64,000 nucleotides of DNA from Mesorhizobium sp. B2-1-1 (GTDB lineage: Bacteria > Pseudomonadota > Alphaproteobacteria > Rhizobiales > Rhizobiaceae). Positions 1 through 64,000 of the stretch are shown one piece after another (position 1 is the first letter of the stretch; every line of letters begins with the position of its first letter). The stretch spans positions 5,277,501 through 5,341,500 of the forward strand of contig NZ_CP083954.1 of the NCBI RefSeq assembly GCF_006442975.2. Reading direction: 5' to 3'. The notes under the pieces were generated by a model. That model did no database searches. It worked only from the letters and a program-made list of their open reading frames with translations, and was not told where the DNA came from. The translations under genes were made by a program, and so were the position numbers.

Positions 1-1007
1 TTGGCCTTGCGGTGCTGGCCATTTTCGGTCTGGCCGGCGGCGCCCATGCGGCGGATCGCAACCTCGTGATGTATTGCGGCGTCGACGAAGCCTGGTGCCG
101 GGCCATGGCCACGACCTACCAGAAGGAAACCGGCGTCAGCGTCGACATGACCCGCATGAGCGCCGGCGAGATCTATGCGCGCCTGCGGGCCGAGAAGGAC
201 AATCCGCAAGCCGACATCTGGTGGGGCGGCACCGGCGACCCGCATCTTCAGGCGGCGGAAGAAGGTCTCACCCAGGAATACAAGTCGCCGCAGCTGGCGA
301 ACCTGCGCGACTGGGCTTTGAGGCAGGCTGAACGCGCCAAGAACCGCACCGTCGGCATCTATCTCGGCGCGCTTGGCTACGGCTACAACGAGGAAGACCT
401 GAAACAGCGCGGCCTGACGGCGCCGGCCTGCTGGGCGGATCTGGTCGAGCCCGATTTCCAGGGCGAGATCGAGATGGCCGACCCCAATTCCTCGGGTACC
501 GCCTGGACGATGCTGGCGACAATCGTGCAACTGATGGGCGAGGACAAGGCTTTCGACTATCTCAAGCAGCTCAACAAGAACATCGCCGAATACACCAAGG
601 CGGGCGCCGCACCCGCGCTCGCCGTGGGCAAGGGCGAGACGCTGGTCGGCATTTCCTTCCAGCACGACGTCATCAACGCCGCCAAGCAGAACCCGGCCGT
701 CAAGGTGGTCTCGCCCTGTGAAGGCACCGGTTTCGAGATCGGGTCGATGAGCATTGTTGCCGGGGCCAAGCACATCGACGAGGCGCGGAAATTCTACGAC
801 TGGGCGCTGACGCCAGACGCGCAGAAACTGGCGGCTCCGAACGGCAGCTACCAGATCCCGTCGAACACCGGCACCCCGGTGCCCCCCGAGGCGCCGGACC
901 TCAGCAAGATCAAGCTGATCGACTACGACTTCGCCAAATACGGATCGTCAGCGGAGCGCAAGCGGCTGTTGAAGAAGTTCACCGATGAGGTCCGCAACGG
1001 CGGCTGA
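1..1007 (+). CDS. ABC importer periplasmic binding protein (Fe3+/AfuA type), 5' end cut by window
   Basis: Periplasmic receptor of an ABC importer in the ferric-iron-binding branch of type-2 periplasmic binding proteins. The frame is open from the window edge. The first visible residues are the hydrophobic end of a signal peptide finishing near Ala-His-Ala-Ala-Asp, so only a short N-terminal piece is missing. The mature part begins with a Cys pair (YCGVDEAWC), followed by the family-like ADIWWGGTGDP and a conserved SYQIPSN stretch near the C-terminus. A fused permease and an ATPase follow at once, giving an AfuABC/FbpABC-like set. Members of this family carry Fe3+ or hexose phosphates (AfuA); the sequence alone does not decide between them. 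Confidence 0.85.
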   Translation, partial: GLAVLAIFGLAGGAHAADRNLVMYCGVDEAWCRAMATTYQKETGVSVDMTRMSAGEIYARLRAEKDNPQADIWWGGTGDPHLQAAEEGLTQEYKSPQLANLRDWALRQAERAKNRTVGIYLGALGYGYNEEDLKQRGLTAPACWADLVEPDFQGEIEMADPNSSGTAWTMLATIVQLMGEDKAFDYLKQLNKNIAEYTKAGAAPALAVGKGETLVGISFQHDVINAAKQNPAVKVVSPCEGTGFEIGSMSIVAGAKHIDEARKFYDWALTPDAQKLAAPNGSYQIPSNTGTPVPPEAPDLSKIKLIDYDFAKYGSSAERKRLLKKFTDEVRNGG

Positions 1008-1085
1008 TCTGGTCCGTACGGCCGATCCGCCGGCTGCCTGCGGGGCAGCCGGCGCAACCCCGACCATACCGAAGGAAGATGTCGA

Positions 1086-3296
1086 ATGGCACGGGCTTCG
1101 CCCTATCCCATGGCCAATGACCTCCCGGGGCGCAGTGCCGCCGGATGGCTGGCGCTGGCATGGGCGAGCTTCATTGTGCTGCCATGGTACAAAGTCGAAG
1201 GCGGCTTGCTTTCCTTTGACTGGCTGGCGCGTCCGGCGGAGGCGGCACCAGCCATCCTGCTGTCGCTGAACGGTCGGCTGTGGCTGCTTCCCTTAATCCT
1301 GCCACTTCTCCTGGCAAGCTGGCTCGTCGCGCGCCGGAACCTCCCCGGCCTGGCGGTGGCGGGCGCAGCCGGCCTCGCCTGGCTGGTGATCGAGGGTTTT
1401 TCCATCATCCATTCGGGTTGGGGATTTGCCTGGCTCGGGCATCTCGCCAGTACGCCGGGACCGGTGCAGCCGGGGCTCGGCTGGGGTGCGGTGCTGTACG
1501 CGCTGGCGATGCTGATGTTCATCGCCGAGGCGCTGGCCGCGCGTGGCTGGTGCAAGGGCGACCGTTTTGTCGTCGGCTCGCTGCTGATCGTGATCGCTTC
1601 GCTGATCCTGTTCGTGGCTTATCCGCTGTTGTCGATCCTCGCTTCCGCCATCGAGGACAATGACGGCGATATCGTGCCGGCTCTGTTTGCCGAAAAGCTG
1701 TTCAGTGCCAACATCTGGAGCCTGCGCTGCCTCTATGGCGACGGTTCCTGCGGGGTGGCGTGGAATACGGTGGCGATCGCGGTGCTGGTCGGATTCTTCT
1801 GCACGGCGCTAGGCCTGGCGCTGGCGCTGATTGCGTTGCGCACCAGGCTGCCTGCCAAATGGCTGCTGCGCGGCCTCTCCATCTTGCCGATCATCACGCC
1901 GCCTTTCGTCATCGGCCTGGCGCTGATCCTGTTGTTCGGCCGGGCCGGCATCGTCACCAATCTTTTGTCAGAACATCTCGGTATTCCGCGCAGCCGCTGG
2001 ATCTACGGCATGGCCGGCATCACCATCGCGCAAGTGCTGGCCTTCACGCCGATCGCTTTCCTGGTCCTGGCCGGCGTGCTGCAGGGCGTCAGCCCGAGCA
2101 TGGAGGAGGCCTCGCAGACCTTGCGCGCCAGCCGTTGGCGCACTTTCAGCACAATCACCTGGCCGCTGATCCGCCCGGGGCTGGCCAGCGCCTTCCTGAT
2201 CTCGTTCATCGAGAGCATGGCCGACTTTGCCAACCCGCTGGTGCTGGGCGGCAACTTCAACGTGCTGTCGACGGACATCTTCTTTGCGGTGGTGGGCGCT
2301 GCGCATGATCAAGGCCGTGCGGCGGTGCTGGCGATCGTGCTTCTGGGATTCACGCTCGCCGCTTTCGTCATCCAGCGCCGCTGGATCGGCAGCCGCAGCT
2401 ACGTCACCGTCGCGGGCAAGGGCGATGGCGGTGTGCCGGCCACGCTGCCCAAGGGCTTGCGCATCGGCTGCTACGCCGCCGTCGTTCCCTGGTTGCTTCT
2501 GACCGTCGTGGTCTATGGCATCATCCTGGGCGGCGGCTTCGTGCAATCGATCGGCCGCGACAACACGCCGACGCTCGAATATTTCCTCACCGCTTTCTCC
2601 GTCGAGAAAGGCGTCAATGGCTGGTTCCTGAGCGGGTCGGCCTGGCCGTCGCTGCTGATGACCATCGGCCTTGCGCTGGTGGCAATGCCGTTCACCGCCG
2701 CGCTCGGCATCCTGACCGCCTACCTGCTCGACCGGCAGCATTTCGCCGGGCGCACGATGTTCGAATTCCTCGCCATGATGAGCTTTGCCATTCCCGGCAC
2801 CGTCGTCGGCGTCAGCTATATCCTCGCCTTCAACGTGCCGCCGGTGCAACTGACCGGCACCGGACTGATCATCGTCATCTCGTTCATCTTCCGCAACATG
2901 CCGGTGGCGATCCGCGCCGGCCTCGCCAATCTGGGGCAGATAGACAAGAGCCTGGACGAGGCATCGCTGACACTGGGCGCGCGTTCCTTCGCCACCTTGC
3001 GGCGGGTGATCCTGCCGATCCTGAAGCCGGCGATCGTGACCGCGATGATCTACAGTTTCGTGCGTGCGGTGACCGCCGTCAGCGCCGTCATCTTCCTGGC
3101 GACCGGCCGCTTCAATCTCGCCACCGTCTATATTGTCGGGCGAGCCGATGTCGGCGAATACGGGATCGCCATCGTCTATTCGGCGGTGCTGATCGTCGTC
3201 ATGATGATCATTCTGATCGGCATCCAGCTGCTGGTCGGGGAACGCCGGCTCGGCCGGCGCCGGGCCGAAGCGCAAGCCGTCGTGGCACCAATCTGA
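1086..3296 (+). CDS. ABC importer fused double permease (FbpB/AfuB type)
   Basis: Inner-membrane channel of the importer whose receptor ends at 1007. At 736 residues it is twice the usual permease length. Two permease halves are joined in one chain, each with its own ATPase-contacting EAA loop: EEASQTLRASRW about residue 340 and DEASLTLGARSF about residue 622. Hydrophobic segments occur throughout, including an extra N-terminal block before the first permease domain. The ATG at 1086 is preceded by GGAAG at 1074-1078 with normal spacing. The ATPase gene starts 13 bp after the stop. Fused permeases of this kind are usual for Fe3+/AfuB-type systems; the substrate is not known. Confidence 0.88.
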   Translation: MARASPYPMANDLPGRSAAGWLALAWASFIVLPWYKVEGGLLSFDWLARPAEAAPAILLSLNGRLWLLPLILPLLLASWLVARRNLPGLAVAGAAGLAWLVIEGFSIIHSGWGFAWLGHLASTPGPVQPGLGWGAVLYALAMLMFIAEALAARGWCKGDRFVVGSLLIVIASLILFVAYPLLSILASAIEDNDGDIVPALFAEKLFSANIWSLRCLYGDGSCGVAWNTVAIAVLVGFFCTALGLALALIALRTRLPAKWLLRGLSILPIITPPFVIGLALILLFGRAGIVTNLLSEHLGIPRSRWIYGMAGITIAQVLAFTPIAFLVLAGVLQGVSPSMEEASQTLRASRWRTFSTITWPLIRPGLASAFLISFIESMADFANPLVLGGNFNVLSTDIFFAVVGAAHDQGRAAVLAIVLLGFTLAAFVIQRRWIGSRSYVTVAGKGDGGVPATLPKGLRIGCYAAVVPWLLLTVVVYGIILGGGFVQSIGRDNTPTLEYFLTAFSVEKGVNGWFLSGSAWPSLLMTIGLALVAMPFTAALGILTAYLLDRQHFAGRTMFEFLAMMSFAIPGTVVGVSYILAFNVPPVQLTGTGLIIVISFIFRNMPVAIRAGLANLGQIDKSLDEASLTLGARSFATLRRVILPILKPAIVTAMIYSFVRAVTAVSAVIFLATGRFNLATVYIVGRADVGEYGIAIVYSAVLIVVMMIILIGIQLLVGERRLGRRRAEAQAVVAPI

Positions 3297-3309
3297 TCGG
3301 GAGATGCGT

Positions 3310-4419
3310 ATGGATCAAACGGCGAAGAACGCTGCCCCCGGCGTGGTCGACAGACCGGCAGTGCGCTTCGAGGGCGTCACCAAGAAATACGGCGCCGTCA
3401 CTGCCGTCGACAATGTCAGCTTCGACATCGCACCGGCCAGCCTGGTGACGCTGCTTGGACCCTCCGGCTGCGGCAAGACGACGACGCTCAGGCTGATTGC
3501 CGGGCTGGAGCACGCAAGCCACGGGCGCATCGTAATCGACGGCAAGGACGTCACCTTGCTGTCAGCCGCAGAGCGCGACGTCAGCATGGTCTTCCAGTCC
3601 TATGCGCTGTTCCCGCACATGAACGTCATGGAAAATGTCGGCTACGGCCTGCGGGCGACGGGGCTCGGCAAGGTTGAGGCCGCAGGGCGCGCCGCCGAGA
3701 AGCTGGCACAGGTCGGCCTGTCCGGCTACGAGAAGCGCCAGCCGAGCGAACTTTCGGGCGGCCAGCAGCAGCGCGTGGCCGTGGCGCGCGCCATCGTGCT
3801 GGAGCCGAAGGTGCTTTTGTTCGACGAGCCGCTGTCCAATCTCGATGCCAAGCTGCGCCGGCGCGTGCGCGATGAGATCCGCGGTCTTCAGCAGGACCTC
3901 GCGCTGACCGTGGTCTATGTGACGCATGACCAGGAGGAGGCGCTGGCCGTGTCCGATCGCATCATCGTCATGAACGCTGCCCGCGTCGCCCAGGACGGAA
4001 CCCCGCGCGACCTCTACAACGAACCCAGGAACTCTTTCATCGCCGATTTCATGGGCGACGCCAACCTGCTCGATGTCGAGGTTCTCGCCAGCAATGGGAC
4101 GAATGCCGAGGTAAAGGTCGGGCCGCTGCGGCTCGACATGCGGCATCGCGGCATCGCGGCGGGGCCGGCGGTGCTGGCCGTCCGGCCGAATGCCGTGCGC
4201 CTCGTCGCCGGCCAGCCGGCAGCCGGCGGGATGAGAGGGCGCGTGGTCAAGAGTTCTTATCTCGGCGACCACATGGAATACCGCGTCGCGATAAACGATC
4301 CGGCGGTCGAGCTGTTTGCGACGTCGCCGGTCGTCACACCCGCCCTGCCGGAAGGCAGCGTCGTCGCGGTCGATTTCGATCCGGCAAAGATCGTGCTGAT
4401 AGCGCGCGACAAGTCCTAG
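3310..4419 (+). CDS. ABC importer ATPase (FbpC/PotA type)
   Basis: Cytoplasmic ATPase powering the importer encoded just upstream. Walker A (GPSGCGKTT) lies near residue 50, the signature [10 protein letters not shown] near 148 and Walker B (VLLFDEP) near 168. After about residue 240 comes a TOBE-like regulatory C-terminal domain typical of the Fbp/Pot/Mal ATPases. Two in-frame ATGs exist, at 3304 and 3310. GGGAG at 3299-3303 touches the first but is correctly spaced for the second, so 3310 was chosen. It is the last gene of the three-gene operon. Confidence 0.88.
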   Translation: MDQTAKNAAPGVVDRPAVRFEGVTKKYGAVTAVDNVSFDIAPASLVTLLGPSGCGKTTTLRLIAGLEHASHGRIVIDGKDVTLLSAAERDVSMVFQSYALFPHMNVMENVGYGLRATGLGKVEAAGRAAEKLAQVGLSGYEKRQPSELSGGQQQRVAVARAIVLEPKVLLFDEPLSNLDAKLRRRVRDEIRGLQQDLALTVVYVTHDQEEALAVSDRIIVMNAARVAQDGTPRDLYNEPRNSFIADFMGDANLLDVEVLASNGTNAEVKVGPLRLDMRHRGIAAGPAVLAVRPNAVRLVAGQPAAGGMRGRVVKSSYLGDHMEYRVAINDPAVELFATSPVVTPALPEGSVVAVDFDPAKIVLIARDKS

Positions 4420-4657
4420 CCAGCAGCGGACACCGCTACCGGTGCGCCTGATACGAAAATAGTGGTTCTCGACGTTCCATGTCGATGTTACGAATCTCTG
4501 TGCATTCCGAATGTGCGCTTGTGACCATGTGTCCGGGCACTTTGGAACTGTGGCGAGCACAGGACGTATTCTTCACGCGGGACCAGACGGTACACTCGAA
4601 GCCGTCACAGGGCCGCAATGGGCGTTTTCGACAGTGGCCACAAGGGAGGAAATACCA

Positions 4658-5866
4658 GTGAAAGCATCCTATCTCATCTCAGCCGCGCTGCTTGTGGGTA
4701 CCGCGATGCCAGCGGCGGCAGCCGAAATTTCCGACGGCAAGGTCAAGATCGGCATCCTCAACGACCAGTCGGGTGTCTATGCCGATTTCGGCGGCAAATG
4801 GTCCGTCGAGGCGGCCAAGATGGCTGTCGAGGATTTCGGCGGCAAGGTCCAGAATGCGCCTATCGAGGTCATCAGCGCCGACCACCAGAACAAGCCGGAC
4901 ATCGCCTCCAACATAGCGCGCCAGTGGTACGACACCGAGCAGGTCGATGCCATAATGGAACTGACCACCTCCTCGGTGGCGCTCGCCGTGCAGGGACTTT
5001 CCAAGGAAAAGAAGAAGATCGACATCGTCACCGGCGCGGCTGCGACCGACCTGACCGGTAAGCAGTGCTCGCCCTATGGTTTCCATTGGGCCTACGACAC
5101 CCATTCCCAGGCCGTCGGCACAGGCGGTGCCCTGGTGCAGCAAGGCGGCGACAGCTGGTATTTCATCACCGTCGACTACGCCTTCGGCTATTCGCTCGAG
5201 GAGCAGACCGCCAAGCTCGTCAAGGATCGCGGCGGCAAGGTGCTTGGTGAAGTGCGCTATCCGCTCGGCTCGACCGACTACTCATCCTTCCTGCTGCAGG
5301 CGCAATCCTCCGGCGCCAAAATCGTTGGCCTTGCCAATGCCGGTCTCGACACTTCCAACTCGATCAAGCAGGCGGCCGAATTCGGCATCGTCGCTGGCGG
5401 CCAGCGGCTCGCGGCACTTCTGTTCACGCTGGCCGAAGTGCATGGCCTTGGCTTGCAGGCGGCCCAGGGCGTCGTGCTGACCGAAGGCTTTTACTGGGAT
5501 CGCGACGACAAGAGCCGCGAGTTCGCCAACCGCTTCTTCAAACGCACCGGCAGGATGCCGAACATGATCCAGGCCGGGACGTATTCGGCGGTGTCGCAGT
5601 ATCTCAAGGCCATCGACAAGGCCGGCACCGACGAAACCGAAGCGGTGGCCAAGGAAATGCATTCGATGCCGGTCAATGACGTCTTTACCGCCAACGGCAA
5701 GGTGCAGGCCGACGGCTCCATGGTGCACGACATGTACCTCTATCAGGTCAAGAAGCCCGAGGAGAGCAAGAAGGATTGGGACTACTACACCTATCTTGCA
5801 ACCATTCCGGGCGACCAGGCCTTCATGAAGGCCACGGATAGCGGCTGCCCGCTCGTCAGCAAGTGA
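4658..5866 (+). CDS. Branched-chain amino acid/amide-type ABC binding protein
   Basis: Periplasmic receptor of the HAAT (Liv/Urt/Fmd) family, 402 residues, with a clear Sec signal peptide ending near AAAAE. The mature start KVKIGILNDQSGVYADFGG is the classical type-1 periplasmic binding fold opening. The GTG at 4658 was chosen because AAGGGAGGA lies just upstream and the signal peptide begins there; upstream in-frame ATGs would place about 49 unlikely residues before it. It heads a complete five-gene Liv-type operon and overlaps the next gene by 4 bp (GTGA). The ligand cannot be told from sequence; short-chain amides, urea and branched-chain amino acids are all known for the family. Confidence 0.88.
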   Translation: MKASYLISAALLVGTAMPAAAAEISDGKVKIGILNDQSGVYADFGGKWSVEAAKMAVEDFGGKVQNAPIEVISADHQNKPDIASNIARQWYDTEQVDAIMELTTSSVALAVQGLSKEKKKIDIVTGAAATDLTGKQCSPYGFHWAYDTHSQAVGTGGALVQQGGDSWYFITVDYAFGYSLEEQTAKLVKDRGGKVLGEVRYPLGSTDYSSFLLQAQSSGAKIVGLANAGLDTSNSIKQAAEFGIVAGGQRLAALLFTLAEVHGLGLQAAQGVVLTEGFYWDRDDKSREFANRFFKRTGRMPNMIQAGTYSAVSQYLKAIDKAGTDETEAVAKEMHSMPVNDVFTANGKVQADGSMVHDMYLYQVKKPEESKKDWDYYTYLATIPGDQAFMKATDSGCPLVSK

Positions 5867-6655
5867 CGACGGCAACCGCCGCGGCCGTCAGGCCTGACGG
5901 CGATGGAGCCGTGCCGCGGGTGGTGCTTTCCGCCCGCGGCCTCAGGCGCGACTTCGCCGGGTTCGTTGCGGTGAAGGATGTCGATCTCGACGTTCATCAC
6001 GGCAGGATTCACGCCTTGATCGGACCCAACGGCGCCGGCAAGACCACGATCTTCAATCTTTTGACCAAGTTCCTGCAGCCGACCAGCGGCACGATTGAAC
6101 TGCTCGGCACCGACATAACCCGGACACCGCCGGCCAAGGTGGCGCGGATGGGCCTCGTGCGCTCGTTCCAGATATCGGCGATCTTTCCGCATCTGAGCGT
6201 GCTCGACAATGTGCGCGTCGCGCTGCAGCGGCCAGGCGGGCTGGGTTTCCAGTTCTGGCGCCCGCTTTCGGCGCTCGACCAACTGACGCCGCGGGCGCGC
6301 GAGCTTCTCGGCACGGTCGGCCTCGACGACGCGGCGCACCGGCTCGCCGGCGATCTCTCCTATGGCCGCAAGCGCGTGCTCGAGATCGCCACCACGCTGG
6401 CGCTCGATCCAAAGGTGCTGCTGCTCGACGAGCCGATGGCCGGCATGGGGCACGAGGATGTCAGCATGATCTCCGGGATCATCCGCGCCTTGGCCCGCGA
6501 TCGGGCCGTGCTCATGGTGGAGCACAATCTGACCGTCGTTGCCGATCTTTGCGACTGGATCACCGTGATGCAGCGCGGCAAGGTGCTCGCCGCGGGCGAC
6601 TATCCGACGGTCAGCCAGGATGAACGCGTCCGGATAGCCTATATGGGAACCGAGC

Positions 6656-6663
<8 letters not shown>
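5863..6663 (+). CDS. Liv-type ABC ATPase (LivG-like)
   Basis: First of the paired ATPases of the Liv-type importer. Walker A (GPNGAGKTT) is near residue 55, the signature is the LivG-typical LSYGRKR near 165 and Walker B (VLLLDEP) is near 185. The GTG start at 5863 overlaps the stop of the binding-protein gene, implying translational coupling. About 22 residues precede the nucleotide-binding core, slightly longer than usual. Its stop overlaps the LivF-like gene by 8 bp. Confidence 0.9.
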
Positions 6664-7360
<697 letters not shown>

Positions 7361-7367
7361 TCGCGCC

Positions 7368-8255
7368 ATGACGATGATCTTCGGCATCCCCATCCAGGCC
7401 TTTCTCGGGCAGTTGCTGGTCGGGCTGATCAACGGTTCCTTCTATGCGATGCTGAGCCTTGGCCTCGCCGTCATCTTCGGCCTGCTGCGCATCATCAATT
7501 TCGCCCACGGCGCGCTCTACATGCTGGGCGCCTTCATCGGTTATCTGCTGCTTGTCCATCTCGGCATCGGCTATTGGCCGGCGCTGATCCTGGTGCCGCT
7601 CGCCGTCGGGCTGTTCGGCATTGCGGTCGAGCGTGCAGCGCTCTCGCGGCTCTACCAGCTCGACCCTCTCTACGGCCTGCTCTTCACTTTCGGCCTGGCC
7701 TTGGTCATCGAGGGCGTCTTCCGTTATTATTACGGCGTCTCGGGAAATCCCTATGCGGTGCCGGCGCTACTTGCGGGCGGCACCAATCTCGGCTTCATGT
7801 TCCTGCCCAACTATCGCGGCTGGGTGGTGCTGGCATCGCTTCTCGTCTGCCTGGGCACATGGCTTTTGATCGAGAAGACCAGGCTTGGCTCCTATCTGCG
7901 CGCCGCGACCGAAAATCCAGAACTGGTCCAGGCTTTCGGCGTCAACGTGCCACTGCTTTTGACACTCACCTATGGACTGGGTGCGGCACTTGCCGGTCTT
8001 GCCGGGATCCTGGCGGCTCCCGTCTACCAGGTCAGTCCGCTGATGGGGTCGGATCTGATCATCGTCGTCTTCGCCGTCGTCGTGGTCGGCGGCATGGGCT
8101 CGATCCTGGGTGCCATCGTCACCGGCTACATGCTCGGCCTCGCCGAGGGCCTAACCAAGGTGTTCTATCCCGAGGCGTCGAACCTTGTCGTCTTCGTCAT
8201 CATGGCGATCGTGCTTCTACTGCGGCCGGCCGGCCTGTTCGGAAGGGACGCCTGA
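7368..8255 (+). CDS. Liv-type ABC permease (LivH-like)
   Basis: Inner-membrane channel subunit, 295 residues, strongly hydrophobic. It has the LivH opening (LLVGLINGSFYAMLSLGLAV), INFAHGALYMLGAF near residue 44 and the late VVVVGGMGSILGAIVTGY motif. It pairs with the LivM-like permease that starts one base after its stop. Gene order receptor-ATPase-ATPase-permease-permease is a common rhizobial variant of the Liv operon. Confidence 0.9.
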   Translation: MTMIFGIPIQAFLGQLLVGLINGSFYAMLSLGLAVIFGLLRIINFAHGALYMLGAFIGYLLLVHLGIGYWPALILVPLAVGLFGIAVERAALSRLYQLDPLYGLLFTFGLALVIEGVFRYYYGVSGNPYAVPALLAGGTNLGFMFLPNYRGWVVLASLLVCLGTWLLIEKTRLGSYLRAATENPELVQAFGVNVPLLLTLTYGLGAALAGLAGILAAPVYQVSPLMGSDLIIVVFAVVVVGGMGSILGAIVTGYMLGLAEGLTKVFYPEASNLVVFVIMAIVLLLRPAGLFGRDA

Positions 8256-8256
8256 G

Positions 8257-9234
8257 ATGAGCGAGTTGACGCTTCACGAAAAGCGCGCCGCGGCCTCCGT
8301 GCGGCTGGAACGCGCGCTGGTGGCGCTGGCGGTATTGGCGCTCATCGCCGCGCCGTTCTTCGTCTACCCGTTCTTCCTTATGAAGATGCTGTGCTTTGCG
8401 CTGTTTGCCTGCGCCTTCAACCTGTTGCTCGGCTACACCGGCCTGTTGTCCTTCGGCCACGCGACCTTCTTCGGTGGCGCCGCCTATTTCTGCGCGCATG
8501 CCGTCAAGGTATGGGGCTGGCCGCCAGAGGCAGGCATTCTGCTGGGTACCGCCGGCGCGGCCCTGCTCGGGCTGGTCATGGGCTTCTTCGCTATCCGCCG
8601 GCAAGGCATCTATTTCGCCATGATCACGCTGGCGCTGGCGCAGATGTTCTTCTTCTTCTGCGTGCAGGCACCGTTCACGCAAGGCGAGGACGGCATCCAG
8701 GGCGTTCCGCGCGGCAACCTCTTCGGCATCATCGATTTGAACGCCACGGTCAACATGTACTATGTCGTGCTGGCCATCTTCCTGATCGGCGTCTTCGCCA
8801 TTTGGCGGATCATCAACTCGCCGTTCGGCATGATCCTGCGCTCGATCCGCGAGAACGAGAACCGCGCCATCTCGCTCGGCTATTCTGTCGCCAGGTATAA
8901 GCTCGCCGCTTTCGTCATGTCGGCCGCACTTGCGGGGCTTGCCGGTGCGGTCAAGGCAATCGTGTTCCAATTCGCGACGCTCACCGACGTGACATGGCAG
9001 ATGTCGGGCGAGGTGATCCTGATGTCGCTGCTTGGCGGCATCGGCACCATGGTCGGCCCGGTCGTCGGCGCCGGCTTCGTCGTCGGCCTTGAAAACACGC
9101 TCGCCACCTCAGGCTTTCCGGTGACCATCGCCACCGGCCTGATATTCATGGTCTGCGTGCTCGTCTTCCGGCGCGGCATCGTCGGCGAATTCCATGCGCG
9201 GTTGCCCAGGCCGGCGGACGGTGCAAGTGGTTGA
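8257..9234 (+). CDS. Liv-type ABC permease (LivM-like)
   Basis: Second channel subunit, 325 residues from the ATG at 8257. The frame is open further upstream, but the earlier ATG lies inside livH-like coding sequence. LivM features include GYTGLLSFGHATFFGGAAY near residue 58, RRQGIYFAMITLALAQ near 114 and LLGGIGTMVGPVVGAGF near 258. It ends the Liv-type operon; 230 bp of non-coding sequence follow. Confidence 0.9.
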   Translation: MSELTLHEKRAAASVRLERALVALAVLALIAAPFFVYPFFLMKMLCFALFACAFNLLLGYTGLLSFGHATFFGGAAYFCAHAVKVWGWPPEAGILLGTAGAALLGLVMGFFAIRRQGIYFAMITLALAQMFFFFCVQAPFTQGEDGIQGVPRGNLFGIIDLNATVNMYYVVLAIFLIGVFAIWRIINSPFGMILRSIRENENRAISLGYSVARYKLAAFVMSAALAGLAGAVKAIVFQFATLTDVTWQMSGEVILMSLLGGIGTMVGPVVGAGFVVGLENTLATSGFPVTIATGLIFMVCVLVFRRGIVGEFHARLPRPADGASG

Positions 9235-9349
9235 TATTCATCCCGTGGCCGATCTCCCTGCTGTCTCCAGCCATGTGGTGGGCAGTCCAGTGAGCAACCG
9301 GGAATGCAGCCTGGATGTTTATCGCAGCGCCTGCTTTACAGGCAGGTTT

Positions 9350-9361
9350 GGTAGCGCTACC
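9350..9361. promoter_or_regulatory. Perfect 12-bp palindrome, LacI-family-type operator
   Basis: GGTAGCGCTACC is its own reverse complement and has the central CG typical of LacI/GalR-family operators. It lies about 104 bp upstream of the start of a sugar ABC operon, where a repressor site for that operon would be expected. No LacI-family gene occurs in the window, so the regulator would be encoded elsewhere. The function is inferred. Confidence 0.5.
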
Positions 9362-9464
9362 GTCTCCGTATCGCGTGACCACATGAAGGTTGGAGGGCCG
9401 TCGCCGGGAGAGGTCAGCGGTTCCTTCGAAGAGACGTCGCGGGAATCGTTCGGGAGGAGGATCG

Positions 9465-10547
9465 ATGGCGTCTGTCGCGATTAGCGAGGTTCACAAATCA
9501 TTCGGGACCGTCGAGGTTCTGCACGGCGTCAGCGTGAACATCGACGATGGCGAATTCGTCACGCTGGTCGGGCCGTCGGGTTGCGGGAAATCAACCCTGC
9601 TCAGGATGATCGCGGGCCTGGAAAAGATTTCGCGGGGCGAGATTGCGATTGGCGAACGTGTCGTCAACAACGTTGCGCCGAAGGAACGCGACGTCGCTAT
9701 GGTCTTCCAGAACTATGCGCTCTACCCGCATATGACCGTCGCCGAGAACATGGCATTCTCGCTCATGCTCAAGGGCGTTTCGAAGGCTGAGAGCGGCGCC
9801 GGCGTTCAGCGCGCTGCGGAAATTCTGGGGCTGGTGCCGCTGTTGGCGCGCTATCCCCGCCAGCTTTCCGGCGGACAGCGCCAGCGGGTTGCCATGGGGC
9901 GGGCGATCGTGCGCGATCCGGCGGTTTTCCTGTTCGACGAACCGCTGTCCAATCTTGACGCCAAGCTCAGGGTGCAGATGCGCGCCGAGATCAAGGAACT
10001 GCACCAGCGCCTGAAAACCACGACGGTCTATGTTACCCACGACCAGATCGAAGCCATGACCATGGCGGACAAGATCGTGGTCATGCATGACGGCATCGTC
10101 GAGCAGATCGGGCCGCCGCTGGAACTCTACGACAGGCCGGACAATCTCTTCGTCGCCAGTTTCATCGGCTCGCCCGCCATGAATTTGCTGCGGGGCGAAA
10201 TCGCGACGAACGGGTCGCCGTCCTTTCGGGGCGCGGGCGGAATTTCCGTGCCGTTGGACGCAGCATCGTCCGTCAAAGGCGGCGAGCCGGTGGTGCTGGG
10301 CATACGGCCCGAGCATTTGCGGCTGTCCGATCAAGGCATTGCGGTCACCATCGCGGTGATCGAGCCGACCGGGTCGGAGGTACAGCTCATCGGCCGGACA
10401 GCCGGCGGTGAAGAGATCGTGGCCAACTTCCGGGAACGTCATTCCTTCACGCCGGGCGAAACCATCCGGCTCACCGCCGAACCCGGCCTCATTCATCTCT
10501 TCCACGGCGAAACCGGGCAGCGGCTTCAAACGCGCAGCAAGCTGTAG
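9465..10547 (+). CDS. Carbohydrate ABC importer ATPase (UgpC/MalK type)
   Basis: ATPase of a CUT1 sugar importer, 360 residues. Walker A (GPSGCGKST) is near residue 36, the signature [14 protein letters not shown] near 135 and Walker B (VFLFDEP) near 154. The CUT1-typical [19 protein letters not shown] follows, then a TOBE domain with GIRPEHLRL. The ATG at 9465 is used because GGGAGGAGG at 9452-9460 lies just upstream; the frame extends further upstream without a better start. It is the first gene of a four-gene operon, an unusual leading position for the ATPase. Confidence 0.9.
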
Positions 10548-10585
10548 AGACCAAAGGGCAAGAGAAACAAACAGGAGGAACGAGC

Positions 10586-11911
10586 ATGAAATTCACCAGA
10601 CGTGACGTGATCCGCACGACGGCCGGCGCTGCTGCCGGCGTTTTGGGAAGCCGCTTCGCCGGCTCTCCGGCATTCGCCCAGGAGGGGCTGAAGTACAAGC
10701 CGGAGGACGGTGCGAAGCTCAGGCTGCTGCGCTGGTCGCCTTTCGTGCAGGGTGACGAGGACCAGTGGCTGAAAAACACCAAGCGGTTCACCGAAGCGAC
10801 GGGCGTGGAGGTACGTGTCGACAAGGAAAGCTGGGAAGACATTCGCCCCAAGGCAGCGGTCGCCGCCAATGTCGGTTCAGGTCCGGATCTGATGTTCGTC
10901 TGGTTCGACGACCCGCATCAGTATCCCGACAAGCTGCACGACGTGACGGAACTGGGCGAGTATCTGGGGTCGAAATATGGCGGCTGGCACGACGGACCAA
11001 AGCAATATGCGACCCGGGAAGGCAAATTCATCGGCCTGCCGCTCGCCACCATCGGAAATGCCATCGTCTATCGGGAAAGCTGGGTGAAAGAGGCCGGCTT
11101 TTCGGAGTTCCCCAAGGATACGAAAGGCTTCCTCGAACTTTGCAAGGCCCTGCAGGCGAAGGGGCATCCGGCCGGCTTCACGCACGGCCATGGTGTCGGC
11201 GACGGCAACAACTACGCGCACTGGCTGCTGTGGAGCCATGGCGGCCAGATGGTCGACGAGAGCGGCAAGGTGACGATCAACAGCCCCGAGACCCTCAAGG
11301 CGATCGAATACGCGCAGGAACTCTACAAGACTTTTATTCCAGGCACCGAAAGCTGGCTCGACGTCAACAACAATCGCGCCTTCCTGGCCGGCGAACTCAG
11401 TGTGATCGCCAATGGCATTTCCGCCTACAACACGGCCAAGATCAACAAGGACAATGATCCGAAGCTGGCGGAAATGGCCAAGGACATACGCACCACCAAC
11501 CTGCCGATCGGTCCTGTCGGCAAATCCGTCGAACTGTTCCAGGTGACCACAGCCGTCATCTTCGACTACACGCCCTACCCCAACGCGGCCAAAGCCTATC
11601 TGCAATTCATGTTCGAGGACCCGCAAATGCCAGATTGGATCACCTCCTCGGCGGGCTACTGCTGCCAGACGCTCAAGGCGTTCGACAACAATCCGGTGTG
11701 GACAGCCGATCCGAACAATGCCGCTTACGCCAAGGCTTCGGCGACGCTGCGGCCCAACGGCTATGCCGGGCCGCTTGGCTATGCCTCCGCGGCGACCATG
11801 GCCGACTATGTCCTGGTCGACATGTTCGCCAAGGCCGTCACGGGACAGGCCACGCCCCAGAAGGCAATGGAAGAGGCGGAAAAGCGCGCAAACCGGTATT
11901 ATCGCGTTTGA
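10586..11911 (+). CDS. Carbohydrate ABC binding protein, Tat-exported
   Basis: Periplasmic receptor of the CUT1 importer, 441 residues, extracellular-solute-binding family 1. The N-terminus has a twin-arginine signal (TRRDVIR) followed by a hydrophobic stretch and a cleavage-like AFAQ near residue 32, so export in folded form through Tat is likely. The mature chain has a large sugar-binding-protein fold with GLPLATIGNAIVYR in the hinge area. A good ribosome site (GGAGGAACGAGC) precedes the ATG. It lies between the ATPase and the two permeases. The sugar is not identifiable. Confidence 0.88.
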   Translation: MKFTRRDVIRTTAGAAAGVLGSRFAGSPAFAQEGLKYKPEDGAKLRLLRWSPFVQGDEDQWLKNTKRFTEATGVEVRVDKESWEDIRPKAAVAANVGSGPDLMFVWFDDPHQYPDKLHDVTELGEYLGSKYGGWHDGPKQYATREGKFIGLPLATIGNAIVYRESWVKEAGFSEFPKDTKGFLELCKALQAKGHPAGFTHGHGVGDGNNYAHWLLWSHGGQMVDESGKVTINSPETLKAIEYAQELYKTFIPGTESWLDVNNNRAFLAGELSVIANGISAYNTAKINKDNDPKLAEMAKDIRTTNLPIGPVGKSVELFQVTTAVIFDYTPYPNAAKAYLQFMFEDPQMPDWITSSAGYCCQTLKAFDNNPVWTADPNNAAYAKASATLRPNGYAGPLGYASAATMADYVLVDMFAKAVTGQATPQKAMEEAEKRANRYYRV

Positions 11912-12017
11912 TCCATGCCAGCTGAGCCTGGCGGCTCTGCCCCGCGCTATCCGACCCTCCGGAAGCGCAGGGCGGCCGCCAGGCCGATCAACGAGACCCT
12001 TGCAGGGAGCCCGCCCC

Positions 12018-12956
12018 ATGGCCGTGCCGTCCGTCGCCGCTCAGCCGCGTTCCTCGATGCTGTCGCGCCTGGCCGAGAGCAGGAACGCGCTTGGCTTCGG
12101 CTTCATGCTGCCGGCGGCGGCATTGCTGCTTGTCTTCCTGACCTATCCGCTTGGGCTCGGCGTCTGGCTCGGCTTCACCGATGCCCGCATCGGCCGTCCC
12201 GGCATCTTCATCGGCATCGAGAACTATGAATATCTGTGGAGCGACGCCGTTTTCTGGCTCTCCGTCTTCAATACCCTGCTCTACACCGTCAGCGCCTCGA
12301 TCCTGAAATTCGCGCTCGGCCTTTGGCTGGCGCTTATCCTCAATCAGAACCTTCCCTTCAAATCGTTCTTCCGCGCGATTGTCCTGCTGCCGTGGGTGGT
12401 GCCGACGGTGCTCTCGGCAATCGCCTTCTGGTGGATTTACGATTCGCAGTTCTCGATCCTGTCCTGGGCGCTCCAGCAGATGGGCCTGATCGACCATCGC
12501 ATCAATTTCCTCGGCGATCCGGAGAACGCGCGTGCTTCGGTGATCGCGGCCAATGTCTGGCGCGGCATCCCTTTCGTAGCCATCACGCTGCTTGCCGGCT
12601 TGCAGACAATCCCCCAATCGCTTTACGAGGCCGCCACGCTCGACGGCGCCAGCCGCTGGCAATTGTTTCGCCATGTGACGCTGCCGCTGCTCACCCCTAT
12701 CATCGCGATCACGATGACGTTCTCGGTGCTGTTCACCTTCACGGATTTCCAGCTGATCTATGTGCTGACCCGCGGCGGACCGGTAAATGCCACCCATCTG
12801 ATGGCGACGCTGTCGTTCCAGCGCGGCATTTCGGGCGGCCAGCTCGGCGAGGGCGCTGCGATCGCGGTCGCCATGATCCCATTCCTCCTTGCCGCAATCC
12901 TGTTCAGTTATTTCGGCTTGCAACGCCGTAAATGGCAGCAGGGGGGCGGAGACTGA
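12018..12956 (+). CDS. Carbohydrate ABC permease 1 (UgpA/MalF type)
   Basis: Inner-membrane subunit of the CUT1 importer, 312 residues with about six transmembrane segments. The ATPase-contacting loop reads YEAATLDGASRWQLFRHV near residue 205, the canonical EAA motif for this family. The start at 12018 is preceded by GGGAG at 12005-12009; the frame is open upstream, but those residues overlap the binding-protein gene. The second permease begins 2 bp after its stop. Confidence 0.9.
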   Translation: MAVPSVAAQPRSSMLSRLAESRNALGFGFMLPAAALLLVFLTYPLGLGVWLGFTDARIGRPGIFIGIENYEYLWSDAVFWLSVFNTLLYTVSASILKFALGLWLALILNQNLPFKSFFRAIVLLPWVVPTVLSAIAFWWIYDSQFSILSWALQQMGLIDHRINFLGDPENARASVIAANVWRGIPFVAITLLAGLQTIPQSLYEAATLDGASRWQLFRHVTLPLLTPIIAITMTFSVLFTFTDFQLIYVLTRGGPVNATHLMATLSFQRGISGGQLGEGAAIAVAMIPFLLAAILFSYFGLQRRKWQQGGGD

Positions 12957-12957
12957 C

Positions 12958-13851
12958 ATGGCTGCGACCAGGAAGACAAAACAGCCGCAGCTCGATGAAG
13001 GCGGCATGGGCTATTTGCAGAGCGTGCCGCGCCGTGTGGTGACGGTCTATCTCCCCCTGCTCGTGTTCGTCATCGTGCTCTTATTCCCGTTCTACTGGAT
13101 GACGATCACAGCGGTTAAGCCCAATGTCGAAATGACCGACTATGCCAATTTCAACCCGCTCTGGGTCGTGCATCCGACATTGGAGCACATCCGCTATCTT
13201 CTCTTCGAGACGTCCTATCCGGGCTGGCTGCTCAACACGATCATCATTTCGACCGCCGCCACTTTCCTGTCGCTGGTGGCGTCGGTTTTCGCGGCCTATG
13301 CGATCGAGCGGCTGCGGTTCTCCGGGGCACGGCAGGTCGGCCTCGCGGTGTTCCTCGCCTATCTCGTGCCGCCCTCGATACTGTTCATCCCCTTGTCGGT
13401 GATGGTGTTCAACCTCGGGCTTTACGACACACCCTTCGCGCTCATCCTCACCTACCCGACCTTCCTGATCCCCTTCTGCACCTGGCTGCTGATGGGTTAC
13501 TTCCGCTCCATCCCCTTTGAACTGGAAGAATGCGCGCTCATAGACGGGGCAAGCCGCTGGCAGATCCTGAGCAAGATCGTGCTGCCCCTGTCGGTGCCAG
13601 GCCTGATCTCGGCGGGCATATTCGCATTCACCCTGTCATGGAACGAGTTCATCTATGCCTTGACGTTCATCCAGTCGTCCGAAAACAAGACCGTGCCGGT
13701 CGGGGTGCTCACCGAACTCGTCCGCTCCGACGTCTATGAGTGGGGTGCCCTGATGGCGGGCGCGCTGATCGGATCCCTGCCGGTCGTCGTGCTTTACTCG
13801 TTCTTCGTCGAGCACTATGTCTCCTCGATGACCGGCGCGGTGAAGGAATAG
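12958..13851 (+). CDS. Carbohydrate ABC permease 2 (UgpE/MalG type)
   Basis: Second membrane subunit of the CUT1 importer, 297 residues. EAA loop EECALIDGASRWQILSKIV is near residue 194 and the C-terminus has the MalG-like LSWNEFIYALTF. A polar N-terminal tail of about 25 residues precedes the first membrane segment. The last gene of the operon; a hairpin overlaps its stop codon and a convergent gene follows 38 bp later. Confidence 0.9.
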   Translation: MAATRKTKQPQLDEGGMGYLQSVPRRVVTVYLPLLVFVIVLLFPFYWMTITAVKPNVEMTDYANFNPLWVVHPTLEHIRYLLFETSYPGWLLNTIIISTAATFLSLVASVFAAYAIERLRFSGARQVGLAVFLAYLVPPSILFIPLSVMVFNLGLYDTPFALILTYPTFLIPFCTWLLMGYFRSIPFELEECALIDGASRWQILSKIVLPLSVPGLISAGIFAFTLSWNEFIYALTFIQSSENKTVPVGVLTELVRSDVYEWGALMAGALIGSLPVVVLYSFFVEHYVSSMTGAVKE

Positions 13852-13878
13852 CGCCGCCCCGATGCCGCGGGCGCTTTT
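13850..13878. terminator. Probable terminator between convergent genes
   Basis: AGCGCC (13850-13855) pairs with GGCGCT (13870-13875) and TTTT follows, starting at the stop codon of the CUT1 operon and ending 12 bp before the stop of the oppositely read enolase gene. The stem is only 6 bp and very GC-rich. Position and T-tract support a rho-independent terminator for the + strand. Confidence 0.4.
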
Positions 13879-13889
13879 CCTGGAATGCC

Positions 13890-15008
13890 CTAGCCCAGGC
13901 TTTTGCCGTAGCGGGCAAAGCTTTCGGCCAGGACGGTCGTGCTCGCACCGGCCCGTTCGGGCCGTTTGTAGATGCCGCCTTCGACGCGGATCGGCTCCTC
14001 GAAGTGATCCTTGATCCAGGGGATGTATTCGAGGATCGTCGATGCAGGATGCCAGTAGCTCAGATGCACATGCACCTGGCTCATCTCCCCTGCATGCGGA
14101 ACGACGGGAAGCCGATGCGCCAGTGCCAGGTCCGCGACCTGGATGTATTCCGTTATTCCTCCGAGCCGCGTGACGTCCGGCTGGACGTAGGCGACGGCTC
14201 CTGCATCGACGAAGGAGCGGAACGCGTCGATGGTGTAGAGCTGCTCGCCGAGCGCGATCGGGATCGATGTATTGCGCGCGAGCGTGGCGTGGCTGGCGAC
14301 ATCGTCATACCAGAGCGGCTCCTCGAACCAGTAGATATCGAGGTCGCGCGCCAGCGCGCAGAACCGCTGGCAGGTCGGAAGATCCCACTTGCCGTTGCCG
14401 TCGATTGCGATCCGGATCCTTGATCCGACACGTTTGCGCACAGCCGCCAGGCGCTCGACGTCGACATTTGGGTCGTCATGGCCGACCTTGATCTTGATGC
14501 GTGTGAATCCATCCTCCTCGACGGCTTTCGCGGAGCCGCGCAGCAACGTGTCCAGGTCGAACGAAATCCAGCCGATATCGGTATTGTAAGCCTCCAGGGC
14601 ATCGGTGCGCGCGCCGCCGAGATAACTCCACAGCGGCAGGCCCGCCCATTTCGCCTTCAGATCCCACAGCGCGATATCGATTGCAGCCAGCGCCAGATGC
14701 GTGATGCCGGCCCGACCGACCCATTGAAGCGAAGGATGGCGCGCAAGCCTGGTCCATAGGCGCTGATGATCCGAGGCGTCTTCGCCTACCAGAAGCGGCG
14801 CGTAACACTCGCCGATGCAGGACGTTATCAGCCGGTCGGCGGCCAGATGGGCATGCGTGCCGGTGAAGCCATAACCTTCCAGCCCGTCCGTGGTGACGAT
14901 CTTGGCACCCACGACACCCCAATGGGTGATGCTGTGGGTCGAGTCCGAAATGGAGTCCGAGGTGAGTGGAAGATGGAGAATGAACGGGCGGACGGAGGCG
15001 ATTTTCAT
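13890..15008 (-). CDS. Mandelate racemase/muconate lactonizing-type enolase superfamily enzyme 1
   Basis: Probable sugar-acid dehydratase of the enolase superfamily, 372 residues, (beta/alpha)7-beta barrel with N-terminal capping domain. Catalytic and metal residues are in order: KxK in TRIKIKV near residue 170, metal ligands in AIDGNG near 201, WFEEPL near 228 and ALGEQ near 253, then a His in VVPHAGE. This is the MR-subgroup pattern for Mg-assisted abstraction of the alpha proton of a carboxylate. AAGGG at 15016-15020 on the - strand supports this start. It is co-directional with the importer ATPase upstream. The substrate is not known; aldonates and aldarates are typical. Confidence 0.85.
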
Positions 15009-15035
15009 CTATGACCCTTGGCGGATATGAATTTG

Positions 15036-15782
15036 TCAATGAAGGAGCTGCGAGAGGAATTCGCGTGCACGCTGATGCTTCGGGGCTGCGAAGAAGTCCT
15101 TCGGCGTGGCCTCCTCGAGTATCCGGCCCTTGTCCATGAAGACGACCCGGTCGGCCACCTGGCTGGCGAAGCCCATTTCATGCGTCACACAGATCATCGT
15201 CATGCCTTCGGAGGCCAGCGAGACCATGGTGTCGAGCACTTCCTTGACCATTTCCGGATCGAGAGCCGAGGTCGGTTCATCGAAGAGCATGATCCTGGGT
15301 TGCATGCAGAGCGCTCGGGCGATCGCGACGCGCTGCTGCTGACCGCCGGAAAGCTGGGACGGATACTTGTCCGCCTGATCTGCGATCCGAACCTTTTGCA
15401 ACATCTCCAGCGCTCTCTCCGAAGCGTCCTTGCGGGATTTTCCGAGCACGCGGACCGGCGCCAGCGTACAATTCTCGATTACCTTGAGATGCGGGAAGAG
15501 GTTGAACTGCTGGAACACCATGCCGATGTCCCGGCGCGGAACCATACGTCCATGGGACTTCTCGACCAGCGGTTTTCCGTCGATTTCCACCGAGCCTTGC
15601 TGGAGGTCTTCCAAGCCGTTGATGCAGCGGATCAAGGTCGACTTGCCTGAGCCCGACGGCCCGCAGACGACGATCTTTTCGCCCTTCGCCACCTCAAGGC
15701 TGACGTGATCGAGCGCCTGAAACCCGCCGAACATCTTCACCGCGTCGCGCAGTTTCACAAAGGCGCTGCCGTTGGCGTCCAT
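15036..15782 (-). CDS. Polar amino acid-type ABC ATPase (GlnQ/HisP type)
   Basis: ATPase of a PAAT-family importer, 248 residues. Walker [10 protein letters not shown], signature [15 protein letters not shown] and Walker B IMLFDEP are all present, with the GlnQ hallmark [16 protein letters not shown]. An excellent ribosome site (AAGGAGGAG) precedes the ATG at 15782. The two permeases and binding protein of the same importer lie on the other strand across a shared promoter region with the regulator, so one importer is encoded by two divergent transcripts. Context makes a sugar acid rather than an amino acid a plausible cargo. Confidence 0.88.
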
Positions 15783-15830
15783 GAACTCCTCCTTGTTGCG
15801 AGGTTGGCTTGTAACCCGAAAGATCGAAAT

Positions 15831-15863
15831 CGGAAAATAAAAAATTTTCTATTTTTAATTTTT
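15831..15863. promoter_or_regulatory. AT-rich divergent promoter/operator region
   Basis: In a GC-rich neighbourhood this short stretch is almost entirely A and T. It contains AAAAATT and AATTTTT as an inverted pair around a 10-nt spacer. It lies between the divergent importer ATPase (15782) and GntR-type regulator (15902) genes. It is the natural place for both promoters and for binding of the regulator. No exact operator can be assigned from one sequence. Confidence 0.35.
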
Positions 15864-15901
15864 CTGTTGCGCCGAACCGGAACCTGACCGATGCTTGGGC
15901 C

Positions 15902-16585
15902 ATGAGCATGATCAAGACAACATTGGCCGAGCAGGCCTACCGGGAGCTGCGGTCGCGGATCGTCGGCGGCAGGCTGGCAGGCGGGCAACGCCTGTTGCCT
16001 AACGAATTGGCGGCGGAACTGGGCATCAGTCCCACGCCTGTCAAGGAAGCCTGCCTGCGGCTGGAGGCGGACGGGCTTCTCGTCAATTCCTCGCGGCGCG
16101 GCATGGTGGTCCGCAGCTTCAACGAGGAAGCCGTCGAGGAATTATACGCGGCCAGGACACTGCTCGAGAAAGGGGCCGTGGAAGCAGCCTTCGACGCAGG
16201 ACGGCTCGATGAGGCGCTGCGGGCGAAGCTCCAGGACAGCCTCGAAAACCACAGGCGCTTCGCCAAAGGGTCGTCGCTCGACGATCTGGCGAAGGCGCTC
16301 TCCCATGACCGGGCCTTCCACAGTTCGCTCGTCGGCGCCGCGGGGATACCGATGATCTCCGAGGTCCACTCCCGCATTGTCGGCCAGACGCATACGGTCT
16401 TCGTCTCGATTCCAGGCGATTACAGCCGCTCGGTCGAGGAGCACCAGGATATTCTCGATGCCATCGTCGCCGGCAAGAAGAGCCAAATCCTCGCGGCGCT
16501 TCAGCGACATCTCGAGAGAAGCCGGCAGAACACCTTGCGCCAGGTAAAAGTCCTTGCGCGAGCGATCGAACCGAACCTTGTTTAA
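15902..16585 (+). CDS. GntR family transcriptional regulator with FCD domain
   Basis: Likely ligand-responsive repressor of this catabolic cluster. The N-terminal 70 residues form a winged helix (AYRELRSRIVGGRLAGG, then ELGISPTPVKEACLRLE as recognition helix region); the remainder is an all-helical FCD domain, which in characterised members binds carboxylic acids, often with a metal. Length 227 is normal. The gene is divergent from the ATPase and co-directional with the permeases 15 bp downstream, so it probably controls both transcripts. Confidence 0.88.
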   Translation: MSMIKTTLAEQAYRELRSRIVGGRLAGGQRLLPNELAAELGISPTPVKEACLRLEADGLLVNSSRRGMVVRSFNEEAVEELYAARTLLEKGAVEAAFDAGRLDEALRAKLQDSLENHRRFAKGSSLDDLAKALSHDRAFHSSLVGAAGIPMISEVHSRIVGQTHTVFVSIPGDYSRSVEEHQDILDAIVAGKKSQILAALQRHLERSRQNTLRQVKVLARAIEPNLV

Positions 16586-16600
16586 AGACCGGGGACGAGT

Positions 16601-17272
16601 GTGGAGTACCTAGATTTTTCCGGGACATTCGCGCGCGGCGACCTGTTCGTGCACGCCGCCATGCTGACCGTCGGCCTGTCGGCCGCCGCGCTGGTACTGG
16701 GCATGTGCGTCGGCATCATCGGCGCCCTGATGAGACTTTCGAGTTCGAAAGTCCTCTCCTCAATCGCGGCCGCCTATGTGGAAATCATCCGAAACACGCC
16801 GTTTCTGGTGCAGATCTACATCGTCTATTTCGGCCTGCCCTCGGTCGGCATTCGCATTTCCGAAGTGACGGCGGCCATCCTCTCCCTGACGCTCTACGCG
16901 GGCGCCTATATCACCGAGATCGTCCGTGCCGGCATCCAGACGATCGGCAAGGGGCAGCGGGAGGCGGCGCACACGCTTGGCATGTCACCGTATCTCACCT
17001 TCCGCTATGTCGTTCTGCTGCCGGCGATTTCAGCGATCTTTCCGGCACTGACCAGCCAGTTCATCCTGATCATGCTGGCCTCCAGCGTCGTTTCGGTCAT
17101 CTCCGTCCCGGAACTGACCGGCGTCGCCAATGATGTGCAGGGCCTGACCTTCCGCAGCCTGGAAGCCTATCTCGTGGTCGCGGCCATCTACCTTGTCCTG
17201 ACGGCTGCATTCAAAGGCGTCTTCAAACTGATTGACCGTGCCCTCTTCTCCTTCCGCTTTGCAGGGCGATGA
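16601..17272 (+). CDS. Polar amino acid-type ABC permease 1
   Basis: HisM/GlnP-type inner-membrane subunit, 223 residues. Typical motifs are EIIRNTPFLVQIYIVYFGLP near residue 62 and the EAA loop REAAHTLGMSPYLTFRYV near 124. A GTG start at 16601 is preceded by GGGGAC. It overlaps the second permease by 4 bp (ATGA). Pairs with the ATPase encoded divergently at 15782. Confidence 0.88.
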   Translation: MEYLDFSGTFARGDLFVHAAMLTVGLSAAALVLGMCVGIIGALMRLSSSKVLSSIAAAYVEIIRNTPFLVQIYIVYFGLPSVGIRISEVTAAILSLTLYAGAYITEIVRAGIQTIGKGQREAAHTLGMSPYLTFRYVVLLPAISAIFPALTSQFILIMLASSVVSVISVPELTGVANDVQGLTFRSLEAYLVVAAIYLVLTAAFKGVFKLIDRALFSFRFAGR

Positions 17273-17928
17273 CGATGTTCCAGACATTCAACCTCCATCA
17301 TGTCGGGTTTCTGCTGCAATGTGCGACGTGGACGGTCGTCCTCTCGGGAATTGCGCTTGCAGGCGGGGCCATCGGCGGATCGATTATCGCCCTCATGCGC
17401 CTCTCCCGTTTCGCCTGGCTGCGCTGGATCGCACAGGCCTATATCTATGTCATCCAGGGAACGCCCCTGCTCGTCATTCTCTTCATCGCCTATTTCGGCG
17501 TCGCCAATCTCGGCTATGACCTTCCGGCGATCTACGCGGCCGGCCTTGGATTTACGCTCTACAGCAGCGCGTTCCTCGGCGAGATCTGGCGCGGGTCGAT
17601 CCAGTCGATCAACAAGGGGCAATGGGAAGCGTCGTTCGTGCTGGCGCTTGGCTGGCGGCACACGATGACCGACGTCATCATCCCGCAGGCGCTTCGCGTC
17701 GCCATTCCTCCGACGGTCGGCTTCTCCGTTCAGGTCGTCAAGAACACCGCGCTTGCTTCGGTCGTCGGCTTCATCGAACTGACGAGAGCAGGACAGATCG
17801 TCTCCAGCGCCACGTTCCAGCCGCTGCCCGTCTATCTGACGGTCGCGGCCATCTACTTCGGCATCTGCTCCATACTGTCCCATGCCAGCCGCCGCCTGGA
17901 GTGCCGCCTGCACCAGGCAGCCAACTGA
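17269..17928 (+). CDS. Polar amino acid-type ABC permease 2
   Basis: Second channel subunit, 219 residues. It has YVIQGTPLLVILFIAYFG near residue 58 and an EAA loop (WEASFVLALGWRHTMTDVI) with VVKNTALASVVGFIELTRAG after it, all typical of PAAT permeases. The ATG at 17269 lies within the ATGA overlap with permease 1, suggesting coupled translation. Confidence 0.88.
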   Translation: MTMFQTFNLHHVGFLLQCATWTVVLSGIALAGGAIGGSIIALMRLSRFAWLRWIAQAYIYVIQGTPLLVILFIAYFGVANLGYDLPAIYAAGLGFTLYSSAFLGEIWRGSIQSINKGQWEASFVLALGWRHTMTDVIIPQALRVAIPPTVGFSVQVVKNTALASVVGFIELTRAGQIVSSATFQPLPVYLTVAAIYFGICSILSHASRRLECRLHQAAN

Positions 17929-17962
17929 AGATCCGGTTCATCACACCAGGGAGGAAAGTATC

Positions 17963-18739
17963 ATGCTATTGAAGAGACTTGCTGTCGGGCTCGCCGCCAT
18001 GCTGGCGATGATATTGCCCGCGAAGGCCGAGAGCACGCTGGACGCCATCGTACAGCGCGGCACCATCAATGTCGGCGTGGGCCTTGGAACGCCGCCTTAT
18101 GGCCTGATGGACAGCAGCATGCAGCCCGCCGGCTATGACGTGTCCGTAGCAAAGGCAATCGCCCGCGATCTCGGCGTCAAGGTCAACATCGTCGACACGA
18201 CGGCAGCCAACCGCATCCCGAACCTGACTTCGGGCAAGCTCGACATCGTGATCTATTCGTTCTCGATCACCGCCGAGCGCGCCAAGGCCATCGCGTTCAC
18301 CAACACGTACTATGTCGACCAGCAGGTCTATGTCGGTCCCGCCGACCAGCCGATCACCAAGATCGAGGATCTGGCGGGCAGGAAGATCGGCGTGACGCGG
18401 GCCAGCACGAACGACATCGTCATGACCAAAAAGGCCGTCGAAGGCGCACAGATCCAGCGCTATGACGATGACGCGTCGACATCCCAGGCGCTGTTCGCAG
18501 GCCAGGTCGAAGGCATCGTGACCAGCGGCGCGCTTGCCCGCGCCGTCGAGGAGCACGATCCTAACCTCAAGAAGCAGTTCGTTGTGGCGCAGGCGCCGAT
18601 GGGCATAGGCCTGCGCCGCAACGACCCGGACTTCCTGCACTGGCTGAACACGGAGCTCTTCATGCTTCAGTCGACAGGTGAGCTGCAGGCCCTGCAGAAA
18701 AAATGGATGGGTGTCGAAGTCGACCTGCCCCGCTTCTGA
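17963..18739 (+). CDS. Polar amino acid-type ABC binding protein (SBP family 3)
   Basis: Periplasmic receptor, 258 residues, with a short Sec signal peptide ending at AKAES. The mature opening TLDAIVQRGTINVGVGLGTP and the later YDVSVAKAIARDLG match the family-3 binding-protein fold used by amino acid and opine importers. The ATG at 17963 follows GGGAGGAAAG; the open frame further upstream overlaps the permease gene and is rejected. A strong hairpin follows the stop. Because the surrounding genes act on sugar acids, the ligand may be an acidic sugar; this is inference. Confidence 0.87.
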   Translation: MLLKRLAVGLAAMLAMILPAKAESTLDAIVQRGTINVGVGLGTPPYGLMDSSMQPAGYDVSVAKAIARDLGVKVNIVDTTAANRIPNLTSGKLDIVIYSFSITAERAKAIAFTNTYYVDQQVYVGPADQPITKIEDLAGRKIGVTRASTNDIVMTKKAVEGAQIQRYDDDASTSQALFAGQVEGIVTSGALARAVEEHDPNLKKQFVVAQAPMGIGLRRNDPDFLHWLNTELFMLQSTGELQALQKKWMGVEVDLPRF

Positions 18740-18746
18740 GAATGAC

Positions 18747-18771
18747 TGGATCCGGGACTCCCCCGGATCCA
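18747..18771 (+). promoter_or_regulatory. 10-bp perfect hairpin after the binding-protein gene
   Basis: TGGATCCGGG and CCCGGATCCA are exact reverse complements around a 5-nt loop, 8 bp after the stop of the binding-protein gene. No T-tract follows. Such intercistronic hairpins commonly protect the upstream mRNA or attenuate read-through, giving more binding protein than catabolic enzymes. The role is inferred. Confidence 0.5.
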
Positions 18772-18808
18772 CACATGCCGCTGCGATCGGTTTATCGAAG
18801 GTTTTTCC

Positions 18809-19918
18809 ATGAAAATCACGGATGTGAAGGTGCGCTGCTGCCAGCGCAAACCAGGCGATTTTGCCGCCAGCGCGTTTCGAACCGGGGATTTCGCGAAGTT
18901 CGAATTTCTCACCGTCACCATGATGACGGACACCGGGCTCGAGGCAACCGCCTTCGGGTTCGCCGGTCGTTCGGCGGCGGGCGCCGGCAGGCTGATTGCC
19001 GACACGCTGCGTCCGTTCTTCATCGGCCGTGACCCGCTCGACCGGGAAAAGGCATGGCACGATTTCCGGGTGGCCGACCGCTGGTGGGGCCACTTGCCGA
19101 TCTATGCCTACGGACCATTCGACACCTGCCTCTGGCTGCTGTCGGCCACCGCCGCCGGGCAGCCTCTCTACAAATATCTCGGAGCCTTCCGCGAACGCGT
19201 GCCGGTCTATGGCAGCTCGATGATCCTGTCGGGGCCGCAGGACTATGTGAAAGAGGCGCTGCGCGCCAGGGCCGAAGGGTTGCGGGCCTACAAGCTCCAT
19301 ACACCCGGTCTCGATCTCGACTACGATATCGACGTCCATCGCCAGGTCCGCGCCGCCGTCGGGCCGGATTTCACGCTGATGTCGGATCCGGTCTCGATGT
19401 TCAATCTCGAGCAGTCGATCCGCTTCGGCCGCGAGCTGGAAAGGCTCGACTTCTACTGGCTGGAAGAGCCTTTATACGACGAGGACGTTCATTCGCTGCG
19501 GGAGCTCGCACGCACGCTCGAAATCCCGCTCGTCGGGACAGAAGTCCTTGCGAAGCACCCTTACAGCATCGCCGAATGCATCTCGACGCGTGTCGTCGAT
19601 CGCGTCCGGGCAGACGTTTCCTGGACGGGCGGCGTCACGGGCGTCATGAAGACGGCCCGCCTCGCCGAAGCCTTCGGCGTCAATTGCGAGATCCATACCG
19701 CCATCTTCCACCCGATGGAGATCGTCAACCTGCATTGCGCCGCGGCGATCAAGAACTGCGACTTCTTCGAAGTGCTCTATCCAATGGAGAACTTCGCCTT
19801 CGGCCTCAAGCAGCCGCTGCCGATCAAGGACGGCTACGCCGCGCCGCCGTCAGCCCCCGGCCTCGGGGTCGAGATCGACTGGGATGCCATCGACAACAGC
19901 ACGATCTGTGAGGCCTGA
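18809..19918 (+). CDS. Enolase superfamily enzyme 2 (MR/MLE type)
   Basis: Second sugar-acid dehydratase candidate, 369 residues, different from the enzyme at 13890. Metal-binding residues are visible in LMSDPV near residue 191, YWLEEPL near 218 and VGTEVLA near 244, with a late His in CEIHTAIFH. The usual KxK at the second barrel strand is KxH here (AYKLHTPG near 155), so the acid/base pair differs from classic members. It starts 69 bp after the binding-protein gene, past the hairpin, and is followed at 5 bp by an alcohol dehydrogenase. Confidence 0.83.
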   Translation: MKITDVKVRCCQRKPGDFAASAFRTGDFAKFEFLTVTMMTDTGLEATAFGFAGRSAAGAGRLIADTLRPFFIGRDPLDREKAWHDFRVADRWWGHLPIYAYGPFDTCLWLLSATAAGQPLYKYLGAFRERVPVYGSSMILSGPQDYVKEALRARAEGLRAYKLHTPGLDLDYDIDVHRQVRAAVGPDFTLMSDPVSMFNLEQSIRFGRELERLDFYWLEEPLYDEDVHSLRELARTLEIPLVGTEVLAKHPYSIAECISTRVVDRVRADVSWTGGVTGVMKTARLAEAFGVNCEIHTAIFHPMEIVNLHCAAAIKNCDFFEVLYPMENFAFGLKQPLPIKDGYAAPPSAPGLGVEIDWDAIDNSTICEA

Positions 19919-19923
19919 GCGCC

Positions 19924-20958
19924 ATGATGAAAGCTGTCTGCCTCGAGGAACCCGGCAAGATCTCGCTGGTCGAATTGCCCGAACCAAAACCGGGCCCGGG
20001 CGAAGTCGCGGTGCGGATGGAGTATGTGGGGTATTGCGGTTCCGACCTGACGTCGTTTCGCGGCCTCAATCCGCTGATCTCCTACCCGCGCGTCCTGGGC
20101 CATGAAATCTCCGGCACCATCTCGGCGCTCGGCGACGGCGTCAGCGCGCTTGCGGTCGGCCAGTCCGTGACTATTCTTCCCTATTTCAATTGCGGCAGGT
20201 GCCATGCGTGCCGCCTTGGCAGGCCGAACGCCTGCAAGGACAACCGGACGATGGGCGTCCAGCGCGAGGGCGCGATGGCCTCGATCATCGTCGTTCCCGC
20301 GGGCAAGATCATTCCGGTCGAGGGCATGCGCCAGCGGGACCTCGCGCTGATCGAGCCGCTTGCCGTCGGCTTCCATGCCGTCCGCCGCTCCGAGCTTTCG
20401 GCTGGAGAAACCGTCGTCATCCTTGGCTGCGGCGTCATTGGGCTCGGCGCCTTGCTCGGCGCTGTCAGGCGGGGCTCACGCGTGATCGCAGTGGACCTTA
20501 GCGCCGACAAACTCGCCGTTGCCAAGGTGCTCGGCGCCACTGACACCATCGATGCGTCGCGCGAAGATGTCCTGGCGCATGTCCTGGAACTGACCAGTGG
20601 GGACGGTCCGCAGGTCGTCATCGAGGCGGTCGGCGCGGATGCGACCTTTCGGCAGGCGATCGATCTCGTGGCGTCCTGCGGCCGGGTCGTCTATGTCGGC
20701 TACGCCAAGAACAAGATCGCTTACGACACCAAGTTCTTCCTGCTCAAGGAGATGGATATCCGCGGGTCGCGCGGCTCCGAGATCGCCGATTTCCACGATG
20801 TTATCGGCTATCTGAAGCAACATCGGGACGCCGGCGACCGCATCGTCTCACGCGTCGTGCCAATCGAGGAAGCCGGTGCGGCCATGCAAGCCTGGGACAA
20901 GAACCCCGGAGGCTTCACCAAGATCGTCGTCCGGATCGAAGCGAAGGAAGACGCATGA
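19924..20958 (+). CDS. Zinc-dependent alcohol/polyol dehydrogenase
   Basis: Medium-chain dehydrogenase, 344 residues, probably NAD(P)-linked oxidation of a hydroxyl on a sugar acid. The catalytic-zinc area reads GYCGSDLTSFRG then LGHEISG; the structural-zinc cysteines are in CGRCHACRLGRPNAC near residue 92; the nucleotide-binding glycines are in ILGCGVIGLGALLG near 165. The family includes L-gulonate and L-galactonate 5-dehydrogenases, which fit the context but are not proven. Two adjacent ATGs (19924, 19927) are possible starts. It overlaps the SDR gene by 4 bp. Confidence 0.87.
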   Translation: MMKAVCLEEPGKISLVELPEPKPGPGEVAVRMEYVGYCGSDLTSFRGLNPLISYPRVLGHEISGTISALGDGVSALAVGQSVTILPYFNCGRCHACRLGRPNACKDNRTMGVQREGAMASIIVVPAGKIIPVEGMRQRDLALIEPLAVGFHAVRRSELSAGETVVILGCGVIGLGALLGAVRRGSRVIAVDLSADKLAVAKVLGATDTIDASREDVLAHVLELTSGDGPQVVIEAVGADATFRQAIDLVASCGRVVYVGYAKNKIAYDTKFFLLKEMDIRGSRGSEIADFHDVIGYLKQHRDAGDRIVSRVVPIEEAGAAMQAWDKNPGGFTKIVVRIEAKEDA

Positions 20959-21716
20959 GCATCAAGGATATCTTCGGGCTGGAGGGGCAGCATGCGCTGG
21001 TGACCGGCGGCGGAAGCGGTCTCGGCCTTGCGATCGCCACCTGTTTCGTCGAAGCCGGCGCCAAGGTGACGATCGTCGGCACCAACGCCGCGAAGCTCGC
21101 TGCCGCCTGCGAGACGCTGGGGCCTTCCGCCACGAGCCATGTCTTCGACGTGACCGACACTGCCGGTGCCACGGGTTTCGCCAGCGAGGTGGCAAAAAAA
21201 TCCGGACGCGTCTCGATCCTCGTCAACAATGCCGGCAACACGGTCAAGAAGCCGCTCGGCGAGATGAGCGTCGAGGCTTTCAATTCGGTGCTGAACGTCC
21301 ATGTCGGCGGCGCCTTCGCCCTCTCGCGCGCCTTCCTGCCGCAGGTGACGGAAGCAAGGGGCAGCATTCTTTTCACCGCCTCGATGAGCTCTTTCCTCGG
21401 CATTCCCAACGTGATCGGCTATTCGGCGGCGAAAGCCGCCTATGTCGGCATGGTGAGGGCGCTCGCGACCGAACTTGCGCCCAGCGGGATACGCGTCAAC
21501 GGTGTGGCACCAGGCTGGATCGACACCGCGCTTCTACGCCAGGCCACCGCAGCCGATCCGGAAAGGGCGCGCAAGATCAACAGCCGCATTCCCATGGGTC
21601 GTTTCGGCGAGGGCGCCGATATCGGCTGGGCCATGACCTATCTCGCCTCACGCGCCTCAGCCTATGTGACCGGCCATATACTGGTGGTCGACGGCGGCGC
21701 GCTGCACGGCTTCTGA
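20955..21716 (+). CDS. SDR family oxidoreductase
   Basis: Classical short-chain dehydrogenase, 253 residues. The cofactor motif TGGGSGLGLAI is near residue 16, NNAG near 90, and the catalytic Ser and YSAAK lie near 140-159. C-terminal AYVTGHILVVDGGALHGF is typical. Starts in the ATGA overlap with the zinc dehydrogenase, so two oxidoreductases are co-translated, suggesting sequential or opposed redox steps on the same sugar acid. Confidence 0.88.
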   Translation: MSIKDIFGLEGQHALVTGGGSGLGLAIATCFVEAGAKVTIVGTNAAKLAAACETLGPSATSHVFDVTDTAGATGFASEVAKKSGRVSILVNNAGNTVKKPLGEMSVEAFNSVLNVHVGGAFALSRAFLPQVTEARGSILFTASMSSFLGIPNVIGYSAAKAAYVGMVRALATELAPSGIRVNGVAPGWIDTALLRQATAADPERARKINSRIPMGRFGEGADIGWAMTYLASRASAYVTGHILVVDGGALHGF

Positions 21717-21744
21717 CACCATAGTTTTTCGAGGGAGAAAACAG

Positions 21745-22434
21745 ATGACGACCGATACTGACAAGGCGATCTTCGAAGTCATCCGCAAGGAACTCTTCAC
21801 GGCCGTCGTCGGCGACGTGCTCGATGTAATGGGCCACCGCCGGCAGTTCCTGCCGGCCGGGATCGTGCCGTTGCAGCCGGAGATGAAAGTCATCGGCCGC
21901 GCGATGCCGGTGCTGGAGGCGGACGTGTTTTCCGGCGGTTCGCCGGATGCGCACGGTCCGCTCGCGAACAAACCGTTCGGCCTCATGATGGAAGCGCTGG
22001 ACAGCCTGACGGAGAACGATGTCTACATCGCCAGCGGCTCCTCCTTCCGCTACGCGCTGTGGGGCGGGCTGATGTCCACCAGGGCCCAGAAGCTGAAGGC
22101 TGCCGGCGCCGTCCTCAACGGCTATATCCGCGACTCCTGGGAAATCGAAAAGCTCGGCTTTTCGGTCTTCTCGCGCGGCATCTATGCCCAAGACCAGGGC
22201 CCGCGAGGCAAGGTGATCGACTATGGCTGCCCAATCGAGATCGAAGGCATCCTGGTAACGCCCGGCGACCTGATCTTCGGCGACCGCGAGGGCGTGCTTG
22301 TGATCCCGCGCGAGGCGGAAAAGGAAGCGATCGAGCGCGCGATCGAGAAGGTCAGCACAGAGAACAAGGTCGCAACCGCGATCCGCGACGGCATGAGCGC
22401 CTGCGAAGCCTTCCGTACCTTCGGCGTCATGTGA
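21745..22434 (+). CDS. RraA family protein (putative aldolase/decarboxylase)
   Basis: 229 residues of the RraA/4-hydroxy-4-methyl-2-oxoglutarate aldolase fold. The family signature appears as GGLMSTRAQKLKAAGAVLNG followed by YIRDSWEI near residue 129, keeping the Arg-Asp pair used for metal and substrate by the aldolase members. In a catabolic operon an aldolase or oxo-acid-processing role is more likely than RNase E regulation. GAGGGAGAAAAC precedes the ATG. It lies between the SDR and the split UxaA-type dehydratase genes. Confidence 0.82.
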   Translation: MTTDTDKAIFEVIRKELFTAVVGDVLDVMGHRRQFLPAGIVPLQPEMKVIGRAMPVLEADVFSGGSPDAHGPLANKPFGLMMEALDSLTENDVYIASGSSFRYALWGGLMSTRAQKLKAAGAVLNGYIRDSWEIEKLGFSVFSRGIYAQDQGPRGKVIDYGCPIEIEGILVTPGDLIFGDREGVLVIPREAEKEAIERAIEKVSTENKVATAIRDGMSACEAFRTFGVM

Positions 22435-22441
22435 GCCGACG

Positions 22442-22738
22442 ATGGACGATCCTCGTCTGCTCCTGCTCTGCGATCACGACAATGTGCTGGTCGCCTGCCG
22501 GCGCATCGAAGCCGGTGAGACCATCATCGTTGGCGGCGAGTCGCGCATTCTGATCAAGGCCGTGGAGCTCGGCCACAAGCTGGCGCGGCTGCCGATCGCC
22601 CCGGGGATGAAGGTCATCAAATACGGCGTCCCGATCGGCTCGGCGACGCGGTCGATCGGACCCGGCGAGCACGTCCATATTCACAATCTGAAGAGCGACT
22701 ACACCAAAACGCACGTAATAGCGGAGACCGGATCATGA
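22442..22738 (+). CDS. UxaA-type dehydratase small (SAF-domain) subunit
   Basis: 98 residues corresponding to the N-terminal SAF domain of altronate/galactarate dehydratases (VLVACRRIEAGETI and KVIKYGVPIGSATRSIGPGE). In the split members of this family the small subunit works with a separate large iron-dependent subunit, encoded here directly downstream with a 4-bp overlap. Sulfolactate sulfo-lyase SuyAB has the same split layout and is an alternative, but the neighbours favour a sugar-acid dehydratase. Confidence 0.83.
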   Translation: MDDPRLLLLCDHDNVLVACRRIEAGETIIVGGESRILIKAVELGHKLARLPIAPGMKVIKYGVPIGSATRSIGPGEHVHIHNLKSDYTKTHVIAETGS

Positions 22739-23970
22739 CCGGCGAACAGTCCACCATCCTCGGCTATCTCAGGCCGGACGGTCGCAAGGGCATCCGCAAC
22801 ATTGTGATCGTGGCCTATCTGGTAGAGTGCGCGCATCATGTCGGTCGCGAAATTGTCTCCCATTTCCGCGGCAGGGACGTGCATCTGATCGGCTTTCCAG
22901 GCTGCTTTCCCAATCCCTATGCGCAGCGGATGATGGAGCGTCTGTGTACGCATCCCAATGTCGCCGCGGTACTGCTGCTGTCACTGGGATGCGAAAGCTT
23001 CAACAAATTCTCGCTCGCCCGCACCGTCGAGGCAAGCGGACGGCCGGTGGCCACGCTGACGATCCAGGAAAACGGCGGTACTTTGTCGACGATTTCCGAC
23101 GGCATCGAATGGGTCGGGCAACGCCTGCAAGAGCTGGGCGCGGTCGCGAGAGTGCCAATGGATGCGAGTGAACTTATTGTCGGCACGATCTGCGGCGGGT
23201 CGGACGGCACCAGCGGCATGACCGGCAACCCCGCCGCCGGCCTTGCCTTCGATCGGCTGGTCCGTGCGGGAGCAGCCTGTATTTTCGAGGAGACCGGCGA
23301 GCTGATCGGCTGCGAAGAGATCATGGCGAGCCGTGCCGTGACGCCTGAACTCGGCGTCGAGCTGCGCGCCTCCGTGGCAAAGGCAGCGCAATACTACGCG
23401 ACGCTAGGCTATGGCAGTTTCGCTCCGGGCAATGCCGATGGCGGCCTATCCACCATCGAGGAGAAATCGATGGGTGCCTATGCCAAATCGGGCTCGTCGC
23501 CGATTTCGGGCCTCATCAAGCCGGGCGACATTCCCCCTGGCGGCGGACTCTACCTGATGGATGTCGTGCCGGACGGGGACGTGCGTTTTGGCTTCCCCAA
23601 CATCTCGGACAATGCCGAGATCGTGGAGCTCATCGCTTCCGGTTGTCACCTCACGCTCTTCGTCACCGGCCGCGGTTCGGTCTCGGGGTCGGCGGTCGCA
23701 CCGGTCATAAAGATCTGCGCCAATCCCGAAACATACCGTCGCCTGTCGGGCGACATGGACGTCGATGCCGGACGTATCCTCGAAGGGGCCGCCACCTTGT
23801 CGGATGTCGGCGACGAAATCTTCAATCTGGTTCTTGCTGTCGCCAATGGCCATGCGACGAAATCCGAACAACTCGGGCACCGCGAATTCATCCTGACCTA
23901 CAAGACTTTCGAACCGATCGGTCCCGCATGTCTGCCGGGCGCACAGCGAAAGGCTGGTCACCGAAGCTGA
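22735..23970 (+). CDS. UxaA-type dehydratase large subunit
   Basis: 411 residues matching the C-terminal catalytic part of UxaA/GarD-type dehydratases. Typical stretches are YLRPDGRKGIRNIVIV at the N-terminus, LLLSLGCESFNKF near residue 81, GTICGGSDGTSGMTGNPAAG near 150 and MGAYAKSG near 245. Conserved cysteines in GCES and ICGGSD are candidates for metal binding. Together with the SAF subunit it should dehydrate an aldonate or aldarate to a 2-keto-3-deoxy acid. Last gene of the catabolic operon. Confidence 0.85.
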   Translation: MTGEQSTILGYLRPDGRKGIRNIVIVAYLVECAHHVGREIVSHFRGRDVHLIGFPGCFPNPYAQRMMERLCTHPNVAAVLLLSLGCESFNKFSLARTVEASGRPVATLTIQENGGTLSTISDGIEWVGQRLQELGAVARVPMDASELIVGTICGGSDGTSGMTGNPAAGLAFDRLVRAGAACIFEETGELIGCEEIMASRAVTPELGVELRASVAKAAQYYATLGYGSFAPGNADGGLSTIEEKSMGAYAKSGSSPISGLIKPGDIPPGGGLYLMDVVPDGDVRFGFPNISDNAEIVELIASGCHLTLFVTGRGSVSGSAVAPVIKICANPETYRRLSGDMDVDAGRILEGAATLSDVGDEIFNLVLAVANGHATKSEQLGHREFILTYKTFEPIGPACLPGAQRKAGHRS

Positions 23971-24279
23971 AGCTGCCGGCGTTTGCCGTGTGCCTGCGAG
24001 CGCTGTTTGCCTCTGTGCTGAAGCGGCGCGATCCTTGACCAGCGCAGGAGCAAATGCATGGCGGGCCGAACAATCTGGCGACAAGCTCACTCGTTTTGTT
24101 TGAAGCGCGGCACGCCGAAACGGATTCATGCGAGCCGCTTAGGTCTTGTTTTGCATGTCGCTAGATCGAACCGAGGTTGCTTGGGCAACGTGCATTGGAA
24201 ACGAGGTGCGCAAAAAAGGGTTGCGGCAAACCAGCATTGGGCTGGCGGCTCGCAACCGCCTCACCCCCATGCGGACAAT
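23971..24279. other. Intergenic, no gene recognised
   Basis: 309 bp between the convergent ends of the catabolic operon and cysA. Open frames here are short and show no recognisable family. GTTGC and GCAAC form a small hairpin at about 24175-24188. No T-tract terminator was seen. Confidence 0.4.
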
Positions 24280-25428
24280 TCAAATCACCGGGCCTGCGTC
24301 AGCCATACGCCGCTTCCTGATATCTGGGGGAAGCGTCTTCTCGTTTTGGCGAGGGTTCTGTTCCGCCGGCGCGAATGAGCTGCCTGCCTGATCCGAAAAA
24401 AACAGCTTCCAGCGGCCCGGGCGGAACGCTACCCGGCTCTTCTGCGCCGCGGGATGGTCGACGGGCAGCTCGATCTCGACGCGCTGGCGTTCGCCGCCGA
24501 TCTCGAGTTCCACCCGGCGGGTGCCGGCGACGCGGCGGCTGGCGACCACCGTGCCGGCGATGCAGCCAGAGCAGCCGCTCAGCAATTCGACATCGTGCGG
24601 GCGGAAGTACAGCCTGGCATTGCCGCTGGCGGCGTCCGGCGCCGACAGCCCGATCGGGCGATCGGCGAGCCAGACCTCGCCATTCTCGACCTTGACGGGA
24701 AGCGAGCTCGATTCGCCGATGAAGCCATAGACGAAAGGCGAGTTCGGCCTGTCATAGATGTCGTCGGCGGTGCCGACCTGCTCGATGCGGCCCTGGCTCA
24801 TCACCACGACGCGGTCGGCAAGCTCCAGCGCCTCTTCCTGGTCGTGGGTGACGAAGACGGTGGTGTGGCCGGTGGCGTCATGGATGTCGCGCAGCCAGCG
24901 GCGCAGTTCCCGGCGCACCTGCGCATCGAGCGCGCCGAACGGCTCGTCGAGCAGAAGCACTTTGGGTTCGATCGCCATGGCGCGCGCCAGCGCGACGCGC
25001 TGGCGCTGGCCACCGGATAGCTGCGCCGGATAGCGCTTTTCCAGGCCCGAGAGCTGGACCAGGTCGAGCAGTTCGGAGGCGCGGCGGCGGATCTCCTGCG
25101 CCGGCGGCCGCGTCGAGCCCTGCCGGACCTTGAGGCCGAAGCCGATATTGTCCAAGACCGTCATGTGCCGGAACAGCGCGTAGTGCTGGAAGACGAAGCC
25201 GACATTGCGCTCCTGGATCGATTTGTGCGAGGCGTCCTCGTCGCCGAAGAAGATCTTGCCGCGCGTCGGCCGCTCCAGCCCGGCAATCAGCCGCAGCAGC
25301 GTCGTCTTGCCCGAGCCCGACGGCCCCAGCAACGCGATCAGCTCGCCCGACTTGATGTCGAGCGACACGTCATGGAGCGCGGGAAACCGCTCGAACTCCT
25401 TGCGCACATTGGCAACGCGAACTTCCAT
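24280..25428 (-). CDS. cysA: Sulfate/thiosulfate ABC importer ATPase CysA
   Basis: ATPase of the sulfate importer, 382 residues. Walker A GPSGSGKTT, signature [19 protein letters not shown] and LLLDEPFGALD are the CysA forms, with the diagnostic QERNVGFVFQHYALFRHMTV. The C-terminal TOBE-like domain contains RLYFRPHDVELL. The final 30 or so residues (after LFFSDQAG) extend past the usual CysA end and are polar, perhaps because the original stop was lost. ATG at 25428 is preceded by AAGGGAC; a TTG one codon earlier is less likely. It lies 126 bp downstream of the broken cysW, past two hairpin repeats. Confidence 0.9.
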   Translation of the reverse strand: MEVRVANVRKEFERFPALHDVSLDIKSGELIALLGPSGSGKTTLLRLIAGLERPTRGKIFFGDEDASHKSIQERNVGFVFQHYALFRHMTVLDNIGFGLKVRQGSTRPPAQEIRRRASELLDLVQLSGLEKRYPAQLSGGQRQRVALARAMAIEPKVLLLDEPFGALDAQVRRELRRWLRDIHDATGHTTVFVTHDQEEALELADRVVVMSQGRIEQVGTADDIYDRPNSPFVYGFIGESSSLPVKVENGEVWLADRPIGLSAPDAASGNARLYFRPHDVELLSGCSGCIAGTVVASRRVAGTRRVELEIGGERQRVEIELPVDHPAAQKSRVAFRPGRWKLFFSDQAGSSFAPAEQNPRQNEKTLPPDIRKRRMADAGPVI

Positions 25429-25450
25429 CAACAGTCCCTTTGTAGTGGCT

Positions 25451-25551
25451 GCATGCCGTTATCCCAAAACCGGTTCCCGCTTTTGGGCGACATGTCTTTT
25501 GTTTCATGCATGCCGTTATCCCAAAACCGGTTTCCACTTTTGGGCGACATG
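25451..25551. repeat. Two tandem 44-bp palindromic repeats
   Basis: Near-identical 44-bp units at 25451-25494 and 25508-25551 differ at two bases and are separated by 13 bp. Each contains CCCAAAA and TTTTGGG as inverted arms around an AACCGG-type core, so each can form a hairpin in the cysW-cysA transcript. Short dispersed palindromes with this core are common in rhizobial genomes (general knowledge); a tandem pair inside an operon may alter mRNA stability or mark past mobility. Confidence 0.75.
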
Positions 25552-25553
25552 CA

Positions 25554-26440
25554 TCAATGTCCACGCGCCGCGGCGATCTCGGCGCCGTAACGCATCTCGA
25601 GCAGTGTCTTCAGGACCAGCGTCACCAGCGCCAGGCCGGCCAGCAGCGAGGCGACGGCAAAGGCGCCGACGGCGTTGTATTCATTGTAGAGGATCTCGAC
25701 ATGCAGCGGCATGGTGTTGGTCAGGCCGCGTATGTGGCCCGACACCACCGAGACCGCGCCGAACTCGCCCATGGCGCGCGCATTGCACAAGAGCACGCCG
25801 TAAAGCAGCCCCCATTTGACGTTGGGCAGCGTCACATACCAGAAGGCCTGCCAGCCATTGGCGCCGAGCGACAGCGCGGCCTCCTCGTCGCCATTGCCCT
25901 GCTCCTGCATCAGCGGGATCAGCTCGCGGGCCACGAAGGGGAAGGTGACGAAGACGGTGGCCAGCACAATGCCGGGCACGGCGAACAGGATGACGATGCC
26001 GTGCGCCTTCAGCCAGGCGCCGAGCAGCCCCTGGGCGCCGAACAGAAGCACATAGACCAGGCCCGAGATGACCGGCGAGACCGAGAGAACGGCAGGTCGA
26101 TCAGCGTGGTCAGGAAGGCCTTGCCCTTGAACTCGAACTTGGCGATCGCCCAGGCGGCCGAGATGCCGAAGACGACATTGAGCGGCACCGAGATCGCCGC
26201 CACCAGCAGCGTCAGCCGGATCGCCGAGCGCGTATCGGGATTGCCGAGCGCCTCGGTGTAGGCGCCGACGCCCTTGGCGAAGGCTTCGTTGAAGACGATG
26301 ATCAGCGGCAACAGCAGGAAGATGCCGAGGAAGGCGAACGCGATCGCCATCAGCACGGCCTGCGCCGGGCGGCTTTCGGTTACCGCCGCCGAGCGGCTGT
26401 CGTGATGCGGCTCGTAGGATTTGATCTCCGGATCAGCCAT
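25554..26440 (-). pseudogene. cysW: Sulfate ABC permease CysW, frameshifted
   Basis: Two overlapping frames together make one CysW. The N-terminal part (ATG at 26440) runs through [18 protein letters not shown] and then turns into non-family sequence. The C-terminal part resumes in another frame with [19 protein letters not shown] and carries the EAA loop [15 protein letters not shown] and the family-typical [14 protein letters not shown]. The break is at about 26083-26089, where the coding strand reads TTCTCTCGG. Removing one TC restores LPFSVSP and the normal reading. Unless it is a sequencing error, the permease is inactive. It overlaps cysT by 8 bp, the normal operon arrangement. Confidence 0.85.
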
Positions 26441-27296
26441 AGCGCTTGCGGCTCCATGTCTGCGCCAGGTTGACGATGAGCAGCATCAGGAACGACAAGG
26501 CCAGCATGATCGCGGCGATGGCGGTCGCCGCCGGGTAATTGTACTCCTCCAGCCGGATGACGATCAAAAGCGGCGCGATCTCGGACTTGTAGGGCAGGTT
26601 GCCGGCGATGAAGATGACCGAGCCGTATTCGCCGACGCCGCGCGCGAAGGCCAGCGCGAAACCGGTGACGATGGCCGGCGCCAGGCCCGGGAACAGCACC
26701 CGGGTGACGATCTGGAAGCGGCTGGCGCCGAGCGTGGCGGCGGCCTCCTCCACCTCCTTGTCGATCTCCTCCATGATCGGCTGCACGGTGCGCACGACGA
26801 AGGGCAGGCCGATGAAGACCAGCGCGATGACGATGCCGAGCGGGGTGTAGGCGACCTTGAGCCCAAGCGGCAGCAACAGCTTGCCGATCCAGCCATTGGG
26901 CGCGTAGAGCGTGGTCAGCGCGATGCCGGCCACCGCCGTCGGCAGCGCGAAGGGCAGGTCGACCATGGCATCGACGATGCGGCGGCCGGGAAAGCGGTAG
27001 CGCACCAGCACCCAGGCGACCAGCGTGCCGAAGACGACATTGACGGCGGCCGCGACAAAGGCGGTGCCGAAGCTGATGCGGAGCGCGTTGATGGTGCGCC
27101 GGTCGGTGGCGATCGCCCAGAAATCGGTCCAGCCGAGCGCCGCGGAGCGCCAGATCAGCCCCGACAGCGGAATGAGGATGATGAGGGTCAGGTAGGCAAG
27201 CGAGAAGCCGAGCGTCAATCCGAAACCCGGAATGACGCTCGGCTGTCGAAATCGCCAACCCGCCCGAGCGGGTGCTGTGATGGCCACTGCTGTCAT
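26433..27296 (-). CDS. cysT: Sulfate ABC permease CysT
   Basis: First permease of the sulfate importer, 287 residues from the ATG at 27296; an in-frame ATG at 27323 is also possible. The CysT hallmarks are present: [20 protein letters not shown], the EAA loop [18 protein letters not shown] and [15 protein letters not shown], followed by [17 protein letters not shown]. In most rhizobia a sulfate-binding protein gene precedes cysT; none is found in the 500 bp upstream, so this copy must use a receptor encoded elsewhere or is an orphaned remnant. Confidence 0.9.
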
Positions 27297-27898
27297 GGAG
27301 TTCCGGATCGCCCCACTCTTCAAGCCAGATTGCCCTTCGCTATGACTTCAAGAGCCTTGGACGTGCAAGTTCGTTGAAAGATATGGTGCCTACTTCCATT
27401 CGCCCAAAGGCGTGTGGATTTTCTTCCTTCGTCGTCATTCGGGCTTTCTCCGGCTCTTCTGACTACTCCTTACTGCGCAGGTCTCCAGGTCTGATTGGAC
27501 GAGCACCATCACCGAAATGATAGGGTACGCGTATTCTTCAATCGTCGAAAAGCCACAAGCCTTGCATGTCGCGACCAGCGTTGGGTCCCGAGCATCCACC
27601 GCGCGCATACCGCCCGGCAGACGGCGTTCGGCGGATCGGACGGCAGAATTTGCAGACGTCGTCGTGTGGACCAGGCGACGCCGACAATGACGAAAGCGAA
27701 GCTATGGCAGCAAGTAGTAGCGAACACAATCGCGCGCGGATCAGCCGACAGTCGGAAGTGGGACCCTTGCTCAAAAGAATAGGTTGGCCACGCCACTAAG
27801 ATATCTCACGCGTTCCCGTGATGGCCTTCTACGCAATACAAAACCAACGCATCATGGAGCGCATAAATCAGATTAGAAATCCGCCTGGGGAGGAGGAT
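27297..27898. other. Divergent intergenic region, no confident gene
   Basis: About 600 bp between cysT (-) and the hypothetical gene (+). No sulfate-binding protein or remnant of one was recognised on either strand. The only candidate is a 32-codon frame on the - strand (27340-27438). The promoters of cysT and of the gene at 27899 should lie here, but no clear boxes were identified. Confidence 0.4.
27340..27438 (-). CDS. Candidate small ORF upstream of cysT (32 aa)
   Basis: Short frame starting at 27438 with GGAG about 9 bases before the ATG and ending 44 bp before the cysT start. The peptide begins [12 protein letters not shown] and resembles nothing I recognise. It could be a leader peptide of the cys operon or chance; evidence is limited to position and a possible ribosome site. 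Confidence 0.15.
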
Positions 27899-28573
27899 AT
27901 GAAAAACATCTCAAATGACCTGATGGAAATTGCCGGCCGAATTCGCCCTGCGCGGGAAGCCTTCGCGGAGGCGGACAGGAGGAGGGTCGAATCCGCTTTG
28001 GAGGCAGGACGACTTCTTTGCCAGGCCAAGGACGACTGCCTGCACCAGCAATGGATGGCTTTCCTGAGATGGGCCGATATGGATGAACAAGAGGCTCGAA
28101 AGCTGATGCAGCTTGCCCGCGCGGGACTGACATCGTGCGTCGTTTCGGAAATCGGCGGCATCGATGCGGCACTGGCCTATCTTGTGGAGGCAAGATTGCC
28201 CGAGCCGGAAGAGTGCCTGACGGTGGGCCGCGTAGGCTGGCCGGAAAAGAACACGCCCTTCGCGATTATCAAACCCAATGCCGCGCATCCCGGCTATTAC
28301 GATATCGCCATTGCCGACATGTGGGCCAATCCAGCAACGGTTTTCTCATCGAGAAAGCCGCTTCGGGGGGAAAGCATGAGGCAAGCCGACGGATCGTTCT
28401 TCAACAGCCTCTGGCATATTGTCGATCGTGAATTGGATGTCCCGCATTCGCAGCGCGAGTTCCAGATGATGCCGGCGGATCTGTTCTCGCGAGATGGTGC
28501 CTTCCTCTTCGCCAAGCCTGTCTCCGCGGCTGACAGTGCGACGGAAAGCGAGGCGCACAGCTACATTCTTTGA
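27899..28573 (+). CDS. Hypothetical protein, N-terminus resembling DUF3102-like helical domains
   Basis: 224 residues, not confidently recognised. The ATG at 27899 follows a strong AGGAGG with 4-base spacing and is preferred over an in-frame ATG at 27818. The first 100 residues are helical and charged; AGRLLCQAKDDCLHQQWMAF and the following WADMDEQEARKLMQLA resemble the DUF3102-type domain found in plasmid and phage-associated proteins. The remainder (NPAAHPGYYDIAIADMWANP style, mixed alpha/beta) is unknown; no catalytic motif, signal peptide or membrane segment is seen. It sits alone between the cys operon and the polysaccharide locus, which suggests acquired DNA. Confidence 0.6.
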   Translation: MKNISNDLMEIAGRIRPAREAFAEADRRRVESALEAGRLLCQAKDDCLHQQWMAFLRWADMDEQEARKLMQLARAGLTSCVVSEIGGIDAALAYLVEARLPEPEECLTVGRVGWPEKNTPFAIIKPNAAHPGYYDIAIADMWANPATVFSSRKPLRGESMRQADGSFFNSLWHIVDRELDVPHSQREFQMMPADLFSRDGAFLFAKPVSAADSATESEAHSYIL

Positions 28574-29110
28574 ATGTTCGCCGGCAAATGCGACCGCGCG
28601 CAACCCGCAACAATTCCATTGCATGGACCGGAAAAACGCCCTGCCGGCCTCGGCGTGCTCTGCCTAGCGTTGTTCGTCACGGCAGAACACTCCAGCGCGC
28701 AGTCTCACCCGGACGAAGATCTATCATGCTCAGGCGAGGCTGTTCGAGGGCAATTTCCTGACTCGGCTCCCGGACGGCAAGTTGAAGCGAGAACCGAACT
28801 ACCTCTAAGAGCATGGCAAAAGACCAAACGGCCGCCGACCGGAATTTTGACGGAAAATGAACTCAAGCAATCGACGCGCCAATGAAGCGCCGTCAGCCGG
28901 CTTGCAGCCGAGCGTGGCTGCGCGCCAGATCATCTCGTCTCGTCCATTTGCAATGGCCATCAGCACTTAGCGTTGTCAAACCGCGCCAGACGACCGTCCG
29001 GGCCCATACCAGGTCTCGGAAGTGGTAATGTCTTATCCGATTGCGCACTCCATTTTCTTGGCCGCTGCTGGCTTAATCGCGTCAGTTGTCATCATCAGAG
29101 TGGCGGTTAC
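28574..29110. other. Intergenic, promoter region of the polysaccharide locus
   Basis: 537 bp without a convincing gene. A frame at 28574-28885 has a signal-peptide-like stretch (GVLCLALFVTAEHSSAQ) but no family match and no ribosome site. GCAGCC/GGCTGC at 28904-28921 forms a 6-bp hairpin. The promoter of rkpK should be in the second half. Confidence 0.4.
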
Positions 29111-30460
29111 ATGCGCATCGCGATTGTTGGTTCGGGTTACGTGGGTCTTGTATCGGGCGCTTGCCTGGCTGATTTCGGCCATCAAGTCGTCTGCGTCGAT
29201 AAGGCGGAGGCCAAGATTGCCGATCTCCAGGCCGGAAGAATGCCGATCTATGAGCCAGGTCTCGACGACCTCGTCGACAAGAATTCCGCGAGCGGCCAGC
29301 TCACCTTCACCAGCACGCTTACAGCGGCAGTCGCCGATGCGGACGTGGTGTTCATTGCCGTCGGGACGCCTTCGAGGCGAGGCGACGGCCATGCCGATCT
29401 GTCCTATGTCTACGAAGCGGCCCGGGAAATCGCGGCCGCTGTTCACGGGTTCACCGTGGTGGCAATCAAATCCACGGTGCCGGTGGGCACGGGGGATGAG
29501 GTCGAACGGATCATTCGCCAATGCAATCCCCTGGCCGATGTGGCCGTCGTCTCCAACCCGGAATTCCTGCGCGAAGGAGCCGCGATCGACGACTTCAAAC
29601 GACCAGACCGGATCGTTATCGGCCTCCCGTCGGACGAGCGTGGCCGGGAGGTGATGGCGGAGGTGTATCGGCCGCTCTATCTCAACCAGGCACCCATCCT
29701 GTTTACCGGCCGCCGCACGTCCGAGCTGATCAAATATGCGGCCAACGCCTTCCTGGCGCTCAAGATCACGTTCATCAACGAGATCGCGGATCTCTGCGAG
29801 AGCGTGGGCGCGAACGTGCGCGAGGTAGCGCGGGGCATCGGGCTCGACAATCGCATCGGCTCAAAGTTCCTGCACGCCGGCCCGGGCTATGGAGGATCCT
29901 GTTTTCCAAAAGACACGCTGGCTTTGGTCAAGACGGCGCAGGACAGCGGCGCGCCATTGCGCCTGATCGAAACGACGGTTGCCGTGAACGACCAGCGAAA
30001 ACGCACCATGGCGCGCAAGATCGTATTTGCCTGCGGCGGAGATGTCCGCGCAAAGACAGTGGCCTTGCTGGGTCTTACCTTCAAACCCAACACCGATGAC
30101 ATCCGTGAAGCGCCTTCCCTCTCGATCATCCAGGCCTTGATCGATTTTGGAGCACATGTCCGAGTGTATGACCCCGAAGGCATGGAACAGGCGAAAATCG
30201 TGCTCGGCACAAGCGTAAGCTATGCCGAAGGCGCCTATGAATGCGCCGAGGGCGCCGACGCGCTGGTCATCGTGACCGAGTGGAATCAGTTCCGCGCCCT
30301 GGATTTTGAACGACTGTCCCGCACGATGTCGAAACGGGTGGTGGTCGACCTGCGCAACATTTACCGGCGGGAAGACATCTCCAAGCACGGCTTCGAGTAC
30401 GTGAATATCGGTGAGGGAGCGGTCGGAGACAAGGCAGTTTTCGCCGCGGCCGCGGAATGA
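29111..30460 (+). CDS. rkpK: UDP-glucose 6-dehydrogenase
   Basis: Oxidises UDP-glucose to UDP-glucuronate with two NAD+, supplying uronic acid for surface polysaccharide. 449 residues. N-terminal Rossmann motif [14 protein letters not shown], the [12 protein letters not shown] loop and the catalytic cysteine at residue 264 in [12 protein letters not shown]-terminal UDP-binding domain includes [17 protein letters not shown]. The frame is open upstream, but the ATG at 29111 begins the conserved [12 protein letters not shown]. It overlaps the epimerase gene by 4 bp. In Sinorhizobium meliloti the rkp-2 region is the same pair, rkpK and lpsL. Confidence 0.94.
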
Positions 30461-31485
30461 GGTATCTGGTCACCGGCACCGCAGGATTCATCGGTTTTCA
30501 CCTGGCGCGCCGGCTCCTCGACGACGGTCATCGCGTCACCGGCTTCGACGGCATGACGCCATACTATGACATCGTCCTGAAGCAGTCCCGACACGCCCTG
30601 CTTCAAAGATACGACGCCTTTCGCGCCCATATCGGCCAACTGGAAGACCTGGATGCCCTTCGCCGCGCCGCGGACTACGCCCGGCCCGATGTGATCGTGC
30701 ATCTGGCCGCGCAGGCCGGTGTCCGCTACTCAATCGACAATCCGCGAAGTTACACGGACAGCAATCTCGTCGGCTCGTTCAACGTCCTTGAGCTTGCGCG
30801 TGATCTCAAGCCCCGGCATTTGCTCCTTGCGTCCACGAGCTCGGCCTATGGAGCGAACGACAAGATGCCATTCGTCGAAACCGACAAGGCTGATTGGCCG
30901 TTAACCTTCTATGCGGCCACGAAGAAGGCGATGGAGGCGATGGCGCACTCCTATTCACATATCTTCGGAACGCCGACCACATGCTTCCGCTTCTTCACCG
31001 TATACGGCCCCTGGGGCCGGCCCGACATGGCGCTCTTCAAATTTGTCGACGCGATCGAGAACGGCCGTCCGATCGAAGTGTATGGCGAAGGCCTGATGAA
31101 GCGCGATTTCACCTATATCGATGATCTCGTCGAAGCCATCGTCCGACTCGTCGAATGCACGCCGGCGACAGGTCGCGCGGCGTCCGCTCCCGGCGTCGTC
31201 GACACGCTGTCACCCGTCGCGCCGTGGCGTGTCGTCAACATAGGCGGCGGCGAGCCTGTCGGGCTGCTGCCTTTCATCGAGACGATCGAGAACTGCCTGG
31301 GCAAACGCGCCATCCGCAAGATGTTGCCGATGCAGGCTGGCGACATGCGGGCAACCTATGCCGACCCCCGCCTGCTGGAGGCCCTTACGGGCTTTCGCCC
31401 TTGCACCAGCGTCGAGGACGGGGTGACCGCCTTCGTACGCTGGTATCTGGAAGAACGGCCGTCGCGGCCGACAATCGCCGCCTGA
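30457..31485 (+). CDS. lpsL: UDP-glucuronate 4-epimerase
   Basis: Converts UDP-glucuronate made by the preceding gene into UDP-galacturonate. 342 residues of the extended SDR family: NAD motif [12 protein letters not shown] at the N-terminus, STSSAYG around residue 128, and YAATK with catalytic Tyr152 and Lys156. The C-terminal [13 protein letters not shown] and [12 protein letters not shown] are typical. Starts inside an ATGA overlap with rkpK, so the two steps are coupled. Confidence 0.92.
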
Positions 31486-31494
31486 AGCGCGCAG

Positions 31495-31539
31495 ACCTGT
31501 GCTCCGTGCACGCGCCTAGGTCCTTGGCGCGACACAGGT
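31495..31539. terminator. Nested inverted repeat between convergent genes
   Basis: CGCGCC (31511-31516) pairs with GGCGCG (31526-31531), and outside it ACCTGTG (31495-31501) pairs with CACAGGT (31533-31539). It lies between the stops of lpsL and the oppositely read formyltransferase gene, where a bidirectional terminator is expected. There is no strong T-tract. Confidence 0.4.
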
Positions 31540-31542
31540 TGG

Positions 31543-32442
31543 TCATGCCGAGGCCAGCTTGGCATGTATCCTGGGCCTTTCGCCATGCCAGGATGTCACC
31601 TCAATGGCGGCTCCGTCTCCACAAAGCACTGTAAAGCCGCTGTCGGTATGAGTTTGGACCTGGCCGGTCAGCCCGATATGGCGCCCAGGCGGGGCAAACA
31701 TGCGCGCCTTGTCGATCACGATCTTGGCACCGGCAGTGAAAGTGAAGGCGCCCGGATAGGGATCGCCGACGGCGCGGACGAAACGAAGGACATTCTCGGC
31801 AGCATCGCTCCAGTCGATTATTCCGTCATCGGCCGTGCGCTTTGCGCAATAGCTGGCAAGGGATTCGTCCTGCGCGACGCCCACGGCCTTGTCACGACTT
31901 ATCGCCGAAACGACAAGCGGCGTCATCTCGAACAGTGCCTGCTTGTGCTTGTCGTAGAGCGAGCGCGCGGTCTCGTCCGGTGCCACGGCAAAAAGCTTCT
32001 GGAGGACGATAGGGCCACTGTCGACACCCTCGTCGAGCCGGAAGAAAGTCGAGCCCGTCTCCTTTTCATTCGCAATGATCGTCCAGGGGATCACCGCCCT
32101 GCCCCGAAAACGCGGTAACGGCGCCGGGTGAAAGCCGATCGAGCCATATCGGGCGACCGAGCGAAATTCGCCGCGGCAGATTTGCGACCAGCCGACCACC
32201 ATCGTCAAATCGGGCCGCTCGGCTTCGAGCCTGTCGATCGTGTCGGGCGCATTGATGTCCTTGGTCAGGTGGACCGCGGCCCCGGCCAGGCGTGCCGGCC
32301 CCGCCAGATCGACGAAATCGGAATGGCGTTTGGAAGCTTCGCCCGCAAGGGTGACAAGCAGCGAAGGCGTCATGCCAGCTTCGACAAGGGCATCGAATGC
32401 GACCCGAGATCCCTCCACCGCACCGACAAAGGCTATGCGCAT
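31543..32442 (-). CDS. Formyltransferase family protein (sugar N-formyltransferase-like)
   Basis: 299 residues, Fmt-like fold using N10-formyl-tetrahydrofolate, here probably formylating an amino sugar rather than Met-tRNA. The catalytic loop reads IGFHPAPLPRFRGRAV near residue 106, with His and the LPxxRG motif, but Gly in the position where Fmt and ArnA have Asn. The Asp of the EGVDSGPIV segment is kept. A C-terminal OB-like domain follows (ENVLRFVRAVGDPYPGAF). The ATG at 32442 starts MRIAFVG; 27 extra upstream codons are unlikely. It is read against its neighbours in the polysaccharide locus. Confidence 0.78.
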   Translation of the reverse strand: MRIAFVGAVEGSRVAFDALVEAGMTPSLLVTLAGEASKRHSDFVDLAGPARLAGAAVHLTKDINAPDTIDRLEAERPDLTMVVGWSQICRGEFRSVARYGSIGFHPAPLPRFRGRAVIPWTIIANEKETGSTFFRLDEGVDSGPIVLQKLFAVAPDETARSLYDKHKQALFEMTPLVVSAISRDKAVGVAQDESLASYCAKRTADDGIIDWSDAAENVLRFVRAVGDPYPGAFTFTAGAKIVIDKARMFAPPGRHIGLTGQVQTHTDSGFTVLCGDGAAIEVTSWHGERPRIHAKLASA

Positions 32443-32875
32443 GAATTCAAGGCTCCAACTCACCGGCGTGAGCGATAGATGGACACAGATCTCTTCTATT
32501 GTCTGCTTCGTTTCTGCGCCCAAGTCCTCCTTTAGAGGTAAACGGCAGCCGGCGATGCATCCCTATGTGCAACTCGTCCCTTCAAAGAAAGCTGGGTATT
32601 TAGGGGTTGCGACAGCGGGATTGGAATACGCGATGGACAGCTTCGCCGGCTTGGCATTTCTGGATCGCAGCGCCACTACAGTCGGGAAGGGCGGATCTGA
32701 TCTGCTACGCATGGCGATCCTGCTTTCTGGACGCCGACGCATTTGTGCTTTCGTCCCGCTACGAAGATTGCGCGGTACCACTCAAGGCCATGGCCGGCAG
32801 CCCGCCCATCGCGTCCTTCGACTGCGACGTCATACATGCTGCGCTACGATCCCCAAGGACTGAAGACCTGTCACC
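32443..32875. other. Intergenic with gene debris
   Basis: 433 bp with no intact gene. The second half contains a short segment clearly related to the C-terminal core of GT4 glycosyltransferases (annotated separately at 32718-32832); the rest is unrecognised. This suggests deletion of a glycosyltransferase gene at this spot. Confidence 0.5.
32718..32832 (+). pseudogene. GT4 glycosyltransferase remnant
   Basis: In one frame the DNA reads DADAFVLSSRYEDCAVPLKA followed by MAGSPPIASFDCDV. This matches the donor-binding EX7E region of GT4 enzymes, e.g. LFVLPSRYEGFPNVLIEAMA in the intact neighbour at 33877. The first Glu and the spacing are preserved, but the second Glu of EX7E is Lys. No complete reading frame surrounds it. 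It is a degraded piece of a lost glycosyltransferase. Confidence 0.6.
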
Positions 32876-33859
32876 ATGCTGACGACCACCCGTCTGACAT
32901 TGCATAAGATCGACGCCCGGATCAGGATGACCTGGGCTGCGTCGGGCGCAGACGCGTTTCTTGTCTCCTATCCCGAATCTGGAGCAACCCAGCTTAGACA
33001 TATCCTTTCGGAATACTTTCGTCGCCACGCCAACGGCGAAAATGTCCATCTTTCGCCAATGTTCGAGGTTCTTCCGGATTTCGATCTCGATCCGACGAGG
33101 GGCATCCCGGCTTTTCGTTACACAGATGAGCGCCATCGTGTGCCGCTCGTCCTGGTTTCGCACCTCACCTATAGACGCTCGCTTTTTCTCAACCGACCCA
33201 TCATCTTCATGACTCGAGATCCGCGCGACGTAATCGTGTCAGCTTATTTCGATGCCACACGTCACAAACGCTGCTTCGAAGGCACCATGGACGCGTTCAT
33301 TGCCGATCGCGAACAAGGCCTGCCGGCTCTGATAGTATATCTGAATGATTGGGGTAGAGGTCTAAAGCATCACGTAAGTGCAGTATTGGGCTATGGGGAA
33401 CTGACGGAAGACCCTATGGGTGCCTGCACGCGTATCCTGAGATTTCTCGGCCACACACCGTCCGTGCGCGCGCTTCAGGATTCTATCGACGCCTCGCGTT
33501 TCGATGTAATGCGTGAGCATGAGATGGCGGGCGGCCTAGCGGCCCACGATGGCGAAAGCCAGCATGCGCGTCCCGGCAAGGTCGGCGGCTTTTCCGATCA
33601 TCTTAGTGATGCGCAAGCCGAACTCATTGAGCAGACCTGCATCGACTGGCTAACTCCAGCCGCGATCGAACTGCTTGCCCGTGGCGGAACGCGGCTCGCA
33701 TGCGGCTGGTATGAACTTCGCCGCCAATTCATGGATGAACACGGCCAAGGCGAGACGATCAAGAGAGATCTTCCTGTCGTCGAATCCCTTTCCACCAATC
33801 CATGCAGCAACTTGGCGGAGATCGCCGAGAAGTATGGAAACAATCCATCGACGTCCTGA
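32876..33859 (+). CDS. Sulfotransferase family protein with altered PAPS loop
   Basis: 327 residues related to PAPS-dependent sulfotransferases. The 3'-phosphate site RDPRDVIVSAYFDATR near residue 113 is well kept, as is the C-terminal RPGKVGGFSDHLS. The 5'-phosphosulfate loop, normally SYPKSGRTWLR, reads SYPESGATQLR: the key Lys is Glu34 and the Trp is lost. The usual SYE near the middle is GYG. The enzyme may be inactive or may have changed chemistry. GT4 gene starts 17 bp downstream. It belongs to the sulfation module with cysD/cysN and the intact sulfotransferase at 45467. Confidence 0.8.
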   Translation: MLTTTRLTLHKIDARIRMTWAASGADAFLVSYPESGATQLRHILSEYFRRHANGENVHLSPMFEVLPDFDLDPTRGIPAFRYTDERHRVPLVLVSHLTYRRSLFLNRPIIFMTRDPRDVIVSAYFDATRHKRCFEGTMDAFIADREQGLPALIVYLNDWGRGLKHHVSAVLGYGELTEDPMGACTRILRFLGHTPSVRALQDSIDASRFDVMREHEMAGGLAAHDGESQHARPGKVGGFSDHLSDAQAELIEQTCIDWLTPAAIELLARGGTRLACGWYELRRQFMDEHGQGETIKRDLPVVESLSTNPCSNLAEIAEKYGNNPSTS

Positions 33860-33876
33860 CGTTAAGAGGGGAGTAA

Positions 33877-34980
33877 ATGCGACTTGCGATTGTGCAGGCG
33901 GGCCTGGGTGCAGGAGGGACGGAGCGCGTCGTCAGTCTGCTTGCCGCAGATCGATGCAGGCGCGGAGATGAAGTCCATCTATTTGCTTTCGTGGGAGAGC
34001 AAGACAAGAGCTATTTTGCCCTGCACCCGAAGGTCACTGTCCACAGACTTGTAGAGGATGGAGCTTCGCGGCTTTCGAAACTCGGATTTGTCCGCAGCTT
34101 GCGGCGCGTGGTCGTGTTGCGCGCGGAATTCAAGCAGCTTCAGCCCACTCTGATCGTTTCATTTCTAACAAAGATTAATATTCTCTGCCTGCTGGCGGCG
34201 AAGAATCTTGGCATCCGGGTTATTATCTCGGAAAGAAACAATCCCAAAGCGCAGAAGAAACACGCCGCTTGGCGGCTCGTTTCTGGCATCATACTTCGGC
34301 AGGCGGATCGGCTCGTCATGCAGACTGATGCGATTGTCAAGACGCTTCCGGATACGCTCAGAAAAAAAGCCCACGTTATCGGAAATCCTTGCGAGGTCAT
34401 CGGAAATCCGTGCGAGGCGACCGATGCCTACAAAGACCATGGCAATGAGATGTTTCGCCTGGTCGCCGTCGGACGCCTGGTGGAACAGAAAGGCTTCGAC
34501 ACGCTGATAAAGGCGTTTGCTAAAGTCGCCAGCGAATTTCCGGCATGGGCGTTGACAATCTTCGGCGAGGGACCTGATCGGGTTCTTCTTCAACGTCAGA
34601 TCGATGCGTTGGATTTGGAGGACAGGGTAAAGCTTGCCGGCATTACCGAGCGTCCGGGCGAATGGGCGCGCGACGCCTCCCTCTTTGTCCTGCCGTCACG
34701 CTACGAAGGCTTTCCCAACGTGCTGATCGAGGCGATGGCGGCAGGCCTGCCCGTCGTCGCAACGGACTGCGATTTCGGTCCATCCGAAATCATCGAACCA
34801 GGCGTTTCGGGTCTGCTGGTACCAGTCGACGATGTTGCCGAGTTGGCATCCGCGATGGCATGCCTGATGCGAAACAATGCTCTTCGCCACAAAATGGGTA
34901 GATCGGCCCGGAAAACAATCGATCGGTTCTCAATGCAGCAGATTGCGGAAAAATGGGACTCCGCTTTGACGAAATTCTGA
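33877..34980 (+). CDS. GT4 glycosyltransferase
   Basis: Retaining GT4/GT-B glycosyltransferase, 367 residues, probably adding a sugar to the lipid-linked repeat unit at the inner face of the membrane. N-terminal acceptor domain begins RLAIVQAGLGAGGTERVV; the C-terminal donor domain has VAVGRLVEQKGFDTLIKAF and the EX7E region in SRYEGFPNVLIEAMAAGLP. GAGGGGAG precedes the ATG. A 21-bp in-frame tandem duplication (34375-34416) gives VIGNPCE twice at the domain linker. Donor and acceptor are unknown. Confidence 0.88.
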   Translation: MRLAIVQAGLGAGGTERVVSLLAADRCRRGDEVHLFAFVGEQDKSYFALHPKVTVHRLVEDGASRLSKLGFVRSLRRVVVLRAEFKQLQPTLIVSFLTKINILCLLAAKNLGIRVIISERNNPKAQKKHAAWRLVSGIILRQADRLVMQTDAIVKTLPDTLRKKAHVIGNPCEVIGNPCEATDAYKDHGNEMFRLVAVGRLVEQKGFDTLIKAFAKVASEFPAWALTIFGEGPDRVLLQRQIDALDLEDRVKLAGITERPGEWARDASLFVLPSRYEGFPNVLIEAMAAGLPVVATDCDFGPSEIIEPGVSGLLVPVDDVAELASAMACLMRNNALRHKMGRSARKTIDRFSMQQIAEKWDSALTKF

Positions 34981-35351
34981 AAGTGAAGGCAATCGATCAC
35001 GAACTCAGTTATTCAGGTTCGTGATCTACGGATGAAAATATCCAATGCCGGACAAGAACACCTCGAGCGTTTTCAAATCTGGCGCACATATCCTGATGTT
35101 CATCCGGAGAATGATCTTTGATAGGCGCACTTTACAGCCAATGTAACTAAAAGCGGCGACCTGTCGCGCGTGGAAGGCAATGCCCGCACATCGTCCCTGA
35201 TTGGGATCGGTCTCAAGACACAAGGCACATGTAGACTTCGAGATTGTGTCCCGTGGCGTGGCCTGGCTTTTGACCACTACGAAGCCTTGCGGTTGGCCAG
35301 AGGACGTATCAGCGAGCTGCGGCAGGCATGCCGATGAAAGGAGCATCGCTC
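34981..35351. other. Intergenic, no gene recognised
   Basis: 371 bp between the GT4 gene and the fused sugar-transferase gene. Apart from a perfect hairpin at 34995-35026 nothing is identified. A 106-codon frame on the - strand (35026-35346) shows no family resemblance and no ribosome site. Confidence 0.4.
34995..35026 (+). terminator. Perfect 10-bp stem-loop after GT4 gene
   Basis: GATCACGAAC and GTTCGTGATC are exact reverse complements around a 12-nt loop, 14 bp after the stop. No T-tract follows, so it may stabilise mRNA or act with Rho rather than terminate by itself. Confidence 0.4.
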
Positions 35352-37172
35352 ATGAAACGCACGTTCGATCTGCTCGGTGCCGCCTGCCTTCTGCTGCTGA
35401 TGTCGCCCTTCATCGCGGTGCTTTCAATAGCAGTCGCGCTGCTTCTTGGGCGGCCTGTTTTTTTCCGCCAGGAACGTCCCGGCCTGCACGGGAAACCATT
35501 CAAGATAATCAAGTTCAGAACGATGACCGATCGTCGGGATCGTCATGGCCGGCTGCTTCCCGATGCTGACAGGCTGACTGGCTTTGGCAGCTTTCTGCGC
35601 GCAAGCAGCCTTGATGAGCTGCCCGAATTGATCAATGTATTGCGGGGTGAGATGAGCCTCGTCGGGCCTCGTCCCCTCTTGATGGAGTATCTCCCCCGCT
35701 ACAGCCCTGAGCAGGCGCGTCGTCACCAAGTCATTCCCGGCATCACAGGTTTGGCGCAGGTGAACGGCCGCAACGCACTTGATTGGGAGAACCGCTTCGT
35801 CCTGGACGTCTGGTATGTCGATCACCGGACCTTCGCACTTGACCTGAAAATTCTCTGCCTGACCTTTTACAAGATCTTCACCCGAGAGGGGATCAGCGCC
35901 GCGGGACACGCCACCATGCCCGAGTTCATGGGCTCGCAGGTTTTGCAGTCGGGCGGGCCGTTGAGGACGTCTGGATCGCGCCTGCCACGGTTGGCCGCAA
36001 GGGTTGCAGCCATCGGTATTCTGCTAGAACTTGGGACTGCCGCTTTCGTTTTTGTTGTCGATCCATATGGGATCAACCATCATCTGGAGATTCCTGATTT
36101 CAATGCCGAAAAGACACATCGCCTTTCGATCGGTACGACAGCCGAGCGCTCACTACGTCTATGGCTCACCGACTACGACACTTTGATCCTCGGCGGCTCG
36201 CGGGCGCGCGTCGGGCTTGATCCCGCCGGACCGAGCCTAGCTAGGCTGAAGGCCTACAATGCCGCGGTTCCGCATGCGAGCATGGTCGAACTCTATGACA
36301 TTGGCATGTTCGCCCTGGCTCACGGCGCACCCCGCCGGATGATCGTCAATCTCGATTTCTCCATGTTTGAGGCGGACCGAACGGAAACCCAAGATTTTCC
36401 GGAGTCCGGCTTTGCCGGAGTCCCAATGCCTATCGTTTATGCGCGGTCCCTGTTCTCCCCCGAAAGCTTTATCGACGCTTTGCGGACGGTGCACGCCAAC
36501 AGCATTGGATTTCGGGAGACCGACAAGGAAGACGGTTTTCACCAGATCATGTTGGCACATAATTACAGCTACAGACAGGTGTCCGACCAGAGGCTGAATC
36601 GGTTGATGGCGGAGTTTTCGTCTCCCGGCAGCTTCGATTATGACATCACCAGAATCGGCCTGTTGCATGACCTGCTGGATCGTCTCACCGCCGCTGGAGT
36701 AGACGTCACGCTCTTCATTTCGCCGATACATGCTCGTCAGATGGAAGCACTCAGGGCCATGGGGCTACTCCCGGTTTACGACCGCTGGCGTGTGGATCTG
36801 ACGTATACCGTAAGTCAGGTCAACGCATCCAAGACAGCCACGTCTGAAGTGAAACTGTGGGATTTTAGCGGCTATAACTCCGTTACAATGGAAGACATTC
36901 CGGATCCGGGCGATCGTCATCAGACGATGCGGTGGTACTGGAGCTCTGCGCGTTACACTCCGGCCTTGGGAGAGTTGATGCTGGATCGCATGCTCGGCCA
37001 AGCCTATTCGGGCCCGTCGGATTTCGGCATATCTCTTACCGGATCCAACCTTAGATCAATCCTCGACCAACAGCGAAAGAGGCGCACCATATATGTCGTG
37101 CTTCATCCCGAGGAGATTAATAGGATATGGAGCCGTTTGCTTTTATTTAAATTTACAAAGCCAAATATCTAG
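35352..37172 (+). CDS. Sugar transferase fused to a membrane-anchored SGNH-like domain
   Basis: 606 residues, about three times the normal length. Residues 1-205 are a complete initiating sugar-phosphate transferase (PglC/WcaJ catalytic core): membrane hairpin, FFRQERPGLHGKPFKIIKFR, SSLDELPELINVLRGEMSLV and PGITGLAQVNGRN. It transfers a sugar phosphate to undecaprenyl phosphate. After a linker, a membrane segment near 220-238 leads to a 370-residue domain with DTLILGGSRARVGLDP, an SGNH-like block-I motif, and YWSSARYTPALGELML near the C-terminus, where SGNH-like proteins often carry His. One continuous frame joins both halves. ATG at 35352 follows AAAGGAG; upstream ATGs lack a site. Confidence 0.82.
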   Translation: MKRTFDLLGAACLLLLMSPFIAVLSIAVALLLGRPVFFRQERPGLHGKPFKIIKFRTMTDRRDRHGRLLPDADRLTGFGSFLRASSLDELPELINVLRGEMSLVGPRPLLMEYLPRYSPEQARRHQVIPGITGLAQVNGRNALDWENRFVLDVWYVDHRTFALDLKILCLTFYKIFTREGISAAGHATMPEFMGSQVLQSGGPLRTSGSRLPRLAARVAAIGILLELGTAAFVFVVDPYGINHHLEIPDFNAEKTHRLSIGTTAERSLRLWLTDYDTLILGGSRARVGLDPAGPSLARLKAYNAAVPHASMVELYDIGMFALAHGAPRRMIVNLDFSMFEADRTETQDFPESGFAGVPMPIVYARSLFSPESFIDALRTVHANSIGFRETDKEDGFHQIMLAHNYSYRQVSDQRLNRLMAEFSSPGSFDYDITRIGLLHDLLDRLTAAGVDVTLFISPIHARQMEALRAMGLLPVYDRWRVDLTYTVSQVNASKTATSEVKLWDFSGYNSVTMEDIPDPGDRHQTMRWYWSSARYTPALGELMLDRMLGQAYSGPSDFGISLTGSNLRSILDQQRKRRTIYVVLHPEEINRIWSRLLLFKFTKPNI

Positions 37173-37430
37173 GCAATTTTCTCTTTATTAGTTCGGTATG
37201 TCTTATAGTTCTACTTTTTTGTTCCGCATATATTTAGCGATAAAACGGCCATGAAGCTGCTACCGCTAATGGGGTAGGCCATCGGTCGTAGCGGCGATCA
37301 GGTCCTAGCTTATTGGGGTTGCGACAGGACCAAACTTGGTCGTGGCGGCTTTCTGGTTTCTGCCGATGATGGATGCATCGGCAGAAACAATCCCGGAGAA
37401 CGACCAAGGGACGCGTACTGCCGATCAAGA
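37173..37430. other. AT-rich intergenic with possible mobile-element debris
   Basis: The first 80 bp are notably AT-rich for this genome. Further on, the - strand encodes RRYDRWPTPLAVA, which faintly recalls the RYDR block near the C-terminus of IS5-family transposases, but no frame is intact. A partly similar 21-bp stretch occurs near 46617. The assignment is weak. Confidence 0.2.
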
Positions 37431-38864
37431 ATGAGCGGGGCGACTTTGGCTACGGTTGCGATGATCGGAAGACTGGCTCGACGGGCGCTGCAAGCTGCCA
37501 GGCGCAAGAGTGCGGGCCGCACGCGCCTGGCCAATATCGCACACCTTCTGACCGGCAATTTTCTTGGCTCATTGCTGGCGCTTGTAGCCTTTACGCTTTC
37601 AGCACGAGCGCTTGGCGTGACGAACTATGGTGAGCTTGCATTGATCATCGCGTTCACAAGGGTCGTCGAACGCGTTGTCAGCTTCCAGTCGTGGCAGCCA
37701 ATTATCAAATACGCAGCCGGCATGAACGCATCCGAGGGCCACGAGAATTTGCGCGTCCTCATGAAGTTCGGCCTGCTTATCGATGTCGGCGCCGCTGTCA
37801 GCGCCTGGGTCGTCGCCATTGGCGCGGCCCTTCTCATTGCGCCGGTTTTCGGTTGGTCGACGCAAATTGTGCATCTTCTTGTTCTCTACTCCAGCGTTCT
37901 GCTATTTCAGATTTCCGGCGTCCCCGTGGCTGTCCAACGCATGGCCGGCAACTTTCGCCTCCTCGCCTATGGGCAGCTGCTCAACGCCGTTCTGCGCGTA
38001 TTGCTGTGTCTGCTCGGCGTGCTGCTCAACGGCGATCTCGCTTACTTCACGGCGGTTTGGGCCGGAACGCAGATCCTCGGCTCCCTGGCGCTCCTGACGC
38101 TGACCATGCGCGCGCTACACAGGCAGGGTGTCCACAATGTCCTGGGCGCGCCTTTGGCCGGCATCACACGCCGCTTCCCTGGCATCTGGAATTTCGCGTG
38201 GTCGTCGAACATCTCACTCACTTTGCGCGCGAGCGCGCAAGAACTCGATACGCTGCTGGTGGGATGGCTAGCCGACCCGGCCTCGGCTGGCTTGTACCAG
38301 ATCGCCAAGCGTATAGGCCGCGTCGGCCAGCAAGTAGGCCCGCAGGTGCAAAACGTTCTCTATCCCGATGTCGCCCGCCTTTGGGCAAAAGGCAGCATCG
38401 AGGAATTCAAGCGGGTGATCTTTCAGACCGAAGCCATGCTGCTCTGCTTTGGCGTCATTTGCGTCCTGGTCGTGGCGGTGCTCATCCGGCCGCTGCTCGC
38501 CTGGACCGCGGGACCGGAGTTCATAGGCGCAGCCAGCCTCGTCATCGTGCAGATGGTGGCGGTCACGTTCGTGCTTTCGGGCTCAGCCGCCCGCTCGGCG
38601 CTGCTTGCCATGGGCCGGCAACGTGAGGTGTTGCGCATTGTTGTCGTTGCCACAGCCGCCTTCCACGTGACGGCCCTCCTGCTCATCCCGCGGATCGGCG
38701 CGATGGGGGGCAATATTGCCCATATCGTCCTGGGCATTCTGTGGGCCTTCGGCCTGGCGCTTTCGTTGCGACAGGCGCTCAAGACCGCCCATCATCCCGA
38801 CCGGCAAACCCCGCCGGCGGACGCTCTCAACCAAGCAAGTCTTGCCCCTTCAAAGGCGATCTAG
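37431..38864 (+). CDS. Polysaccharide flippase (Wzx/MATE-like)
   Basis: Integral membrane protein, 477 residues with about twelve hydrophobic segments, of the oligosaccharide flippase family that moves lipid-linked repeat units to the periplasmic face. Starts with a basic cytoplasmic segment, then LANIAHLLTGNFLGSLLALV, and contains the Wzx-like ARALGVTNYGELALIIAF near residue 59 and AGLYQIAKRIGRVGQQVGPQ near 286. An ATG at 37461 is an alternative start. Directly abuts cysD (stop TAG, then ATG). Confidence 0.85.
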   Translation: MSGATLATVAMIGRLARRALQAARRKSAGRTRLANIAHLLTGNFLGSLLALVAFTLSARALGVTNYGELALIIAFTRVVERVVSFQSWQPIIKYAAGMNASEGHENLRVLMKFGLLIDVGAAVSAWVVAIGAALLIAPVFGWSTQIVHLLVLYSSVLLFQISGVPVAVQRMAGNFRLLAYGQLLNAVLRVLLCLLGVLLNGDLAYFTAVWAGTQILGSLALLTLTMRALHRQGVHNVLGAPLAGITRRFPGIWNFAWSSNISLTLRASAQELDTLLVGWLADPASAGLYQIAKRIGRVGQQVGPQVQNVLYPDVARLWAKGSIEEFKRVIFQTEAMLLCFGVICVLVVAVLIRPLLAWTAGPEFIGAASLVIVQMVAVTFVLSGSAARSALLAMGRQREVLRIVVVATAAFHVTALLLIPRIGAMGGNIAHIVLGILWAFGLALSLRQALKTAHHPDRQTPPADALNQASLAPSKAI

Positions 38865-39860
38865 ATGTCTCTTGCACCTCAAGCTCTTGCGCCTCAAGCC
38901 CAGGCACCTCAAGCCCTGGTCACTTTGCCTGCAGCGCAGCGGCGCTCGCCTTCCTCTCCTTCGTGGCTCACACATCTGCAACGACTCGAGGCTGAATCAA
39001 TCCATATCATTCGCGAGGTCGTCGCCGAACTGCGCAACCCGGTGATGTTGTATTCGGTGGGCAAGGACTCGGCCGTAATGCTCCATCTCGCGATGAAGGC
39101 CTTCTATCCGTCGCAACTGCCGTTCCCCCTTCTCCACATCGACACGACGTGGAAATTCAAAGAAATGATCCGTTTCCGCGACGAGACTGTCGCGCGGCTT
39201 GGCCTGAAGCTGCTGGTGCGTAGCAACGAGGCCGGCCTGGCCGAAGGGATCACGCCATTTACACATGGCTCGTCGACCTACACGCAGATCATGAAGACGG
39301 AGGCGCTGAAATCGGCACTGACCTCGCTCGGCTTCGACGCCGCTTTCGGCGGCGCGCGGCGCGACGAGGAAAAGAGCCGCGCGAAAGAACGGGTGTTTTC
39401 GCTGCGCAGCGATAGCCATGGCTGGGATCCAAAGAACCAGCGCCCGGAACTATGGAACCTCTACAACGGCCGGCTGAAACCAGGGGAGTCCGTCCGGGTC
39501 TTTCCTCTCTCGAACTGGACCGAAACCGACATATGGCAGTACATCATGAGGGAGAACATCCCCATCGTCTCGCTGTATTTCGCGGCCAAACGCCCCGTGG
39601 TGGAGCGCGACGGACAGTTGATCATGGTGGACGACGATCGTCTGCCGCTCCGCCCAGGCGAATCCCCCGAAATGCGCTCGGTACGCTTCCGCACGCTTGG
39701 CTGCTATCCCCTCACCGCGGCCACTGAAAGCACTGCCGCGTCTGTTCCCGAAGTGCTCCAGGAAATGCTTGTCGTGAGGACCTCCGAGCGATCAGGTCGG
39801 CTGATCGACCATGACGAGGCAACCTCGATGGAAAAGAAAAAGCGCGAGGGGTACTTCTGA
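38865..39860 (+). CDS. cysD: Sulfate adenylyltransferase small subunit CysD
   Basis: PAPS-reductase-fold subunit that with CysN forms adenosine 5'-phosphosulfate from ATP and sulfate. 331 residues; the core carries [19 protein letters not shown] (PP-loop), the [19 protein letters not shown] segment and [10 protein letters not shown] at the C-terminus. The first 35 residues are a low-complexity Pro/Gln/Ala tract with three PQA repeats, longer than normal CysD, possibly a late extension after the flippase gene. TGATG overlap with cysN. Confidence 0.93.
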
Positions 39861-41791
39861 TGCTGGGTTTTGCTCAAACCGCGGAACTCGAATCTTCTTC
39901 GATAGACGAGATCACTTCGCAATATCTTGCTGTCCACGAGAAGAAGAGCCTGCTGCGATTTTTGACATGCGGCAGCGTGGACGACGGCAAGTCGACGCTG
40001 ATCGGCAGGCTGCTCTACGACACGAAGCTGCTGATGGAAGACCAGCTTGCCACACTTACCCGCGATTCCCAACGCCACGGCACAACCGGCGGCGATCTCG
40101 ACTTCGCCCTTCTGGTCGACGGTCTGGCCAGCGAGCGCGAACAGGGCATTACGATCGACGTGGCCTATCGTTTCTTCGCCACGGAACGGCGCAAATTCAT
40201 AGTCGCCGACACGCCCGGCCATGAGCAATACACCCGCAACATGGCTACTGGCGCATCCAATGCCGACCTGGCGATCATTCTTGTCGATGCGCGGCAGGGC
40301 ATTCTGACCCAGACACGCCGACATTCCTTCATCGTTTCGCTGCTCGGAATCCGGCATGTCGTCCTTGCGGTCAACAAAATCGACCTGGTCGATTATTCGC
40401 AAACGGTATTCGACGAGATCGAGGCGACCTATCGAAGCTTCGCGGAACCGCTTGGCTTCGCGTCTCTGGATGCCATCCCGCTGTCGGCGCGTTATGGCGA
40501 CAATGTTCTTTCGAAAGGCGAGAACCTGCCCTGGTATCGGGGCCCGACGCTCATCGAGCATCTGGAAACCGTCGAGGTGGAACGAGACCGCCGTAGCGCG
40601 CCTTTCCGGATGCCGGTGCAATGGGTCAATCGCCCGAACCTCGACTTTCGCGGGTTTGCCGGCACCATCGCCGCCGGCGTGATCCGGCCGGGAGACCGTG
40701 TGGTCGTGGCACGATCCGGCGTGACGAGCCTGGTCAAGCGCATCGTCACCCAGGACGGAGACCTGTCGGAGGCAGCGGCCGGCGAGGCTGTCACGCTGAC
40801 GCTCGAAGACGAGATCGACGTTTCTCGCGGCGACGTCCTGGCGGGGGCGGCGGAGCGCCCGGAAGTGTCAGACCAGTTTGCGGCCCATCTGCTCTGGATG
40901 CACGAGGATCCATTGATCCCCGGCCGCCCGTATCTGATCAAGCTCGCCACCAGCGTGGTGGGTGCGAGCGTTACGCAGATAAAACACCGGGTTGACATCA
41001 ATAATTTTGCAAAACTGGCAGCAAAAACCCTCGAGAAGAACGACGTCGGCTTCGTCAACTTGACGACACAGGCACCGCTCGCCTTCGACCCGTTCTCCAA
41101 CGTGCACGAAACCGGCGCGTTCATCGTCATCGACCGGATCAACAACCACACGGTCGGTGCCGGAATGATCGACTTCAGTCTGCGCAGGGCGAACAACGTC
41201 CATTGGCAAGCACTGGATGTCGACATGAATGCGCGGGCGATCGCCAAAGGTCAAAAGCCCGTGGTGCTGTGGTTCACAGGCCTGTCGGGCTCCGGAAAGT
41301 CGACGATCGCGAATCTCGTGGAGAAGCGCCTCCATGCGATCGGCAGGCACACCTACCTTCTGGACGGCGACAATGTTCGCCATGGCTTGAATCGAGATCT
41401 CGGCTTTACCGACGCGGATCGCGTGGAGAACATTCGTCGCGTCGCCGAGGCCGCCAAGCTGATGGTCGACGCGGGGCTGATAGCGCTCACTTCATTCATT
41501 TCGCCATTCCAGGCGGAGCGGCGGATGGCGCGCGACCTCTTCGGCCCAGGGCAGTTTATCGAGATCTTCATCGACACACCACTGGAGGTCGCTGAAAGCC
41601 GCGACCCGAAGGGCCTTTATCGACGCGCCCGAAATGGGTTGATCCAGAATTTCACGGGCATCGGCAGTCCCTATGAGCGCCCGGAAGCGCCACAGATCAC
41701 GGTTACGCCGGATCTGAGCGCCGAGGAGGCCGCGGAAGTGATCGTCAGCTACCTCGAACGAGGCAGCTACCTCGGAACCGCGACCGGGTAA
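39860..41791 (+). CDS. cysN: Bifunctional sulfate adenylyltransferase GTPase subunit / APS kinase (CysNC, NodQ-like)
   Basis: 643 residues in two parts. Residues 1-450 are the EF-Tu-like CysN GTPase: [36 protein letters not shown] and NKIDLVD. Residues 455-643 are APS kinase: [39 protein letters not shown]. With CysD it produces PAPS, the donor for the sulfotransferases of this locus. The same layout is found in NodQ, but no nod genes or nod box are visible, so polysaccharide sulfation is the better explanation. Overlaps cysD by one base and is followed 6 bp later by a glycosyltransferase. Confidence 0.93.
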
Positions 41792-41797
41792 CAGGCG

Positions 41798-43015
41798 ATG
41801 GTTGGAGGAGCTAGCCAAGGGCCGATACGGGTTTGCTTTCCATTTATCGGTGATGATGTCGGTGGAAGCCACATCTCGGCGCTCAAGCTCATCCAGAACC
41901 TCGATACATCGAAGGTCGTTCCGATTCTGGTGCTTCAGGAAACGGCCGGGCCTCTGGCGGCCTTTCTGCAAATGGAGGGCCAGCCCTTCACGGGTTTTCC
42001 GCTGCCGACGACTTCGCCTGGAAAGGGAATAATCCCCGGCGATGTCATGACCTATCTGACCAGTACGCTTCCGCGCATGCGGCGTTTCATCAAGGAGCAG
42101 AAGTTCGATATCGTTCACACCAATGACGGCAGGACGCATGTGAATTGGGGCATTGCGGCGAGGCTGGCAGGTGCTCGGCTGGTTTGGCATCATCGCGGCG
42201 ACCCCGACGCCAAGGGCGCTAACGTGCTTGCGCCGCTCATCGCGCATCGCATGGTGACGGTGTCGCGATTTTCGCGACCGCGGCATCCGATCAGATCCCT
42301 CAAGGGACGGCTCAGCGTCATCCATAGTCCCTTCGACCATCCGTCGACTGTGCCTGACAGGATCGCGGCCAAGGCCGCACTTCTGGACGAGCTAGGCCTT
42401 GCACCAGGAACACGCGTCCTGAGCTTCATCGGCGGGCTGATCGAACGAAAGCGGCCGCTCCTCTTCATCGATATCCTTGATCGTTTCGTGCGGGAGCATC
42501 CGCAAATCCCGGTCGTCGGCTGCGTGTTCGGGAATTCACCCGCGGGCTCGCAAGATCTTGAAGCGGCCGCCCGCGTGCGCTGCGCCGAGCGCGGGCTCGG
42601 CCAAACGGTGCGCTTCATGGGTTTTCGCAACCCGATCGAACCTTTCCTCGCGGCAACGGATGTTCTGGTGGTTCCCGCCATGGGAGAGCCCTTCGGCCGA
42701 ACCCTTATCGAGGCGATGTTTCTTGGGACGCCGGTGGTTGCAACCGATCATGGCGGCAATCCGGAAGCTATCGAGAACGGGCGGACCGGATTTCTGGTCA
42801 CACCGGAAGACGCCGGGGCCTTCATGGAGCCGCTATCGCGGTTGCTGTCCAATCCGCCGCTCTGGGCCCGGATCAGCGATGCAGCCCGCGACCACGCCTT
42901 CTTCTCCTACAGCACGCACCGCCATGTCGAAAATGTCATGAAGATCTATGACAGGGCGCTTTGCTCCCGCAAAGCCGGCTTGGCGACCGACCTAACCAGC
43001 GAAATCGGCGGTTAA
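41798..43015 (+). CDS. GT4 glycosyltransferase
   Basis: 405-residue GT-B enzyme. The N-terminal domain contains GDDVGGSHISALKLIQNLD; the donor domain has VLSFIGGLIERKRPLLFID and the EX7E block EPFGRTLIEAMFLGTPVVAT. It follows cysN by 6 bp, so sugar addition and PAPS synthesis are co-expressed. The stop is followed almost at once by a truncated sulfotransferase piece, suggesting that a sulfotransferase once formed the next gene. Specificity unknown. Confidence 0.87.
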   Translation: MVGGASQGPIRVCFPFIGDDVGGSHISALKLIQNLDTSKVVPILVLQETAGPLAAFLQMEGQPFTGFPLPTTSPGKGIIPGDVMTYLTSTLPRMRRFIKEQKFDIVHTNDGRTHVNWGIAARLAGARLVWHHRGDPDAKGANVLAPLIAHRMVTVSRFSRPRHPIRSLKGRLSVIHSPFDHPSTVPDRIAAKAALLDELGLAPGTRVLSFIGGLIERKRPLLFIDILDRFVREHPQIPVVGCVFGNSPAGSQDLEAAARVRCAERGLGQTVRFMGFRNPIEPFLAATDVLVVPAMGEPFGRTLIEAMFLGTPVVATDHGGNPEAIENGRTGFLVTPEDAGAFMEPLSRLLSNPPLWARISDAARDHAFFSYSTHRHVENVMKIYDRALCSRKAGLATDLTSEIGG

Positions 43016-43041
43016 AGGATTTTCGCAATGCGGGTGAGCAC

Positions 43042-43137
43042 ATCGATTTCCTTGTCATCGGAGCCGCAAAAAGCACAACGACCTGGCTGCAGCAGCAGCT
43101 TCAGGCCGATCCGAGCGTCAGCACGCCGGCATCCTGA
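43042..43137 (+). pseudogene. N-terminal remnant of a sulfotransferase
   Basis: This frame reads IDFLVIGAAKSTTTWLQQQL followed by QADPSVSTPAS and a stop. It matches the opening of bacterial sulfotransferases (beta strand, phosphosulfate loop with Lys, Thr-Thr-Trp, then the first helix). The match ends abruptly at the stop and no continuation is seen. The segment lies between the GT4 gene and the acyltransferase gene. It is a truncated third sulfotransferase of the locus. Confidence 0.7.
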
Positions 43138-43169
43138 TAGACGCATCCAAGGGAAGGGCCTCCTTTGAT

Positions 43170-45368
43170 ATGAGTGAGTTTCACGAAAAGTCAGCTGCGC
43201 CATTGACATATGGTTCCCTCGGCATTGATCGAGGTCTGCCGTACGAAGCCCATCATCCTGCTCGCAATGCGAACCAAGACACGGGAGCTGCCCAGAGTGG
43301 GATCGTGGCCACGACCCCGGCCGGTCAAGTTGGATATCGCCGCGAAATTGACGGCCTGAGGGCGATCGCAGTCGTTCTGGTGATCCTCTACCATTCAGGG
43401 CTTCGCGTCGCGGGCCTTGACCCCTTTGCGGGCGGTTTTATTGGCGTTGATGTCTTTTTTGTTATTAGCGGCTATCTGATTGGCTCGATTGTACAGCGGG
43501 AAGTCATGGATGGGACTTTCTCGTTCGCCAATTTTTACGAGCGTCGCGCGAGACGGATCCTACCTGCGCTGTATACCGTCTTAGCAGTAACGATCCCCTT
43601 CGCTTGGCTATATATGCTGCCGAGTGCCTTTAGAGACTATTCGGCGAGCCTTTTGGCAACCGTGTTTTCAGCCTCCAATCTATATTTCTGGCATGTTGCG
43701 AGCTATGACGCAGCCGACAATCTTTTTCGTCCATTAATTCACACCTGGAGCTTGGGGGTCGAAGAACAGTTCTACGTGATCTTCCCTTGCTTTCTTCTAC
43801 TGGTGTGGAAATTTTCTCGGAAATTTTTAACAGCCATCCTGTGCATTGGGCTCGTCGTTTCGTTCATTCTTGCGGAGTGGATGACGCGGCATTTCCCGGA
43901 CGCATCTTTTTTTCTACTGCCAACCCGAATCTGGGAACTAGGGTTGGGGGTGTTTCTGGCAAGACGTGAATTGACTGGCGGCCGGCTTGTGTCGATGCGC
44001 TCTTCGCGAGTCGCGCCTGCGGTCGGTTTGGCGCTCCTGATCTGCTCGGTGCCGCTGATGAGGCCGCAGTGGCATCACCCAGGACTTGTAACGTTGATCC
44101 CGGTTGCAGGAACGGCATTGCTTATCTGGTATACAGGGCACGGCGATCCCATTACACGAGCGCTTTCCTCCCAGCCATTTGTATTTGTCGGCCTGATATC
44201 ATATTCCCTCTACCTTTGGCACCAGCCGATATTTGCTTTCGGCAGATTGAGTGTGACCAATTCTGTCGATGGAACGATGGTATTTTGTTGGATTTTGATG
44301 TCTGTCATACTTGCCACTGCGACTTACCGCTTCGTTGAGATGCCGACTCGCAGCAGAAAGCGAACCAGCAAGCGCGTTATATGGCTGATTGCCTCACTGG
44401 GGGCCGTGTTACTCAGCGGCGGCGGATACTACTGGTATGTCCAAAATGGCATGCCAAGCCGTTTTGCGGACGGCCTGGCCCCGATTGCCGCTGCATCCGA
44501 TATTCGCGAGGCTCAGATCTTTCAGAACGGGAAGAGCTGTCTCAACTTTGCGCCTGAACAGGGCCCTTGTACCTTTCATGGCTCGAATCCCGAGGGCTAT
44601 GCTCTTGTTAGTTTAGGTGACTCTCACGCTCGCACTCTGCTTGGTCCGATGCGAGACAGCCTCGATGACTACCGAGATATCGCCTCGTTCACACCGCTCA
44701 ATCGAGGCGGCTGCGTATTTCTCCTCGGTCTGCAAAGGGTTGACGTGGACCAACCGGGTTGTCCAGGCGACTACAATGACAAGAGGCTCGACTACGTAGG
44801 CAGGCTGAAGCGACCGATAGCCGTGCTCTTGTGGCGTCTCCCCATTCTCGTGGAGCAGAGCCGTTACAACAATGGCGAGGGGGGAATCGAGCCGGGCGAC
44901 GATCACCCGCATTTGGCCAAGCTGGGTGAAACCGGGCCCGCCGATCCGGCTGCAGTCGCCACGGCCATTTCCCGCACCATAAACACACTTCTGGAGCGCG
45001 GGGTGAAAGTTGTCTTAGTCTATCCTGTCCCGGAGATGGGTTGGAACGTCCCGCAGGTGCTTCTCATGCGGGCCAGACGCCAGAACGATCCTGCAGCTTA
45101 TATGCAGGCGGACCCGATTTCGGTTTCCTACGGGGATTTCCGCCGGCGAACGCAACGGACATACGCATTATACGATAATGTCGGATCCGATCCAAATCTC
45201 GTGCGTGTGTATCCGGAGAAGGCCTTCTGCGATCAACAGCGCTGTTTCGCCAATCGAGGCTCTCAGATTTTTTATCGGGACGATAACCATCTCAGCGAGA
45301 CCGGGGCGTCCAAGCTCAACGTTTTGATCATGGACGCCATCAAAGCACGGTGGGGAAATGACCGATGA
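43170..45368 (+). CDS. O-acetyltransferase, acyltransferase-3 plus SGNH domain (OafA type)
   Basis: Membrane acyltransferase, 732 residues, likely acetylating the polysaccharide in the periplasm. A 55-residue polar N-terminus precedes the acyltransferase-3 domain, which starts YRREIDGLRAIAVVLVILYH with the conserved Arg and His, then GGFIGVDVFFVISGYLIGSI and HTWSLGVEEQFY; about ten membrane segments follow. The C-terminal periplasmic SGNH domain begins with LVSLGDSHARTLLGP and ends with RDDNHLSETGA, so the Ser, Asp and His are intact. Codons here look more AT-rich than neighbouring genes, consistent with transfer. Confidence 0.88.
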   Translation: MSEFHEKSAAPLTYGSLGIDRGLPYEAHHPARNANQDTGAAQSGIVATTPAGQVGYRREIDGLRAIAVVLVILYHSGLRVAGLDPFAGGFIGVDVFFVISGYLIGSIVQREVMDGTFSFANFYERRARRILPALYTVLAVTIPFAWLYMLPSAFRDYSASLLATVFSASNLYFWHVASYDAADNLFRPLIHTWSLGVEEQFYVIFPCFLLLVWKFSRKFLTAILCIGLVVSFILAEWMTRHFPDASFFLLPTRIWELGLGVFLARRELTGGRLVSMRSSRVAPAVGLALLICSVPLMRPQWHHPGLVTLIPVAGTALLIWYTGHGDPITRALSSQPFVFVGLISYSLYLWHQPIFAFGRLSVTNSVDGTMVFCWILMSVILATATYRFVEMPTRSRKRTSKRVIWLIASLGAVLLSGGGYYWYVQNGMPSRFADGLAPIAAASDIREAQIFQNGKSCLNFAPEQGPCTFHGSNPEGYALVSLGDSHARTLLGPMRDSLDDYRDIASFTPLNRGGCVFLLGLQRVDVDQPGCPGDYNDKRLDYVGRLKRPIAVLLWRLPILVEQSRYNNGEGGIEPGDDHPHLAKLGETGPADPAAVATAISRTINTLLERGVKVVLVYPVPEMGWNVPQVLLMRARRQNDPAAYMQADPISVSYGDFRRRTQRTYALYDNVGSDPNLVRVYPEKAFCDQQRCFANRGSQIFYRDDNHLSETGASKLNVLIMDAIKARWGNDR

Positions 45369-45466
45369 CAGGCGAAGGAAGAGCCGTGGACTTTTTCGAC
45401 CGGGAAGTCTTATGCGACGTCCCAGCACGGAAGCGACAAGGCTTCCCCTTGCAGTAGAGCTCGACG

Positions 45467-46345
45467 CTATGCCTTGCGGTGGTATATTTCGAAATACGGG
45501 TCCAAAGAGCTGGAAATTCTCTCATCCATGTAAGCGATCTCGTCTCTGTTGAAATAGTCGACATAACCGCCAATTTTACCCCGGCGCACCTTAAAACTGT
45601 CGGGATTCGACTGGTCCGTCGGGCGCATTCTTTCGTGACCGAAAGCGTCTGCCATTTCGATCTTTCGCAAATTCTCGAAAGAGCCAAAGGTTGTCGCCTC
45701 ATCGAGGATCATCTCCGGCACGCCCTGAATGCCCAGAAAATCTAGCGCCGTGCGAAGCGCCGATTTTGGAGCTTGGCGCATATGTTCGTAGGACAGCATT
45801 TGAAATGCCTTCACCTTATCGCGGTTGTGCGCCCAAGCGTTGTAGAACGCTATGATGGAATCAATGCTGCCGACATCCTGGGCAAGAAACTCACTGATCG
45901 TTCCGTCAAACACCTTCATTCGGTGCGTTGCGTCGAAATAATATGAAACAAGCACGTCTCTCGGATCCCGAACCAGAAATAGGATCTTTTTTCCTGAATA
46001 TTTTGACTTATCGACCTGGATTTCGCTGGGACGCTTAAGGTTTGGGCTGTCGTCGTGAGAAAAGCCGATGCAGGGAATATTCGATGAGATCTTCCAGAAA
46101 TGCTGGATTTCCATCGGATTCTGCAGGTTAAGGCCGTAGTGTTTGTCGATGACGCGGCCAACCATGGTGCGCAGCCACGTTCTACCGCATTTCGGGTATG
46201 AAAGCACAAAGGAGTCTCGCGACCAAAAGATCATCTGGCGGCGCAACGCTCCCAGGGGACCCGAGTAGCGTATTTTCTTTGGAACGACGGCTTCGCCAAG
46301 GAAAAAGGTAGCGTCGCGAAGATTGTTCTTCAACTGTCCGAGCAT
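45467..46345 (-). CDS. PAPS-dependent sulfotransferase
   Basis: 292 residues with all expected sulfotransferase motifs: the 5'-phosphosulfate loop SYPKCGRTWLR near residue 49 with its Lys, the 3'-phosphate loop VRDPRDVLVSYYFDATHR near 127 and the C-terminal RRGKIGGYVDYF. AGAGGAAG precedes the ATG at 46345. It is the only sulfotransferase of the locus with an intact PAPS loop, so it probably transfers sulfate from PAPS (made by CysD/CysNC) to a sugar of the polysaccharide or LPS. It is read against its neighbours. Confidence 0.87.
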   Translation of the reverse strand: MLGQLKNNLRDATFFLGEAVVPKKIRYSGPLGALRRQMIFWSRDSFVLSYPKCGRTWLRTMVGRVIDKHYGLNLQNPMEIQHFWKISSNIPCIGFSHDDSPNLKRPSEIQVDKSKYSGKKILFLVRDPRDVLVSYYFDATHRMKVFDGTISEFLAQDVGSIDSIIAFYNAWAHNRDKVKAFQMLSYEHMRQAPKSALRTALDFLGIQGVPEMILDEATTFGSFENLRKIEMADAFGHERMRPTDQSNPDSFKVRRGKIGGYVDYFNRDEIAYMDERISSSLDPYFEIYHRKA

Positions 46346-46783
46346 AGAAAGCTTCCTCTGCTAGCGTGAGTTTGGCGCATTGGCGGCGTCAACAATGAAG
46401 TGCCCGAAGAACGGGACCGCCGGACCGAAACTCAAGCGACCATTTTAATCTCCGCCATTGTAAGCCATTGCGTCGGTGCAGCGAGACCTAGCTAGCTGGC
46501 TGGCCCGGACTGATGGGAGTACCTCTTTGGATTAACGCGGCAAAGTCCGCTTGCAGTTCCGATAGCCCCCCCATGCACAAAAGCATGTGTTGCTTAGAAA
46601 GCGGGTAAAGCGCCCCATAGCAGCGATAAGATCGTAGCCTCGAATCCGAACGATTGCAGGCCAACCTGTTCTTGATTGAGCAAGGGACTGGCAGGCACGG
46701 ATTTGTGCCTGCGAGTTCAAACAGCCGCATCTCTTGACGCGCTCTCTTGGGGCGCGGCGGCTAAGCTTTGTCGAGGTCTAGAA
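46346..46783. other. Divergent intergenic region, no gene recognised
   Basis: 438 bp between the sulfotransferase (-) and the FlaA1-like gene (+). CTAGCTAGCTGGCTGGCC-type short repeats occur at about 46488-46505. Around 46617 a stretch of about 21 bp resembles one near 37285 and may be shared mobile-element debris. Promoters for both flanking genes should lie here. Confidence 0.35.
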
Positions 46784-48940
46784 ATGAGCCAGTCAGATCA
46801 GCCGTTTGAGGCAATCAGTCCACTGGGAGGCCAATCCCTTTTGCTGGCCACTGCGATCGCTCTCGGCCGTCTCGTCAGCAAACCGCGGACGATTGTTCAT
46901 GTGCTGTCTTACTTGCGCCGGCGGGTGACCGGGCGCGCCAAGGCCGTTGGCAAGAACCTTCATCTCTACATCATCGATCTGGCCCTGGCGCTGGCGGCAC
47001 TGTCGTTTGCTTCATTCATGCGATTGGGCCTTGATGGAGAATTCACCGGTCCGGAAAGCCACGCTTCGTTGCTCTTCGCACTCCCTTGCTTCCTGCTTAC
47101 ATGCGCCGTGGTCTTCCCGGTGACTTGCCTCTACACCCGCAACTGGCGATATGCTTCTGTCGGCGACATGCTCGGTATCGTTCGCGCGGCATTCGTCACA
47201 TCGCTGGCCTTCGTGTTCCTGATGTTTGTGGCTACACGGCTCGATTCGATCCCGCGCTCGGTGATAGTGATCCAGTTTCTGTTGCTCGTGCCGCTGCTTA
47301 TTTCAGTTCGCATCCGCTCCAAGCTCGTTGAGCTAAGCCGCTTTGGTCCGACTGCGAACAGAGCGAGAAACGGACGCGACGTGGTCCCTGTGCTGCTGAT
47401 CGGTGCAGGCGATGCGGCCGATCTTTATATTCGCGCGCTGCAGCGGGATCCGAATGCACGCCATTGGCCGGTCGGCGTGCTCGATAATGGCGCAACGACA
47501 GAGGGCTATTTCCTGCGCGGCGTGCCGGTTCTGGGCAGCATCGAAGACTTCGACATGGTCATCGGCGATCTGGAAGGTCGCGGCATCAAGCCCCGCCACG
47601 TGATTTTCACCGAAAGGGTGCCTGGCCTCGTCGACCCGATGCTTGAAGCGCTGATCGACCGGGCCGACCGTCTGGGCATCGCTGTCTCTCGCCCCGCCCC
47701 GGTCCTGGAACTGCGCAATCCTAAATATCAGAGTCGCTTCGACTTGCGCCCCATCGAACTTACCGACCTTCTGGAGAGGCCGCAGGCGGTTCTTGATAAA
47801 GATGCGTTGTCCCGAATGATCGAAAACAGGCGCATCGTCGTCACCGGCGCCGGAGGCTCGATCGGCGGAGAGCTCACGCAGCAGATTGCCGCGCTCGGCC
47901 CCACCGAAGTGGTCCTGATCGATAACAGCGAGTACAATCTGTACGCCATCGATCTGGAATTGGCGGAGAAATTCCCTAATGTGCGCCGGAAGCCATATAT
48001 CTGCGACGTACGCGACCCTGTTCGCCTGGGCGAGATTTTCCGACGCCATCGCGTCGACCTGGTCTTCCACGCGGCGGCGCTCAAACATGTGCCGATGGTC
48101 GAGTTGAATCCCTGTGAGGGCATTCTTACCAACGTCATCGGTACTATGAACGTGGCAGAAGCGACCCGCCTTTGCGGCGCCAAGGCAATGGTCCAGATAT
48201 CCACCGACAAGGTTGTGAACACGACCAGTGTCATGGGCGCTACCAAGCGCCTTGCGGAACTCTACTGCCAGTCCCTGGACCTCGCCTTCACCGCCGGCGA
48301 TACCCCCGTCCGCTTCATGACCGTTCGTTTCGGCAATGTTCTGGGTTCAAGCGGGTCGCTGATCCCGCTGTTCAAGCGCCAACTCGCCCACGGCGGTCCG
48401 CTGACCGTGACCGACATGGAGATGAAGCGCTTCTTCATGACAATACGCGAGGCGGTTGAACTGACCTTGCAGGCATCGGCCCATGGTCTGGAGAAAAAAC
48501 TCGGACAGGGCGAAATCTTCGTTCTCGACATGGGTGCGCCAATCAAGATCATCGACATGGCGCGCCGCATGATCAAGCTCGCGGGATTTCGGCCGGATGA
48601 GGACGTCAAGATCAAGATTGTCGGCTGCCGGCCGGGAGAAAAGCTGTTCGAGGAACTCTTCGACGAAAGCGAAAGACGTGTCGACGTTCCGATTTCCGGA
48701 GTCTTGGGCGCCGTGCCCAACGCGATGCCGCTTGACACGCTTCGCAAGGGATTTTCGCAATTGCGTCGCTTGGCGAGGGCCGGCGACACTGAGGGAGTGT
48801 TAAATCTTGTTGCGGATATGCTTCCCAGTTACCGCAGAGAGGAAGCCAAGCCTGCGGCGGCGGTGACGGCGCCCTTCGTGCCTCATGTGATCCTCGGTTC
48901 AGCCAAGGCAACCACGCGTCCACACGAGGCGGCCGCTTGA
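46784..48940 (+). CDS. Membrane-bound UDP-sugar 4,6-dehydratase (FlaA1/CapD/WbpM type)
   Basis: 718 residues. Four N-terminal membrane segments (about residues 65-185) are followed by a redox-like Rossmann domain and then the large catalytic SDR domain with IVVTGAGGSIGGELTQQI near 348 and ISTDKVVNTTSVMGATKRLA, where Met484 and Lys488 replace the usual Tyr-x3-Lys, as in WbpM. This group converts UDP-GlcNAc to UDP-4-keto-6-deoxy-GlcNAc, the first step to bacillosamine and related amino sugars. That product is the natural substrate for the DegT aminotransferase at 59753. The ATG at 46784 was chosen; frame extends upstream without a good site. Confidence 0.88.
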   Translation: MSQSDQPFEAISPLGGQSLLLATAIALGRLVSKPRTIVHVLSYLRRRVTGRAKAVGKNLHLYIIDLALALAALSFASFMRLGLDGEFTGPESHASLLFALPCFLLTCAVVFPVTCLYTRNWRYASVGDMLGIVRAAFVTSLAFVFLMFVATRLDSIPRSVIVIQFLLLVPLLISVRIRSKLVELSRFGPTANRARNGRDVVPVLLIGAGDAADLYIRALQRDPNARHWPVGVLDNGATTEGYFLRGVPVLGSIEDFDMVIGDLEGRGIKPRHVIFTERVPGLVDPMLEALIDRADRLGIAVSRPAPVLELRNPKYQSRFDLRPIELTDLLERPQAVLDKDALSRMIENRRIVVTGAGGSIGGELTQQIAALGPTEVVLIDNSEYNLYAIDLELAEKFPNVRRKPYICDVRDPVRLGEIFRRHRVDLVFHAAALKHVPMVELNPCEGILTNVIGTMNVAEATRLCGAKAMVQISTDKVVNTTSVMGATKRLAELYCQSLDLAFTAGDTPVRFMTVRFGNVLGSSGSLIPLFKRQLAHGGPLTVTDMEMKRFFMTIREAVELTLQASAHGLEKKLGQGEIFVLDMGAPIKIIDMARRMIKLAGFRPDEDVKIKIVGCRPGEKLFEELFDESERRVDVPISGVLGAVPNAMPLDTLRKGFSQLRRLARAGDTEGVLNLVADMLPSYRREEAKPAAAVTAPFVPHVILGSAKATTRPHEAAA

Positions 48941-48960
48941 GGCCCAGCGGGAGCGCTGCC

Positions 48961-50415
48961 GTGCTAAGGCATATTGCCTCGGCTCTGTTTGTCGCGCTGT
49001 CGTGCGGCACTGCACTGGCCGGGGCGCCTCAACCTCAGCCGACAGTGGCCGAGGCACGGAAGGCGGTCGAGGCTGCCGGGGCCTATTTCCGCGATCATCT
49101 CGGTGTAGCGGGAACTTATGTATGGAAATATTCCCTCGACGGCCAAAAGAGGGTGGGCGAGGGCGGTACCGTGCCCGCGAGCGTTGGCTGGGTGCAGCCG
49201 CCTGGTACGCCGGCTGTCGGCGCTGCGTTCCTGCGCATTTTCGAGGTTACCGGCGACAAGCAATGGCTTCAGTCTGCCCAGGTCGTGGCAACCGCTCTGG
49301 TCAAGACTCAGCTGGAGTCCGGCGGATGGTTTTACAAGATCGAGACCGACCCGCAAAAGGCGGCGACATGGTGCTACCGCGCACTGAAGTTGGGCGGGAA
49401 TACCTGTCGCGATATCAAGGACAATCCGCAACGCAACGAGACTGTCCTCGATGACAACAACACACAGAGCGTGCTGAATTTTCTGATGTGGTTCGACCTG
49501 GCGAGCGGCGGTTCGGATCCGGACGTCCGTTCCTGCATCGACAGGGCGCTTCATCGATTGATGCGGGTGCAATACCCGAATGGGGCCTTCCCGGTATTCT
49601 TCAAGGGAGTCGCGCCTGGGGCGGATGTAAAGGCTGCGGCCAAGGCGAGTATTCCGGCCAGTTGGTCTCACGAGTGGCAGAAGCCTGATCGTCCGCCCTA
49701 TTTCATCATCAATGACAATCTTCCCCGCGATATGGGTCGTCTCTTTCTCAACGCCTACCGCACATATCACGATCCCGCATATCTCAAGACGGCGGAGAAG
49801 GTCGGTGATTTTCTCCTTGCAGCCCAGTTGCCCGCGCCACAACAGGGCTGGGCTCAGGGTTACGATCGTTCCATGCAGCCGGTTTGGGGACGCAGGTTTG
49901 AGCCGCCAGCGGTCGTCTCGCGCGAAACCGCCGGCAATATCGATTACCTGATCGAGTTGAACGAGCAAAACAGGGATGCGCGGTTGCTGCACGCGGCGAC
50001 GACTGCAGCCACCTGGCTACAGGCGGCGCGCCTGTCCGACGGCAGTTGGGCACGTTTCTACGAACTCAACACCAACCGGCCGCTTTACATCGATGAGGGC
50101 GGCCAAGTGACGTTCGACGACATGGACCTCCTGAAACACTACGGCATGAAAACCGGTGCAGAGATCGAGCCGGTGTTCGCTCGGCTCGAGAGTGCAACGC
50201 GGGGGCAGAGAGTTTCACGTCAACGACTGTGGATCAGTGCCGCGGATGAGTTGAGTACTGGCGAACTGAATTCAAAGGTGCGTCAGCTCGTCGACAGTCA
50301 GGATACCCAGGGACGCTGGGTTGAGGGCCGGTTTATCGAGGGAGAAGACTTCGTCGAGGGCGTGTTCGCCCTCGCTCGTTTCATCTCCGCGCAAGCATCA
50401 GAGCCGGCGAAATAG
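48961..50415 (+). CDS. Secreted polysaccharide lyase, PL10 (pectate lyase)-like
   Basis: 484 residues with a Sec signal peptide (LRHIASALFVALSCGTALAG). The mature part is an alpha-toroid-type fold with QYPNGAFPVFF, LDDNNTQSVLNFLMWF and WARFYELNTNRPLYIDEGG, all reminiscent of family-10 pectate lyases. These cleave acidic (galacturonate) chains by beta-elimination, matching the uronic acids supplied by rkpK and lpsL. GTG at 48961 is used because GGGAG lies at 48949-48953 and the signal peptide starts there; a TTG at 48937 is possible. It directly follows the FlaA1-like gene. It may trim or release the polymer in the periplasm. Confidence 0.72.
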   Translation: MLRHIASALFVALSCGTALAGAPQPQPTVAEARKAVEAAGAYFRDHLGVAGTYVWKYSLDGQKRVGEGGTVPASVGWVQPPGTPAVGAAFLRIFEVTGDKQWLQSAQVVATALVKTQLESGGWFYKIETDPQKAATWCYRALKLGGNTCRDIKDNPQRNETVLDDNNTQSVLNFLMWFDLASGGSDPDVRSCIDRALHRLMRVQYPNGAFPVFFKGVAPGADVKAAAKASIPASWSHEWQKPDRPPYFIINDNLPRDMGRLFLNAYRTYHDPAYLKTAEKVGDFLLAAQLPAPQQGWAQGYDRSMQPVWGRRFEPPAVVSRETAGNIDYLIELNEQNRDARLLHAATTAATWLQAARLSDGSWARFYELNTNRPLYIDEGGQVTFDDMDLLKHYGMKTGAEIEPVFARLESATRGQRVSRQRLWISAADELSTGELNSKVRQLVDSQDTQGRWVEGRFIEGEDFVEGVFALARFISAQASEPAK

Positions 50416-50520
50416 CTTCTATATATCGCTCGCTCTTGCCATGGGGAGACCCTGACCAGATCTTCCGGGTGCGCCGATTTTAGCCTTTGTAGAAGCTGGA
50501 AAGCTCGGCTGGTGGGCCCC

Positions 50521-51861
50521 TTAGATCGGCCTGCGTAGGAAAGGCCGCGAACGACCGTACTTGGAGCGAGTACCGCGAAGAAAGCGCGTGACCGTTCTTG
50601 AAGCTGGGCCGTCGCGCAAAATCGCAACACTGGGCGCCATTCCAAGCAGCAGAGGCACGAGAAAGAAACGACTGTAAAGATGCGGTAGCGCATTTGCCAG
50701 CGCCGCGAAGAGGAGAACTGTCGTCGCCGTGCAAATGGCGGATACCTTGCCTTCACGACTCCGAGCGGCAAGGATGGCGATGGTGATGCCTGCCACGAGC
50801 AGGAGCAGAAAACCGATGAATCCGGGCAGCCCTGCCTCGACCCATATGAGGAGGTAGGTGTTGTGGACCGGGGCGTGCAATTCGCTGACCTGCCGATACT
50901 GGTCGGCACCGATACCAAGCAGTGAATTATTGTCCGCTTTGCCAATGGCCTCATGGATGAGCCGCATACGGTCTGCAAACGTGCCAGCCTCATCGAGGTC
51001 ACCATTCTGCAGCGCATTCAGCACGCGGTGTTGGAAGACCTCGGGCAAGAAGTCGCGGCCCCAGGTAACGGCAATGAAGAATGCGGCGAGCGAGGTCACC
51101 GCTAAAGAAATGATGCGGCGCCACGAGCCCGTCGCGACTACGAAGATGGTGACCGCAAAGACAAGGCCGATCAGGCCGGTATTGGATCCTGTCAAAATAA
51201 TGCCATAACCAAAAAGCGGCAGTCCGACCCAAAGCCAGCGAGGCCTTATGCAACCTGACGCCACCAGCCACAACATTAGCGGGACAGAGAGCGCTATCAG
51301 CGTTGCGCACTCATTCTCGCGTTCCACCCAACCCTGGAAACGACCATTGCCGCTGACAAAGACGGTGCCGCGTTGCTTGAGGATGTCGATTATCACTATC
51401 CCCTGCAGACACATCACGGCGATCGAGCAAAGAAATGATTTCATCAAGAGAACGATTTCCGCCCAGGGCCTCGACACGATCATGAAGGCCAGGAGAAAGT
51501 AAGCGTACAGATATTGCGCCGAGATGATGAAGCCTCGCTGCGGATCTCCGTGGATCAGACTGCTTAGCAGCAGCATCCCGCATAGTAGGGCGATGCCGAT
51601 ATTCCATAGAAACGTCCCCGCGCCCAAGGGAGAGATCGAAAAGGATTTCCCGAGTATGGCTGCGAATACGGCCGCGAGAGCGAAGCCGTCGCTGATGGTA
51701 AAATAGAATGCATCAAACCGAAGAATATTGAAGGGCGTGAGAAAGACGGACGCCACGGCGAACCAGAGCCCGAGTCTCCCGGCTACCTCTGGCAACGATG
51801 TGACGGCCGGTTTGGGGCCGGGCCTTGTCCAATAATGGCGAGGAGCCCTGGCGTAGTTCAT
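50521..51861 (-). CDS. O-antigen ligase/polymerase family protein (Wzy/WaaL-like)
   Basis: Membrane protein, 446 residues, about ten to twelve hydrophobic segments. A large periplasmic loop contains the family signature: WVERENECATLIALSVP before it and DNNSLLGIGADQY plus VHNTYLLIWVEAGLPGFIGF within or after it. Such proteins polymerise lipid-linked repeat units or ligate them to lipid A. ATG at 51861 has GGAG and GAGG just upstream; a start at 51906 lacks a site. Convergent with the lyase gene and divergent from the co-polymerase gene at 52135. Confidence 0.85.
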   Translation of the reverse strand: MNYARAPRHYWTRPGPKPAVTSLPEVAGRLGLWFAVASVFLTPFNILRFDAFYFTISDGFALAAVFAAILGKSFSISPLGAGTFLWNIGIALLCGMLLLSSLIHGDPQRGFIISAQYLYAYFLLAFMIVSRPWAEIVLLMKSFLCSIAVMCLQGIVIIDILKQRGTVFVSGNGRFQGWVERENECATLIALSVPLMLWLVASGCIRPRWLWVGLPLFGYGIILTGSNTGLIGLVFAVTIFVVATGSWRRIISLAVTSLAAFFIAVTWGRDFLPEVFQHRVLNALQNGDLDEAGTFADRMRLIHEAIGKADNNSLLGIGADQYRQVSELHAPVHNTYLLIWVEAGLPGFIGFLLLLVAGITIAILAARSREGKVSAICTATTVLLFAALANALPHLYSRFFLVPLLLGMAPSVAILRDGPASRTVTRFLRGTRSKYGRSRPFLRRPI

Positions 51862-52134
51862 CCTCACTCCTGAATCTGCTTGAGAGTCCTTTTCGCCAGC
51901 CTTCATTGGGCCTGCAGTTCAGCCTATCTGCCAAGATAGGGCCCGGGCCGGTTACGCTATCCTTTTGGATGATGTCGCCTTTGCGGCTAAGCCTCTTGAG
52001 CGCGATTGCGGCCGCGCAACCATGTTAAAACTGTCGTCGCGGTAAGTCGCGAATTCGATGTTGGGTAGCCTCCAGGTCCGATGTGGCAGGGCCGGCTTGG
52101 ACCAGTCGAAGACAAACAAAAAGGGGCGGGATCT

Positions 52135-54438
52135 GTGAGCTTGATAGACGACAACAGCGTGTGGAGCCGTCTGGAACCATTTCTTCAAGAGCCGATCGAG
52201 CCGTCGAAGGAACGCACTTTCGGCCCGCGCGAGCTCTACACGCTTTTCCGAAGGCGCCTCCCCTTGATCCTTGCGGTCGTGACTACCGGCACCGCTCTCG
52301 CGCTCATCACGGCCGTGGAACTTCCCAAGACGTACACCGCTCGCTCGATGATCGTTGTCGAATCCGACGATCCCAATCCTCTCGACACCGCACAAGCGCA
52401 GCCTAATCAACAGCCCGACAAGTCGCGAATGGACACCGAGGCGGATCTGATCACCTCTCGTGTCTTTGCCAGCCTGGTCGTCGACAGACTGGACCTCATC
52501 AAGGACCCGGACTTCAACACCTATCTGAAACCAGCCGCGAGCCGAGCTTCCCCTTCGGATTCGGGCCCTGGACTGCTGTCACAGGCCGTCGGCTTGATCG
52601 TCTCGATACCGCGAGCGCTATGGAGCCTTGTCGCCGGCGCCGACCCGCAGGATCCCGCGTCGCTGCCATCGAAGGGGGTTCAGCAAGATCGGGCGATTTC
52701 ATCGTATCTGTCGAGCGTTTCGGTTGACCGGTCCGGAGAGAGCTCGGCGATGACGATCTCCTTTTTCAATGACGACGCGTCGAGGGCGGCCCTGATAGCC
52801 AATGCGACGGCCAAACTGTTCGTGGAATGGTCCCGGGACAACAAGCGGCAGGACATCAAGGACGCCGTTAGCTTTCTGAGGCAGCAATCGACGGAGCTTG
52901 CGTCACGGATAGCCGCCATAGAAGGCCAGATCGCCCAATATGCGCGAGAACACGGCGTATCCAGCGATCCACGCGATGATCTGCTGCGCGCCTCGATCCA
53001 GCAAAGCAACGAGCAGCTCAGCACCGCCAGAGGTGAATACACGCAAGCGCAGGCGCGCCTCGCCCAGGTCAGGCTGGCGGCCAAGACCGGCGACGCGGGC
53101 GCCAACGTCGATCCCCTGCTCTCATCGGACTTCCTGACATCCCTGCGCAACGACGAAGCGACGGCGATGAGGGATCGCGCGCAACTGGCCAGCAACTACG
53201 GGCGCAATCATCCCCTGGTCCAGGAGGCGGATGCAAAAGTAGCGGCCGTCCGCGCGATGATCTCTCAGGAGATGCTGCGTACGATCGCAATCTTGGAAAA
53301 CGACGTCCGCGTCAACGAAGGCAGGGTCAACCAACTCGCCAAGACTTTGGAGGAGTCCAACGAGCAACTACGGCAAAGGAGCCTGGCGGAAGCGAAGCTT
53401 CGGGAACTGAACAACCAATTGTCGACCGAGCAGAAGCTCTACGACCTCGTATCAGGCAGGCTTGGCAGCCTCGATCCGTTTTCCGAGGCGGTCGAGCCCG
53501 GCGTGCGGACGGTTTCCGCTGCCGAGATTCCGACGAGCCCTTCCTTTCCCAAACTTCGTCTGATGACGGCAGGCGGTTTCGCCGCGTCGCTGATCCTAGC
53601 CCTGATCCTTGTGCTGACGCTTGAAAGCATGGATGTGAGAATACGCGAGTCACAACGGGTATCGAAGCTTATCCGTGCGCCACTGCTGGCGTCGATTCCG
53701 CAACTGCCCAAGAAATTCCTGCAACGCGCCACGCCTCCTCTTGAAACCTTGTTGTCGCAACCACGGTCGGCCTTCTCCGATGCCTTCCGGTCGCTGTACA
53801 TGGCCTGCACCCGGATGAACGGTGGCCGGAGCAAACAGGTGATCCTGGTCAGCTCAGGACTACCACAGGAAGGCAAGACAACGACGGCCATGGGCCTCGC
53901 CGTGGCAGCTGGAATGGACGGCGCCCTGACAGCGCTGATTGATCTGGATTTGCGAACCCGCAGCATCCATAGCGCCATGCAGTTTGGGCCCGCCGACAAG
54001 ACACTCAACGACTACCTACATGGTGGTTGCACCCTGGCAGAGATCGTTCAGACGCTTCCTGAAGTTCCGCGACTGGATGTGCTGGCGCCATCTGCCGACG
54101 ACCAGACCTTGCCTGAATTCCTCAATTCCAGCCAATTCGCGAAATTGCTGGAGGCGTTCCGGCTCGAATACGACGTGGTGATCATCGACGCGCCGCCTGT
54201 GCTCGTCGTCGAAGACGCAATCAGGATTGCCGCCTCGGTGGATACCGTCGTGGTCGTGGCCGCGTGCGACAACACCACGCAAGAGGCTCTCTCCCAGGTT
54301 GTCGAGCGCCTGCGGTTCGCCGGCGGTCCATCGATCGGCTGGGTGTTCAACCGCGTCGACCCCTTCCGACAGGCCCGTGGTGCCCTGCGGAAAGCCTATT
54401 TGAAACGGCAGCAGATTCGTCGTTATTTTCCCGCTTGA
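52135..54438 (+). CDS. Polysaccharide co-polymerase with tyrosine-kinase-like ATPase (ExoP/Wzc type)
   Basis: 767 residues. An N-terminal Wzz domain has a first membrane segment near residues 45-65 and a second near 490; the long periplasmic part between is largely coiled coil. The cytoplasmic BY-kinase domain has Walker A SSGLPQEGKTTTA (Lys581), Walker A' LIDLDLRTRS and Walker B VVIIDAPPVL. There is no clear C-terminal tyrosine cluster, only two tyrosines near the end. It controls chain length and couples to the export protein at 57036. GTG at 52135 follows AAGGGGCGGG; ATG at 52081 is an alternative. Confidence 0.88.
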   Translation: MSLIDDNSVWSRLEPFLQEPIEPSKERTFGPRELYTLFRRRLPLILAVVTTGTALALITAVELPKTYTARSMIVVESDDPNPLDTAQAQPNQQPDKSRMDTEADLITSRVFASLVVDRLDLIKDPDFNTYLKPAASRASPSDSGPGLLSQAVGLIVSIPRALWSLVAGADPQDPASLPSKGVQQDRAISSYLSSVSVDRSGESSAMTISFFNDDASRAALIANATAKLFVEWSRDNKRQDIKDAVSFLRQQSTELASRIAAIEGQIAQYAREHGVSSDPRDDLLRASIQQSNEQLSTARGEYTQAQARLAQVRLAAKTGDAGANVDPLLSSDFLTSLRNDEATAMRDRAQLASNYGRNHPLVQEADAKVAAVRAMISQEMLRTIAILENDVRVNEGRVNQLAKTLEESNEQLRQRSLAEAKLRELNNQLSTEQKLYDLVSGRLGSLDPFSEAVEPGVRTVSAAEIPTSPSFPKLRLMTAGGFAASLILALILVLTLESMDVRIRESQRVSKLIRAPLLASIPQLPKKFLQRATPPLETLLSQPRSAFSDAFRSLYMACTRMNGGRSKQVILVSSGLPQEGKTTTAMGLAVAAGMDGALTALIDLDLRTRSIHSAMQFGPADKTLNDYLHGGCTLAEIVQTLPEVPRLDVLAPSADDQTLPEFLNSSQFAKLLEAFRLEYDVVIIDAPPVLVVEDAIRIAASVDTVVVVAACDNTTQEALSQVVERLRFAGGPSIGWVFNRVDPFRQARGALRKAYLKRQQIRRYFPA

Positions 54439-54443
54439 CCGCC

Positions 54444-54461
54444 ATCGGCCGCGCGGCCGAT
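54444..54461. terminator. 18-bp perfect palindrome between convergent genes
   Basis: ATCGGCC GCGC GGCCGAT is self-complementary: 7-bp stem, 4-nt loop. It lies 5 bp after the co-polymerase stop and 13 bp before the stop of the convergent glycosyltransferase. Likely a shared terminator, though without a T-tract. Confidence 0.45.
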
Positions 54462-54474
54462 CAGGCGCGGCCGA

Positions 54475-55662
54475 CTATATCCCCATCGCCTCGAGCAGGG
54501 TTTGGTTCACCTTGTGAACATCGAACCGGTCTTCCGCGAGCTTTCTTGAGTTGGCGCCCATTTTTGCAGCGAGTTCCTCATCCTCGAGAAAAGCCCGCTG
54601 CGCCGAGGCGAGAGCTTCCACGTCTCGCGGCTCGACCCGGAAACCGTTCTCGCCCTCGATCACCGTTTCTTGACAGCCAGGGGCGTTGGTCGTGATTATC
54701 GGCCGACCGGTCGACAAGGCTTCCAGCGCGCTGCGGGGAATGCCCTCCCTGTAATAGGACGGCAACACGAACACGGTGGACGCGGTCAAATAGGGACCGA
54801 CGTCGTGTGTTTCGCCGAGATATTCAACGGCGCCTTCCTTGGTCCACTGGTCCATTTCGGCTTTCGAGATGGAGAGGGGACTGGGATCGAAGGGCCCGAG
54901 AATCTGAAAGCGTGCAGCGCGATACTTGGTCTTCAGGATACGCGCGGCGGCAGCAAACTCGGCAATTCCCTTTTCGCGAAGCAAGCGAGCGATCAGAAGG
55001 AAGACGGGAGGCCCTGAAGGTGGGGGGCTTGCGGCAAACAGTGTCAGGTCCACTCCTGAACCTGGGATCATGATCACTGGCGTCGTCGCAGAAACCATCC
55101 CATGGCGCCGGATGTCGGAAGCGTCGGCGTCATTGTAAGCGAAAACTGCTTCGCAGCCGACCAGAGCCGAGCGGTAGAGACCAATACTCAACCGGCGCAA
55201 GATGGTTGCGCGCAGTCCCGTCATGCTGCCGCTGAATATGAAGCCGAAGCCTGTAAAGAGCGCAAACCGGCGCGGTACACGGGCAAGGCGGGCAGCCAAT
55301 CCACCATAGATGATCGGCTTCATCGTATACGCCAGGACGATTTCGGGCGCCAAGCCGCGGATGAGCTTGTAAAGCGCCTTGAGCGTTCGCAAATCGGCCA
55401 GCGGACTGGTACCCGTCCTGGCCATCGGAATCTGTCGGAAGGTCACGCCAATTGCCTTGAGCCCGGCGATCGCCCGCTCATCTTCATCGGGGGCGAGCGC
55501 AATGACATCATGCCCCGCAGCGACCATGGCCTTCAACAATTCGAGACGAAAGTTGACAAGCGAACGCGTCAGGCTCGCAATGACGACGATGCGCTTGCGG
55601 CGCATCGCATAGTCCACAGGGGCGCGAGGAGAATCTCGACCATTCATGTGCACAGCAACCAC
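54475..55662 (-). CDS. GT4 glycosyltransferase, PglA/WbnK-like
   Basis: 395-residue GT-B enzyme resembling PglA, which in Campylobacter adds GalNAc to undecaprenyl-linked bacillosamine. N-terminal VVIASLTRSLVNFRLELLKA, AYTMKPIIYGGLAARLARV and GFGFIF are typical of this group; donor domain has LLIARLLREKGIAEF and YYREGIPRSALEALSTGRP (EX7E). GTG at 55662 has AGGAG upstream; the conserved part begins at the ATG at 55605. Second gene of a two-gene - strand unit with the next glycosyltransferase. The PglA likeness fits the bacillosamine-type genes in the locus. Confidence 0.85.
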   Translation of the reverse strand: MVAVHMNGRDSPRAPVDYAMRRKRIVVIASLTRSLVNFRLELLKAMVAAGHDVIALAPDEDERAIAGLKAIGVTFRQIPMARTGTSPLADLRTLKALYKLIRGLAPEIVLAYTMKPIIYGGLAARLARVPRRFALFTGFGFIFSGSMTGLRATILRRLSIGLYRSALVGCEAVFAYNDADASDIRRHGMVSATTPVIMIPGSGVDLTLFAASPPPSGPPVFLLIARLLREKGIAEFAAAARILKTKYRAARFQILGPFDPSPLSISKAEMDQWTKEGAVEYLGETHDVGPYLTASTVFVLPSYYREGIPRSALEALSTGRPIITTNAPGCQETVIEGENGFRVEPRDVEALASAQRAFLEDEELAAKMGANSRKLAEDRFDVHKVNQTLLEAMGI

Positions 55663-55671
55663 CAGCCGCTC

Positions 55672-56817
55672 CTATCGGATATGGCGACGACGCCCTAGAG
55701 CTGCTTCGTAGAGTTCCAGGTGCCGGCCGACGTAAAGGGAAAGCGAGAAGTTCTCCATGACGCGACGACGCGCTTGTTGACCCAAGGCGCGGCGCTCGGC
55801 CGGTTCAAGGCTGACAAGCCTGATCAATCCGGCGGCCAGTGCTTCACTGTCTCCCGGTGGAACGACCACGCCGCTGTCGCCGACCAGCCAGCCGGAGTCG
55901 CCGACCGCGGTAACCACCGCCGGCACGCCGCTGGCCATCGCCTCGCCTACGGCAAGGGAAAATGCCTCGCCCCAAGCCGAGCAAAGCGCGTAGACATCGA
56001 AGCCCGGCATGAGGTCGGCGATGTCCGCGCGGATGCCCGGCGTGGTAATGCGGTCGTCTATGCCGAGCTCACGGGCGGTGCGCCGCACCGGGCCGTCGGC
56101 ATGTCCCTCCCCGATAAATATGCCCTGAACGTCGTATCCCTGTTCCAGGAGCCGGCTGATGGCGCGGACCAGGCTAACCTGGTCCTTCATGGGATGGAAG
56201 CGTGCCACATGGCCGATCATCAGCCGTCCGGGCGGCAAGCCGAACAGGCGGCGCAGCTTCGCACCGGCGTCGGCCGAGGGGGAAAATTGATCGCAATCCG
56301 TCCCGTTCGGGATAACCACCCTTCGGCGCGGATCAAAGCCCAGGCGCTCGTGATCATCGGCGGCGACGCGCGAGCAATATGAGATCGCGCTGGTGCGCCT
56401 CGACAGGCGGGCCGAGAGCCGTATCAATTGACGCGTCAACGGTTTCTCGTCGGCGAGATCTCGAACCGTGTGATGGATGCTCCAGATGACCGGCGAGAAA
56501 TTGAGCCCTAGCATCGAGCCGAGCGTTGCCGCGACGTTGCCGTGATACATCCATCCGTGAAGAAGATCGGGGGCCGCCCGTCTTATCGACCGCGTCAGCC
56601 GAACGACATCGCGCGGTCGCGGCCGTTCCGTCATGCCGAGCGAAACGAGCCCCGATCTTGTATATTCTACGTTTGCAGCCACCGGACCGGGTGAAAGCAG
56701 GGACAGAACTGAAGTCGAGAAGCGATTTTGGTCGACCTGGCCAAGAAAACGGGCAAGCATGACCTGAGCGCCGCCGACGTCGAGACTGGTAATGGTGTGA
56801 AGAACACTTGTGTGCAC
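55672..56817 (-). CDS. GT4 glycosyltransferase
   Basis: 381 residues from a GTG at 56817 preceded by GGGAAG; an ATG at 56892 gives 25 more residues but has no ribosome site. N-terminal domain SLDVGGAQVMLARFLGQV and WSIHHTVRDL; donor domain IGHVARFHPMKDQVSLVRAI and EAFSLAVGEAMASGVPAVVT with the EX7E glutamates. Ends 9 bp before the PglA-like gene on the same strand. Divergent from the export operon at 57036. Specificity unknown. Confidence 0.87.
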   Translation of the reverse strand: MHTSVLHTITSLDVGGAQVMLARFLGQVDQNRFSTSVLSLLSPGPVAANVEYTRSGLVSLGMTERPRPRDVVRLTRSIRRAAPDLLHGWMYHGNVAATLGSMLGLNFSPVIWSIHHTVRDLADEKPLTRQLIRLSARLSRRTSAISYCSRVAADDHERLGFDPRRRVVIPNGTDCDQFSPSADAGAKLRRLFGLPPGRLMIGHVARFHPMKDQVSLVRAISRLLEQGYDVQGIFIGEGHADGPVRRTARELGIDDRITTPGIRADIADLMPGFDVYALCSAWGEAFSLAVGEAMASGVPAVVTAVGDSGWLVGDSGVVVPPGDSEALAAGLIRLVSLEPAERRALGQQARRRVMENFSLSLYVGRHLELYEAALGRRRHIR

Positions 56818-57035
56818 GCAGGCTTCCCAGCTGTCTGCAACGCTCCGCCCTGAGGAAGCATTCAATCGTCCGGCAGTATCCAGCCGCACCATACGTTGGT
56901 TGCAGTCGACATCCAGTTAGCCAAATTAGGTGGGAACCAGACCGAAGGTTGTCACCGCTCCACCAAAGGTATGACTCATTGTCCTCGCGCAGGTGTCGCT
57001 AGGGTCTTTGCAGGAAAATTCTATGGTGGGCTTCC

Positions 57036-58397
57036 ATGGCATCTTATTGCAATGCGGCGCGGAGCAGGCGATCGACAGGCGCGTGGACCAGTACATTCCT
57101 TGCGAAAGCACTGGGATTCGCCAGTATTGCGATCCTTGCGGTTGCGGCGATTCTGATTTCCCAGCTTGATGCCTGGGCCGCGGCGGACGATGACTACAAG
57201 GTTTCGGTCGGCGATGTGGTGTCGTTTGACTTCATCGACGACGCGCTTCCCGCCGAACAACTCACGGTCGCCAGCGATGGCGCGATCAACATTCCGCTGA
57301 TCGGCAGCTTTGAAGTCGGCGGCCTGACGGTGCCCGACGCCTTGAGTCGTATCCGTAAGGCATTCATCGAGCGTGAACTCTTCAATGACCCGCATATAGC
57401 TCTTGCGGTGGTGAGCTTCCGCCCGATCTTCGTCCTTGGGGATGTAAAGGCGCCGGGCTCGTTTCCTTACCAGCCGGCACTGAATGTGGAGCAGGCGGTG
57501 GCGCTTGCGGGCGGCCAGTCGACCGGGGGAGCCACGGCGGAGGATCGCGTCGTAACACGCGCCCGATTGCGCGGAGCTCTTGATGAAAGCGTGGTGGAGA
57601 TCGCCAAGGAGGCGGTCGCCGCTGCGCGCATCAAGGCCCAATTGGCAAACAGCGACAAGATCTCGGAACTGGATCTGCCTGCCAAGATCAAAGGCCTCAT
57701 GAACGCCAACTTGCTCGCGACGCTGCTTCCTACCGAGCAGCGCATCCTTGAAGCAGATCAACATGCGCTGACGACACGTCGCAAGCAGCTCTCGGCGGGG
57801 ATCGAAGAAGTGAATGTTGCCCTCGCCAATGTTCAACAGCTTTCGGACATACAAAAGACAGTGATCGCTTCGGCACAGGCGGATCTCGATCGCATCAGGG
57901 GCCTTAACAAGAAAGGTCTCGTCACAATCACAGACCTCTCGAACGCCGAGCGCGAAGCGACCACGCAGCAATCCCATCTGCTTGAAATCTACAATCAGGC
58001 ATCGACGGTGCGCCGCGAATTGAGCCAGTTGCAGCGCGACCTGGATGACGCCACCCAGACCTGGACACACACGGCGCTGACGGATCTCCAGGCCCACAAC
58101 TCTGAAATCGAACGCCTGATCGCGGTTCGAGAATCGACCGAGGAACAGATCCTGCTGTTGAGCTCGCTGGCCGCGGAGCAGACACGCAGCAACAACTCCA
58201 TCACGTTCACCTACCAGATCCGCCGCAAGGTAAATGGCCAGACCGCCACAAAGGTGGCGACCCTCGACGATCCGGTTGCGGCCGGAGATACGATCCTTGT
58301 GTCAATAAACCGCCTGGATAGCGCCCAGGACACGACAAGCCGTTCAGCCACTACCTTGGCGACGACCTCTTCCGTCCAGGTCGGACCGTCGCAATGA
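57036..58397 (+). CDS. Outer-membrane polysaccharide export protein (ExoF/Wza-like)
   Basis: 453 residues. After a hydrophobic N-terminal signal, residues 50-150 form the polysaccharide-export domain (DDYKVSVGDVVSFDFIDD, GAINIPLIGSFEVGGLTVPD) followed by a SLBB-like segment (IFVLGDVKAPGSFPYQPALN). The middle is a long coiled coil (about 200-390), as in ExoF of succinoglycan synthesis. No lipobox cysteine is evident, so it may be a periplasmic/outer-membrane adaptor rather than a lipoprotein pore. First gene of the operon that ends with the lipoyl-acyltransferase; overlaps the sugar transferase by 4 bp. Confidence 0.87.
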   Translation: MASYCNAARSRRSTGAWTSTFLAKALGFASIAILAVAAILISQLDAWAAADDDYKVSVGDVVSFDFIDDALPAEQLTVASDGAINIPLIGSFEVGGLTVPDALSRIRKAFIERELFNDPHIALAVVSFRPIFVLGDVKAPGSFPYQPALNVEQAVALAGGQSTGGATAEDRVVTRARLRGALDESVVEIAKEAVAAARIKAQLANSDKISELDLPAKIKGLMNANLLATLLPTEQRILEADQHALTTRRKQLSAGIEEVNVALANVQQLSDIQKTVIASAQADLDRIRGLNKKGLVTITDLSNAEREATTQQSHLLEIYNQASTVRRELSQLQRDLDDATQTWTHTALTDLQAHNSEIERLIAVRESTEEQILLLSSLAAEQTRSNNSITFTYQIRRKVNGQTATKVATLDDPVAAGDTILVSINRLDSAQDTTSRSATTLATTSSVQVGPSQ

Positions 58398-59056
58398 TCG
58401 GCCTCAGCACCCCAACAGCACGTTCCGGCGGCTGGACTGCGCGCGTTCCGCTTGGCCGGGCCATACCAAGCCGTATCGCCGCGGTGATCCTTTTGGTTCT
58501 CAGCCTGCCGCTATGGCTCGTGGCTGCTGCCATTGTCTGGGCCAGTGTCGGCCGTCCATTGTTTTTCCGCCAGTCTCGCAGCGGGCTGGAAGGTCGCCCG
58601 TTCGTGATCTGCAAGTTTCGTACGATGCACGAAGGGCGAGACGGGAATGGCATGCTGCTCCCCGACGCTTTGCGTGAGACGCCGGCCACGCGATTGATGC
58701 GCTCCGTCCGCATCGATGAGCTGCCGCAGCTTCTCTCGATCGCCAGGGGGGACATGGCCTTCATGGGGCCCCGTCCGTTGCTCCCGGCCACCATCGCCGA
58801 ATTCGGCGAGCTGGGGCGTATTCGCGGCACGGTCCGCCCCGGCCTGTCCGGATGGGCACAGGTGAACGGCAATACCCGCCTCACCAACAGCGAAAAGCTA
58901 GCGCTCGACCTCTGGTATGTGCGCAACCGCAGCCTGTGGCTCGATCTGCACATACTGGTTCTGACTGTCCAAGTGGCACTGTTGGGCGAACGTGTCGACC
59001 GCCGCCATGTCGACCATGCTTTGAAGGCTATGCCCGCCGGGACGGTCCGGCCATGA
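58394..59056 (+). CDS. Initiating sugar-phosphate transferase (PglC-like)
   Basis: 220 residues, a minimal monotopic phosphoglycosyl transferase: membrane hairpin near residues 28-50, FFRQSRSGLEGRPFVICKFR, RIDELPQLLSIARGDMAFMG and RPGLSGWAQVNGNTRLTN. It links a sugar phosphate to undecaprenyl phosphate to start the repeat unit. PglC, the enzyme for diacetylbacillosamine phosphate, has this same short form. ATGA overlaps on both sides couple it to the export protein and the PIG-L deacetylase. Confidence 0.9.
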   Translation: MIGLSTPTARSGGWTARVPLGRAIPSRIAAVILLVLSLPLWLVAAAIVWASVGRPLFFRQSRSGLEGRPFVICKFRTMHEGRDGNGMLLPDALRETPATRLMRSVRIDELPQLLSIARGDMAFMGPRPLLPATIAEFGELGRIRGTVRPGLSGWAQVNGNTRLTNSEKLALDLWYVRNRSLWLDLHILVLTVQVALLGERVDRRHVDHALKAMPAGTVRP

Positions 59057-59730
59057 ACCCAGCACTCGGTCGACTTCTGGTGATCGCACCGCATCCTGAT
59101 GATGAGGTCCTGGGGTGTGGCGGCACGATAGCCCGGATGGCTGCCCAAGGCGCAGAAGTTCATGTCGCAGTGGTTACGCGAGGCAGCCCGCCCGCCTTCA
59201 CAGAGGAGATGACGGAACGGGTTCGCAGCGAGGCCAAGGCGGCGCATGCCTGTTTGGGCGTGCAACAGACGCATTGGCTTGATCTGCCGGCAGCGCAGAT
59301 CGCCGAGACGCCGCACGCGACGCTCAACAGGGCGCTGCTGACCCTGTTGCGGGATGTCGTGCCGGATACGTTGCTCATCCCTTTCGTCGGTGATGTGCAC
59401 ATGGACCACCAGCTGATCTTCCTGTCATCGCTGGTAGCGGCTCGCCCGACCCAATCTCAATATCCGCGGACGATCATGGCTTACGAGACCGTCTCCGAAA
59501 CGAACTGGAATGCCCCCTATGTGACGCCGAGCTTCGTGCCGAACGTCTTCATAGACATCGCATCGACGCTGGACCGCAAACTCGAAGCTGCGTCGATGTT
59601 CGCCTCACAGATCAGAGATTTCCCGCATGAGCGTTCGATCGAAACCTTGCGGGCGCTTGCGATCGTCAGGGGCACCGCCGCCCATCTGAGGGCGGCCGAG
59701 GCCTTTGTCCTTCTGCGAAACGTCATTTGA
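59053..59730 (+). CDS. PIG-L family deacetylase
   Basis: 225 residues of the zinc-dependent LmbE/PIG-L family, which removes N-acetyl groups from GlcNAc derivatives. The metal motif APHPDDEVLGCGG is at the N-terminus and the second His motif is in DVHMDHQLIF near residue 116. No signal peptide, so it acts on a cytoplasmic precursor. ATG at 59053 lies in an ATGA overlap with the sugar transferase. Next to an aminotransferase and an acyltransferase, it may free an amine for re-acylation; this is inference. Confidence 0.87.
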   Translation: MNPALGRLLVIAPHPDDEVLGCGGTIARMAAQGAEVHVAVVTRGSPPAFTEEMTERVRSEAKAAHACLGVQQTHWLDLPAAQIAETPHATLNRALLTLLRDVVPDTLLIPFVGDVHMDHQLIFLSSLVAARPTQSQYPRTIMAYETVSETNWNAPYVTPSFVPNVFIDIASTLDRKLEAASMFASQIRDFPHERSIETLRALAIVRGTAAHLRAAEAFVLLRNVI

Positions 59731-59752
59731 ATTCTAGCTGGAGTATTCTGCG

Positions 59753-60928
59753 ATGAAACGCTGGCCAATCTACGACGAAGAACAAATAACCGATGTGGTA
59801 GAGGTTTTGCGATCCGGCCAGGTGAACGCCTGGACCGGCGACCATGTGAAGACCTTCGAACGCGCCTATGCGCGCAGCCTCGGCCGACGTCACGCGGTGG
59901 CGCTGGCCAACGGCTCGCTCGCGCTGGATCTTGCGATGAAGATTCTCCACATCGGCGCCGGCGACGAGGTGATCGTCACGCCCCGCAGTTTCGTCGCCTC
60001 CGCCGCCTGCGTCATGTTTGCCGGCGCCACGCCCGTTTTCGCGGATGTCGACCCGAGTTCGGGCAACCTTTCCGCCGAGACGATTGCGCCGAAGATAACG
60101 GCTCGAACAAAGGCAGTGATCGTCGTGCATATTGCCGGCTGGCCGTGCGACATGGCGCCGATCATGGAACTCGCAAAGCGCAGCGGCATAAAAGTCATCG
60201 AAGATTGCGCCCAGGCGCATGGAGCCGAATACAACGGACGACCGATTGGCTCCTTCGGCGACATAGCGGCGTTCTCGTTCTGCCAGGACAAGATCATCAC
60301 GACGGGCGGCGAAGGTGGGCTTGTCGCAATGGACGACAAGAAATTGTGGCTCGCTGCCTGGAGCCTCAAGGACCACGGCAAGAACTACGATCTGGTCTTT
60401 GCCCCCCATAGGGCGACCGGGTTTCGCTGGCTGCATGACAGCATCGGCACCAACTGGCGCATGACATCAATCCAGGCAGTGCTTGGCTTGCGGCAGCTCG
60501 AGCGCCTACCCGACTGGACTCGCCAACGCGAGCGAAATGCCAGCATCTGGATGATGACGCTTGCTGAATTGCCGATGCTGCACGCGCCCCAGCTCGGTTC
60601 GGAGCATAAGCATGCCTGGTACCGATGCTATTTCTATATCAAGCCCGAGATGCTGTCCCCCGGATGGTCGCGCGACGAGTTGATTGCGGCTATCAATGCG
60701 GCCGGCGTCCCATGCTTCTCGGGAAGCTGCTCTGAGATCTATCTTGAACATGCCTTCGCGGACGCCGGGGTAGCGCCGCCCGAACGTCTGCCGATCGCAC
60801 GGCAGCTCGGTGAAACGAGTATGGCTTTTCTGGTCGACCCGTCCTGGACGACCGAGGAGACCATGGCTGCCGCGTCGACGGCGCGGTCAATCCTTGTTAC
60901 GGCTTCGCGCCAGCTCGAGGCAGCATGA
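59753..60928 (+). CDS. DegT/DnrJ/EryC1/StrS sugar aminotransferase
   Basis: PLP-dependent aminotransferase, 391 residues, converting a keto-sugar nucleotide into an amino sugar. The PLP lysine is Lys180 in SFCQDKIITTGGEGGLV; the preceding EDCAQAHGAEYNGRPIG carries the cofactor Asp region and LANGSLALDLAMKIL is the N-terminal phosphate-binding area. It ends in a 4-bp overlap with the E1 alpha gene. The FlaA1-like dehydratase at 46784 could supply its 4-keto substrate, as PglF does for PglE. Confidence 0.9.
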   Translation: MKRWPIYDEEQITDVVEVLRSGQVNAWTGDHVKTFERAYARSLGRRHAVALANGSLALDLAMKILHIGAGDEVIVTPRSFVASAACVMFAGATPVFADVDPSSGNLSAETIAPKITARTKAVIVVHIAGWPCDMAPIMELAKRSGIKVIEDCAQAHGAEYNGRPIGSFGDIAAFSFCQDKIITTGGEGGLVAMDDKKLWLAAWSLKDHGKNYDLVFAPHRATGFRWLHDSIGTNWRMTSIQAVLGLRQLERLPDWTRQRERNASIWMMTLAELPMLHAPQLGSEHKHAWYRCYFYIKPEMLSPGWSRDELIAAINAAGVPCFSGSCSEIYLEHAFADAGVAPPERLPIARQLGETSMAFLVDPSWTTEETMAAASTARSILVTASRQLEAA

Positions 60929-61935
60929 CAAAGGAACGCGCGATCAGGAAGGATGAAACCGTTCTAGCGTCTTCTCTGGCAGAGCTGCAGATAGTGACGT
61001 CGTCAGCAGCGCGGAACCTCACTCTTGCCCCTACAGAGCGTGGTTTGCTCGGATTCGAACTGCCAGCCGCGGTTCGATTTTATCAGCAGATGATGCTCAT
61101 CCGGCTCGTGGAGGAGCGCTTGCTCGATCTTTTTTCCCAAGGTCTCCTGTTCGGCACGACGCACACGTCCATTGGACAGGAAGCCAATGCGGTTGGCGTG
61201 ATAAACGCTCTTGACCGGGACCGCGACATTGTCTGGAGCAACCACCGCTGCCACGGTCATTTCATTGCCTATTCGGGCGAAGTCGAGGGCCTGATAGCCG
61301 AGATCATGGGGCGTGTAACCGGCATTTGCGGCGGACGCGGCGGCAGCCAGCACCTGTGCTTCCGCAACTTCCACTCCAATGGCATCCAAGGAGGCATCGC
61401 ACCCGTCGCAGTTGGTAGTGCGCTGGCGCGAAAGGACGAGGGCGCCGTCGCAGTGGTGTTCCTCGGCGACGGCACGATGGGCGAGGGAGCCGTATACGAG
61501 AGCCTGAACCTTGCGTCTGTTTTCGCCGCCCCGGTGGTCTTTGTGATCGAGGACAACGAGATCGCGCAGACGACGCCCAAGCATCTGACCGTCTCCGGTT
61601 CGATCGTCGCCAGGGCCGAGCCGTTCGGCGTCCGCACATTCGCCTATGACGGCAACGATCCGATCGCGATATATGAGCTCGCCCAAGAAGCCGTAGGCTA
61701 TGTACGCGCCGAATCCCGCCCTTGCTGGCTCTACTTGCGAACCGAGCGGATCGGCCCCCACAGCAAGGGAGATGATACGAGGCCGGCGGAGCGTCTTGAG
61801 CAAGCTCGAGCCAGAGATCCCATACCCCCGATGCGCCGGCGCGTTGCCAACGCCGATGAGATCGACGCCTACTGCCTGAATGTCGTGGACCGCGCGGTCG
61901 AATCCGCCGCCGCGGCCGCCTTGGCGCGGGGTTGA
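60925..61935 (+). CDS. Thiamine-diphosphate 2-oxoacid dehydrogenase E1 alpha subunit
   Basis: 336 residues of the pyruvate/acetoin/branched-chain dehydrogenase E1 alpha family. The ThDP motif is GDGTMGEGAVYESLN from residue 181 to IEDNEIAQTTP; HRCHGHFIAYSG and GGRGGSQHLCF are conserved active-site stretches. With E1 beta it should decarboxylate a 2-oxoacid and acylate a lipoyl group. It has an N-terminal extension of about 40 residues. It overlaps the sugar aminotransferase by 4 bp. No standard E2 gene is nearby; the only lipoyl protein is the acyltransferase fusion two genes on. Its oxoacid substrate is unknown. Confidence 0.9.
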   Translation: MTKERAIRKDETVLASSLAELQIVTSSAARNLTLAPTERGLLGFELPAAVRFYQQMMLIRLVEERLLDLFSQGLLFGTTHTSIGQEANAVGVINALDRDRDIVWSNHRCHGHFIAYSGEVEGLIAEIMGRVTGICGGRGGSQHLCFRNFHSNGIQGGIAPVAVGSALARKDEGAVAVVFLGDGTMGEGAVYESLNLASVFAAPVVFVIEDNEIAQTTPKHLTVSGSIVARAEPFGVRTFAYDGNDPIAIYELAQEAVGYVRAESRPCWLYLRTERIGPHSKGDDTRPAERLEQARARDPIPPMRRRVANADEIDAYCLNVVDRAVESAAAAALARG

Positions 61936-61938
61936 TCC

Positions 61939-62871
61939 ATGCGTGTCGTCGAATCTATCAATCGCGCGCTACACGATCTCATGGGAGCCGATCTCCGTCT
62001 GGTGATTTTGGGTGAGGATGTTCTTGACCCCTACGGTGGCGCCTTCAAAGTCACCAAGGGTCTTTCGTCAGCCTATAAGGACCGTGTCTGGACCACGCCG
62101 ATCAGCGAAGGCGGCATTGTTGGCATGGCGGCAGGCATGGCCATCAAAGGCCGGCCTGTGATCGTCGAACTCATGTTCGGAGACTTCATAGCCCTTGCTG
62201 CCGACCAGATCATCAATCACGTCGCCAAGTTCCGCTGGATGTACAACGATCAGGTTGAGGTCCCCGTCATCATCCGCGCTCCCATGGGCGGACGGCGCGG
62301 CTATGGGCCGACGCACTCGCAAAGTCTGGAAAAGCATTTTTGCGGCGTGCCCGGGCTGACGGTGCTTGCCACTCACGAGTATGCCGATCCTGGCACGCTT
62401 CTGCATCGGGCCTTCGCGTCGCGATCCCCTCACCTGATCATCGAAAACAAGGTGATGTATTCCAGGCCCGTGCTCGGACCCGACGCGCTTCCACGCCCGG
62501 CGGATGCAGATGTCGTGATCCTGACATATGGGGGTTGCGTCGAGCACGCTGTCGCGGCCGCAAAGAAACTCGCGCAAGAGGAGGAAATCGCGACCACCGT
62601 GGTGGCCGTCGAACAGCTGTCGCCCTTCCCTGGCGATGAGGTCCGAAGCCAGGTCGGCAACTGCACGCGTGTGGTCGCGGTGGAGGAAGGCTCTCCCGGC
62701 TGGGGCTTCGCGTCGGAGTGTGCGCGCGCGCTGATCGGCCGGGTCAGGCACTTCAGCGCATTGACCGGGCCCGATCACCCCATTCCCTCAAGCCGCGACT
62801 GGGAGGACGATCTGCTGCCGGGTGTGAACGCCATCCAGGCGGCCTGCATCGAGCTGTTCCAGAAAGGCTAA
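61939..62871 (+). CDS. Thiamine-diphosphate 2-oxoacid dehydrogenase E1 beta subunit
   Basis: 310 residues, transketolase-like E1 beta. Conserved parts: LGEDVLDPYGGAFKVTKGL near residue 24, TPISEGGIVGMAAGMAIKG with the catalytic Glu, GRRGYGPTHSQSLEKHFCGV near 118 and the C-terminal transketolase domain VAVEQLSPFPGDEV. Starts 3 bp after E1 alpha and ends 6 bp before the lipoyl-acyltransferase fusion, so the three are surely co-expressed. Together they form a complete E1 heterotetramer unit inside a polysaccharide operon, which is not its usual central-metabolism setting. Confidence 0.9.
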   Translation: MRVVESINRALHDLMGADLRLVILGEDVLDPYGGAFKVTKGLSSAYKDRVWTTPISEGGIVGMAAGMAIKGRPVIVELMFGDFIALAADQIINHVAKFRWMYNDQVEVPVIIRAPMGGRRGYGPTHSQSLEKHFCGVPGLTVLATHEYADPGTLLHRAFASRSPHLIIENKVMYSRPVLGPDALPRPADADVVILTYGGCVEHAVAAAKKLAQEEEIATTVVAVEQLSPFPGDEVRSQVGNCTRVVAVEEGSPGWGFASECARALIGRVRHFSALTGPDHPIPSSRDWEDDLLPGVNAIQAACIELFQKG

Positions 62872-62877
62872 GCGTAC

Positions 62878-63972
62878 ATGACCGTGCTTGTCGAAGCCCC
62901 GCGGGTTAACGCCAACGAGGACAATCTCCAGCTCATCGAGATTCGGGTCGCACAAGGTGAAAGGGTCGAACAAGGCACCATTCTTTTCGTGCTTGAGACC
63001 ACCAAGGCCGCAGTCGAGGTAGATGCTCCGGAGGCAGGAACTGTCGGCCTGCTGGACATCAAGGTCGGTGACTTCGTTCCTGTCGGCGCAACGCTTTGCA
63101 AAATCATCGACGAAAATTCGAATGTCGTTGTCGGGGAGACCAGCGCGGCCGATGTCGGGGCCAGCGAGGTCGCGATAACGGCTAAAGCCCGCAAGGCCGC
63201 ATCCGAGCTCGGGGTCGACCTTGCGGACGTCGTTCCGTCCAATGGCCGTATTGGCGAAGCCGAGGTGCGCGCTGCTGCCAGCCGCCGATCAGGCGCCAAG
63301 AGAGCCGAACCGGGCGAGCCGAGTTCCGTCGCTTTCTCCAGGCGGGCCGTCATCATCGGCGGCGGCGGCCACGCCGCCTGTTTGATCGATGCTCTCGATG
63401 GTGCCGGATACGATATCCTGGGCTGCACCGATCAAGCGTTGCCCGCCGGCCACCACGTCTGCGGCGGTATTTCGGTGATCGGCACGGAAGACTGCCTGGA
63501 GCGCTTGCTTGCCGAGGGCACGCGCCATGCCTTCATCGGCATCGGAGGCGCCCAGTCAAGCCAGGTGAGGCGGGCAATGTATGAACGCGCCACCGCAATG
63601 GGCTTCGTTCTGCCGCCTGTGATCCATCCTTCCGCGATCGTCTCCAAGGCGACCAGGATTGGACATGGCTGCCATATTCTGGCCGGCGCGAGCATCGGTC
63701 CGCGCTGTACGATCGGTAACAACGTCATCGTCAATCAGGGGACTATAGTCTGCCACGACAGCGTCGTTCAGGACAATGCGCACCTGACACCAGGCGCTAT
63801 CATAGCCGGCGGAGTGGGCATCGGAGCCTTGACCGTCGTGGGAATGGGCGCAACGGTGCTCCTGGGCGTCCAGATCGGCGCCGACTGCCTGATCCACAAC
63901 GGCGCGCACATCAGCGCCAATGTCGCAGACAACACCATCGTCGACGCGCAGGGCCGCCGCCATCTCCGCTAA
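62878..63972 (+). CDS. Lipoyl domain - E3-binding domain - NeuD/PglD sugar acyltransferase fusion
   Basis: 364 residues in three domains. Residues 1-78: lipoyl domain with the modifiable Lys43 in LETTKAAVEV. About 99-133: peripheral-subunit (E3)-binding domain, ITAKARKAASELGVDLADV and GRIGEAEVRAA. From about 155: NeuD/PglD fold, first a Rossmann-like part AVIIGGGGHAACLIDAL, then left-handed beta-helix hexapeptides. His293 (VCHDSVV) and His302 (HLTPGA) have the same nine-residue spacing as His125 and His134 of Campylobacter PglD. The E2 catalytic domain and its HxxxDG motif are absent. The likely reaction is transfer of an acyl group, produced by the adjacent E1, from lipoyl to the amine of an amino sugar. 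Confidence 0.88.
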   Translation: MTVLVEAPRVNANEDNLQLIEIRVAQGERVEQGTILFVLETTKAAVEVDAPEAGTVGLLDIKVGDFVPVGATLCKIIDENSNVVVGETSAADVGASEVAITAKARKAASELGVDLADVVPSNGRIGEAEVRAAASRRSGAKRAEPGEPSSVAFSRRAVIIGGGGHAACLIDALDGAGYDILGCTDQALPAGHHVCGGISVIGTEDCLERLLAEGTRHAFIGIGGAQSSQVRRAMYERATAMGFVLPPVIHPSAIVSKATRIGHGCHILAGASIGPRCTIGNNVIVNQGTIVCHDSVVQDNAHLTPGAIIAGGVGIGALTVVGMGATVLLGVQIGADCLIHNGAHISANVADNTIVDAQGRRHLR

Positions 63973-64000
63973 TGCATGTCGCCCAAGGCGATCTCCGGCT
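63972..64000 (+). CDS. Possible start of the next gene, cut by window
   Basis: An ATG overlaps the TAA stop of the fusion gene (TAATG) and opens a frame reading MHVAQGDLR to the window edge. The overlap style fits this operon, but nine codons are too few to identify it; another ATG at 63976 is also possible. Confidence 0.25.

What the first reader, a model, noticed from the sequence alone, without database searches (positions are those of the whole stretch)
60925..63972. 2-oxoacid dehydrogenase E1 plus a lipoyl-E3BD-NeuD fusion: a lipoyl-dependent sugar N-acylation system
Seen: E1 alpha, E1 beta and a protein with lipoyl domain (Lys43), E3-binding domain and a PglD/NeuD acyltransferase (His293, His302), with gaps of 3 and 6 bp, directly behind a sugar aminotransferase. 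Known: in E2 enzymes the domain after the E3-binding domain passes the acyl group from lipoyl to CoA; PglD/NeuD transfers acyl from acyl-CoA to an amino or hydroxyl group of a sugar. Inferred: here the E2 core has been replaced by the sugar acyltransferase, so acyl groups made by decarboxylating a 2-oxoacid go straight from lipoyl to the amino sugar, perhaps giving unusual acyl groups. I know of no characterised example.
Basis: partly seen in the sequence, partly recalled or inferred. Interest (0 to 1): 0.95.

Follow-up and report, generated by a model that had tools for sequence, protein, structure and literature searches.

The report
Sugar acyltransferase fed by lipoyl arm
A Mesorhizobium-type bacterium carries, in a predicted polysaccharide gene cluster, a pyruvate-dehydrogenase-like E1 enzyme next to a protein that joins the usual lipoyl carrier domain to a sugar-acylating enzyme instead of the normal E2 core, so that acyl groups made from keto acids are likely passed straight from the lipoyl arm to a sugar without coenzyme A, a route for which our literature searches found no precedent.

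Summary
In detail: E1-alpha, E1-beta and a 364-aa lipoyl / E3-binding-like / NeuD-PglD protein follow a sugar aminotransferase with a 4-bp overlap and gaps of 3 and 6 bp. It is not a one-off. Among 80 related loci, 51 encode the lipoyl-NeuD fusion; 48 of the 51 carry E1 in the same locus and the other three genomes carry same-subfamily E1 elsewhere. None of 29 NeuD loci without a seen lipoyl domain carries E1. Lipoyl Lys43, the NeuD base His293 and the E1 catalytic residues are conserved. The 51 fusions lack a C-terminal GxPA element that most ordinary NeuDs have and that is probably tied to CoA binding. A reverse search from E1-beta found the same E1 subfamily beside lipoyl proteins with an E2 core in six of 12 genomes, and the tree shows core swapping. 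One operon also carries its own E3. Best reading: a 2-oxoacid dehydrogenase system whose E2 core has been replaced by a sugar acyltransferase, probably acylating sugars directly from lipoyl. Direct transfer, the 2-oxo acid and the acyl group are unproven; an amino-sugar acceptor is well supported only in the window and some lineages.

The parts
47834..48682 (+). domain of a PglF/CapD-type nucleotide-sugar 4,6-dehydratase (open frame 754 aa); would make the 4-keto sugar
   Evidence: PF02719 357 bits, E=1.3e-106 at G000:C1:5325334-5326182; role inferred
58394..59056 (+). short initiating sugar-phosphate transferase (PglC-like, 220 aa)
   Evidence: PF02397 E=5.7e-48; PglC-likeness from its length and family, inferred
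59053..59730 (+). PIG-L / BshB-type de-N-acetylase
   Evidence: PF02585 E=2.1e-25; start taken from the 225-aa gene of the codon-bias caller
59753..60928 (+). DegT-type sugar aminotransferase; closest solved relative 7L7X (Pcryo_0638, which acts in UDP-2-acetamido-4-amino-2,4,6-trideoxyglucose formation)
   Evidence: PF01041 E=1.3e-91; 7L7X E=1.5e-130, 439 bits; PMC8040287 passages
60925..61935 (+). E1-alpha (ThDP-dependent 2-oxoacid dehydrogenase type, 336 aa)
   Evidence: PF00676 E=9e-50; GDG 181-183 (61465-61473; D182 in 44 of 45, both G in 45 of 45), N211 and H279 (61759-61761) in 45 of 45
61939..62871 (+). E1-beta (310 aa), with subfamily motifs LDPYGGAFKVT and GRRGYGPTHSQ
   Evidence: PF02779/PF02780; E57 in 47 of 48, H126 in 48 of 48
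62878..63972 (+). lipoyl / E3-binding-like / NeuD-PglD fusion protein (364 aa)
62878..63105 (+). lipoyl domain, residues 1-76
   Evidence: PF00364 E=1.3e-11; model pLDDT over 90 and Foldseek matches to lipoyl and biotinyl domains
63004..63006 (+). Lys43, predicted lipoylation site (ETTKA)
   Evidence: invariant in 48 of 48, 118 of 120 (2 gaps)
62908..62916 (+). N-x-N motif, residues 11-13, in the loop between strands 1 and 2, a region read by E1 in known lipoyl domains
   Evidence: N11 and N13 invariant in 48 of 48; strands 2-6 and 16-22; PMC6270654 passages
63172..63297 (+). E3-binding-like (peripheral-subunit-binding) domain, residues 99-140, between two flexible linkers
   Evidence: TIGR01348 best stretch at 99-144; PF02817 weak in the window, 20 of 48 members; linkers pLDDT under 50
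63343..63942 (+). NeuD/PglD sugar N-acyltransferase module, residues 156-355 (PglD_N plus left-handed beta helix)
   Evidence: TIGR03570 162.7 bits; best fold match PerB 4EAA, TM-score 0.80 by target length
63754..63756 (+). His293, predicted catalytic base (aligns with PerB His141)
   Evidence: alignments with 4EA7/4EAA/4EAB (H141N and H141A named); 48 of 48, 120 of 120
63844..63846 (+). Met323, clade signature in the beta helix
   Evidence: 51 of 51 fusions, 5 of 29 without lipoyl, 0 of 43 further ordinary NeuDs
63898..63900 (+). Asn341, clade signature in the last coils
   Evidence: 50 of 51 against 5 of 29 and 0 of 43

Best explanation
The three genes encode a hybrid 2-oxoacid dehydrogenase system in which a NeuD/PglD sugar acyltransferase stands where the E2 acyltransferase core would be, and which is predicted to pass acyl groups straight from lipoyl to a sugar. 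Step 1 (inferred): E1-alpha/E1-beta decarboxylate a 2-oxo acid on ThDP and reductively acylate the lipoyl group on Lys43. Step 2 (inferred): the flexible lipoyl arm carries the acyl thioester into the active site of the NeuD trimer, where the His293 base lets an amino (or hydroxyl) group of a nucleotide sugar attack it; CoA is not needed. Step 3 (inferred): dihydrolipoyl is re-oxidised by E3, shared with the housekeeping complexes here and encoded in the operon in one relative. In this window the acceptor is most likely a UDP-4-amino-4,6-dideoxy-GlcNAc-type sugar made by the dehydratase and the aminotransferase, then used by the PglC-like transferase. The acyl group is unknown: acetyl from pyruvate is the simplest, other small acyl groups are open. 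Shown directly: the domains, their order, the conserved residues, the co-occurrence with E1 and the different cores within the E1 subfamily.
For: (1) Domain order lipoyl / E3-binding-like / NeuD with no E2 core. (2) E1 linkage: 48 of 51 fusion loci against 0 of 29 loci without a seen lipoyl domain; the three exceptions have a same-subfamily E1 elsewhere in the genome at 51-54% identity, next paralogues 35-41%. (3) Lys43, E1-alpha N211 and H279, E1-beta E57 and H126 and NeuD His293 conserved; N-x-N in the E1-recognition loop invariant in 48 of 48. (4) Core replacement: the same E1 subfamily has as next gene a lipoyl protein with an E2 core, a NeuD-type core or another hexapeptide transferase (PF00198 confirmed by Pfam for four of the six E2 cases); NeuD and E2 partners mix within one supported branch (100/93) of the E1-beta tree, at least two changes forced. 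(5) The fusions lack the GxPA tail: 0 of 51 and 0 of 4 reverse-survey NeuD-type fusions, against 22 of 29 and 31 of 43 without lipoyl; a proline there is coupled to CoA binding in Pcryo_0637/PglD (PMC8040287; that it is the GxPA proline is inferred). (6) L184: E1, lipoyl-NeuD-like protein and E3 (Lpd type) in one operon with genes read as NeuB and NeuC. (7) The own genome has a LipA and three lipoamide dehydrogenases over the cut-off.
Against: No biochemistry. Met323, Asn341 and loss of GxPA are also seen in five clade members without a seen lipoyl domain (L063 and L079 cut by contig ends; L037 and L059 lack lipoyl and a close E1), so they may be clade traits rather than signs of lipoyl use; conversely two E1-linked NeuD-like fusions (L142, L181) lack Asn341, and L181 also Met323 and L142 and L181 the His302 equivalent. 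12 of 43 further ordinary NeuDs also lack GxPA. The hexapeptide partner in L182 keeps a GGIPAQ tail. An E3 like that of L184 is in 1 of 92 loci searched. The E3-binding domain is under the Pfam cut-off in the window. Many fusion loci (Chloroflexota, Actinomycetota) show no sugar genes that I could recognise nearby, so the acceptor there is unknown. The beta-helix part of the model is only moderately confident (60-79).
Confidence: 0.7

Rival explanations
1. The NeuD module is an ordinary acyl-CoA-dependent sugar acetyltransferase; the lipoyl and E3-binding domains only tether it to a 2-oxoacid dehydrogenase complex so that it catches acyl-CoA made nearby.
For: The catalytic His and the overall NeuD fold are ordinary; the own genome has conventional E1, lipoyl-protein and E3 genes side by side; 12 of 43 ordinary NeuDs also lack GxPA.
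Against: The linked E1 forms its own subfamily, and in the reverse survey the lipoyl protein itself is the gene next to E1; Lys43 would not need to be invariant; 0 of 51 fusions keep the GxPA tail; E2-core relatives occupy the same slot.
Confidence: 0.15
2. E1 and lipoyl make an acyl thioester that the NeuD module first moves to CoA or an acyl carrier protein, the sugar being acylated later by another enzyme.
For: E2-core members of the same E1 subfamily sit near ACP-like ORFs in L183 and L186 (by motif and reading), so a thiol acceptor is plausible in that branch.
Against: The studied NeuD/PglD relative acylates the amino group of a nucleotide sugar (PMC8040287), and the sugar-binding PglD_N domain is matched in 48 of 48 aligned fusions. 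ACP genes near the window fusion were not searched for specifically.
Confidence: 0.07
3. E1 does carbon-carbon chemistry (two-carbon branching of a sugar, as proposed for E1-like pairs in avilamycin-type pathways; recalled), and the lipoyl-NeuD protein is a side partner.
For: E1-like pairs occur in sugar pathways (recalled); L142 lies beside genes read as CDP-glucose dehydratase, C-methyltransferase and RmlC.
Against: Such chemistry needs no lipoyl arm or E3-binding domain, yet Lys43 and the E1-recognition loop are invariant in 48 of 48, and in all 12 reverse-survey genomes the gene next to E1-beta encodes a lipoyl-type protein.
Confidence: 0.05

Closest known systems
2-oxoacid dehydrogenase complexes (PDH, BCDH, acetoin dehydrogenase): E1, lipoyl-E3BD-E2, E3
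   Same: ThDP E1-alpha/beta with conserved catalytic residues; lipoyl domain and E3-binding-like domain joined by flexible linkers; E3-type gene in the operon of one relative
   Different: No E2 core (PF00198) in the fusion; a sugar acyltransferase stands there. E1-alpha scores 214 bits on the PDH equivalog model against a cut-off of 393.85.
NeuD / PglD / PerB / Pcryo_0637 sugar N-acetyltransferases
   Same: PglD_N plus left-handed beta helix, catalytic His, over the TIGR03570 cut-off, nearest solved fold PerB
   Different: Fused to lipoyl and E3-binding-like domains, linked to E1, lacks the GxPA tail, carries Met323 and Asn341.
Acetoin dehydrogenase E2 of the NF011457 type
   Same: A lipoyl-domain protein whose catalytic domain is, from recall, an alpha/beta hydrolase fold rather than the usual E2 core; the model matches residues 6-133 of the fusion at 44.1 bits (cut-off 307)
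   Different: From recall it still acetylates CoA and has no sugar-binding module.
Pcryo_0638 / Pcryo_0637 (Psychrobacter) diacetamido-sugar pathway
   Same: Window aminotransferase is closest to Pcryo_0638 (439 bits), next to a NeuD-type acylation step
   Different: Pcryo_0637 uses acetyl-CoA, and the text does not mention lipoyl (PMC8040287).

Membership tests
2-oxoacid dehydrogenase E2 | lipoyl domain with modifiable Lys | tested here: met
   PF00364 E=1.3e-11; Lys43 in 48 of 48. Lipoylation itself not tested.
2-oxoacid dehydrogenase E2 | E3/peripheral-subunit-binding domain | tested here: inconclusive
   PF02817 under cut-off in the window (E=0.0038), 20 of 48 members at E<=0.01
2-oxoacid dehydrogenase E2 | CAT-like catalytic core PF00198 | tested here: not met
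   absent; NeuD/PglD module instead
2-oxoacid dehydrogenase E2 | acyl transfer to CoA | not testable with these tools
   needs enzyme assay
2-oxoacid dehydrogenase E1 (heterotetrameric) | E1_dh, Transket_pyr and Transketolase_C domains with ThDP motif and catalytic Glu/His | tested here: met
pyruvate dehydrogenase E1 (TIGR03182 equivalog) | score over the equivalog cut-off | tested here: not met
   214 bits against 393.85; the genome's own PDH E1-alpha scores 487.3
NeuD/PglD sugar N-acetyltransferase (TIGR03570) | score over cut-off | tested here: met
   162.7 against 160.8
NeuD/PglD sugar N-acetyltransferase (TIGR03570) | catalytic His | tested here: met
   His293 aligns with PerB His141; 48 of 48
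NeuD/PglD sugar N-acetyltransferase (TIGR03570) | C-terminal GxPA element, probably holding the CoA-coupled proline (common, not universal, so not taken as defining) | tested here: not met
   0 of 51 fusions; 22 of 29 and 31 of 43 without lipoyl
NeuD/PglD sugar N-acetyltransferase (TIGR03570) | acyl-CoA as donor | not testable with these tools
   needs enzyme assay

The most novel reading that the evidence does not exclude
A modular family of CoA-free acylation machines: one E1 / lipoyl / E3-binding chassis on which the transferase core is exchanged, so that acyl groups made by decarboxylating 2-oxo acids go directly from lipoyl to amino sugars (NeuD core), to other acceptors (other hexapeptide core) or perhaps to acyl carrier proteins (E2-like core), including acyl groups that cells do not hold as CoA esters.
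Probability: 0.5. Interest if true: 0.95.

Novelty: new variant of a known kind. Interest (0 to 1): 0.87.

Why it matters
If true, lipoyl is a direct acyl donor for sugar modification, a role for which our searches found no report (open-licence PMC papers only), and the E2 core of one of biochemistry's best-known complexes is an exchangeable module. It would predict new N-acyl groups on bacterial surface glycans, make the question of what decides the acceptor in lipoyl complexes testable by core swaps that nature has already done, and give a CoA-free acylation tool. It also gives a function to a broad set of proteins now named only NeuD family acetyltransferase or biotin/lipoyl-containing protein (names seen).

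Tried and rejected
Tried with little result: a viral-contig scan confirmed no relative; no plasmid record covers 80% of the fusion in one place; the first gene caller by ORF length failed in GC-rich loci and was replaced by a codon-bias caller; Anaerolineales neighbours first suspected as lipoate genes turned out to be a LysM-type gene (by reading) and a methyltransferase (Pfam); a protein search with the L184 lipoyl region found only two proteins, one of them itself; hidden lipoyl domains in L037, L053 and L059 were looked for and not found.

Considered and rejected: chance gene order (48 of 51 against 0 of 29); biotin rather than lipoyl (ETTKA, no MKM; motif knowledge recalled); E1 as the genome's own PDH (subfamily distinct). 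Rows dropped or capped: one search scored only the 7997 candidates sharing most words and listed 120 of 276 hits; one search kept the best 80 of 202 relatives found through one motif, so the sample is biased to it; L023 was left out of the tree as too short; 5 of 50 loci gave no NeuD hit (L140, L141, L148, L158, L159), and L142 (a fusion) and L146 (a repeat of L117) were left out, so 43 remain. L110-L139 were the best-scoring matches, 20 further regions were my pick, with long open frames preferred. The class and phylum samples overlap.
Full report
OBSERVATION. The window is G000:C1:5277501-5341500 of a 6.18-Mb genome; its fusion protein is 97% identical to a protein named from unclassified Mesorhizobium (P0001). 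The four genes lie as described: aminotransferase 59753-60928, E1-alpha 60925-61935, E1-beta 61939-62871, fusion 62878-63972. The AlphaFold model (mean pLDDT 81.7) shows a well-predicted lipoyl fold (1-76), a two-helix segment (102-140) and a PglD-like module, joined by low-confidence linkers 82-95 and 141-150, the layout of an E2 protein; the beta-helix part is less sure (60-79). Foldseek ranks PerB N-acetyltransferase first and also finds lipoyl and biotinyl domains.

HOMOLOGUES. A protein search gave 276 hits among the 7997 candidates scored; the best 120 were listed. Aligned to the family, 118 of 120 have Lys43 (2 gaps) and 120 of 120 have His293, Met323 and Asn341. In 48 aligned fusions (the window's and 47 of the 120) N11, N13, Lys43 and His293 are invariant. 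N11 and N13 lie between strands 2-6 and 16-22 of the model, the surface loop that a review names as a determinant of E1 recognition (PMC6270654, passages only).

LINKAGE TO E1. A scan of genome contigs with the family alignment returned 202 relatives, best 80 kept. 51 are lipoyl-NeuD fusions; in 29 no lipoyl domain is seen, two of them cut off by contig ends. E1 is in the locus for 48 of 51 fusions (both subunits in 46) and 0 of 29 others (Fisher p about 1e-18, without correction for kinship). In 45 of 51 the E1 match edge is within 600 bases of the fusion frame. In the three exceptions (L022, L044, L048) the same genome holds an E1-alpha 51-54% identical to the window's, with next paralogues at 35-41%, and those E1s carry the subfamily motifs. 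Two genomes with clade NeuDs without lipoyl (L037, L059) have only 29-30% E1s and no hidden lipoyl domain in the locus. The 51 loci come from at least Pseudomonadota, Myxococcota, Chloroflexota, Actinomycetota, Bacteroidota, Verrucomicrobiota, Gemmatimonadota and Thermodesulfobacteriota. Within the genus the full-length fusion is sporadic: 6 of 146 genomes at E<=1e-20.

E1 IS A DISTINCT, INTACT SUBFAMILY. Across 45 E1-alpha and 48 E1-beta sequences from fusion loci the catalytic positions are kept: E1-alpha GDG (D in 44 of 45), N211 and H279 in 45 of 45, E1-beta E57 in 47 of 48 and H126 in 48 of 48 (the roles follow from alignment with PDH chains and general knowledge of E1). Motifs LDPYGGAFKVT and GRRGYGPTHSQ set the subfamily apart from the genome's own E1s, and the E1-beta tree separates it from four reference E1s with 100/100 support. 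E1-alpha is 38, 31 and 26% identical to the three E1-alpha paralogues of the genome that were compared and fails the PDH equivalog cut-off, so its 2-oxo acid cannot be named.

THE CORE DIFFERS WITHIN THE E1 SUBFAMILY. Searching from E1-beta, 3 of 385 class genomes and 10 of 398 phylum genomes (overlapping samples, own genome in both) have a subfamily E1-beta at E<=1e-50: 12 distinct genomes with the own. In all 12 the next gene encodes a lipoyl-type protein (PF00364 run by Pfam on the own and eight others; L178 by tblastn, L179 and L180 by tblastn or reading). Its C-terminal part is NeuD-type or NeuD-like in five (own, L142, L178, L181, L184), another hexapeptide transferase in one (L182), and an E2 core in six (L177, L179, L180, L183, L185, L186); PF00198 was confirmed by Pfam for L177, L183, L185 and L186, L179 and L180 by reading. 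In the tree, E2- and NeuD-partnered E1s mix inside one branch with 100/93 support, and at least two partner changes are forced by starred branches; L177, L028 and L142 are long branches of unsure place. This is what exchange of one transferase core for another should leave behind; the direction is not shown.

IS COA STILL USED? In Pcryo_0637 and PglD a conserved C-terminal proline turns from trans to cis when CoA binds (PMC8040287, sections 8 and 11; its identity with the GxPA proline follows from the Asn-Pro in that text and is my inference). GxPA is in 0 of 51 fusions, 22 of 29 NeuDs without a seen lipoyl domain, 31 of 43 further ordinary NeuDs and 0 of the 4 reverse-survey NeuD-type fusions. 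Met323 and Asn341 mark the clade: 51 and 50 of 51, against 5 of 29 (the same five clade members, L037, L053, L059, L063, L079) and 0 of 43. This fits loss of a CoA element but does not prove it: those five share the pattern without a seen lipoyl domain, L142 lacks Asn341 and L181 lacks both signatures although E1-linked, 12 of 43 ordinary NeuDs lack GxPA, and the hexapeptide partner in L182 keeps a GGIPAQ tail.

E3 AND LIPOYLATION. E3 is shared among the complexes of a cell (PMC6270654, passage). The own genome has three lipoamide dehydrogenases over the family cut-off and one lipoyl synthase. In L184, a Vibrio splendidus protein by identity with P0121, a lipoamide dehydrogenase-type gene stands in the same operon as one-gene E1-alpha/beta and the lipoyl-NeuD-like protein, with genes read as NeuA, NeuB and NeuC. 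A search with that E3 found no other copy in 92 loci and the window, apart from one weak 48-bit match.

ACCEPTOR. The window has a PglF/CapD-type dehydratase, an aminotransferase closest to Pcryo_0638 (439 bits), which the paper places in UDP-2-acetamido-4-amino-2,4,6-trideoxyglucose formation, and a PglC-like transferase. This points to a UDP-4-amino sugar (inferred). Other fusions sit in nonulosonic-acid-like (L017, L184) or deoxysugar-like (L142) clusters, by reading, but only 12 of 51 fusion loci have a DegT match, against 21 of the 29 others, and in many Chloroflexota and Actinomycetota loci I recognised no sugar genes. The acceptor may differ by lineage.

LITERATURE. Searches for lipoyl with NeuD, with sugar acyltransferase, with hexapeptide/E2 core, and with nonulosonic or capsular terms found no such system (searches returned nothing; some searches returned listings whose titles and abstract starts show none; open-licence PMC papers only). 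Seen: PMC8040287 (outline, abstract, two sections, passages); PMC6270654 (passages).

VERDICT. The best-supported reading is a 2-oxoacid dehydrogenase system in which a sugar acyltransferase replaces the E2 core, with direct lipoyl-to-sugar transfer as the likely but untested step.

Noticed in passing
L177:6986-8065, L179:6996-8135, L180:6990-8123, L183:6993-8357, L185:6981-8426, L186:1266-2405: The same E1 subfamily is followed by lipoyl proteins with an E2-type core. ACP-like ORFs lie nearby in L183 and L186 (motif and reading) and perhaps L177 (reading; the one L177 ORF scanned, 4713-4997, gave no Pfam match). Perhaps these acylate an acyl carrier protein instead of CoA.
   Followed up: partly
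L182:3239-5446 (minus): A lipoyl protein with a very long Pro/Ser-rich linker and a different hexapeptide acyltransferase, in a locus with genes read as NeuB, NeuC and NeuD.
   Followed up: partly
L184:4865-12392 (minus): An operon with a lipoamide dehydrogenase-type E3, one-gene E1-alpha/beta and a lipoyl-NeuD-like protein among genes read as NeuB and NeuC.
   Followed up: partly
L049:6976-7962 and eight further actinobacterial loci: A sulfotransferase-family gene (PF13469 in L049, the others by cluster) directly upstream of the fusion in nine actinobacterial loci; sulfotransferase-family genes also lie near the L018 and L020 fusions.
   Followed up: no
L028, L033, L034, L039, L045, L050, L056, L060: E1-alpha and E1-beta are one gene (639-685 aa) in these eight fusion loci.
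   Followed up: no
L037:4943-5623, L059:7944-8609: NeuDs of the fusion clade (Met323, Asn341) without lipoyl domain and without a close E1 in the genome; lost or never gained.
   Followed up: partly
L142:465-6639: A diverged lipoyl/hexapeptide protein with E1-alpha/beta beside genes read as CDP-glucose 4,6-dehydratase, C-methyltransferase and RmlC, and no DegT hit in the locus.
   Followed up: no
window 59053-59730: A PIG-L / BshB-type de-N-acetylase between the PglC-like transferase and the aminotransferase, also in four Mesorhizobium fusion loci (L010, L011, L012, L058); it might free an amino group for re-acylation.
   Followed up: no
G000:C1:4546842-4547426 (L154): The same genome also holds an ordinary NeuD with a GxPA-type tail and no E1 in the 12.6-kb stretch, a natural internal control.
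   Followed up: partly
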